Both the position numbers and the translations under genes were made by a program. Of a stretch of 35,224 nt of DNA, positions 1 through 35,224 are shown piece by piece. The DNA is from Roseibacillus sp. GTDB lineage: Bacteria; Verrucomicrobiota; Verrucomicrobiia; Verrucomicrobiales; Akkermansiaceae. The stretch is taken from positions 1 through 35,224 of the forward strand of contig PBLI01000073.1 in the NCBI GenBank assembly GCA_002721695.1, read 5' to 3'. The notes under the pieces were generated by a model. That model was given only the letters and a program-made list of their open reading frames with translations. It was not told the DNA's origin and did no database searches. How positions within the stretch are numbered: position 1 is the stretch's first letter; every line of letters begins with the position of its first letter.

Positions 1-201
1 GTGAAGGGAACCCAGGAACTGCCTGCCCGGTAAAGGCAATCAATAGTTCCCGGCATGCCCCGTCTGGAGGGAGGCCGCCCAGAGCTCTCTCCCTAAATCC
101 ACTCCTGAACCGCGCTCCTCACAAACGCGCCTCGCTGGACGGACCGGGCTGGCAGATGCTTCCCGCTTGCACAAGCCCACCGCCCCTCCTTTGCTGATTG
201 C
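1..201. other. left-edge spacer, possible tail of an upstream gene
   Basis: In frame 1 the first 33 bases read as ten codons followed by TAA (ending LPAR-stop). They could be the end of a plus-strand gene cut by the window edge, but ten codons cannot prove it. An imperfect hairpin pairs GGAACT (15-20) with AGTTCC (45-50), with GCC/GGC pairing inside. It has no T tract. I see nothing else up to the ATG at 202. Confidence 0.2.
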
Positions 202-1263
202 ATGAAACGCACGGTTTTTCTCGGGACCTACACGCAGGGCGAAAGCAAGGGGATTTACTCGTGCCGGTTTGACGATGAAACCGGTGCCCTCACCGACTAC
301 CGCCTTGCAGCCGAAACCCCGAGCCCTTCCTTTCTCGCACTCCACCCAAATGGAAAATTCCTCTATGCCGTCAACGAGACGGACGATTACATGGGGGAAA
401 ACTCCGGCGCGATCACTGCCTTCGCCATCACCGACCCCGCCCGAGGTGTAATCCAGAAGCTCAACACCGTGAGCTCCCACGGTGCGCACCCCTGTCACCT
501 CGCCATCACCCCCGGGGGAAAGGCCGTAATCATCGCCAATTACAGCGGCTCCACCGTCTCCTCGATCGAGATCAGGGCCGACGGCTCTCTCGGGAACACC
601 CTGACCAAAATCACGCATCAGGGCTCCAGTGTCCTCAAGCCGAGACAAGCGGCTCCCCACCCCCACGCGGTCAACCTGGACCCCGCCAAAAAGTTCGTCT
701 TCATTGCAGACCTCGGGATGGACGAGGTCCTCTGCTACGAGTTGCTCGATGACGGTCGTCTCAGCAGACAACGTGGCACGACCAAGGTCGCCCCGGGCTC
801 CGGCCCCCGCCACTTCGCCTTCCATGCAAGTGGCAGGTTCGGCTACGTTCTCAACGAAATCAGCCGTACCATCACGGCCTTCCGCTACAATCCCCGGAAC
901 GGAGAACTCAATCAGGCCCAGACCATTTCCACCGTTCCGGAGGGCTGGACCAGAGGCTCGACCGCGGAGATCTTCATCCATCCCAACGACGAATTCCTCT
1001 ATTCTTCCAACCGGGGCCACGACAGCATCGCCTGCTTCAGGATAGACCAGGAGAGCGGAAGGCTCACCCTGGTGGACATCGAGAAAACCGGTGGCCGGAC
1101 CCCTCGCAATTTCAACCTCGACCCAAGTGGGCGCTGGATCATCGCCGCCAACCAAGCGAGCGGAGACCTGCATGTCTTCTCCATTGACCAGGAGACGGGT
1201 ATTCTTGAGCCCGCCGCCGGCAGGGTCGAAATGCCCGATCCGGTCTGCGTGGTATTTCTGTAG
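202..1263 (+). CDS. lactonase family protein, 6-phosphogluconolactonase-type seven-bladed beta-propeller
   Basis: A 353-residue protein that opens with FLGTYTQGESKGIYS, the hallmark start of the YbhE/Pgl lactonase family (PF10282). Repeating blade signatures follow: PSPSFLALHPNGKFLYAVNE near residue 45, then GAHPCHLAITPGGK, PHPHAVNLDP and GPRHFAFHASGRFGYVLNE. The family's best known member hydrolyses 6-phosphogluconolactone to 6-phosphogluconate in the oxidative pentose phosphate pathway; other members act on other lactones or muconates. There is no signal peptide, so it is probably cytoplasmic, unlike most of its neighbours. Length is normal for the family (about 330-390). The ATG at 202 puts the conserved strand right at the N terminus, as in homologues. 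The next gene starts 122 bases downstream with its own strong ribosome binding site, so co-transcription is possible but unproven. The fold is certain; the substrate is not. Confidence 0.9.
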   Translation: MKRTVFLGTYTQGESKGIYSCRFDDETGALTDYRLAAETPSPSFLALHPNGKFLYAVNETDDYMGENSGAITAFAITDPARGVIQKLNTVSSHGAHPCHLAITPGGKAVIIANYSGSTVSSIEIRADGSLGNTLTKITHQGSSVLKPRQAAPHPHAVNLDPAKKFVFIADLGMDEVLCYELLDDGRLSRQRGTTKVAPGSGPRHFAFHASGRFGYVLNEISRTITAFRYNPRNGELNQAQTISTVPEGWTRGSTAEIFIHPNDEFLYSSNRGHDSIACFRIDQESGRLTLVDIEKTGGRTPRNFNLDPSGRWIIAANQASGDLHVFSIDQETGILEPAAGRVEMPDPVCVVFL

Positions 1264-1376
1264 GCCCCCTGCTGCAGTGGGACGGACACAGCCCACCACG
1301 GTGGCCGGATGATGTGATACACGGGGACACCCGCCCTCCCGATTGGCGTTGATCCGCCCAACTTTCTCGTCACCAT

Positions 1377-1381
1377 GGAGG
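1377..1381 (+). promoter_or_regulatory. strong Shine-Dalgarno site for the sulfatase at 1386
   Basis: GGAGG sits four bases before the ATG at 1386. It is worth noting because most starts in this window have no recognisable Shine-Dalgarno sequence. It fixes the start of the sulfatase gene and suggests efficient translation. Confidence 0.7.
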
Positions 1382-1385
1382 CGAA

Positions 1386-3083
1386 ATGAAACCGTTCGCT
1401 GTCCCGGTCCTGACCCTGCTTCTCGCCTCCTTAACCTCGGCCAAGCCGCCGAACATTGTCCTCATCATGGCGGATGACATGGGCTACTCGGACATCGGCT
1501 GCTATGGGGGAGAGATCAAGACCCCCGTGCTCGACCAGCTTGCCGCAAACGGCCTGCGCTACACCCAGTTTTACAATACGTCCCGCTGCTGCCCGACCCG
1601 GGCCGCCCTCATCTCCGGTCTATATTCCCACCAGACCGGGATGGGCCTGATGGAAGGTGACCGTGGCTGGCCCGCCTACCGGGGAGTCATCAACAAGCGC
1701 TGCGTGACCATTCCGGAGGCACTCAAGAGCGCGGGCTACCGCAGCTACATGTCGGGCAAGTGGCACCTCACCCGCCACAAGAGCCCGAACGGAGATACCT
1801 CCGCCTGGCCCATGCAACGGGGATTCGACCGGTTCTACGGGACCATCACGGGTGCCGGCAGCTTTTATGATCCCGCCACGCTGTGCCGCGGCAACACCTA
1901 CATCACGCCCGAAAACGACCCCGTGTATCAACCCGAGGCCTTCTATTACACCGACGCGATCAATGACAATGCGGTCGCCTTCATCGCCGATCACTGCGGG
2001 GACGATAAGGTGGCAGACAGGCCATTCTTTCTCTACGTCTCCCATACCAGTGCCCACTGGCCCATGCACGCTCCCGAAGCCGACATCGCAAAGTACCGGG
2101 GCGTCTACGACAAGGGCTATCCCGCCACCCGTGAGGCTCGCTACCGGAAGGCCATCGAAATGGGTGTCATCGACAAGAAGTGGCCCATGTCAAAGGGGCT
2201 CGATTGGGAGAACTTCCAGCACAAGGAATGGGACATCCGCTGCATGGAAGTCTACGCCGCCATGACCGAGGTCATGGACCGGGGCATCGGCCGGATTGTC
2301 AATGAGCTGAAGAAGCAGAAGCTCTTCGACAACACCCTGGTGATTTATCTGCAGGACAACGGGGGCTGCGCAGAGGGCTACGGACGGGCCAACAACTCCC
2401 ACCAGAAGGATCGCTTCAAGTTCAAGCCGCTGGGCAGGGATGGCCTCCAGACCAAGATCTGGCCACCGATGCAAACCCGTGACGGGCGTTTCGTCCGCAC
2501 GGGACCGGAAACCATGCCGGGAGCAGAGGACACCTTTGTCGCCTATGGCCCCGGATGGGCCAACGCTTCCAATACTCCCTTCCGCGGCTACAAGCACGAT
2601 CCCTACGAAGGGGGCATCGGCACCCCCTTCATCGTGAGCTGGCCCGAGGGTATCGAAAAGCAGCGCAATGGCTCAATCGTGCATGACGTGTCCCACCTCA
2701 TTGACCTCATGCCCACCTTCGTGGAACTGGGAGGCGCGACCTACCCGAAGCAATACGATGGCAACAGGATTCAGCCCATGGAGGGCGTCAGCCTCGCTCC
2801 AACCCTCTCCGGCAACTCCATCAAGCGGCAGGCCCCGCTCGGCTTCGAGCATCACGGCAACCTTGGACTGCGCGACGGCAAGTGGAAGATTGTCTCCATG
2901 TACCGCCGGGACCAGCCACGCAAATGGGAACTCTACGACATGGAGGCCGACCGGACGGAGCTCAATGATCTTTCGCAGAAAATGCCCGAGAAACTCAAGT
3001 CCATGGTTGCTGCCTGGCAGGCTTGGGCGGACCGGGTGGGCGTGCAGCCCTGGCCCATCCCCCGCTACACCGGAAAACGCTGA
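1386..3083 (+). CDS. secreted arylsulfatase (formylglycine-dependent, sulfatase family S1)
   Basis: A 565-residue sulfatase. Residues 1-19 form a signal peptide (hydrophobic core PVLTLLLASLTSA), so it acts in the periplasm or outside. The fold starts with NIVLIMADDMGYSD, where D30 and D31 are the expected calcium ligands. The active-site signature is C68-C-P-T-R72 followed by AALISG; C68 is the residue matured to formylglycine by a separate enzyme that is not in this window. A second metal-site segment, YLQDNGG, supplies D324 and N325. The protein ends with the usual sulfatase C-terminal subdomain (ELYDMEADRTELNDLSQKMPEK). Length is normal. It closely resembles the sulfatase at 25340-26902 around the active site (GCYGGEI, GLRYTQFYNT), so the two are probably paralogues. 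It lies 98 bases before a second sulfatase on the same strand. Substrate is unknown; sulfated polysaccharide is the likely class. Confidence 0.95.
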   Translation: MKPFAVPVLTLLLASLTSAKPPNIVLIMADDMGYSDIGCYGGEIKTPVLDQLAANGLRYTQFYNTSRCCPTRAALISGLYSHQTGMGLMEGDRGWPAYRGVINKRCVTIPEALKSAGYRSYMSGKWHLTRHKSPNGDTSAWPMQRGFDRFYGTITGAGSFYDPATLCRGNTYITPENDPVYQPEAFYYTDAINDNAVAFIADHCGDDKVADRPFFLYVSHTSAHWPMHAPEADIAKYRGVYDKGYPATREARYRKAIEMGVIDKKWPMSKGLDWENFQHKEWDIRCMEVYAAMTEVMDRGIGRIVNELKKQKLFDNTLVIYLQDNGGCAEGYGRANNSHQKDRFKFKPLGRDGLQTKIWPPMQTRDGRFVRTGPETMPGAEDTFVAYGPGWANASNTPFRGYKHDPYEGGIGTPFIVSWPEGIEKQRNGSIVHDVSHLIDLMPTFVELGGATYPKQYDGNRIQPMEGVSLAPTLSGNSIKRQAPLGFEHHGNLGLRDGKWKIVSMYRRDQPRKWELYDMEADRTELNDLSQKMPEKLKSMVAAWQAWADRVGVQPWPIPRYTGKR

Positions 3084-3181
3084 ACCCCGCCCGCATTCAG
3101 CTGGAACAGTGTCCACAATGCGCAGACCCGGGCAGGCCCGCGCTTCCCTTCATTTGTTACCCGCTGCCTGACAACCTCCCC

Positions 3182-4669
3182 ATGTATCTCTTCCTCATCC
3201 TCCTCGTCCCGCTCCTGCTGGTCCCGCTCCCGGCTACCAGCAAGCCTCACGTGCTCTTCATCGCAATCGATGACCTGAACGACTATATCTCGCCCCTGGA
3301 CAATCATCCCGGGGTCCAGACCCCTCACTTTGAACGTCTCGCCCGGACCTCGGTCAACTTCGCGAATGCCCACTGCGCCGCGCCGGTCTGCCACGCCTCG
3401 CGGGTCGCCGTCATGACAGGAGTCCACCCCACCCGCTCGGGAATCTACCGCAACATGTTCGGGGCCCGGGGTCCACGCTGGCGACACGAATCCAAGCTCC
3501 TTGAGAAGGCAGTCGTTCTCTCCCAGCACTTCCGCGACCACGGCTACCGGGCGGTCGGTGGTGGCAAGATCTTCCACACCCTCCAGTGGACGCCCCACGA
3601 TTCACAGAATGACCCGGAGGCCTGGGACGACTACCGGGGCGACCCGAACAACCCGATTGCTCCCGACTGGCCCCGGCCCAGACTGGTGCCCGACGAAAAG
3701 GCTGGCCTGACCAAGGGCCGGCCCCTCGGCGGGCACTCCCATCTCTTCGGGGCCGCCCCCTTGAACCTGCCCGACGAGCAAACGGGTGACCACATGGTGG
3801 TGGACTGGGCCCTTGAGCAGATGAAGGAGGCGAAAAAGGGCACCCCGCTCTTCCTCGCCGTCGGGCTCTTCCGCCCCCACATTCCCTGGGAGGTTCCCCA
3901 GCGGTGGTTTGACCTCTATCCGCTCGCCGGAGTGAACCTGCCCCCCCACCGCGAGGACGACCTCAACGACGCGCACCATCACGGCAGGACTCACTGGCAC
4001 AAGTGGGTCGTCGAGAACAAGCAGTGGGAGAAATTCATGCAGGGCTACCTGGCAAGCATCTCCTACGTCGACCACCAGCTCGGCCGCCTTCTCGATGGTC
4101 TCGAGGCCACTCCGGCCCTCAAGAACAACACGATCATCGTTCTCTGGAGCGACCACGGGTTTCACATCGGCGAAAAGGCCAACTGGGAAAAATTTGCCCT
4201 CTGGGACCAGACCACCCGGGTGCCCCTTTTCATCCACGCCCCGGGAGTAAGCCGCGATGGTGCCGAGACCCGTCAGCCGGCCACCCTCACCGACATCTAT
4301 CCCACCCTGTGTGAACTGGCCGCCATTCCCGTCCCCGAACAATGCGACGGCCTCTCCCTCGTCCCCCAGCTGAAAAGCCCCGAGCGCAAGCGTGGGCGCC
4401 TGGCGCTCTGCTCCTTCCAGTTCTGGAACGAAAACCGGCCCTCCCACGCAGTATCTGACGAACGCTACCGCTTCATCCGCTACGGAAACGGCTTCGAGGA
4501 ACTGTACGACCTGAAGGAAGACCCCCACGAATACGAGAACCTCATCGACGATCCCGGACTCGCGGCCGTCAAGATACGCCTGGCAGCCGGTGTGCCGGAA
4601 GATGCTGCCCCCATTGCCACCCTGCCCAAGGACTCACCCCATCACCGCGCCAACCAAGCACGTAAGTGA
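3182..4669 (+). CDS. secreted sulfatase of iduronate-2-sulfatase / choline-sulfatase type
   Basis: I chose the ATG at 3182 because it opens directly into a signal peptide (MYLFLILLVPLLLVPLPATS). The reading frame is open upstream to 3023, but that part looks non-coding. The mature part starts KPHVLFIAIDDLNDY, with D30/D31 as metal ligands. The nucleophile motif is C70-H-A-S-R74, so the usual proline is replaced by alanine; the (C)-x-(P/A)-x-R consensus allows this. Other family marks are GGGKIFH, LWSDHGFHIGEKANWEK (D324, H325) and the C-terminal ELYDLKEDPHEYENL. In this type, 2-O-sulfated uronic acids or similar esters are typical substrates, but bacterial members are diverse. Length is 495 residues. 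It lies between another sulfatase and a glycosidase, which suggests stepwise breakdown of a sulfated glycan. A formylglycine-generating enzyme would be needed from elsewhere in the genome. Confidence 0.93.
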   Translation: MYLFLILLVPLLLVPLPATSKPHVLFIAIDDLNDYISPLDNHPGVQTPHFERLARTSVNFANAHCAAPVCHASRVAVMTGVHPTRSGIYRNMFGARGPRWRHESKLLEKAVVLSQHFRDHGYRAVGGGKIFHTLQWTPHDSQNDPEAWDDYRGDPNNPIAPDWPRPRLVPDEKAGLTKGRPLGGHSHLFGAAPLNLPDEQTGDHMVVDWALEQMKEAKKGTPLFLAVGLFRPHIPWEVPQRWFDLYPLAGVNLPPHREDDLNDAHHHGRTHWHKWVVENKQWEKFMQGYLASISYVDHQLGRLLDGLEATPALKNNTIIVLWSDHGFHIGEKANWEKFALWDQTTRVPLFIHAPGVSRDGAETRQPATLTDIYPTLCELAAIPVPEQCDGLSLVPQLKSPERKRGRLALCSFQFWNENRPSHAVSDERYRFIRYGNGFEELYDLKEDPHEYENLIDDPGLAAVKIRLAAGVPEDAAPIATLPKDSPHHRANQARK

Positions 4670-4758
4670 CATGGGCTCCATGCGCCCGGGCGAAAAACCC
4701 TGAGGCCGGGAGCGCGCGTCCACGACGTGGGCCGAACATCCGGAACGCTTCCCCGAAC

Positions 4759-6057
4759 ATGAGGCTGCCAGTCAACACCCTGTTGCTCCTGTCTCTCCTC
4801 ACGTCCTTTTCCTCCACGCGGGGCGAGAAGGTCCTTGCTCCGTATGCGGGGCCGTCCCTTCCGGGAATCAACCGGTCCACCCTGAAGGGAAAACTCATGT
4901 GCGGCTATCAGGGATGGTTCGCCTGCCCCGGCGATGGCTCGAAGCTGGGCTGGGTGCACTGGGGCCGGGGGGCAAAGAGGACGCCCGGCCCCGGCAATGT
5001 CACCGTCGACCTCTGGCCGGACCTTTCGGAATATGGCCCCGGCGAGCGATTCAAAACAGCCTTCCTTCATGCCGATGGGCGACCTGCGGAGGTTTTCAGT
5101 TCCTACCGGAAAGAGACCGTCCTGCGCCACTTCCGCTGGATGGCGACCTACGGGATTGACGGGGCTTTCGTGCAACGCTTCGCCAACGGCCTGGCCTCCA
5201 CCCGCCTCCGCCACCATAAGGATGTCGTCCTCGCCAACTGCCGGGAAGGGGCTCATCGCCACGGTCGGGCATATGCCGTGATGTATGATCTCAGCGGCCT
5301 GCGCAGCGGGCAGGTCCAGCGGGTGATCGCTGACTGGAAGATGCTTCGCGCCGCGATGAAGCCTGGTCAGGACGAGGCCTATCTGCATCACCGGGGCAAG
5401 CCCCTGGTCGCAGTCTGGGGTATCGGGTTTGGCGATAACCGGGCCTACTCCCTCGCGGAATGCGCCTCCCTGGTCGAGTTCCTGAAGGCGGACGGCTGCA
5501 GCGTCATGCTGGGAGTGCCAAGTGGCTGGCGCAAACTCGACCGCGACGCCGCACCCGATCCCGCCCTGCACGAGGTCCTCCGCAATATCGACGTCCTCAG
5601 CCCCTGGAATGTTGGCCGCTACAAAAGCTCCCGCGTCCTTTCCGGTCATGTGAAAACAATCTGGAAACCAGACACCGCCTGGTGCGCCAGAAACGGGGTC
5701 GACTACCTCCCCACCGTCTTTCCCGGGTTCAGCTGGCACAACCTCCATGGAGGAACGCTGAATCAGATTCCCCGTCGCAGGGGAGCATTCCTGTGGTCAC
5801 AATTCGCAGCTGTCCGCGAGGTGGGAGCGCAAATGGTCTATGTCGCCATGTTCGACGAGGTTGACGAGGGAACGGCCATCTTCAAGTGCACCAATAATCC
5901 ACCAGCCGGCGAGGGAGTACGGTTCGCGAGCTACGAAGGACTGCCCAGCGACCACTATCTCTGGCTCTCGGGAATGGGCGCCCGGATGATTCGTGCAGAG
6001 CTTCCCTACACGACCACCATGCCTGTCCGCGGGAAGGAGGACACTCCCGGAAACTGA
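4759..6057 (+). CDS. secreted glycoside hydrolase family 99/71-like protein
   Basis: A 432-residue protein read from ATG 4759, which begins a signal peptide (MRLPVNTLLLLSLLTSFSS). A GTG at 4666 overlaps the previous stop codon but would add an unlikely N-terminal extension. Family marks of the bacterial GH99/GH71-like group run in order: KLMCGYQGWFACPGDGS near residue 45, VTVDLWPDLSEY, a segment placing the active barrel (YGIDGAFVQRF), AVMYDLSGL, GKPLVAVWGIGFGDNR, VMLGVPSGWRK, PTVFPGFSWHN and MVYVAMFDEVDEGTAIFKC. Characterised GH99 enzymes cleave alpha-1,2-mannosides internally, but this short bacterial group is often annotated only by fold and its substrate is not settled. Its place directly after two sulfatases suggests it cleaves a glycan exposed by desulfation. 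I am sure of the family and unsure of the bond it cleaves. Confidence 0.85.
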   Translation: MRLPVNTLLLLSLLTSFSSTRGEKVLAPYAGPSLPGINRSTLKGKLMCGYQGWFACPGDGSKLGWVHWGRGAKRTPGPGNVTVDLWPDLSEYGPGERFKTAFLHADGRPAEVFSSYRKETVLRHFRWMATYGIDGAFVQRFANGLASTRLRHHKDVVLANCREGAHRHGRAYAVMYDLSGLRSGQVQRVIADWKMLRAAMKPGQDEAYLHHRGKPLVAVWGIGFGDNRAYSLAECASLVEFLKADGCSVMLGVPSGWRKLDRDAAPDPALHEVLRNIDVLSPWNVGRYKSSRVLSGHVKTIWKPDTAWCARNGVDYLPTVFPGFSWHNLHGGTLNQIPRRRGAFLWSQFAAVREVGAQMVYVAMFDEVDEGTAIFKCTNNPPAGEGVRFASYEGLPSDHYLWLSGMGARMIRAELPYTTTMPVRGKEDTPGN

Positions 6058-6160
6058 GCGCGGCAAGTTCCCTTCCTGTCCCATCGGTCTCCGGGGTGAT
6101 GCGCTTCACCGCCGGGAGTCCCCGCATTGACAGCACGCAGGTGGGCATCCATCCTGTGCC

Positions 6161-7504
6161 ATGGCGGCGGCAGCGCGATTCGTGCTTTTTCTCCTGACCA
6201 CTGCAACCTTTCTGCAGGGAGAGTCGCTGGAACTGGATGGCAGGCTCGTGCGGTTCACCCCTGCACCTACCCCCGGCCAGGTGCGGCCCTACCCTCGCTG
6301 CCTTGCCACCTATCTTTACGAGGTAGAGAAGGTGCATCGTGGAGCCTTCAGGGGAAGGCAGATCGTCGTTGCCAAGTGGGCGGTCTGGAATCGGACCGCC
6401 CTGCCCGCACTCCCCTCCGAGGTGAATACCATCGAACGACTGAAACTTGACCGCTTCGTCGATCACCCCGGCCTGAAAACCAGCAGGATCGTGGACGGCA
6501 TTCGTGAACGGGAGCTCGTCCTCTACTACGACCCCTCTTCCCGGCCTCCTCCTGCGGTGGCCCGGGCCCTCACCCCGAAGACCGCGGAGCTGGCGAGCGG
6601 TGCGGTCGAGGGAGAGGCTCAAGGCTGGCTTTTCCTCGCGGACGAACTGGAGCATGCCCGCACGGGCCGCTTCTGGGAAAAGCCCTGGAAGGAGAGCTCC
6701 TGCGCCGGGGTGAGCCCCCTCCCGGCCCTGCTCGACGTCCAGAAGCGCCTGCGGGCCCTTGATGTCAACCTGCTCGTTGTCCCAGTGCCCACCAAGGTGA
6801 GCATCTACCCGGAACGCCTCGCGGAGGGACTGGAACGAAGCGAGGCCCCTACCGAGTACCTTCAGCTCCTCAGACACTCTGGCCTGCGCGTGCTCGACCT
6901 GCACCCCCTCTTCCGGGGCTACCGTGCCCACCCGGAACACGAGCTGCTCTACTGCGCGCAGGACTCGCACTGGACGCCACAGGCATGCCGGCTCGCGGCA
7001 CGCGCCATTTATCGAACGCTGGAAGGAGAAGATCCGCCTCTCCTTCAGGAACAGGACCTCCGCCCTGCAACGCGCCACATCCGGGGAGATCTCGCCCGCA
7101 TGCGCGCAGACCTCGCTCTCCCCCCGGAGCGCCTCTCCCTCGAGGAAGTGCGCTACCCGACCGGCCAGAACAGCCACGGCTATCATCACCCCGGGAGCGA
7201 CCTCGTCCTCCTCGGGGACAGCAACGTGGCGGTCTTCAGCGACCCCCTGGACGGCTTGCATGGTCCCGCCGCGGGCCTGCCGGACTACCTCAGCGCCTTC
7301 CGCGGCCGACCGGTGGACGTCATTGCCTCCTTCGGGGACGGCGTGCACCAGGCCCGCCTGAACCTCTACCGGGGGCGCTCCCGGAGCGAGGCTGGCTACT
7401 GGAAGAACAAGAGCTGGGTGGTGTGGTGCTTCTCCATGCGGGAGTTCACCCGGGCAGCGCAGTGGAGCACCAAGGTCCCGGTTGCACGAAGAAAAACTGA
7501 TTGA
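6161..7504 (+). CDS. secreted AlgX/AlgJ-like SGNH acetyltransferase with an N-terminal accessory domain
   Basis: A 447-residue protein starting at ATG 6161 with a signal peptide (residues 1-20). An accessory domain of about 90 residues (43-124, contains GRQIVVAKWAVWN) precedes the catalytic part. The SGNH-like acetyltransferase domain of the AlgX/AlgJ/DHHW group follows, with ADELEHARTGRFW, LLVVPVPTKVSIYP, the D268-S-H-W271 motif and a late G-D353-S354 motif, then WVVWCFSMREF. In alginate systems, AlgJ and AlgX use D-H on one motif and a serine on the other to pass acetyl groups to the polymer in the periplasm. Here it precedes an AlgI-type MBOAT gene by 133 bases, so it is likely part of the same acetyl-transfer system. 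The GDS motif comes after DSHW in sequence, which I take at face value as the family's order. The acetylated polymer is unknown. Confidence 0.85.
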   Translation: MAAAARFVLFLLTTATFLQGESLELDGRLVRFTPAPTPGQVRPYPRCLATYLYEVEKVHRGAFRGRQIVVAKWAVWNRTALPALPSEVNTIERLKLDRFVDHPGLKTSRIVDGIRERELVLYYDPSSRPPPAVARALTPKTAELASGAVEGEAQGWLFLADELEHARTGRFWEKPWKESSCAGVSPLPALLDVQKRLRALDVNLLVVPVPTKVSIYPERLAEGLERSEAPTEYLQLLRHSGLRVLDLHPLFRGYRAHPEHELLYCAQDSHWTPQACRLAARAIYRTLEGEDPPLLQEQDLRPATRHIRGDLARMRADLALPPERLSLEEVRYPTGQNSHGYHHPGSDLVLLGDSNVAVFSDPLDGLHGPAAGLPDYLSAFRGRPVDVIASFGDGVHQARLNLYRGRSRSEAGYWKNKSWVVWCFSMREFTRAAQWSTKVPVARRKTD

Positions 7505-7637
7505 GGGAGCCCCCCGAGGCCGCCCGCCCCCCGCAGCGAGAACTCTCCGCCCTCCGAGTCACATGGCCCGCAATAGGATCAATTCCCATATCAATCTCCG
7601 CTCAAGTACCCGATAACCCATCTCCCCATCATCTGGT

Positions 7638-9038
7638 TTGGTTTTCAGCACGCCCATCTTCCTCTATGGATTCCTGCCCCTCGTGCTGGTGGTCTACTAC
7701 CTGACCCCCCGGGCGGCACGCAACGGGTGGCTGGTCGTGGTGAGCTACTTTTTCTACGGCTGGGGCAATCCGCTGTATGTCTTTCTCCTCCTGTTCTCCA
7801 CCATCCTCGACTACTTCTGTGCGCTGGGAATGCAAAAGGGCGGAGCGAGAGCGCGACGCCTTCTCCTCCTCGCCTCCCTCGCGGGTAACCTGGGGATTCT
7901 CGCTTTCTTCAAGTATTCCGGATTTCTCGCCCGCACCGCCCACGAACTGTCCGGCATTCCGGGCGCGGAAACTTTGGCCTGGCTGGGATCGATCGCCCTT
8001 CCCCTCGGCATCAGCTTCTACACCTTCCAGTCCCTGAGCTACACCATCGACGTGTATCGGGGGGAGATCGAGCCCACCCGCCGTCTCGTGGACTTTGCCG
8101 CTTATGTGGCCCTCTTCCCCCAGCTCGTGGCCGGACCCATCGTCCGCTATGGGCAGCTCGCCAGCGCCCTGCACAGCCGCCGGGAGACACGGCGGCAGTT
8201 TACGGACGGCATGGGAATCTTCATCATCGGCCTCGCCAAGAAACTTCTGCTCGCCAACCCCTGCGGAGCAATCGCCGATCGAGCCTTCAGCGCAGCCGAG
8301 CTCGATGCCTTCGCGGCGTGGACCGGGCTCTTCGCCTATTCCTTCCAGATCTACTTCGACTTCAGCGGCTACAGCGAAATGGCGATCGGGCTGGGCATGA
8401 TGTTCGGCTTCAGCCTGCCGGTCAATTTCAGGGCCCCCTACCGTGCGGGATCTCTGCGGGAATTCTGGCGGCGCTGGCACATCACCCTTGGGTCCTGGGT
8501 TCGGGACTACCTCTACATCCCGCTCGGCGGAAGCCGGGGCAGCCGCCCACGCGCGCTGGGCAACCTTGTTCTGGTCATGCTCCTGGTCGGCCTCTGGCAC
8601 GGTGCCGCCTGGCAGTTTCTCGCGTGGGGAGCGATCCACGGAATACTCCTTGCTCTTGAACGCCTCGCGAGGCCCCTGGGACTGGGCCGGCGCCTTCCCC
8701 CCCTGCTCCGCGTTGCGCTGACCTTCTCCGCGGTCAGCCTCGCCTGGGTCGTTTTCCGGGCCGACTCACTCTCCGAGGCCGGACAATACTACGCCGCGCT
8801 CTTCGGTATTGCCGAGCACGGGGGGCCTGCCTGGTGGGCACGAGAGCTCCTGGTCAGCGGGGAGAGTATCCTTGTCCTCCTCGTCGCGGCTCTCGTTACC
8901 TGGGCCGGCCGGCCGGCCGCCGGGTTCGTCGAGGGCGCGGGCCGCGCGGGGTGGGCCATCCTCACAATCCTCTTCTGGCTCTCACTCGTCGCCATGGCAG
9001 CACAGGACGGAAACCCGTTCCTCTACTACTTCTTCTAG
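7638..9038 (+). CDS. AlgI/DltB-type MBOAT O-acyltransferase
   Basis: A polytopic membrane protein of 466 residues with many hydrophobic helices. The start is TTG at 7638. It gives MVFSTPIFLYGFLPLVLVV, which matches the conserved N terminus of AlgI proteins, and the first possible ATG would cut this off. Signature MBOAT segments are FPQLVAGPIVRY, FSFQIYFDFSGYSEMAIGL, FWRRWHITLGSWVRDYLY (H281) and GLWHGAAWQFLAWG. In the last, H321 corresponds to the essential histidine of the family (His322 in Pseudomonas AlgI). AlgI-type proteins move acyl groups from a cytoplasmic donor across the membrane to a periplasmic transferase. The stop is six bases before the next gene, which codes for an AlgJ-like partner, and another partner lies upstream. 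No classical ribosome binding site is visible. Confident in family; acceptor unknown. Confidence 0.95.
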   Translation: MVFSTPIFLYGFLPLVLVVYYLTPRAARNGWLVVVSYFFYGWGNPLYVFLLLFSTILDYFCALGMQKGGARARRLLLLASLAGNLGILAFFKYSGFLARTAHELSGIPGAETLAWLGSIALPLGISFYTFQSLSYTIDVYRGEIEPTRRLVDFAAYVALFPQLVAGPIVRYGQLASALHSRRETRRQFTDGMGIFIIGLAKKLLLANPCGAIADRAFSAAELDAFAAWTGLFAYSFQIYFDFSGYSEMAIGLGMMFGFSLPVNFRAPYRAGSLREFWRRWHITLGSWVRDYLYIPLGGSRGSRPRALGNLVLVMLLVGLWHGAAWQFLAWGAIHGILLALERLARPLGLGRRLPPLLRVALTFSAVSLAWVVFRADSLSEAGQYYAALFGIAEHGGPAWWARELLVSGESILVLLVAALVTWAGRPAAGFVEGAGRAGWAILTILFWLSLVAMAAQDGNPFLYYFF

Positions 9039-9044
9039 AGCCCC

Positions 9045-10505
9045 ATGCCTGATCAGGAACACAACGAACCCATCAGCCTGTCCAGGATGCCCTGCATTGT
9101 GGTCCTGGTCACCCTCGGGGTTCTCTCCACCATTCACCTCGGGACCTTTTTCCCGGATGGGTCGCTCTGGGACTGGGAGGACGGCGCCCTCGATCGCGCC
9201 TTCCTCGAGGCAGGAGCCCGGCATGTTCACGACCCGGTCCAGCTGCTGCGGGCAAGGGCAGGATTCGATGCCAACGATGTCGTTGAGCGGACTCACGAAC
9301 TCTACTACCAACCGGACATCGATCACCTCACCGGCCGGAACTTCCTCAGGCCCCCGGTCGCGCGCTCGCATGTCGTTCTTAGCAGCCCCCCTGACACGGA
9401 ACGAACATGGGACCCCCTCCCCGCCATCCTCGATTTCCACCAACAGCTGGCCGCAAGGGGAATCCGCCTCGTCGTCCTGCCCGTGCCCTCGAAGGCGGTC
9501 TTCGCCGATCCATCCCGCAAGCCCATCCTGAACGAGGGCTACCGGGAGTTTCTCGATCGCCTCCGCGCCTCCGGCGCTGAAATCCACGACCTCGTTCCTC
9601 TCTACGAGGAGATGCGCGCAGCCGGGAAGCGCCTTTTCCTGGAGGGCGACAGCCACTGGACACCGGAAGCAATGGCCCGGGCCGCCCGGGCGGTCGCAGC
9701 CACCACCTCGGTCCAGCCACCAGACGACCCCTATCCCGTCCTCGAACGCCAGCTCACCGCCTCCGGCGATCTCGCCCAGCTCCTCGGGCGCCCGTGGAAG
9801 GAAACCGTCCGCCAGAGAATGCTCCTCAGTCGCAACGATCTGCGCTGGAAGCCGGACCCGGAAGCGCCCTATCTCCTGCTGGGGGACAGCTTCTCAAATA
9901 TCTATTCCCTCGATGCCATGGGATGGGGCATCGCGGCCGGATTTGCGGAGGCGCTGAGCATAGAGCTGCGGGCCCCGGTTGATCGCATCAGCCGGAATGC
10001 GGATGGCGCCTTCGCCAGTCGCGAGGAGCTCCTCCGCAATCCACAGCGCCTCGCCAACAAATCGGTGGTTGTCTGGCAGTTCGCGATGCGGGAGCTCTCT
10101 TTCGGCGACTGGAAAGTGCTTCCTCTCAGCTCTCCGGAGCCCAGCTCAGCCAGCCGCCTCACCGACATGCCGGAGGAGCTGGAAGGGACCATCGCCAGGG
10201 TTGCGCCCATCCCCTCCCTCACCCGCACCCCCTACCGCCAGGCCATTCGGGAAGTCCTTCTCGAGAACGTTCGCAGTAGTTCGGGACTCGTTCCCGATCG
10301 GGTGGTCCTGCTGGGATATGCGGTTCAAAATCACCTGCCCACCGGCATGGCCCAATGGGAGCCGGGAGACCAAGTCCGCCTCCGGGTCATTTCCTGGGAA
10401 TCCGTCGAACCGAGCAAGGCACGTCTCCACCGCTTCGCCCTGCCCGATGACGAACTGGAGCTTCTTGAGGTTCCGTGGGCCTGGTGGGAGCCCCCCGGGA
10501 AATAG
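9045..10505 (+). CDS. membrane-anchored AlgJ-like SGNH acetyltransferase with a C-terminal accessory domain
   Basis: A 486-residue protein that starts six bases after the MBOAT gene, so the two are almost certainly co-transcribed. Residues 16-36 form a single transmembrane anchor. The SGNH/AlgJ-like domain has RLVVLPVPSKAVF near residue 141, G201-D202-S-H204-W205 and a later LLLG-D281-S282 motif, ending in SVVVWQFAMRELSFGDW. These are the residues expected of a periplasmic acetyl transferase paired with an AlgI protein. After the catalytic domain, residues 396-478 carry a segment (DRVVLLGYAVQN) that aligns with the N-terminal accessory domain of the SGNH protein at 6161-7504. The domain order is thus opposite in the two partners. 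The polymer that receives the acetyl groups is not indicated by any neighbouring gene. Confidence 0.85.
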   Translation: MPDQEHNEPISLSRMPCIVVLVTLGVLSTIHLGTFFPDGSLWDWEDGALDRAFLEAGARHVHDPVQLLRARAGFDANDVVERTHELYYQPDIDHLTGRNFLRPPVARSHVVLSSPPDTERTWDPLPAILDFHQQLAARGIRLVVLPVPSKAVFADPSRKPILNEGYREFLDRLRASGAEIHDLVPLYEEMRAAGKRLFLEGDSHWTPEAMARAARAVAATTSVQPPDDPYPVLERQLTASGDLAQLLGRPWKETVRQRMLLSRNDLRWKPDPEAPYLLLGDSFSNIYSLDAMGWGIAAGFAEALSIELRAPVDRISRNADGAFASREELLRNPQRLANKSVVVWQFAMRELSFGDWKVLPLSSPEPSSASRLTDMPEELEGTIARVAPIPSLTRTPYRQAIREVLLENVRSSSGLVPDRVVLLGYAVQNHLPTGMAQWEPGDQVRLRVISWESVEPSKARLHRFALPDDELELLEVPWAWWEPPGK

Positions 10506-10561
10506 CCGCCCCCTGCGGCCCCCCTTTCCCCGCCCCCCGCCGGATCACGGATGTATCACGA

Positions 10562-13300
10562 TCAAACCGGCGCCAAAAGCTGCCGCAAGGTCTCCTCGTC
10601 GGGCGCAGTGACCTTGTTTGTTCCGGCCAGGAGATCGTCAGCAAGCCTCGACTTGTCTGCCTGCAGTTTCTGGATGCGCTCCTCCACCGTGTTGCTGCAG
10701 ATGAGCTTGTGCACGAAGACCGGCTTGGTCTGCCCGATGCGGTAGGCCCGGTCGGTAGCTTGCGCCTCGGCCGCGGGGTTCCACCATGGGTCGTAGTGAA
10801 TCACAGTGTCGGCCGCGGTAAGGTTGAGCCCTGTCCCCCCCGCCTTGAGCGAGATGAGGAAGAGCGGTGTGGTGCCCTCCTGGAACTTCCTGACCAATGC
10901 CCCACGGTCGCGCGAGGAGCCAGTGAGCTGCAGGTAGGCAATGCCGAGTTCCTCCAGCTTTCTGCCGATGAGCTGGAGCATGGTCGTGAACTGGGAAAAC
11001 AAAAGCACCCGTCTTCCCTCCTCCCGCAGGGTGGCGAGCAGTTCCCCCAGATAGTCGAGCTTGGCGGAGGCAAGCCCGTGGGCTTCTTCCATCGCGAGAA
11101 GGCGGGGGTCGCAGCAGATCTGACGCAGCTTGAGGAGCGCGTCGAGAAAGACGATCCGGCTCTGCGCCAGCCCCTGGGCCGCAATCGCCTGGCGCACCCG
11201 TTTGTCCATGGTGGCGCGGACGGTCTCGTAGAGGTCCTTCTGTTCCACGGTAAGCTCCACCGGGTGGACGAGGATCGTCTTGGGCGGTAATTCCGAGGCC
11301 ACCTCGTCTTTCGTCCGGCGCAGGATGAGGGGAGCGAGGCGGCGCTTGAGATCCTCCTTGCGGTCTTCGTCCTCCCCCTTCTCGATCGGGGTCTGGAAGC
11401 GGGACCGAAAAGCTTCCCGCGAGCCCAGAAAACCCGGCAGGAGGAACCGCATGAGCGACCAGAGCTCTCCCAAATGGTTCTCAATGGGCGTCCCCGACAG
11501 GCACAGCCTATGCTTCGCCTTCAATTCGCAGGCCGCCTTGCTCACCTTGGCATCCGGGTTCTTGATGTTCTGGGCTTCGTCGATCACGACCAGGTGGAAT
11601 TCGCTCTCTTTCAGTGTCTCGATATCGCGCTGCAGCAGGGCGAAGGAGGTCACTACGAGGCTGGCGTAGGGAATGTTCCTGAAGTCCCGCTTCCGCTTCG
11701 GGCCCTGCAGGACCAGCACATTCAGGGAGGGGGCGAACTTCACCGCTTCCGCACGCCAATTGGGAACGACGGAGGTGGGCGCCACCACCAGGGCCGGCTT
11801 GCCTCCCGAGCGCCCCGAATCCTTCTCGTTGAGAATATGAGTGAGGGTTTGGAGGGTTTTGCCCAGGCCCATGTCATCGGCCAGGATCCCGTTGAGGTCG
11901 CAGGTGGCCAGGGACTGCATCCAGCGGAAGCCCTCCAGCTGGTAGTCCCGCAGGGTGGCCTGAATCCCCGGCGGAGGCTCCGCCCTCGCGGGCTTCCGGA
12001 GGGCACCCAGCTTCCCGGCCAGCCGGGCGAGGTTGGCCGGAGGATCAATCGCAAGATCGGAGTCAGCTGCCAGGCCGGCGGCGTCCACCGGATGCAGAAA
12101 AGGCCGGTGCGGGTCCACCAGGGCCGCCAACTGGCGCAGAATCCGACGCAAGCGATCCACGGGGATGCGCAGCGCACCTCCATCCGGAAGGTAGACCAGG
12201 TGGTGGGTCCGGTCCGGCAACTCGGCAAGCATGTCCATCGTTCCGTCCTCGAGCAGTTTCGCAAGGATGGGAAGCAGGTCCAGCCGCTGGCCATCGAGGT
12301 CAAAGCCCACCGAAAGTGCGAACCATCCCCCGGGCTGTTCCTCAAGCGAACTGTGCCAGTCTGCCGGTTCGCAGGGGTGGACCGGGAAGCCTATCTCCTC
12401 GTCGATCTCCACCCGCCAGCCCTGCGCCTCCAGCTTGGGCCCGGCCTCGGCCCGGAACCACGGCCAGTAGAGGTCCGGGGTACTCAGGCTGGGCTCGGGA
12501 AACCAGGCAAACTCAGCGGAGCTGGTCCGATCCTTGCTGCGCTCCAACCCAAGCAGGAACCGGTAACTGGGCTGGGCGCCGAGGTGTGTCAGTCCCAGCT
12601 GGGTCAATTGTCGGGCTGCATTCGTCTCGGCCTGCAAATCCCGCACGATCTCAAGGGAGCCCTGCACGGTCTCGATCACAACCGCGCTGTCGCCACTGGT
12701 ATGGAGGGGAAGTTCGTGGTCGCCGTACGACACGCTGGGCCGCGCCACGAGCCACTCATCACGGTTGGGAGCCCGCAAGGACTGCAGGAGAAGCTGGACC
12801 GGACGGCTGGTGGCGGGCTCGACGAGAACCTCCATGCGAAACTCCGGTGCACACTGCAGCCTACCGGCCGGGGGCGAGGTGGAGGGGCGGGACTTTTTCG
12901 CAGGCTCCACCCGGAGGCGGGCTCCTCCGCTCTTCAGGAGTCGCTCGAGTATTGTCTTTTTGCCTGCGGCAAACAGGATCGCCGCCGCGTGCTGGCAACA
13001 ATGCCCATAGGAGCAACTGCACCCGGCATCGAGTTCCCAGCGCCCCTCCTCCTCCTGCCAGAGCGAGAGCTCTACCTCGTAGCTCTCTTCCTCGAGGTCC
13101 CGCACCAAGGCGGTGAGGACCCCTCCCCCGTCCTCCTGCGGGCTCCACGCGAGGTCCGTGACCCGCCGCTTGCGCGCCAGCCTGCCCCCATCTTCAAGCA
13201 CGAAGTCGTCAAAGCGCGCCTGCCAGTCGCTGCCGAGCAGGAACTCACGGACGGTCGAAAAGGCAGGCATGAGCAGGGTCGGGGCGGCTGGCCGCAGCAT
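10562..13300 (-). CDS. SWIM zinc finger / SNF2-family DEAD-like helicase
   Basis: A large SNF2-type ATPase, about 912 residues from the chosen ATG at 13300. The frame is open to a TTG at 13378 that overlaps the stop of the upstream gene by a few bases, but those extra residues are Pro/Gly/Arg-rich and look non-coding. A further ATG lies at 13270. Near the N terminus is a SWIM zinc-binding motif (GCSCSYGHCCQH). The helicase core follows: Walker A ADDMGLGKTLQTL, VIDEAQNIKN (DEAQ form of motif II), LSGTPIENHLGELWSLMRFL, VLLFSQFTTML, and the arginine-finger region ATDRAYRIGQTKPVFVHKLI. Such bacterial proteins are thought to move along or remodel protein-DNA or RNA polymerase-DNA complexes (RapA/HepA-like), though the function of the SWIM subgroup is not well defined. 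It follows the aldo/keto reductase gene on the same strand. It is intact and of normal length. Confidence 0.93.
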   Translation of the reverse strand: MLRPAAPTLLMPAFSTVREFLLGSDWQARFDDFVLEDGGRLARKRRVTDLAWSPQEDGGGVLTALVRDLEEESYEVELSLWQEEEGRWELDAGCSCSYGHCCQHAAAILFAAGKKTILERLLKSGGARLRVEPAKKSRPSTSPPAGRLQCAPEFRMEVLVEPATSRPVQLLLQSLRAPNRDEWLVARPSVSYGDHELPLHTSGDSAVVIETVQGSLEIVRDLQAETNAARQLTQLGLTHLGAQPSYRFLLGLERSKDRTSSAEFAWFPEPSLSTPDLYWPWFRAEAGPKLEAQGWRVEIDEEIGFPVHPCEPADWHSSLEEQPGGWFALSVGFDLDGQRLDLLPILAKLLEDGTMDMLAELPDRTHHLVYLPDGGALRIPVDRLRRILRQLAALVDPHRPFLHPVDAAGLAADSDLAIDPPANLARLAGKLGALRKPARAEPPPGIQATLRDYQLEGFRWMQSLATCDLNGILADDMGLGKTLQTLTHILNEKDSGRSGGKPALVVAPTSVVPNWRAEAVKFAPSLNVLVLQGPKRKRDFRNIPYASLVVTSFALLQRDIETLKESEFHLVVIDEAQNIKNPDAKVSKAACELKAKHRLCLSGTPIENHLGELWSLMRFLLPGFLGSREAFRSRFQTPIEKGEDEDRKEDLKRRLAPLILRRTKDEVASELPPKTILVHPVELTVEQKDLYETVRATMDKRVRQAIAAQGLAQSRIVFLDALLKLRQICCDPRLLAMEEAHGLASAKLDYLGELLATLREEGRRVLLFSQFTTMLQLIGRKLEELGIAYLQLTGSSRDRGALVRKFQEGTTPLFLISLKAGGTGLNLTAADTVIHYDPWWNPAAEAQATDRAYRIGQTKPVFVHKLICSNTVEERIQKLQADKSRLADDLLAGTNKVTAPDEETLRQLLAPV

Positions 13301-13374
13301 GCCGTCATGGGCTCCCGGCATCAAGCGCGGGCCCGGGCGTCGGAGAAATCCCCCGCAGGGGGGGAGGAGGGGCC

Positions 13375-14373
13375 TCAATCGTAAATCGGGACGAAGGTGT
13401 TGAAGGCCTTCTCCCCGAATTCGCCCGGGTCGTTGAAGCGCCGGTGGCGATCAAGGGCATCGATGCGCGCCATTTCCTCGTCGCTCAAGGCGAAGTCATG
13501 AATTGCAAGGTTCTCCTGCAGGTGAGAGCGGCTCTGGGACTTCGGGATGGGTATCGTCCCCCGCTGCACCGCCCACCGCAGAGCCACCTGCGCCACACTC
13601 CGCCCGTGCACTGCTGCAACCCCGGCCATTACGGGATCCGCCAGCAGGCGCTCATCGCTCTCCGCCATCCCCAGGGAGAGATAGGAATCAGCGCCCAGGG
13701 GGGAAAACGCAGTGACCGCAATATCCTCTGCCTGGCAGTAACGCAGCATGCGCGACTGAGTGAGGTAGGGGTGCAGTTCGATCTGGTGGGCCACCGGCCT
13801 GATCGAACAGCTCGCCAGCACCTCGCGCAGGAGGGAAACCGTCAGGTTGCACACTCCGATGCGCTTTACCAAGCCCGCCCGCTGCAGCTCCTCCATCGCT
13901 CCCCATGTCTCGGTGTAGGGAACCGCAATCGGCTTCATGGTCGGCTCTCCGGCCGCCGGGTCAAACAGCCATTCCGGAGGATAGCGTTGCTCGAAGGGCA
14001 CAAAGGCAAGGGCGATCGGAAAATGAACCAGATAGAGGTCCAGCTCGTCCAGGCCGAGGTCCCGCAAGGTCCGTTCACAGGCCGCCCGGACGTGCTCTGG
14101 CTCGTGGTAGGTGTTCCAGAGCTTGGACGTGATCCACAAGTCCTCCCGCGTACAGAGCCCGTCCTCCATCGCCCGGCGCAAACCGGCCCCCACCTCCTCC
14201 TCGTTCCCGTAGTCGCAGGCACAGTCAAAGTGCCGGTATCCAAGAGCAATCGCAGTGTGCACCACACCCGGCACAATATCCCCGGAAATTTTCCACGTTC
14301 CCAGCCCCGGGCTGGGACACCCGCCTCCATCGGCCAGAAGCTGCACACCGGGGTCATCATTCAAATCAGACAT
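13375..14373 (-). CDS. aldo/keto reductase, D-xylose-reductase-like (AKR2 type)
   Basis: A 332-residue NAD(P)H-dependent carbonyl reductase with a (beta/alpha)8 barrel, expected in the cytoplasm. The start at 14373 gives MSDLNDDPGVQLLADGGG; the frame stays open upstream to 14646 but overlaps the divergent gene and has no family similarity. The full catalytic tetrad is present: D50, Y55, K84 and H117. The stretch YLVHFPIALAFVPFEQRYPP is the segment that marks yeast and plant-type xylose reductases, and RHRRFNDP near the C terminus also fits. Cofactor contacts are in IPIPKSQSRSHLQEN. The likely role is reduction of an aldose to an alditol, but the substrate is inferred only from similarity. It is divergent from the transglutaminase-like gene and upstream of the SNF2 gene. 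Confidence 0.92.
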   Translation of the reverse strand: MSDLNDDPGVQLLADGGGCPSPGLGTWKISGDIVPGVVHTAIALGYRHFDCACDYGNEEEVGAGLRRAMEDGLCTREDLWITSKLWNTYHEPEHVRAACERTLRDLGLDELDLYLVHFPIALAFVPFEQRYPPEWLFDPAAGEPTMKPIAVPYTETWGAMEELQRAGLVKRIGVCNLTVSLLREVLASCSIRPVAHQIELHPYLTQSRMLRYCQAEDIAVTAFSPLGADSYLSLGMAESDERLLADPVMAGVAAVHGRSVAQVALRWAVQRGTIPIPKSQSRSHLQENLAIHDFALSDEEMARIDALDRHRRFNDPGEFGEKAFNTFVPIYD

Positions 14374-14486
14374 GCCGGCGGGAGCATTGGATGGAGGAAC
14401 GCCGGATTCAAGCAGGACAATAAAGAGAGGGTCCCACCCTGAATCTCCCATTGACCCCCCAATCCGAGGGGCCATCGTGTCCTCCC

Positions 14487-16202
14487 GTGACCCGCTTTCT
14501 CTCCCTGGCTTCTGCGCTCTTAGCCGCGCACACACTCTCCGCCGAGACCAGGGTGGGCACGTGGTCCGAGAAGGCCAACGCCGCCTGGTGGCGGGAACAC
14601 GAGACGCCTGCAGAATGGGCAGCGGAAGCCAGGTCCATTCATGCACAGCTCCTCGCCATCCAGGACAGGCTTGGGACCGGGCGGGTCCTGGCCAACAACA
14701 ACTTCACCGGCTGGGTCCGCCATCTCAAGTGGCTCACGCTTTATCCCGGGGACGAGGCGGGGCACCCCTTCTTCAACGATCCCCGCTCACGCCGGACCTA
14801 CATCGCCCTCGCACAGAAGCCGGCAATTCGCGATGCCTTCCTCGCGGCACTCTCACCTTACGATGATCACGGGAAGGCCCTTGAGATCTTCTGCAGCATC
14901 TTTCGCGACCAGGCCTCTGACGCCTTCCAGTTCTCCAATCTCGCCATCGCCTTCAGCGTCGTCTTCGACCAACCGTTTCCCAGCGGGTGGCCCCACCACT
15001 TCGTCGCACCGGAATCCGTGCCACGGGGCGCGGAATCCCCCGCCCAGCGATTCGCCTGGCTGGTCAAGTCTCACAGGGCCGGCGCTCTTCTCTACGATCC
15101 GGGGCGCTTCTCGGTCAGCAACCTGAAATTCCTGGTCGACACCCCCGTCCCTCTCAAGGAGCTCGCCTACGCCCAGCAGGTCAAGATCCGCAGCCCCAAG
15201 CACCTCAACGACCTCTTCAAGACGATCAGGTATGACATGCCCCGCCTGCAGGCCAAACGCTATCTCTGGCCACACGGAGCATACGAACTCTTCGCCATCG
15301 GCCAGCGGGGGGGGCTCTGCGTGGACCAGGCCTACTTCACCGCCCATACCGCAAAGGCCAGAGGCGTTCCCTGCATCGTCTTCCTCGGACAGGGAAACTC
15401 GGGAGAGCACGCCTGGATGGGCTACATGGCCGGCTACGGCCGATGGCTCTTCGACCTCGCCAAGTTCCGCAACGAGGACTACCCGGTGGGGCAGGCCTTT
15501 GACCCCCAGACCTGGCGGCGGCTCACCGACTCCGAATGCGCCTTCCTCAATTCCCGCTCCGCGGCCGACCCCGACTTCATTCGCGCCCGCGACGCCCTCA
15601 CCTGGGGCGAACTCAATCCAGGCGCCGACTTTCACATCGCCTGCCTGCAGGAGGCCCGGCACCGGGCCCCGGGCTACCTCTGGGCGTGGGAGAAGGAGGC
15701 CGCCCACCTTGAGGTCACGGGTGCCGAACCCGCTGTTCGCGTCCGCTTCTGGAAGGACTGGATCAGCTCCTTCGAAAAGCAGAAGGACCTTCGCTTTCGC
15801 GGAGAAAAACGTCTCCTCGCGCTGCTCGAGGAGGCCGGGGAAACCACTGAATACAATCGCCTCCTCCGGCAGATGATCGCCGGCAACCGCAACAAGCGTT
15901 TTGACCTCGTGATCGGCGTGGCCGCCGAAAGGGTCTTCGTTCACGTCGAGAACAAACGCTGGGAAGCCGCCCACCAGACCTACCGGGGGGCCATGAGCAA
16001 GCTGGCCCACAAGGGCGGGGGACACCTCTTCTATCAACTGGTCCAGCCCTACGTGCAGTCCTGCCTCGAGGAGGGCCAGATCCGCCTGGCCGCCGACGCG
16101 ATGGATCGCGCCCGCCGCGCCTTCCGCGAGGCGAGGCCGGGATCCATCCTCAAGAAGGATCTCGAGGAGCTTGCCGAGCTCGTGCAGGCGAGGGCGGGCT
16201 AG
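14487..16202 (+). CDS. secreted transglutaminase-like (papain-fold) protein of unknown role
   Basis: A 571-residue protein read from GTG 14487, which opens into a signal peptide (VTRFLSLASALLAAHTLSAE). A TTG at 14451 would add twelve residues that block the signal peptide. The N-terminal half (about residues 25-250) is helical and unfamiliar. In the middle is a transglutaminase-like core whose probable catalytic triad is C278, H308 and D323, in the segments GGLCVDQAYFTAHTAKARG, SGEHAWMGYM and GRWLFDLAKF. The C-terminal ~170 residues are helix-rich and TPR-like. Such proteins in bacteria are often proteases or peptide-handling enzymes of the cell envelope; I cannot assign a substrate. It is divergent from the aldo/keto reductase (113-base gap). 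It ends about 50 bases before the intrinsic terminator of the facing gene. Confidence 0.75.
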   Translation: MTRFLSLASALLAAHTLSAETRVGTWSEKANAAWWREHETPAEWAAEARSIHAQLLAIQDRLGTGRVLANNNFTGWVRHLKWLTLYPGDEAGHPFFNDPRSRRTYIALAQKPAIRDAFLAALSPYDDHGKALEIFCSIFRDQASDAFQFSNLAIAFSVVFDQPFPSGWPHHFVAPESVPRGAESPAQRFAWLVKSHRAGALLYDPGRFSVSNLKFLVDTPVPLKELAYAQQVKIRSPKHLNDLFKTIRYDMPRLQAKRYLWPHGAYELFAIGQRGGLCVDQAYFTAHTAKARGVPCIVFLGQGNSGEHAWMGYMAGYGRWLFDLAKFRNEDYPVGQAFDPQTWRRLTDSECAFLNSRSAADPDFIRARDALTWGELNPGADFHIACLQEARHRAPGYLWAWEKEAAHLEVTGAEPAVRVRFWKDWISSFEKQKDLRFRGEKRLLALLEEAGETTEYNRLLRQMIAGNRNKRFDLVIGVAAERVFVHVENKRWEAAHQTYRGAMSKLAHKGGGHLFYQLVQPYVQSCLEEGQIRLAADAMDRARRAFREARPGSILKKDLEELAELVQARAG

Positions 16203-16245
16203 GAGAACTGCCGCGCCTGCCGCACGCCCTCCCCTCTATATGATC

Positions 16246-16277
16246 GAAAAAGCGGGGAGGGCTGCCGCCCTCCCCGC
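16246..16277 (-). terminator. intrinsic terminator of the Cys-rich protein gene
   Basis: A perfect 11-base-pair stem (16252-16262 with 16267-16277, GCGGGGAGGGC against GCCCTCCCCGC) with a four-base loop. On the minus strand it is followed by TTTTTCGATCA, a short T tract. This orientation fits termination of the minus-strand gene that ends at 16308. On the plus strand no T tract follows, so it is probably not the terminator of the transglutaminase-like gene. Confidence 0.85.
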
Positions 16278-16307
16278 GAGGTGTATTCCCGAGATGAAAG
16301 TGGTCTG

Positions 16308-16706
16308 CTAGCGGAAGGAGATTCCCCCGATCGAAAAGCTGAAGGACGTTCCGCGGTAGCAACGGCGCGAACTGCTCCGGCTGCTCAGGATCACACGCGG
16401 CTGATAAGCCCGGACCGTGCGCCGGATTACTGGACCGTGGCAGTGACTGCGATAGCTGCTGCGCCGGTAGGAAGAAACGTGTCGACACGTTCGCCCGTGC
16501 GAAAGGGGAACCCGGCAGTAGCCATAGATGGGACGGCGGCAGGAATCGTAGCCGCGGACATAGCGCCGGGTATATATCGGACAGCCACAGGCGGTCGTTC
16601 CACTCCGGTAGGTGACGGACTGATGCAAGGGGCCTGCTTCCGCACGGGGGGCGCAAAAAAGGCCCGGAAGGGCAACGGCAGCGACGAGGAAAAGAGTCTT
16701 GAACAT
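16308..16706 (-). CDS. small secreted Cys/Arg/Tyr/Ser-rich protein
   Basis: A 132-residue protein with start at ATG 16706, just before a good signal peptide (MFKTLFLVAAVALPGLFCAP, cleavage likely near residue 24). The frame stays open to 16811, but the extension lacks any sign of coding. The mature part is very basic and has seven cysteines (40, 42, 56, 64, 74, 89, 116), including a CGC pair, with many Tyr-Arg and Ser-Arg steps and a Gly/Ser/Phe-rich end. I do not recognise the family. The gene has its own intrinsic terminator 31 bases after the stop, which supports its being real. It lies downstream of the VKOR-DsbA fusion on the same strand. That enzyme forms disulfides in exported proteins, so this protein could be a substrate; this is inference from position and composition. 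Confidence 0.65.
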   Translation of the reverse strand: MFKTLFLVAAVALPGLFCAPRAEAGPLHQSVTYRSGTTACGCPIYTRRYVRGYDSCRRPIYGYCRVPLSHGRTCRHVSSYRRSSYRSHCHGPVIRRTVRAYQPRVILSSRSSSRRCYRGTSFSFSIGGISFR

Positions 16707-16786
16707 GATATAGGGGATCCTGGTTACGTGCCGTTTGACGTGCGCAGGAAAGGCTCTATTCAGGGTAAATCCAGTTTTCTCATGCC

Positions 16787-16830
16787 CCCGCCCTTCGGCG
16801 GGCGATCTCACAAGGCCCCCGGATCCGGGG
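16787..16830. other. pair of GC hairpins between the VKOR-DsbA gene and the Cys-rich gene
   Basis: A CCCGCC/GGCGGG stem with a four-base loop (16787-16802) and a perfect 14-base palindrome CCCCGGATCCGGGG (16817-16830). Both lie in the 148-base gap after the VKOR-DsbA stop. Neither is followed by a T tract on the minus strand, so they are weak terminators or RNA-stability elements at best. If they do stop transcription, the Cys-rich gene has its own promoter. Confidence 0.4.
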
Positions 16831-16854
16831 ACCAGAGGCCGTTAGGGCCTGATG

Positions 16855-18030
16855 CTACTTGAGCTGGTACTGCTTCTCGAGGGCCTGCAGGAGTTCCTCC
16901 TTGGACCGGGGCGCCCCGTGCAGGACCTCGTTATCGCCAATCACCATCTTGGGCATGGCGCGAGTGGTCAGGATCATTTGCTTGAAGTCATTGACGTTGG
17001 ACTTGAGGTGCTCATTGATCCATGGGTCCTCCATTTCCCTGGCGAGTTCGTCATGGCCCACGATCTGGCCCACCGCCGCCTCGGCGATTTCGGGCGGAAG
17101 GATCGGACGCGAGAAGAGCTGCTCGTGGACTTCAGGCCAGAGCTCCGGCTTGGCACGCCACGCCGCCAGGCTCAGGCGGGCAAGTTCGCATGCGTGATCG
17201 TGGTTGGTCAGGTCGGCCGGGAAGAAGGGATTGCAATCGCGGTGCAACGGCACGGGAAGAAGGATGATGCAAAAGGCCCCCGGGTGCTTTTCGGTGACGA
17301 AGTGGAGATCGGCGTGCACGTCCCGGCACGAACCGCAGGTGTAATCAAAGTATTTCACCAGGACGTGCCTGGCATCCGAGGGCCCGAGGTGGGGCATGGT
17401 GATGGTGTTATACTCCTTGCGACCCTCGAAGAACTTGACGACCCCTTCCCGGTCCACGCCTGTGCGCCCTCCATCCGTCGCCCCGCTGCTGTCTTCCTTT
17501 CCTGACAAATCGCTCACCGTTTCGGTGGTTCTCGCGTGGGTGTCTGGCTTGGGGCCGAGGAGCTGGCCGAGGGTGAGGACCACGAGGGAAGCAAGCGCCG
17601 CGAAGGGAGCAAAACGCAGGGTGGTCCCGGAGGGGGGCGCGGCCTTGAGCGAACGCACCAGGAAAATGGAGGTGACGATTCCAATCGTGTGCATGGCGAG
17701 GCACCACGGACAGACGGACCTGACGGTAAGATAAAGAAGTCCGATGAACCAGAGGGCCGCCCCGGTCAGGCAGATCGCAAAAGCCAGGTAGAGCGGCCGG
17801 GAGGGTCGGAAGGTGGATGCGAAGAGGGCAAGGTAGAGAACTCCGGCGAGGACACTGACGGGGATCCCGAAAAACTGGGACCACTCTGAGCCGAGGACGT
17901 TGCTGCAGCCCGATCCGGTCCCACAGCCCACGATGGAGGTTGTCTGCCCGGTCAGCTTGAGGAACCCCAGGTAGGCGCAAATTCCAAAACCCGCGAGGGC
18001 GAGCGCGCGCAGTAGAATCGGGCTCTTCAT
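16855..18030 (-). CDS. VKOR-DsbA fusion: vitamin K epoxide reductase domain joined to a thioredoxin-like oxidase
   Basis: A 391-residue single polypeptide for disulfide-bond formation in exported proteins. Residues 1-125 form the four-helix VKOR domain, with a loop cysteine pair at C36 and C42 and the quinone-reducing active site C107-P-W-C110. One further hydrophobic helix (139-160) and a linker lead to a DsbA-like thioredoxin fold with C232-G-S-C235 and a cis-proline segment TRAMPKMVIGDNEVL. In this family the DsbA-like domain oxidises client cysteines and passes electrons through VKOR to quinone, replacing DsbA and DsbB. Fusions of VKOR to thioredoxin-like domains are known in bacteria and plants. 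The gene begins 36 bases after the alpha/beta hydrolase stop and precedes a Cys-rich secreted protein. All redox cysteines are present. Confidence 0.93.
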   Translation of the reverse strand: MKSPILLRALALAGFGICAYLGFLKLTGQTTSIVGCGTGSGCSNVLGSEWSQFFGIPVSVLAGVLYLALFASTFRPSRPLYLAFAICLTGAALWFIGLLYLTVRSVCPWCLAMHTIGIVTSIFLVRSLKAAPPSGTTLRFAPFAALASLVVLTLGQLLGPKPDTHARTTETVSDLSGKEDSSGATDGGRTGVDREGVVKFFEGRKEYNTITMPHLGPSDARHVLVKYFDYTCGSCRDVHADLHFVTEKHPGAFCIILLPVPLHRDCNPFFPADLTNHDHACELARLSLAAWRAKPELWPEVHEQLFSRPILPPEIAEAAVGQIVGHDELAREMEDPWINEHLKSNVNDFKQMILTTRAMPKMVIGDNEVLHGAPRSKEELLQALEKQYQLK

Positions 18031-18066
18031 TGTGGAAGGATGAAGCGTGTGCGCTTTCCCTCAAAG

Positions 18067-18873
18067 TCAAAAGTCTCCCTGCAGAGCCTGCAGGATCCAG
18101 GTCACGAGCTCATCGGGCGGATGCAGGCCATGGGGATGATGGCCCTTCCCGGGCTTGCGCCAGACCCGGGCCGGGCCGCCGAGGGACTGGTAATTGCGGG
18201 CGAGGAGCTCCCCGTTCTCGGCGACCGGGACGACCTTGTCCGCCAAACCGAGGACCAGGGCGATGGGCACCTTCCGGTCTGCAAGCGGCTTGAGCGTTGC
18301 CGGGCTGAGGGGTTGCCGGTGACCTGGCGCGGTCGCCTCGGTAAGGCCGTAGGCCTTGAGGCAGCGCTGCCAGTCGCGCTTGGAGAACTTGCCGTTTTTG
18401 CCCCCGGGCCAGGAGTTGAAATTGCAGACCGGGTTATCTCCATACACGGCAGCCACTTTCCCGGGGTTTGCGGAGGCCCAGTTCACGATAATCAGGCCGC
18501 CCCTCGACATCCCTTCCAGGACCGGGCGGGCCGAGAGCCCCTGCTTGACCGCAAGGGCATGGAACTTGTCCCATCGCGCCACCGCGGCCGGGGCCCCGAA
18601 AAGTCCACCCACCTCGCAGTAGGCAAGGTGGAAGCCCTTCTCCAGGAGCTGGAGATCAAGGGCGGGCTGGTGCCCCCAGAAGCGCGCGCGCCAGATCCAG
18701 GGCCTGCCCTCGGCGGCAGTTTTCGGGTTCACCACGATGCAACGGGCCCCCTCTCCGGGGAGGGTGAAGTCGAGGCGCTCATAGCCGTGCCACTTGGAAC
18801 GCTTGCCTTCGGGCCAGGCGGCGGTTGCGATAGCGGTGAAGGCCAGGAAGAAGAATGCAAGAAGTGCAGGCAT
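18067..18873 (-). CDS. secreted alpha/beta hydrolase (esterase-like)
   Basis: A 268-residue protein from ATG 18873. The start is chosen because it opens a signal peptide (MPALLAFFFLAFTAIATAA); the open frame upstream overlaps the divergent gene. The alpha/beta hydrolase nucleophile elbow is G-M-S123-R-G-G, the likely acid D212 lies in LGLADKVVPVAEN, and the likely base is H245 or H246 in GKGHHPHG. Length and layout match a family seen next to carbohydrate genes in Planctomycetes and Verrucomicrobia and often annotated as alpha/beta hydrolase or putative esterase. The substrate is unknown; sugar ester cleavage is plausible. It is divergent from the EEP-family gene with only 40 bases between starts. 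It is 36 bases upstream of the VKOR-DsbA fusion and may be co-transcribed with it. Confidence 0.85.
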   Translation of the reverse strand: MPALLAFFFLAFTAIATAAWPEGKRSKWHGYERLDFTLPGEGARCIVVNPKTAAEGRPWIWRARFWGHQPALDLQLLEKGFHLAYCEVGGLFGAPAAVARWDKFHALAVKQGLSARPVLEGMSRGGLIIVNWASANPGKVAAVYGDNPVCNFNSWPGGKNGKFSKRDWQRCLKAYGLTEATAPGHRQPLSPATLKPLADRKVPIALVLGLADKVVPVAENGELLARNYQSLGGPARVWRKPGKGHHPHGLHPPDELVTWILQALQGDF

Positions 18874-18913
18874 GACTTGGACAGATGGGTCGGGCCCGGG
18901 TAGCATTTCCCCC

Positions 18914-19855
18914 ATGCTTCGTCCCGTCCTAATTTTTCTTGCCCTCGCCCTGGGCCCACTCCTTCCGGCCGCAGAACTCACGGTGGCTTCCTTCAACATT
19001 CGCATGGCGTCCCGGGGCGATCTCGGCACGCGGAGCTGGAACGCACGCAGGGGCCTGGTGGTGGAGACCATTCGCAAGATGAATCCTGATCTCTTCGGCG
19101 TGCAGGAGGCGCTTCCGAAGCAGATGGCGTATCTGGCCGAAAAACTTCCCGATTATCAATGGTTCGGGGTGGGGCGTGATGACGGAAAGGACAAGGGAGA
19201 GTATTCCGCGCTGTTCATCCGCACGAAACGTCTGGAACGCGATCCCGGGGAAGGGGGAACGTTCTGGCTCAGCGACACGCCAGAGAAGGCCGGGTCCAGG
19301 AGCTGGGGCAACCAGGTGACCAGGATCTGCACCTGGGCGCGGCTGACGGACAGGAAGACCGGCAAGGCCTTCTATTTCTACAACACGCACTGGGATCACC
19401 AGAACCAGCCCTCCCGCGAAAAGGCGGGCCGCCTGATGGCCCGGCACATCGAGGGCAGGAAGCATAAGGGGGAGCCGGTGGTGGTGACCGGGGACTTCAA
19501 TGCCACCGAGACTAACCCGGGGGTGGCCTACCTCCTGGGCAGGAAAGTCGAGCTGGCGGGAGGCAAGACGCCGGAACAGTGGAAGAGCCCCCTGCGGGCA
19601 ACCTTCCTGGAGCTCCATCCCGGGGTCAGGGATCGCAACACCTTCAACCGTTGGCAGGGGTTCATCCCGGGGTCCCGCATGATTGACCATGTGCTGGTCT
19701 CCTCCGGTTGGAAAATCAGGAAAGCCTGGATCGAGTACCACATGAAGGAGAAGGTGGTGCCTTCCGATCACTGGCCGGTGGCCGCCGTCCTCAAGCTGGC
19801 CGATCCAGCTTCAGAGGAGCCACTTACGACGAAACCACGCGGCGGACAACGGTGA
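18914..19855 (+). CDS. secreted endonuclease/exonuclease/phosphatase (EEP) family protein
   Basis: A 313-residue enzyme starting at ATG 18914 with a signal peptide (MLRPVLIFLALALGPLLPAA). EEP-fold residues are all visible: N28 in SFNIRM, E65 in GVQEAL, H159 in YNTHWDHQ, D194 and N196 in VTGDFNATET, and D285-H286 in VPSDHWPVAAVL. The pattern matches the secreted branch that cleaves phosphodiesters or phosphomonoesters in a metal-dependent way. The GDFNA and SDHWPV forms are common to DNase I-like nucleases and to sugar- or lipid-phosphate phosphatases, so the substrate cannot be told from sequence. It is divergent from the alpha/beta hydrolase; the 40-base gap must hold both promoters or overlapping ones. 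Confidence 0.9.
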   Translation: MLRPVLIFLALALGPLLPAAELTVASFNIRMASRGDLGTRSWNARRGLVVETIRKMNPDLFGVQEALPKQMAYLAEKLPDYQWFGVGRDDGKDKGEYSALFIRTKRLERDPGEGGTFWLSDTPEKAGSRSWGNQVTRICTWARLTDRKTGKAFYFYNTHWDHQNQPSREKAGRLMARHIEGRKHKGEPVVVTGDFNATETNPGVAYLLGRKVELAGGKTPEQWKSPLRATFLELHPGVRDRNTFNRWQGFIPGSRMIDHVLVSSGWKIRKAWIEYHMKEKVVPSDHWPVAAVLKLADPASEEPLTTKPRGGQR

Positions 19856-19902
19856 AATATTGATGGCGACCCGCTTAAGCTAATCGTATTAATAGGTTTC
19901 GA

Positions 19903-20460
19903 ATGGGACCGCTTCTGATCATCGTGGGCATCACGCTGGGGATTACCCTCCTTCTCCTGGCCCTCATGTACAACGGCTTCGTGAGCAGGCGCAACCGGAT
20001 GCGCAACGCCTTCGCCTCCATCGACGTTCAGCTCAAGAAGCGCTGGGATCTCGTTCCTCAAGTGGTTGAGGCCGTGCGGGCTTACGCCTCTCACGAGAAA
20101 GGGGTGTTTGAGAACGTGACGCGCGCCCGGCGCGGCATCGAGGCCGTGGAGGCGGACAGCCCGGAACGCTTCGACTACGAGCAGGATCTCGGGGCTGGAC
20201 TATCGCGCGTGATGTTGCTGGCGGAAGATTATCCCGATTTGAAGGCGGGGGAGCAGTTCCTCAACCTGCAGCGGAACCTGACCGAAGTGGAATCGCAGAT
20301 CGCGGCGGCGCGACGGGCCTTTAATGCGACGGTCACGGCATGGAACGAGGGGGTCGAAATGTTCCCGGGAAGCGTGATGGCGGGAATCTGCGGGTTCCAG
20401 GTGCAGAGCTGGTTTGAAACCCCCGAGAGCCAACGCAAGGTGACGGATGTCCAGGTCTGA
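19903..20460 (+). CDS. lemA: LemA family protein
   Basis: A 185-residue protein with one N-terminal membrane helix (residues 3-23, PLLIIVGITLGITLLLLAL). The LemA hallmark follows: YNGFVSRRNRMRNAFASIDVQLKKRWDLVPQ with the RR/KR and LKKRxDLVP positions, then a long helical cytoplasmic or periplasmic part. The biochemical role of LemA proteins is not firmly known; they are linked to envelope stress and antigen processing in some bacteria. The last 14 bases overlap the next gene, which codes for a DUF3137 protein. LemA with a partner membrane protein of this type is a recurring pair, so the two probably form a complex. The AT-rich stretch 19875-19895 just upstream could hold the promoter, but I see no clean -35/-10 pair. 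Confidence 0.93.
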   Translation: MGPLLIIVGITLGITLLLLALMYNGFVSRRNRMRNAFASIDVQLKKRWDLVPQVVEAVRAYASHEKGVFENVTRARRGIEAVEADSPERFDYEQDLGAGLSRVMLLAEDYPDLKAGEQFLNLQRNLTEVESQIAAARRAFNATVTAWNEGVEMFPGSVMAGICGFQVQSWFETPESQRKVTDVQV

Positions 20461-21439
20461 CGAGGCCGAGGGGATGAGCCTCGCGCCGAGGCAGCACATC
20501 CTGGTGGAACTTTCTGACGAGTTCCGCGAGCTGGAGGCCCTGCGGCAGCAGGCCCTGGCCAAGCGCAGGACAGGGATACTGCTCCTGGTTATCGCGGGAT
20601 GCCTCAGCGCGGCGCTTCAGGTGTTCCTGATCTCTGTGAACGCATCCATCTACTGGCAGGCACCCCTCGTGCTTGCCGGCTGGTACATCTATCGGGAGTG
20701 TCTCAGCAAGCCCTCCACCGGGTATCAGGAAGAGTTCAAGAGGCAGGTGGTCCCCGCGCTGACTCGAAGCCTCCAGCCGGAAATGAACTATCGCTGGGGT
20801 CGTGGCATTGAGGAGTGGGAGTTTCGCTCATCCGACCTCTACTCAAACGATATTGCCCGCTACCATACCGAGGACCTCTTGATGGGACACATTGGCAGGA
20901 CGGAGCTGCGGCTGGCCGAGATTCATGCCGAGGAACTGGTGACCTCCACGGATTCCGAAGGAAGAACCCAAACCCACTATGAAACCATCTTCCGCGGTCT
21001 GTTTGTCGTGGCCGATTTTAACAAGCACTTCCAGACGGAGGTCTTTGTGATGCCGGATTTCGCAGAAAAGTATTTCGGGTGGTTGGGACGGGTCTTCCAG
21101 AAACTTGGCGGGAACATCGAACGGCTCGAGAATCCGGAATTCGAGAAGGCGTTCGTGGTGCGCGCCACGGATCCGGTTGAGGCCCGCTATATCCTGACCC
21201 CGGACATGCAGACGCGAATGCTGGCCCTGCGGACCCGCCTCGGGAAGGACCTGCGATTCGCGTTCAAGGACCCGGAGGTCTTTATCGCAATCCCAAGCAC
21301 GAAGGACTGGTTCGAACCAAAGCTCTCGCAAATGGCCTCCTCCCCCAGCCAGGTCCGTGGTCTGCTCGGGCAGTTATCGGCCTGTTTCAAGATCGTGGAG
21401 GACCTGGACCTGAACACCCGGATCTGGACAAAGGGGTAG
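20447..21439 (+). CDS. DUF3137-like membrane protein, LemA partner
   Basis: A 330-residue protein starting at ATG 20447, with an AAGG ribosome binding element six bases upstream inside the lemA gene. The two genes overlap by 14 bases, so translation is likely coupled. The N-terminal 35 residues are charged and helical. Two closely spaced hydrophobic helices (about residues 42-60 and 66-84) follow, then a large soluble domain (about 100-330) with YRWGRGIEEWEFRSSDLYS, DLLMGHIG, FRGLFVVADFNKHFQTEVFVMPD and YILTPDMQTRMLALR. This pattern, especially the FRGLF...DFNK segment, fits the DUF3137 family. Function is unknown; pairing with LemA is the strongest clue. No enzyme motif is visible. Confidence 0.8.
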   Translation: MSRSDEAEGMSLAPRQHILVELSDEFRELEALRQQALAKRRTGILLLVIAGCLSAALQVFLISVNASIYWQAPLVLAGWYIYRECLSKPSTGYQEEFKRQVVPALTRSLQPEMNYRWGRGIEEWEFRSSDLYSNDIARYHTEDLLMGHIGRTELRLAEIHAEELVTSTDSEGRTQTHYETIFRGLFVVADFNKHFQTEVFVMPDFAEKYFGWLGRVFQKLGGNIERLENPEFEKAFVVRATDPVEARYILTPDMQTRMLALRTRLGKDLRFAFKDPEVFIAIPSTKDWFEPKLSQMASSPSQVRGLLGQLSACFKIVEDLDLNTRIWTKG

Positions 21440-21522
21440 CCTGAAGAAGGAGGTTTCCAGGTAGCGCAGAGTCCTGAAAGCAAGGCTTTACGGGGGGTGT
21501 ATTATAGGGCATCGGAAGATCT

Positions 21523-23685
21523 ATTACCAGATGCGCGGCAGTCATCGGGAGCCTTCTGCCCCTCGTTTCAATAGCGGGTCCCGGGACGGCAGACCTGGAA
21601 GAGCAGGGCCATTGGGCCTGGAGCAAACTGGTGCAGCCCGCCCTGCCTGGGGCGGACGTTGGGCGAACGCGCACGGCCGTGGATCATTTCACTTTCGCGC
21701 GAATGGCGGAGAAAGGTGTCCAGCCCGCGCAGGAGGCCGATCCGAGGAAGCTTCTGCGTAGGATCCACCTCGACCTGACTGGTCTGCCCCCCTCTCCCGC
21801 GGAGATCGAGGCGTTCCTCCGTGACCCCGGGGATGCTGCCTACGCCCGGGTGGTGGATGACCTCCTCGCCCGCCCGCAGTATGGCGAACGCTGGGGCAGG
21901 CACTGGCTCGACGTGGTGCGATACGCCGAGACCAAAGGATACGAGCGCGACGAGTATAAGAAGTTCGTCTGGCGCTACCGGGACTACGTCATCGATTCCT
22001 TCAACAAGGACAAGCCCTACGACCAGTTTATTCATGAGCAACTTGCGGGCGATGAACTGGACCAGATTACGCTGGAGTCGCAGCTGGCGACCACCTTCCT
22101 GGCCCTCGGGACCTTTGATACCATCGCGGCCGACCGGGAGGTTGCTGTCTACGACACCCTCGACGACATCGTGGCCACGACCTCCATGGCCTTCCTCGGC
22201 CAGACGCTGCAGTGCGCCCGCTGCCACGACCACAAGTTTGAGCCCTTCAGCCAGGAGGATTATTACCGTGTCCTGGCCGCCTTTGAGCCGTTGAATGTCA
22301 CCGGCCGGGAGCGGCAGGTCGGGACCACGCAGGACCGGGAGCAGCATCAGCAGGCGGCAGATAACTACCTCCGGGAAATCCTGGAGCCGCGGCGCAGGAC
22401 GGAGGAGCGCTTCTGGTTGCCAATTTTGCAGCGGTGGTCACGGGAGGGCCTGCCAAAGGGCCGAAAGGCCCAGCTCAACGGAAAGCAGCTCAAGCTCACG
22501 ATCGAGGCCATTCCGCTGGCCCCGGACAAGCGCTCCCAGGAGCAGCGCCACATGCTGGAAAAGGAGCGTAACCGCGTGCGGGCTGCAGTTCGTGAAGTCG
22601 CTACGGAGGACGAGCGTCGCAAGATCGCCGCCCACGAACAGGAACTGAAAAACGCGGAGAAGGAAAAACCCCAGCCCATGATGGGCTGGGTCTATCCCGG
22701 CACCGCCCAGCCGAAGCCGACCCTCCTGCGCATCCGCGGGGACGTCCACCAGAGGGGAAAGGAAATCCCTTTCGGAATACCTGTCGTCCTGGATACGGGC
22801 GACTTGCCGGAACCGCGGCCGACCGCGCAATCCTCGGGCCGCCGGCGGGCCCTTGCCGAATGGATCACGGGGCCGCAGGGCCCGCTTGCGGCCCGGGTCA
22901 TGGCCAACCGGGTGTGGCAGTATCACTTCGGCCGGGGCCTCGTGGATGATGGCAACAATCTGGGGGTCGAGGGGGGGGCGCCCACGCACCCAGCGCTGCT
23001 GGACTGGCTGGCAGATTCCCTCGTCCGGGGCGGGTGGAAGCTGAAACCCCTCCACCGCCAGATCGTGCTTTCTTCCACCTATCGCCTTTCGGCCATGCAT
23101 CCGGAGCCGGCGAAGGATCCTGACAACGAGCTCTATTCCCGGTGGCCTCTTCACCGGTTGGAGGCCGAGGCTATCCGGGACTCCGTGCTGGCAGCCAGTG
23201 GCAGACTCAATCTTGAGATGAAGGGCCCCCCCATCTACCCGCCCTTTGCGGACAAGGTTGTTGGCGCGTCCTCGGGAGCAGACTGGAAGAATTCCACCGA
23301 GGAGGAGGCCTCGCGGCGCAGTGTCTACGTCTTCGCGAAGCGCGCCATCCCATTGCCGGAACTGGCCGTCCTCGACAACCCGGACTCCTCCGGCAGCTGC
23401 GCCAAGCGCTCCGTGTCCACTACCGCGGTGCAGTCCCTGCTCATGATGAACGGGCGTTTCATCAATGAGCAGACCGTCCACCTGGCAAAACGCCTGCGGG
23501 AGCTCGAGGGAGAAGAGAACCAGGTCCGGGCCGCTTTTGACCTCATCCTCTGCCGACCCCCGACCACCCGGGAAGTGGAGCAGGCCCGCACCTTCCTCGT
23601 GAAGGCCACCCGCGAGCAGAATATCGACCCGCTCGCCTCGCTGGCCCTCGTGCTCTTCAATACCAACGAGTTCAGCTACCGCTAG
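21523..23685 (+). CDS. PSCyt2/PSD1 (DUF1549-DUF1553) protein without a conventional start codon
   Basis: The family match is unmistakable: RRIHLDLTGLPPSPAEIEAF, YGERWGRHWLDVVRYAET, CARCHDHKFEPFSQEDYY (a CxxCH heme-c-like motif), then the PSD1 half with ANRVWQYHFGRGLVDDGNNL and LHRQIVLSSTYRLSAMHPEP. The first conventional start, GTG 21631, would lose both the family's HWAW...PALP segment and a signal peptide that are in frame just upstream (AAVIGSLLPLVSIAG, then GHWAWSKLVQPALP). The in-frame stop is at 21505, and between it and 21631 there is no ATG, GTG or TTG. ATT 21523 (used here) and ATC 21511 are candidate unusual starts. Alternatively ATG 21531 is the true start, with a one-base frameshift before 21541. 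The protein has about 720 residues and no separate N-terminal cytochrome domain. It is followed by a DUF1501 gene after five bases. The role is undefined; the pair is often tied to glycan use in PVC bacteria. Confidence 0.85.
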   Translation: MTRCAAVIGSLLPLVSIAGPGTADLEEQGHWAWSKLVQPALPGADVGRTRTAVDHFTFARMAEKGVQPAQEADPRKLLRRIHLDLTGLPPSPAEIEAFLRDPGDAAYARVVDDLLARPQYGERWGRHWLDVVRYAETKGYERDEYKKFVWRYRDYVIDSFNKDKPYDQFIHEQLAGDELDQITLESQLATTFLALGTFDTIAADREVAVYDTLDDIVATTSMAFLGQTLQCARCHDHKFEPFSQEDYYRVLAAFEPLNVTGRERQVGTTQDREQHQQAADNYLREILEPRRRTEERFWLPILQRWSREGLPKGRKAQLNGKQLKLTIEAIPLAPDKRSQEQRHMLEKERNRVRAAVREVATEDERRKIAAHEQELKNAEKEKPQPMMGWVYPGTAQPKPTLLRIRGDVHQRGKEIPFGIPVVLDTGDLPEPRPTAQSSGRRRALAEWITGPQGPLAARVMANRVWQYHFGRGLVDDGNNLGVEGGAPTHPALLDWLADSLVRGGWKLKPLHRQIVLSSTYRLSAMHPEPAKDPDNELYSRWPLHRLEAEAIRDSVLAASGRLNLEMKGPPIYPPFADKVVGASSGADWKNSTEEEASRRSVYVFAKRAIPLPELAVLDNPDSSGSCAKRSVSTTAVQSLLMMNGRFINEQTVHLAKRLRELEGEENQVRAAFDLILCRPPTTREVEQARTFLVKATREQNIDPLASLALVLFNTNEFSYR

Positions 23686-23690
23686 AAACG

Positions 23691-25085
23691 ATGCAGCACT
23701 CTTCCGGCCCCTTCGACTTTCCCTGCGGACGAACCCGCCGGGAGTTCCTGTGGCAGGCCGGCAATGGTTTCTTCGGGACGGCCATGGCATGGATGCTGGC
23801 ACGCGATGGCGTGCGGGCCGGGGCCGTGACGCCCTCCACTCATTTCCCCGCCCGGGCCAAGCACTGTATATTTCTCTTCATGGTGGGGGGACCAAGCCAC
23901 ATGGACACCTTCGACCCCAAGCCCGTGCTCAGTAAGCGGCACGGGGAAGAATATGATTTCAAGCCCGCCAAGGGAGTGAGCCAGAAAGGGAAGGGCAAGC
24001 TCAAGGGATCGCCCTTCAAGTTCAAGGCCTGCGGGCAGTCCGGGATCGAGGTTTCGGAGCTCTTTCCACACCTGCGCGAGCACGTGGACGAGTTGGCGGT
24101 TATCCGGGCCAGCAAGGCCGATAGCGCCGCCCACGGGGCGGCTTCCATCCAGATGAACACCGGCTTTGTCCGGCAGGGTCACCCGTGCCTCGGTTCGTGG
24201 GCGAATTACGGGCTCGGGTCTCCCAACAACAATATGCCGGGATTCGTCGTCCTGGTGGACGGCGCACCCTACTCAGGGGCCCAGAACTGGAGCGCCGGGT
24301 TCATGCCCTCTGGCTACCAGGGAACAGTCTTCAAGACTTCGGGGACGCCCGTCCCCAACCTCTCCCCACCCATGAACCGCTCGCAGGAAACCCAGCGGGA
24401 CCAGCTGGACCTCCTGGCTGAATGGAACCGCGACTACCAGAGCCACCTGCCCGTGAACACTGAACTCGCGGCCCGGATCGAGGCCTATGAACTCGCCTAC
24501 CGGATGCAGGCCCACGCCCCGGAGGCCGTGGACCTGTCGCAGGAGAACGAGGCCACCCGGAAACTCTATGGCATCGGGGAGGGTGAGGCCGACCGCTTCG
24601 GAAAGAGCTGCCTCATGGCCCGCCGACTCGTGGAGCGGGGAACACGCTTCGTGCAGTTGTATCATTCCAACTGGGACACCCACGGCGACAACGACAAGAG
24701 GCACCAGAAACTCTGCGGCCAGACCGACAAGCCCATCGCAGGCCTCCTCGCGGACCTGAAGGCCCGGGGCCTGCTGGACGAGACCCTCATCGTGTGGGCG
24801 GGGGAGTTCGGGCGCACGCCGGTGGGAACAGGGGGACGGGATCACCACGCCGCCGGGTTCTCGACCTGGATGGCCGGGGGCGGAATCAAGGGAGGCACGG
24901 TTCTGGGGGCCACCGACGAATTTGGATTTCACGCCATGGAGGGCGAGGCCCATGTCCATGACCTGCACGCTACCATCCTTCACCTCATGGGGCTGGATCA
25001 CAAGGAACTCACCTACTTCCACTCCGGGCGTGATTTCCGGCTCACCGATGTCTTCGGGAAGGTCCTGACGGACATTGTGGCCTGA
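23691..25085 (+). CDS. DUF1501 protein with a Tat signal
   Basis: A 464-residue protein that starts five bases after the PSD1 gene; the two form a standard pair. It has a twin-arginine signal, T15-R16-R17-E-F-L20, followed by a weak hydrophobic stretch (FFGTAMAWMLA), so it is exported folded. DUF1501 marks include FLFMVGGPSHMDTFDPKP near residue 62, SAAHGAASIQMNTGF, VQLYHSNWDTHGDND, VWAGEFGRTPVGTGGRDHH and GATDEFGFH. The family belongs to the alkaline-phosphatase/sulfatase-like superfamily by fold, and the D/H residues in the WDTHGDND and GRDHH segments resemble metal ligands. No enzyme activity is established. Length is typical. It ends just before a GC-rich spacer that contains the SRP RNA on the other strand. 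Confidence 0.95.
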   Translation: MQHSSGPFDFPCGRTRREFLWQAGNGFFGTAMAWMLARDGVRAGAVTPSTHFPARAKHCIFLFMVGGPSHMDTFDPKPVLSKRHGEEYDFKPAKGVSQKGKGKLKGSPFKFKACGQSGIEVSELFPHLREHVDELAVIRASKADSAAHGAASIQMNTGFVRQGHPCLGSWANYGLGSPNNNMPGFVVLVDGAPYSGAQNWSAGFMPSGYQGTVFKTSGTPVPNLSPPMNRSQETQRDQLDLLAEWNRDYQSHLPVNTELAARIEAYELAYRMQAHAPEAVDLSQENEATRKLYGIGEGEADRFGKSCLMARRLVERGTRFVQLYHSNWDTHGDNDKRHQKLCGQTDKPIAGLLADLKARGLLDETLIVWAGEFGRTPVGTGGRDHHAAGFSTWMAGGGIKGGTVLGATDEFGFHAMEGEAHVHDLHATILHLMGLDHKELTYFHSGRDFRLTDVFGKVLTDIVA

Positions 25086-25196
25086 TCGATCTGAGCAGGA
25101 GGGGCTCTTGGCCGGGCTCCTCCCGGTATTGCTGGTGGAGCTTCGCCTGATGGGCGAAGGAGCAGGCTGGCGGGCAAGGCCCCTCAAGGGAGGGGA
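25086..25196. other. spacer between the DUF1501 gene and the SRP RNA with stable hairpins
   Basis: Three hairpins are visible. They are CCGGG/CCCGG near 25113-25127, a perfect seven-base-pair stem CTTCGCC/GGCGAAG with a five-base loop at 25141-25159, and CCCCTC/GAGGGG with a four-base loop at 25180-25195. None has a T tract in either direction. The last sits directly after the 3' end of the SRP RNA on the minus strand and may help 3' end formation. The middle one may end the DUF1501 transcript. Confidence 0.45.
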
Positions 25197-25298
25197 AGTG
25201 CCAGGAGGCCGCGGCAAAGGCGGACAGGCTACCGTTGCTTCCTTTCGGACCTGGCGGGTTTCACCAGCCGCCCCTCCACGGCCCCTGGCGAGGGCACT
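25197..25298 (-). ncRNA. ffs: signal recognition particle RNA, small bacterial (4.5S) type
   Basis: On the minus strand the segment has the invariant domain IV signature: CCAGGTCCGAAAGG followed directly by AAGCAACGGTAG, with GGTGAAACC just before it. The outer helix closes: AGTGCC at the 5' end (25298-25293) pairs with GGCACT at the 3' end (25202-25197). Inside, AGG-GGCCG pairs with CGGCC-T-CCT, and GGCGG with CCGCC. The size is about 102 nucleotides, so it is the short form without an Alu domain. This RNA binds Ffh and directs nascent membrane and secreted proteins to the translocon. The exact ends are inferred from pairing and may differ by a few bases. It lies on the same strand as the sulfatase that ends at 25340, 41 bases upstream. 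No clear promoter is visible, so it may have a weakly conserved promoter in the gap or inside the sulfatase gene. Confidence 0.95.
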
Positions 25299-25339
25299 CT
25301 AGGGGCGAGCGCTCCTGATGCAAGAGCGAGTTTAGGGGG

Positions 25340-26902
25340 CTACCTGCTGGTTTTCAGACCCTCCCGGAAAGAATCCGCCATCCTCTCCCATCGTTTTTCA
25401 AGGGCCTTCACCCGTTCCGGATGACGAGCCGCGAGGTTCTGGGTTTCCGTCCGGTCCGTGGCGAGATTGTAGAGCTCCCATGGGTCTCCCTTGGCCGCCA
25501 CCAGCTTCCAGTCCCCCTGCCGCAGGGCCCGGTGACCCTCATGAAGCCACCAGAGCGCCTCGTGCAGGGTCTTCCCATCTTCGGCGAAGGTAGGGATGAG
25601 AGTGCGCCCGGGCGAGGGAACCTCGCCGCGGGGCTCGAGTCCGGCCAGTTGGAGAAGGGTTGGAGCGACATCGATTACGTGCGCCGGCGTGCGCCGAAGG
25701 GTGTTGGCGTCCAGGATGCCCTTCGGCCAGTGGACGATGAACGGGGTGGCACAGCCCCCCTCATGGACCCAGGTCTTGTGACGGCGAAACGGGGTGTTGC
25801 AGGCCGTGGACCATCCGGGCCCAAGGCAGAGATAGGTCGCTGCGGAACCCGCCGCGGCCGCGGGATCGTGTCCGTCCGCCCGCACCATGATCTCGGCACT
25901 CGCGCCATTGTCAGAAAGAAACAGGATGAGGGTATTGTCCCACGCCTTCATCTCGCGCAACTGGTCGAAGACGCGCCCGAGCTCACGGTCCATGCGTTCG
26001 ATCATGGCCGCGTGGATGGCCATTTTGGCCTGCTGGAAGGCCTGCTGCTGCGCGGTGAGCGTGTCCCATGCCAGGGGCCGGTTGACCTCGCCCGGACCCA
26101 GGATCCTGAGATGGTCAGGGAAGTGGTAGGGCGGCCCGATCCCGCGCTCCACCGCGGGGAGCTGCCCTTTCACGATTCCAAGTTCCTGGATGCGGTCCCA
26201 GCGCTGCGCCCGGATCCGGTCCCAGCCCACGGCGTAGCGTTGCTTGCACCGGGCAATATCCCCGGGCAGGGCGTGGAGCGGGAAGTGGGGGGCCGCGAAC
26301 GCCAGGTAGTGGAAAAAAGGTTTCCCGCCGTGGTTCTCGGAGTGCTCCCTGAGGTGGTTGATGGCCGCCTCGGCAACCGCGACCGTTCCGTAATAGCCGG
26401 TGTCCCTCTTGACGGGCGGGAGCCTGACGTCATCCTTCCAGTGCACCTGCGGGCTGAAGAAGCGGCCCTGGTCCTTGAGGTAGTAGGAACGGTCGAAACC
26501 GTTCTTGAGGGGCATTCCGTCAATATGCCATTTGCCCGAGTGATAACAACGGTATCCAGCCCGCTTGAGATCCGCTGAAACAAGGGGGGCCCAACGAGGC
26601 CGGGATCCGCGCTTCTTGCCGCCGGGCAGTTTGTCGCGGCCGACCTGCTGGGCGTAGTAGCCGGTCAGGAGGGCGGCGCGGGTCGGCCAGCAACGGGCTG
26701 TATTGTAAAACTGGGTGTAACGCAGGCCGCCCCTCGCCAGGCTGTCGAGATGAGGGGTGTGGATTTCTCCCCCATAGCAGCCAAGATCGGAGTAGCCGAG
26801 GTCATCCGCCATGATGAGCAGCACGTTGGGCTGCGGATTCGCCGGAGCCAGCCCCTTAAGAACGACCAATAAAACAGCTACCGCGGGAACAAGCCTGACC
26901 AT
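25340..26902 (-). CDS. secreted arylsulfatase, paralogue of the one at 1386
   Basis: A 520-residue protein from ATG 26902, where a signal peptide begins (MVRLVPAVAVLLVVLKGLAP). The frame is open to 27169, but the extension overlaps the divergent gene and is not conserved in type. Metal ligands D33-D34 lie in VLLIMADDLGYSD and the formylglycine motif is C71-W-P-T-R75. Further marks are HSGKWHIDGMPLKNGFDRSYY, LSDNGASAEIM and the C-terminal WELYNLATDRTETQNLA. It shares long identical stretches with the sulfatase at 1386-3083 around the active site (GLRYTQFYNT), so both probably act on related sulfate esters. It is a lone sulfatase here, divergent from the propeller-like protein with 124 bases between starts. 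It ends 41 bases before the SRP RNA. Confidence 0.95.
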   Translation of the reverse strand: MVRLVPAVAVLLVVLKGLAPANPQPNVLLIMADDLGYSDLGCYGGEIHTPHLDSLARGGLRYTQFYNTARCWPTRAALLTGYYAQQVGRDKLPGGKKRGSRPRWAPLVSADLKRAGYRCYHSGKWHIDGMPLKNGFDRSYYLKDQGRFFSPQVHWKDDVRLPPVKRDTGYYGTVAVAEAAINHLREHSENHGGKPFFHYLAFAAPHFPLHALPGDIARCKQRYAVGWDRIRAQRWDRIQELGIVKGQLPAVERGIGPPYHFPDHLRILGPGEVNRPLAWDTLTAQQQAFQQAKMAIHAAMIERMDRELGRVFDQLREMKAWDNTLILFLSDNGASAEIMVRADGHDPAAAAGSAATYLCLGPGWSTACNTPFRRHKTWVHEGGCATPFIVHWPKGILDANTLRRTPAHVIDVAPTLLQLAGLEPRGEVPSPGRTLIPTFAEDGKTLHEALWWLHEGHRALRQGDWKLVAAKGDPWELYNLATDRTETQNLAARHPERVKALEKRWERMADSFREGLKTSR

Positions 26903-27026
26903 GACGCACCGCAATCCTAGCCGGGAGGCCTCCCACATCGAGAGCAAACCACCAGGAGGCTGGTCCCCGACGAGCGCGCTTCCGAAAGACAGTATCGCAT
27001 CCTCCCTTCCGGTGCTACGCTGTGAC

Positions 27027-28457
27027 ATGCGCCTGCCGGGAAGATGGAAAACCGCCCTCGCTGCAGTCATGCTTGCCGGATTAAGCCCCACGCAGGCCGG
27101 GGAGATCCTTAGCCTGCGCATCACCAAGCAAGGGCAGGTGGAACTCACCTTCGAAAGCGACCGGGGCACGACCTACGAGGTCCAAGGCAGCGAGGACCTG
27201 CAGTCCTTCTCCCTGCTGACCCGTCTGCAGGGCGCTGAGGGGAAAACCCGGGTCCTGGTCGACAATCCGACCGGGGGTGTCCCCGACCGCCGTTTTTTCA
27301 AGGTCCGGCCCCGGGAGCTGCCCCCGGCTCCCACCTGGTTCCGCTCATACGGAGGATCGAGGGAGGAGTCGCACGGTCATTACATTCTCGCGTGCGAGGA
27401 CGGGGGATACCTGCAGGTCGGCGAGACGGGGTTCCTGCCCGACACGCGAATCCTGGCCGTCAAGATTGATGCCTCCGGAAACCTCGCCTGGCGACAGGAG
27501 TATTCCAACCGGACCACCGGGGCATCCGGTCACGGAACCTACAACCTGGGAAATTCGGTCGTCGAGATTACGGACGGGTATCTCATCGTGGGAGCAATCA
27601 ACCGGAACAGTGCGGTTCTCAAAGTGGATAAGCGCACGGGCGTAGCCAGGTTTGTCCGGACCCATAGCAACGGAGGTTATGATGCCTATGAGCACTTGGT
27701 TGTGACCGATGACGGGATGGTGGCGGTCGGCTACACGAATGCAGAGGACCGGGAGAACACCTTCTTCGCCGAGGGTCGTGGCTATCTCGCCTTCCTGGAT
27801 CCGGACGGTAACAAGGCGGAAGGACGCAGCCTGCGGGACGACCTGGCCCAGGCCTATCGGATCGCCAGCCATGGGGATGCCCTCATCGTTTCAGGCCTTG
27901 CCTGGAACGAGGATGACAATCTCGATTTCCGTGTTCTCAAGCTGGATGCCGGGGGCGCCCCGGCCTGGAGCCGGCGCTACGGAGGAGACCGTGATGACCA
28001 CTGTTTCGGCATGGACCTTGCATCCGATGGCGCAATCTTCCTTACGGGCCACACCCTTTCCGGCACGCAGAACTGGCAGACCTACACCATGAAGCTCGAC
28101 CAGCAGGGAGTCGTGCAATGGGAGCGCAAGCGAGGCAATCCCCGTGGGTTCGATCCGCGCTTCATTCATGACGAGGCCTGGGGCGTCCGAGCCACCCCGG
28201 ACGGCGGGTGCATCCTGACCGCCGGGACCGGGGACGAATACCGGAGCTACTCCGAAACGATCGGATCGGATCAGTCCGACCAGTGGGAGGTCTATGTCAT
28301 CAAATACGGGCCCGCCGGGGAGCTGGAATGGGAGGCCACCTACGAGGCCGAAGAGGGAGACTGGGCAGGAGAGGACCTCGCCCTGACGCAGGACGGGGGG
28401 GTGATCATTGCGGTGGACGATTCACAGTTCGGATTCCTCAAGCTGCCCTCCTGGTAG
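27027..28457 (+). CDS. secreted propeller-like repeat protein with an N-terminal Verrucomicrobial module
   Basis: A 476-residue protein read from ATG 27027 (signal peptide MRLPGRWKTALAAVMLAGLS). Residues about 25-92 form a small beta module with TYEVQGSEDLQSFSLLTRL and RRFFKVRP, a form common in exported Verrucomicrobiota proteins. The rest consists of repeats of about 50-60 residues with an alternating pattern: WFRSYGGSREESHGHYI, ILAVKIDASGNLAWRQEYS, FRVLKLDAGGAPAWSRRYGGD and YVIKYGPAGELEWEATYE. These 'K-(I/L)-D-x-x-G-x-x-x-W' units match the beta-propeller-like SBBP/delta-60 type of repeat. No catalytic motif is visible; a binding or structural role at the surface is likely. It is divergent from the sulfatase and 120 bases before the barrel candidate on the same strand. 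Confidence 0.75.
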   Translation: MRLPGRWKTALAAVMLAGLSPTQAGEILSLRITKQGQVELTFESDRGTTYEVQGSEDLQSFSLLTRLQGAEGKTRVLVDNPTGGVPDRRFFKVRPRELPPAPTWFRSYGGSREESHGHYILACEDGGYLQVGETGFLPDTRILAVKIDASGNLAWRQEYSNRTTGASGHGTYNLGNSVVEITDGYLIVGAINRNSAVLKVDKRTGVARFVRTHSNGGYDAYEHLVVTDDGMVAVGYTNAEDRENTFFAEGRGYLAFLDPDGNKAEGRSLRDDLAQAYRIASHGDALIVSGLAWNEDDNLDFRVLKLDAGGAPAWSRRYGGDRDDHCFGMDLASDGAIFLTGHTLSGTQNWQTYTMKLDQQGVVQWERKRGNPRGFDPRFIHDEAWGVRATPDGGCILTAGTGDEYRSYSETIGSDQSDQWEVYVIKYGPAGELEWEATYEAEEGDWAGEDLALTQDGGVIIAVDDSQFGFLKLPSW

Positions 28458-28577
28458 GCCAAAAGCAGTCCATCCTCGCAAACGGGGCGCTGCCGGGCTT
28501 CAAAAAGCAGGCGAAAACCTGGCTTGGCGTGCTTTCCCCTTTACATCCCAGGCGATATTCCTGACCACCCGGCCCTT

Positions 28578-29216
28578 GTGAAAACGCTCTCTTCCATTCT
28601 CCTCACGGCCCTTCTCGGCGCTGGTTCCGCCCGCGCCGAGATCGGCAACAATGCTGCCCCTGGCGATCTCCATGTTAAATTCGGCCTGATCCACGGGGTG
28701 GGAGAGGCGGTGGGAACCGGATTTGCCGCCGACGGGGAAGGCTTCATGGCGGGCCTTGAGTACCAGTGGACTGATCAGCTCGGCCTGAATGGGCGTTATG
28801 AGGTGGCAGACTTTGAAATTTACCAGAATTTCCGCCTGACGCTCGATGGGAAGCTCGACCTCACCGATGAGTTCTCGCTGCACCTTGCCGGGGGCTACCA
28901 GTGGCAGAACGTCCTCGATCGCCTCTCGGAAACTCATGGCATCCTGACGAATGTGGGATTGTCGTGGGAACGGGGCAAATGGTTCGCCGGGGCCAACTAC
29001 TCACACGTGTTCGCTGTCGACACCGGCACCAATTTCAGCGCCGGAGGGGTTGCCTTCGACCTGCCGGAGGAGGATTCCACCCTGGCCGAGCTCGTCATCG
29101 GTTACCGCTTCAGTGACAACCTGGCCGTCACGCTCAGTTACGAGAAGCAGTTGGGAGGCGACACCGTGATCGACATGAAGCGGCACATGATTCTCGCGGT
29201 AAGGCTGAAACTTTGA
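28578..29216 (+). CDS. outer-membrane beta-barrel candidate
   Basis: A 212-residue protein read from GTG 28578, which starts a signal peptide (VKTLSSILLTALLGAGSARA, cleavage at ARA-E). A TTG at 28524 would place an 18-residue hydrophilic stretch in front. The mature part is made of alternating amphipathic strands such as GFMAGLEYQWTDQLGLNGRY, FSLHLAGGYQWQNVLDRL, TNVGLSWERGKWFAGANYSH and LAVTLSYEKQL. It ends in an aromatic/hydrophobic strand (MILAVRLKL). These features fit a small eight-stranded outer membrane barrel. I do not recognise the specific family. It faces the S41 protease gene; the stops are 27 bases apart. Confidence 0.65.
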   Translation: MKTLSSILLTALLGAGSARAEIGNNAAPGDLHVKFGLIHGVGEAVGTGFAADGEGFMAGLEYQWTDQLGLNGRYEVADFEIYQNFRLTLDGKLDLTDEFSLHLAGGYQWQNVLDRLSETHGILTNVGLSWERGKWFAGANYSHVFAVDTGTNFSAGGVAFDLPEEDSTLAELVIGYRFSDNLAVTLSYEKQLGGDTVIDMKRHMILAVRLKL

Positions 29217-29226
29217 AAGGGCGATA

Positions 29227-29241
29227 GCCGCCACAGGCGGC
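29227..29241. terminator. short hairpin between convergent genes
   Basis: GCCGCC-ACA-GGCGGC forms a six-base-pair stem with a three-base loop in the 27 bases between two convergent stops (29216 and 29244). No T tract follows on either strand. It could act as a weak shared terminator. Confidence 0.35.
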
Positions 29242-29243
29242 GC

Positions 29244-31544
29244 TCATTGCCGTAGGCGCCTGAGAGCCGCTTCGAGGACACTGTCGGACCGACCCATCCG
29301 GTCCGCCGGGGTGGCTTCCATGACCACGTCCGGGGGCACCCCCAATCCATCGTAGGGCTCACCCGTGGGACGGAACTTGGCGGTCTGGCAAAGAATGATC
29401 TCCAGCTCCGTGTTGGGCAGGGTATAGCGGTCCATCCACCCGTTTCCTCCTCCGCTGGCAGTCCCCATCAGGGTGGTGTTCGGGAGGCCCTTGAAGCCAC
29501 CCAGGAAAATGTCGCTCGCACTGAAGGAGCCACTGTCCTGCAGGATGATGAGGGGCTTGTCATAGTAATAAGCCTCCGGATTCATGGTGGAGTCGAAGGC
29601 GAGGACATAAAGATCGCTGAATTTCCCTGCGGGGAGGGGCCAGGTCGGCTTGAATTTACGGATGGCCTCGCCGATGAACTTTCGCTGGGCGTCTGTCTTC
29701 CAGTGGGAAGAGGTGACTGGCTGGGCCGACATGGAGGACATGTTGAAGCCATCCGGCATCGGCCTCGGGAGCTCCATGGGCTTGCGGTAGGCCGAGAATT
29801 CGATGATGCGCATGGGGTCCCCGGGCTTGAGGAAGTAAGGCATGAGGGTCAGGAGGATGTTCTTCGACCCTCCCGGGTTGCCCCGGACGTCAATGACGAG
29901 GCCCTTGGTGTCCCGGAACCTCCCCATCCACTGGTTCAGCTCAGCGAGGAACCGCGCGCTCCCCGTCATCTGGGGGAGCCTGATATAGCCGACCTCCCCG
30001 ATCCGGCGGCTGTCTCCATCCGGAAACTCCGCTCCCCTTTTCGGGCGCCGGTTAATGTCCACCTCCATCTTGCGGGTGCTTTTCCGGTCCTCTGATTCGA
30101 GCTCGAGGGCGATGGTCTCCTTGCGCGGGAGCCCGAGCTCGGCCCGGATGTAGTTCACGTAGGCCAGCATCTTGAGGGACTGGCGCAGCCTCCACTGGGG
30201 AGACTCCTTGACCACGATATAGGAAGCCACTTCCATCCACTCCGCGAGCGGGCGCCCGTCGATGGCCTTCACGTAGGGGTGCTTCTGGTCCAGGAACTCC
30301 TCGCCGTCGGAGAGGTAGACCCGCCCCTTGTAACTTCCCGCCACGTATGGCGCATAGCCCCGGGGCATATATTCAGCGTGGGAAGTCGCGAGCCGGGCAT
30401 GCCCGTCGCAGAAAAGGCTGATCAACTTGGCCAGCTGCAGGCGGAACTGGTTGAGGGAGGTCTCCTCCGCCAGTGATCCCCGGATGGCATCGAGGGCCCC
30501 ACGATAGTCGACCGGGCGAAGCTCAAGGTAGGAAAAGCAATTCACGAGGACGTGCTCGAGGTAGTCGAGGTCCGCCTCCAGCTCCTTGCGGGGGATGAGC
30601 TCCGAGTCCCTCAATTCCGGCCTGGTGACGAGGAACTTGTGCTCGGCGGCCACCTCCCTGTTGCGCTCCCGGACGAGGGCTGCGGGGTCGAAGAGCACCC
30701 CCGAGAGCACGTGGGTCTTGATGTAGGCGCGCACGACCTGCCGGTCGGTGGGGGCTGCCGCGTACGCTTTCTTCACGAAGGGCAATCCGCGACTGGCTTC
30801 CCCCAGCCCCTCGGCGAAGACCTGCCATCCCAGCATGGCCATGGTCCGCGCATACGCGGGGTGCTTCGGGTCCATCTGGGACAGCAGACGGGCGCCCTCC
30901 TCGGCATCGCCCCGCCGCAAGGCCCGCATTCCCTCCCGGTAGGGATCGGCGGCTGGCTCCTCGCCCTCAGCGAGCCCGGAGAGCTTGAGGTCGAGATGGA
31001 GATCACTGCTGGAGGGGCCCGACTGGTGCACCTCCACCGCGATCGTATTCAAGGCCCCGTAGTTGAGACTGGCAGCCGGGATACTGATGGCCAGCTCGCT
31101 GCTTTCCCGGATGGCGCGACTGGCACGCGTGCGCGGCGTCAACTCCCCGGAAGGAAGATTGGCCCGGGCCACTTCCTTTCCGTTGAGGTAAATAGCAACC
31201 CCGTCGTCGTAGGTGGCAAGGAGCCCCAGTTTTGCGAATTCCTTATTCCCCCGGTCGGGGGCACGGAAGGTCGCGCGGAAATAGGCGGTGAGGGGCTTGG
31301 CCCCCGGGTCGGCCCCGAACTGGAGAGTCGTTGCCAGCCCGTCCTTGCCGTAGCCGAGGGGGGCCCGGCCCCTTTTCCATTCTGAGTCGTCAAACCCCGG
31401 CTCACGCCATCCAGCCCCCGGAGCAGCCTTGCCGTCCAGATAACTCCACTCCGTCTTTTCGCCCGCAGCGATGAGAATTTCCCCTGCCCGGATTGAATCA
31501 ACGGGGAGAACCAGGCATGCCAGGGTGCAGAGAAAAACTCTCAT
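29244..31544 (-). CDS. secreted S41 family peptidase with an N-terminal beta-sandwich
   Basis: A 766-residue protein with signal peptide (MRVFLCTLACLVLPVDSIRA). Residues about 22-190 form a galactose-binding-like or PA14-like sandwich of the type WSYLDGK...W...FDDSEWKRGRAPLGYG...YFRATF. A helical stretch (about 195-290) with TPR-like spacing follows. The C-terminal half is an S41 (tail-specific protease) domain: IGEVGYIRLPQM, a segment GLVIDVRGNPGGSKNILLTL, and the nucleophile region ILQDSGSFSASDIFLGGF, where S675 or S677 is the likely catalytic serine. S41 proteases cut proteins near their C termini, usually in the periplasm. I do not see a clear PDZ domain between the helical part and the S41 core. 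It is the downstream neighbour of the leucine-rich-repeat gene on the same strand (140-base gap). Confidence 0.85.
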   Translation of the reverse strand: MRVFLCTLACLVLPVDSIRAGEILIAAGEKTEWSYLDGKAAPGAGWREPGFDDSEWKRGRAPLGYGKDGLATTLQFGADPGAKPLTAYFRATFRAPDRGNKEFAKLGLLATYDDGVAIYLNGKEVARANLPSGELTPRTRASRAIRESSELAISIPAASLNYGALNTIAVEVHQSGPSSSDLHLDLKLSGLAEGEEPAADPYREGMRALRRGDAEEGARLLSQMDPKHPAYARTMAMLGWQVFAEGLGEASRGLPFVKKAYAAAPTDRQVVRAYIKTHVLSGVLFDPAALVRERNREVAAEHKFLVTRPELRDSELIPRKELEADLDYLEHVLVNCFSYLELRPVDYRGALDAIRGSLAEETSLNQFRLQLAKLISLFCDGHARLATSHAEYMPRGYAPYVAGSYKGRVYLSDGEEFLDQKHPYVKAIDGRPLAEWMEVASYIVVKESPQWRLRQSLKMLAYVNYIRAELGLPRKETIALELESEDRKSTRKMEVDINRRPKRGAEFPDGDSRRIGEVGYIRLPQMTGSARFLAELNQWMGRFRDTKGLVIDVRGNPGGSKNILLTLMPYFLKPGDPMRIIEFSAYRKPMELPRPMPDGFNMSSMSAQPVTSSHWKTDAQRKFIGEAIRKFKPTWPLPAGKFSDLYVLAFDSTMNPEAYYYDKPLIILQDSGSFSASDIFLGGFKGLPNTTLMGTASGGGNGWMDRYTLPNTELEIILCQTAKFRPTGEPYDGLGVPPDVVMEATPADRMGRSDSVLEAALRRLRQ

Positions 31545-31684
31545 GATGGGGGAACGCTAGAACATGCCCCCGTGCGCGAACAGGTGAAACTGGCCCGTGG
31601 CCACGACCGCACCCGAAGGCCTTTCCTTTCTTTCCCTGCGGGCGGATGCGGCCGCGGGGCTATCGCCCCATGGGCGACAACTCC

Positions 31685-33718
31685 TTACCGGTCTGCGGCA
31701 ACGACCCGGTAAAAAGTCCTTGCCGCCGCAGGTCTCGCGATGCTGAAGGTGTACTCGCTTTCCTCTCCTCCCAGGGAGCGGAAGGAGGTCCAGCTTTGCA
31801 GGTCGCTACTCACTTCGATTTCGTAGGCCCTGCCAATGGCCAGGGAATATATTTCAAACACGAGACCGTCCGGGGACGATGAAATCGCCAGCCGCGGGGG
31901 GGCCTGGGGCGGGGCGGAAATGCCAACGGTAAACCCATTCCAATCGGCACCCACGCCCCCAAAAGAGGCCGCATACTGAGGTTGGACAGAAGCGGCTCGT
32001 TCCAGCCCCGGAGGGCTGGGTTGACCGCCCGAGAACCCGAATGGAAGCCGTCCGACCGAGGGAGCGGACCCCAGGAAGTTCACAACGGTGAGAGCGCGGC
32101 AGTCCATGAACGCGAAATCTCCGAGCGAGGTAATACTCTCGGGAAGATCCACCCTCTCGAGGGCAAAACACCCAAGAAACATTCCAAACCCAAGCGACGT
32201 GATGCCTTCGGATATATGGAGATCGGTGAGTGCGATACAGCGCGCAAACGCCTGATCCCCGAGCGAGGATACAGTTGCTGGAATCGTCACGCTGACAAGG
32301 CTCCTGCAGTTGTAGAAGGCGGAACTGCCAATCGACGTCACACTGGCAGGGATGGTCAGGCTCTCCATGCTGATGCAGAAATCGAACGCGCCACTGCCGA
32401 TTGTAGTCAGCCCTTCCGGAAGGTCGATGCTGATGAGACCGCTGCACTGGTAAAAGGCCCTTCGTCCAATCGAGGTAACATTCTGCCCCAAGCTCACGGT
32501 GGTAAGGCCGGAGCACCCTGCAAAGACAGAGTCCTCAATTAACGTCACTCCCTCAGGGACAACCACGCGGGTAAGTTTGATGCATCCGCCAAACGCTAAC
32601 GTCCCAATCCGGTTCACGCCATCTGGTATCGTTACGCTGGTGAGGCTGGAGCATCCATTGAAGAGTAATTGCGCAATAGATGTGACCCTGGCAGGAATAA
32701 TCACCCTGGACAGTTCCCGGCAGTCCCAAAAAGCACCAGCTCCCATGGACGTGACACTGTCCGGGATGCGCACATTGGTAAGGCGACTGCAGGAACGGAA
32801 TGCCTCTTCCCCAAGGGAGGTGACCCCGCCGGGGATGTCCACGCGGACCAGCTGATTGCATCCCCAGAAAGCGTTGTCCCCGATCGAGGTCACCGGCAAT
32901 CCCTCGAGGGTAGCGGGAATGACAAGCACCCCGGACACGGTCTGGTTGCAATCCTGGATGGTGACCTGGCCCCCTGTAATCGAGTAGGTCAGCGTCGCAT
33001 TCACATCCCCGGTGGTTCCGACCACTATTTCGGCCCGGGCGAAGGTGGCCCCCACCGTGCGGTCTCCGTTCATCACGAGAGTGAAAGGGTTGTCGTTACC
33101 TGAAGCGTCCCCGCTCCAGCCAGTGAACACATACCCGGGATTCGGGAGAGCCTCCAGGGTGGCGGTGGCGCCCGCTCGATAGGTCCCTCCGCCGCTGACC
33201 GTCCCGTTGCTGAGGGCCGCAATCTCAAGGGTATGGGACTCGCCTCCGACTCCGATTTCGAAGGAGAACCACGCCACTCCGCCAGCCGCATCCGCGCCGT
33301 CAAGGGGAGCAGCCCCTACCCCGGCGACATCACTGAGACCATCAGAGTAGTTGAGAACGATCCCTCCGGATACGCCCCCACCGGAAACAGCAAAATCAGC
33401 AGGACCGAAGGTCGTGTCGTAGGCGCTGACGGCCGCGTAGTAGGTCCCTTCGGTCAGGTTCTGAACAACCACTCGACTCTGATATTTCCCAGCCCCTCCC
33501 CCCCCACTATCATCGTTTTGATCAAGGAGGTTGCCTGCGGCATCATAGATCCCCAGTTCCGTGTCCTCCACAGCTGAACCGATCGTGTCAAGGGTGAGGA
33601 CACTGATCTCGTCCCCGAGAATCCCAAGATCAATCGCAGCCGGCGGGACCAAGACGTCCTGGGCGAGTCCTGCCACTGAGCCAGCAAAGAGAAACAAAAA
33701 GACGATTAGTTTTTTCAT
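31685..33718 (-). CDS. BspA-type leucine-rich-repeat surface protein
   Basis: A 677-residue secreted protein. ATG 33718 gives a typical signal peptide (MKKLIVFLFLFAGSVAGLAQ); an ATG at 33760 would add 14 residues in front of it. Domains in order: a PPC-like beta domain (about 22-115, with TELGIYDAAGNLLDQNDDSG), an InlB B-repeat-like unit (about 170-228, AGATATLEALPNPGYVFTGW), twelve consecutive 23-residue LRR_5 repeats (about 276-551, consensus VTSIGxxAFxxCxxLxxVxI), and a C-terminal beta module with YEIEVSSDLQSWTSF and TFYRVVAADR. The LRR type is the one found in BspA of Tannerella and many surface adhesins. A cell-surface binding role is likely. It is upstream of the S41 protease on the same strand and next to the AT-rich spacer. 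Confidence 0.88.
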   Translation of the reverse strand: MKKLIVFLFLFAGSVAGLAQDVLVPPAAIDLGILGDEISVLTLDTIGSAVEDTELGIYDAAGNLLDQNDDSGGGGAGKYQSRVVVQNLTEGTYYAAVSAYDTTFGPADFAVSGGGVSGGIVLNYSDGLSDVAGVGAAPLDGADAAGGVAWFSFEIGVGGESHTLEIAALSNGTVSGGGTYRAGATATLEALPNPGYVFTGWSGDASGNDNPFTLVMNGDRTVGATFARAEIVVGTTGDVNATLTYSITGGQVTIQDCNQTVSGVLVIPATLEGLPVTSIGDNAFWGCNQLVRVDIPGGVTSLGEEAFRSCSRLTNVRIPDSVTSMGAGAFWDCRELSRVIIPARVTSIAQLLFNGCSSLTSVTIPDGVNRIGTLAFGGCIKLTRVVVPEGVTLIEDSVFAGCSGLTTVSLGQNVTSIGRRAFYQCSGLISIDLPEGLTTIGSGAFDFCISMESLTIPASVTSIGSSAFYNCRSLVSVTIPATVSSLGDQAFARCIALTDLHISEGITSLGFGMFLGCFALERVDLPESITSLGDFAFMDCRALTVVNFLGSAPSVGRLPFGFSGGQPSPPGLERAASVQPQYAASFGGVGADWNGFTVGISAPPQAPPRLAISSSPDGLVFEIYSLAIGRAYEIEVSSDLQSWTSFRSLGGEESEYTFSIARPAAARTFYRVVAADR
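32066..32893 (-). repeat. twelve tandem 69-base units coding for 23-residue leucine-rich repeats
   Basis: Each unit codes for the pattern (V/I)TS(I/L)G-x-x-AF-x-x-C-x-x-L-x-x-V-x-IP-x-x with no length variation across all twelve copies. The conserved Cys and the AF pair recur every 69 bases. DNA identity between units is moderate, so they diverged after duplication and are not a recent expansion. The array is part of the BspA-like gene. Confidence 0.9.
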
Positions 33719-33852
33719 GAACAGGCGTTCGACGTCATTGGCCGTCGATTGTCTGAACATTTTGGGTTTTCATATTCAAGCGCTAAGAACCTTTGACCAC
33801 AGGGCGCCTCCCTGTGAGCGCAAGTCTCAGCCCGGTATTTCCACGGCCCTGT

Positions 33853-33942
33853 CTATAAGATCAGCATGAAAAGGATGGCGAGGTCCGCGGTCGCTCCAAA
33901 GTTGCCATCGGTATCGAAGATGAGCTTTCGTGGGATTCGCAT
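33853..33942 (-). pseudogene. possible remnant of a nucleoside-hydrolase-like N terminus
   Basis: On the minus strand ATG 33942 reads MRIPRKLIFDTDGNFGATAD and then LAILFMLIL before a stop. The LIFDTD...ADLAILFML pattern resembles the first strand and metal-binding loop of inosine/uridine-type nucleoside hydrolases (normally DTDxGxDxDDAxAL), but two of the usual aspartates are missing. One base away in frame, the sequence continues LIDRAVEIPG and then also stops, as expected of a frameshifted relic. It is very short, so chance resemblance is possible. No upstream or downstream continuation is visible. Confidence 0.25.
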
Positions 33943-34045
33943 AACGACCAGAAGAGAACTTGCGCCCGAGCGGGAGGAGAGGCCTTATCGGGGAAAACGG
34001 ATAAAAGAAAAAATTAGTCTGCGGTGCCACGGTAGGGAGAGTAAC

Positions 34046-34148
34046 AGGCAGTCAATCAACGGAGTGAGATCCAAGGTCCTGCATAAAAACAAAACTTAGA
34101 ACCTAGGCCTCTGCGATCTCACTCCTTGAGAAGACTGCCTCTTTTTTT
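34046..34148 (+). ncRNA. long stem-loop with T7 tail: candidate structured RNA or leader terminator
   Basis: AGGCAGTC (34046-34053) pairs with GACTGCCT (34133-34140), TCAA pairs with TTGA after a small internal loop, and GGAGTGAGATC (34061-34071) pairs perfectly with GATCTCACTCC (34115-34125). The apical loop of 43 bases contains a further AGGT/ACCT pairing option. Right after the outer stem come C and seven T residues (34142-34148). The total of about 23 pairs followed by a T tract is too long and branched for a simple terminator. It could be the 3' half of a small RNA or a 5' leader element of the LamG gene that starts 110 bases later. I do not recognise an RNA family. Confidence 0.55.
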
Positions 34149-34182
34149 CCCGTAAGGGCGGAGTCCGCGTTCATCTTTTGAG

Positions 34183-34212
34183 TTGATTAAGGAAGCATCG
34201 CGATCACATAAG
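34183..34212 (+). promoter_or_regulatory. candidate promoter of the LamG gene
   Basis: TTGATT (34183-34188) and CATAAG (34207-34212) are separated by 18 bases, 46 bases before the ATG at 34259. Each box matches the sigma-70 consensus at four of six positions. This is weak evidence, made slightly better by lying downstream of the T7 terminator-like structure. Confidence 0.25.
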
Positions 34213-34258
34213 TTTGGGGTCGACACTCGAACGATAGCTTTGATGAGATGGAATCCTT

Positions 34259-35224
34259 ATGAACAGAAGGTTTCCGTGTTTTCTGTCGATCGTGGTCTTG
34301 GTCGGAATTCTGCCGCCTGCCGAGGCAGATGAAAAAATCGCCTCTTACCGTTACCGCCCCTTTGAAGGGGACCGAGGGGATTGGATCTCTCCCTACAATC
34401 CGGAGGTCACGGAACTGCCGGACATTGTTAAGAACGAGCGCGGAACCGCCAATGATGGTTTTGAGCGGTTCTGGTATTCCGATTTCAGCGGAAACAAGCG
34501 CTACGTGTGCTCTGAGGGCATCGAGGAAAACCCCCTGAGCGGCGACTTCACCGTTCAGGCCTTCTTCTGTCTGGAGGAGATAACGAACGAACGTCGGGCA
34601 ATCTGCTCAACTGTTTCCGGCCTCACCGGCTTCAGGCTGTATATCGAAGACGGAAGGCTTAAAGGGGGATGCCATTATCAGGATCCCCAGGGCCCAGAAG
34701 AACTTGTCGAGGCACCGGATTCTCTTGAAGCCGGCATCTGGTATCACGTCGCCCTCGTTGCCCGCCGCAAACAGGCCGACAACGTCAATGAGCTCAGCCT
34801 CTGGATAAACTCCGAAAAAGTGGCAAGCAACGACACGATCCCAGTCAATCGACCGATCGACAATAGCACCCTGCATCCGGTCTTCGGGGCAGATCGCGCC
34901 CCCCGGGGATTATTCTTCAACAACCACCTTAACGCCAAGGTGCACGCTATCGAGATCAGCGATTACGCGCTCTCTGATTTCTACCTTGGGTCCAAGGTCA
35001 TCCGGGACGGCTCGCGCTACTTCGGTATCCCTTCCTACCACGATTACCTGAATGAAGGAAATGTATACAATGACAAGAGGCCCCTTGAGCAACGGATCAT
35101 GGATACCTACGAGCAGGAGAACCTTGCGGCGTTCAGGGAGCGACTGCAGGACCGTTTCTTCCTCCCCTTCCTGAACGACAACTACATCCCGCAGGGGATC
35201 ACCAGCGACCCGGAGAACGAGCGG
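34259..35224 (+). CDS. secreted LamG/concanavalin-like domain protein, 3' end outside the window
   Basis: ATG 34259 opens a frame with no stop up to the window edge, 322 codons. It starts with a signal peptide (MNRRFPCFLSIVVLVGILPP, then AEA). Residues about 85-245 look like a LamG/concanavalin-type beta-sandwich: DFTVQAFFCLEE, FRLYIEDGRLKGG, GIWYHVALVARR, LSLWINSEKVAS and the closing AKVHAIEISDYALS. This is followed by DYLNEGNVYNDKRPLEQRIM and further helical sequence that runs off the edge. LamG domains bind glycans or act as spacers in large exported enzymes of PVC bacteria, so a catalytic domain may follow downstream. The codons look like those of the other genes. What lies beyond the edge cannot be told. 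Confidence 0.85.
   Translation, partial: MNRRFPCFLSIVVLVGILPPAEADEKIASYRYRPFEGDRGDWISPYNPEVTELPDIVKNERGTANDGFERFWYSDFSGNKRYVCSEGIEENPLSGDFTVQAFFCLEEITNERRAICSTVSGLTGFRLYIEDGRLKGGCHYQDPQGPEELVEAPDSLEAGIWYHVALVARRKQADNVNELSLWINSEKVASNDTIPVNRPIDNSTLHPVFGADRAPRGLFFNNHLNAKVHAIEISDYALSDFYLGSKVIRDGSRYFGIPSYHDYLNEGNVYNDKRPLEQRIMDTYEQENLAAFRERLQDRFFLPFLNDNYIPQGITSDPENER

Follow-up and report, generated by a model that had tools for sequence, protein, structure and literature searches.

A predicted OB-like accessory domain on both SGNH enzymes of a putative MBOAT O-acylation cluster in a Roseibacillus-like bacterium

Two SGNH enzymes encoded beside an MBOAT gene in a 35,224-nucleotide stretch of Roseibacillus sp. 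DNA (hereafter the window) each carry a copy of one accessory domain, and profile comparisons identify residues 21–126 of the first enzyme, P1, and residues 375–479 of the second, P2, as homologous. We think it rather probable that this domain is an accessory module of MBOAT O-acyltransferase systems with two SGNH proteins, that the P1 copy was fused from a third protein, and that the module contacts a glycan or a partner protein.

The cluster comprises three genes on the forward strand, with P1 and P2 on either side of the MBOAT gene. P1 (6161..7504, 447 amino acids) starts with a stretch that looks hydrophobic and signal-like by inspection, followed by the accessory domain (6221..6538), a member of the third-protein or "O" subfamily, and then by an SGNH/AlgX-like acyltransferase domain (6620..7369), which matches Pfam family PF16822 over residues 154–403 (E = 1.5e-21; 77.7 bits, cut-off 26.5) and contains D268/H270 and the GDS serine S354. 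The AlgI/DltB-like MBOAT acyltransferase (7638..9038, 466 amino acids) matches PF03062 (E = 1.3e-33; 117.1 bits, cut-off 27) and scores below the cut-off of the DltB model TIGR04091. P2 (9045..10505, 486 amino acids) has what appears by inspection to be a hydrophobic N-terminal anchor, an SGNH domain (9414..10085; PF16822 over residues 124–347, E = 2.6e-24, 86.8 bits, cut-off 26.5) and, at its C-terminus, an accessory domain of the P2 subfamily (10167..10481). Both SGNH domains retain the D-x-H and GDS catalytic motifs, and those of P2 (D202/H204 and S282) occupy invariant or near-invariant columns of alignment A1. Judging from family matches and motifs, P1 and P2 are probably SGNH acyltransferases of the AlgX/AlgJ type, with putative activity in polymer acylation.

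Genes for alginate polymerization or export were not found among the flanking genes scanned with Pfam, which encode a lactonase, two sulfatases, an SNF2 helicase, an aldo/keto reductase, PSD1/PSCyt2 and four products without a Pfam match. The two sulfatase genes (PF00884) are consecutive and lie upstream of the cluster at 1386–4669, together with a following gene for a 463-residue protein lacking a Pfam match, and the PSCyt2/PSD1 (DUF1549/DUF1553) protein is encoded at 21631–23685. A second copy of window positions 2181–14206, 99.47% identical over at least 12 kb, is present at 20000–32000 of contig C54 of genome G000 (locus L064); strain redundancy in the bin, whose contamination is 5.5%, is a likelier source of it than a true duplication.

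Taken from the two sequences alone, the similarity of the accessory domains is marginal. BLASTP of P1 against P2 gave E = 0.027 over 65 amino acids, and the exact segments named in the preliminary description gave shuffle fractions of 0.25 (local) and 0.006 (global), with 0.008 for longer segments. Relatives were drawn from named public genomes and from genomes that share the genus, order or class of the window. A profile of P1 copies only (4 sequences) matched one of P2 copies only (29 sequences) in hhalign with probability 91.5 and E = 8.7e-7 over 80 columns. The P1 profile matched the third-protein group at E = 4.3e-28 over 107 columns, and the third-protein group in turn matched the P2 profile at E = 1.9e-13. 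Single-sequence searches with either domain as query reached the same region of the same two proteins (at loci L103 and L082), and iterative HMM searches seeded with P1 or with P2 converged on the same set of about 57 domains, with E values from about 1e-13 to 1e-32 and one member at only 6e-4 from the P2 seed; reversed-sequence controls gave nothing better than E = 2.9. In hmmsearch the P1 domain matched the O-type profile at E = 1.3e-23, and the P2 domain matched profile A4, of which the window copy is itself a member, at E = 1.7e-28. The proposal of the preliminary description that a shared segment precedes the SGNH domain in P1 and follows it in P2 is thus borne out by the profile matches and the converging searches. 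Its segments were rightly placed, but the domain already begins at residue 21 of P1 and residue 375 of P2, about 20 residues earlier, and these added residues include an "ELxGxxxRxxPxP" stretch common to both copies. Its pairing of RERELVLYY with DDELELLEV falls outside the P1–P2 profile alignment, which makes this boundary the less certain one.

No Pfam or NCBIfam family above cut-off covers the accessory domain, in agreement with the original remark that no named domain was known for it. Scans of its members with both libraries returned scattered sub-threshold matches only, including weak OB-fold hints (PF01336 and PF18614) to which we gave no weight by themselves, and comparison of the domain profiles with the sequences of solved structures gave nothing significant. 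AlphaFold2 models of the two isolated domains, built from separate alignments of the window copies with sequences from related loci, reached pLDDT 90.3 and pTM 0.83 for P1 and pLDDT 84.1 and pTM 0.77 for P2. The two models agree in the succession of their strands and helices. When both models were compared with the PDB by Foldseek, the matches were mainly OB-folds (LysRS, SSB, PriB and RPA), all of them weak (best E 0.066 and 0.24 for the two models, TM mostly about 0.3–0.5); the top matches of the P1 model include, also weakly, the netrin-like domains of agrin (NtA), complement C3 (NTR) and TIMP. We therefore predict an OB-like (NTR/TIMP-like) barrel of about 100 residues, a prediction because the Foldseek matches are weak, and a class assignment based on the models and the consistency of the match list. 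The likeness to OB-fold and NTR (netrin, TIMP) domains lies in predicted strand order and in these match lists, whereas Pfam OB/NTR models and solved chains have no significant sequence match to the accessory domain. Literature searches, with most subscription journals outside their scope, found no paper describing the domain, nor one on SGNH with an OB-fold or on NTR with polysaccharide. The domain is uncatalogued in the libraries searched, and it is an accessory domain of a known, MBOAT–SGNH kind of acyltransferase.

The same domain is fused elsewhere, on P2 C-termini and on third proteins across many phyla, as the preliminary description had led one to look for. The collected clusters contain 181 copies, of which 118 follow the SGNH domain of P2-type proteins and most others belong to a third protein encoded near the MBOAT gene. 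P2-type relatives occur, among others, in Verrucomicrobia, Planctomycetes, Kiritimatiellae, Lentisphaerae, Desulfobacterota, Thioalkalivibrio, Poribacteria and Vicinamibacterales. Third proteins carry PD40-propeller and LamG, malectin, SGNH/DUF459 or FHA domains, and the accessory domain is usually terminal in them. P1 is normally bare in related clusters; exceptions come from the window genus (Roseibacillus-like, of the Akkermansiaceae, to judge by the nearest named records) and from a single further genome of that family (L080). The usual plan consists of a third protein with the domain at its end, an MBOAT, a P2 with SGNH followed by the domain, and a P1 with SGNH alone.

Domains of the third-protein type were found in 31 of 289 genomes sampled from the phylum, some of them with no MBOAT gene within the roughly 8 kb of flank read, and the order of accessory domain followed by SGNH recurs in other families (L235, L236, L244, L199, L172 and L182). 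Since the domain is found both away from MBOAT genes and ahead of other SGNH-like domains, it may serve a more general role. Two of these loci (L235, 6894–9630; L236, 5873–8691) encode tandem pairs of proteins of about 450 amino acids in which the accessory domain lies close to the N-terminus and is followed by an apparent SGNH-like part (a GNSH motif by eye); no MBOAT is encoded nearby. Elsewhere, a single protein (L104, 1001–3625) consists of SGNH2, then the accessory domain, then SGNH1; judged by length, a protein at L253 (3708–6599) and the P2 proteins of L157, L160, L179, L196 and L199, at 880–964 amino acids, look like the same P2–P1 fusion.

Among known systems, the closest in layout is alginate O-acetylation in Pseudomonas aeruginosa. 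AlgX consists of an SGNH domain with catalytic S269, D174 and H176 and a C-terminal carbohydrate-binding module proposed to hold the glycan chain, and it acts together with an MBOAT and with AlgJ, a second SGNH protein described as lacking such a module and as not binding mannuronate oligomers (PMC4148444). By analogy, the layout of P2, with the accessory domain after the SGNH domain, recalls AlgX, and a bare P1 recalls AlgJ; AlgX shares with the window a PF16822 SGNH domain with D-x-H and GDS motifs, a C-terminal accessory domain (in P2) and an MBOAT with a second SGNH protein, but in the window P1 also carries an accessory domain, at its N-terminus. No match of the accessory domain to the AlgX C-terminal module was found: the sequence match to solved AlgX chains ends within the SGNH part and leaves the accessory domain uncovered, and AlgX is absent among the 50 Foldseek matches listed for each accessory domain. 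The AlgJ/AlgI, PatA–PatB and WssH–WssI systems likewise have an MBOAT adjoining an SGNH acyltransferase, whereas the present clusters encode a pair of SGNH proteins together with OB-like domains and, in many cases, a third protein of the propeller/LamG type.

In our working model, the MBOAT would pass acyl groups across the membrane, and the SGNH enzymes would take them up as acyl-serine intermediates and deliver them to an envelope glycan. The OB-like domain beside each SGNH domain would hold the glycan chain or position a partner, in the manner proposed for the C-terminal module of AlgX. The cluster probably acetylates a surface sugar polymer, with both the acyl group and the polymer as putative assignments, and the best reading of the accessory module, by analogy, is that it gives each SGNH enzyme a putative contact with the polymer or with a partner. 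The preliminary description had suggested, as a possibility, a docking or polymer-binding unit for the MBOAT; no observation singles out the MBOAT as the contact.

OB/NTR-like folds (NTR, TIMP, C345C) are often protein-binding, and the domain could instead be a docking unit, without polymer contact, that holds the SGNH enzymes, the MBOAT and the third protein in one complex. The NTR-type matches of the P1 model fit this alternative, as do its presence on two or even three proteins within a cluster and the fusion to P1, in the window, of a domain that the third protein otherwise provides in trans. We nevertheless regard it as the less probable reading, since the domain is also found on proteins without an MBOAT in the flank read, which makes docking to the MBOAT alone less likely than a general role, and since LamG- and malectin-bearing proteins, suggestive of sugar contact, are among them.

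Our preferred reading, an accessory module with glycan or partner contact, also includes the origin of the P1 copy. In a tree of 108 domain rows, the four fused-P1 copies fall within the third-protein clade, and the third-protein subfamily (64 rows, P1 copies included) is split from all P2 copies by a branch with 100/100 support. The preliminary description had suggested domain shuffling between the two partners. Homology of the two copies and their presence in one operon-like cluster would suit such a direct exchange, but we hold it to be very improbable: the copies belong to the different subfamilies just described, a joint clade of P1 copies and window-genus (Roseibacillus-type) P2 copies is rejected under the model used (AU p = 0.0008), and the P1 copy matches third-protein copies far better than P2 copies in the hhalign comparisons above. 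Least credible of all, at a level we treat as negligible, is a chance resemblance of two unrelated segments, for which the weak pairwise alignment and the local shuffle fraction might speak, but against which stand matching independent profiles, transitive matches to one region of two further proteins, converging searches with clean reversed controls and agreeing predicted structures.

A source in the neighbouring third gene is suggested by gene order as well. In the P1 SGNH tree, the fused P1 proteins fall in a 12-row Verrucomicrobiales set (96* support), which also includes P1 genes directly downstream of a third-protein gene (L090, L091, L095 and L096). These four loci have no MBOAT gene within the 13–15 kb read, with MBOAT homologues elsewhere in the same genomes, and the third gene and P1 therefore travel as a pair. 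Where a distinct locus has both P1 and the third gene, the latter adjoins P1 on the same strand in 20 cases, adjoins the MBOAT gene in 15 and lies elsewhere in 8. No fused-P1 locus contains a separate third-protein gene. Of the genomes of the window genus that were tested, only the three with P1 (G000, G008 and G009) have O-type domains, always fused to it, and those without P1 also lack any third-protein-type domain. The LamG, malectin and PD40-propeller third proteins of related clusters end in the domain subfamily of the window P1, whereas the window keeps only that domain, fused to an SGNH enzyme. Most likely, then, the P1 copy came from the neighbouring third gene, whose last domain became joined to the P1 N-terminus in the window lineage while the rest of the third protein was lost, so that each SGNH enzyme would now have its own copy. 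We infer this history from present-day arrangements in four distinct fused cases, which form a long branch whose sister is not fixed within the third-protein clade.

Some window-genus genomes have P2 and a close MBOAT without P1, and P1 is therefore not always needed. Six window-genus loci (L071–L076) hold P2-type genes with no MBOAT or P1 nearby; a more distant MBOAT is encoded elsewhere in four of the six genomes and none in two (G007 and G013).

A broader proposal, to which we give slightly less than even credence, is that the OB/NTR-like family is dedicated to coupling within a widespread acylation system of four components (third protein, MBOAT and two SGNH enzymes), with one copy per SGNH step; the fused P1 would then be a "Rosetta stone" indicating that the third protein works with P1.

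These clusters represent a separate, phylum-spanning family of two-SGNH systems in which each SGNH enzyme seems to own an accessory domain, either in cis or from a neighbouring protein. They bear on the question of why two active SGNH O-acetyltransferases are needed in alginate acetylation, which has been described as unclear (PMC4148444). The fused P1 offers a compact, testable construct, and the accessory domain is a marker by which such systems can be sought in sequence data from outside Proteobacteria.
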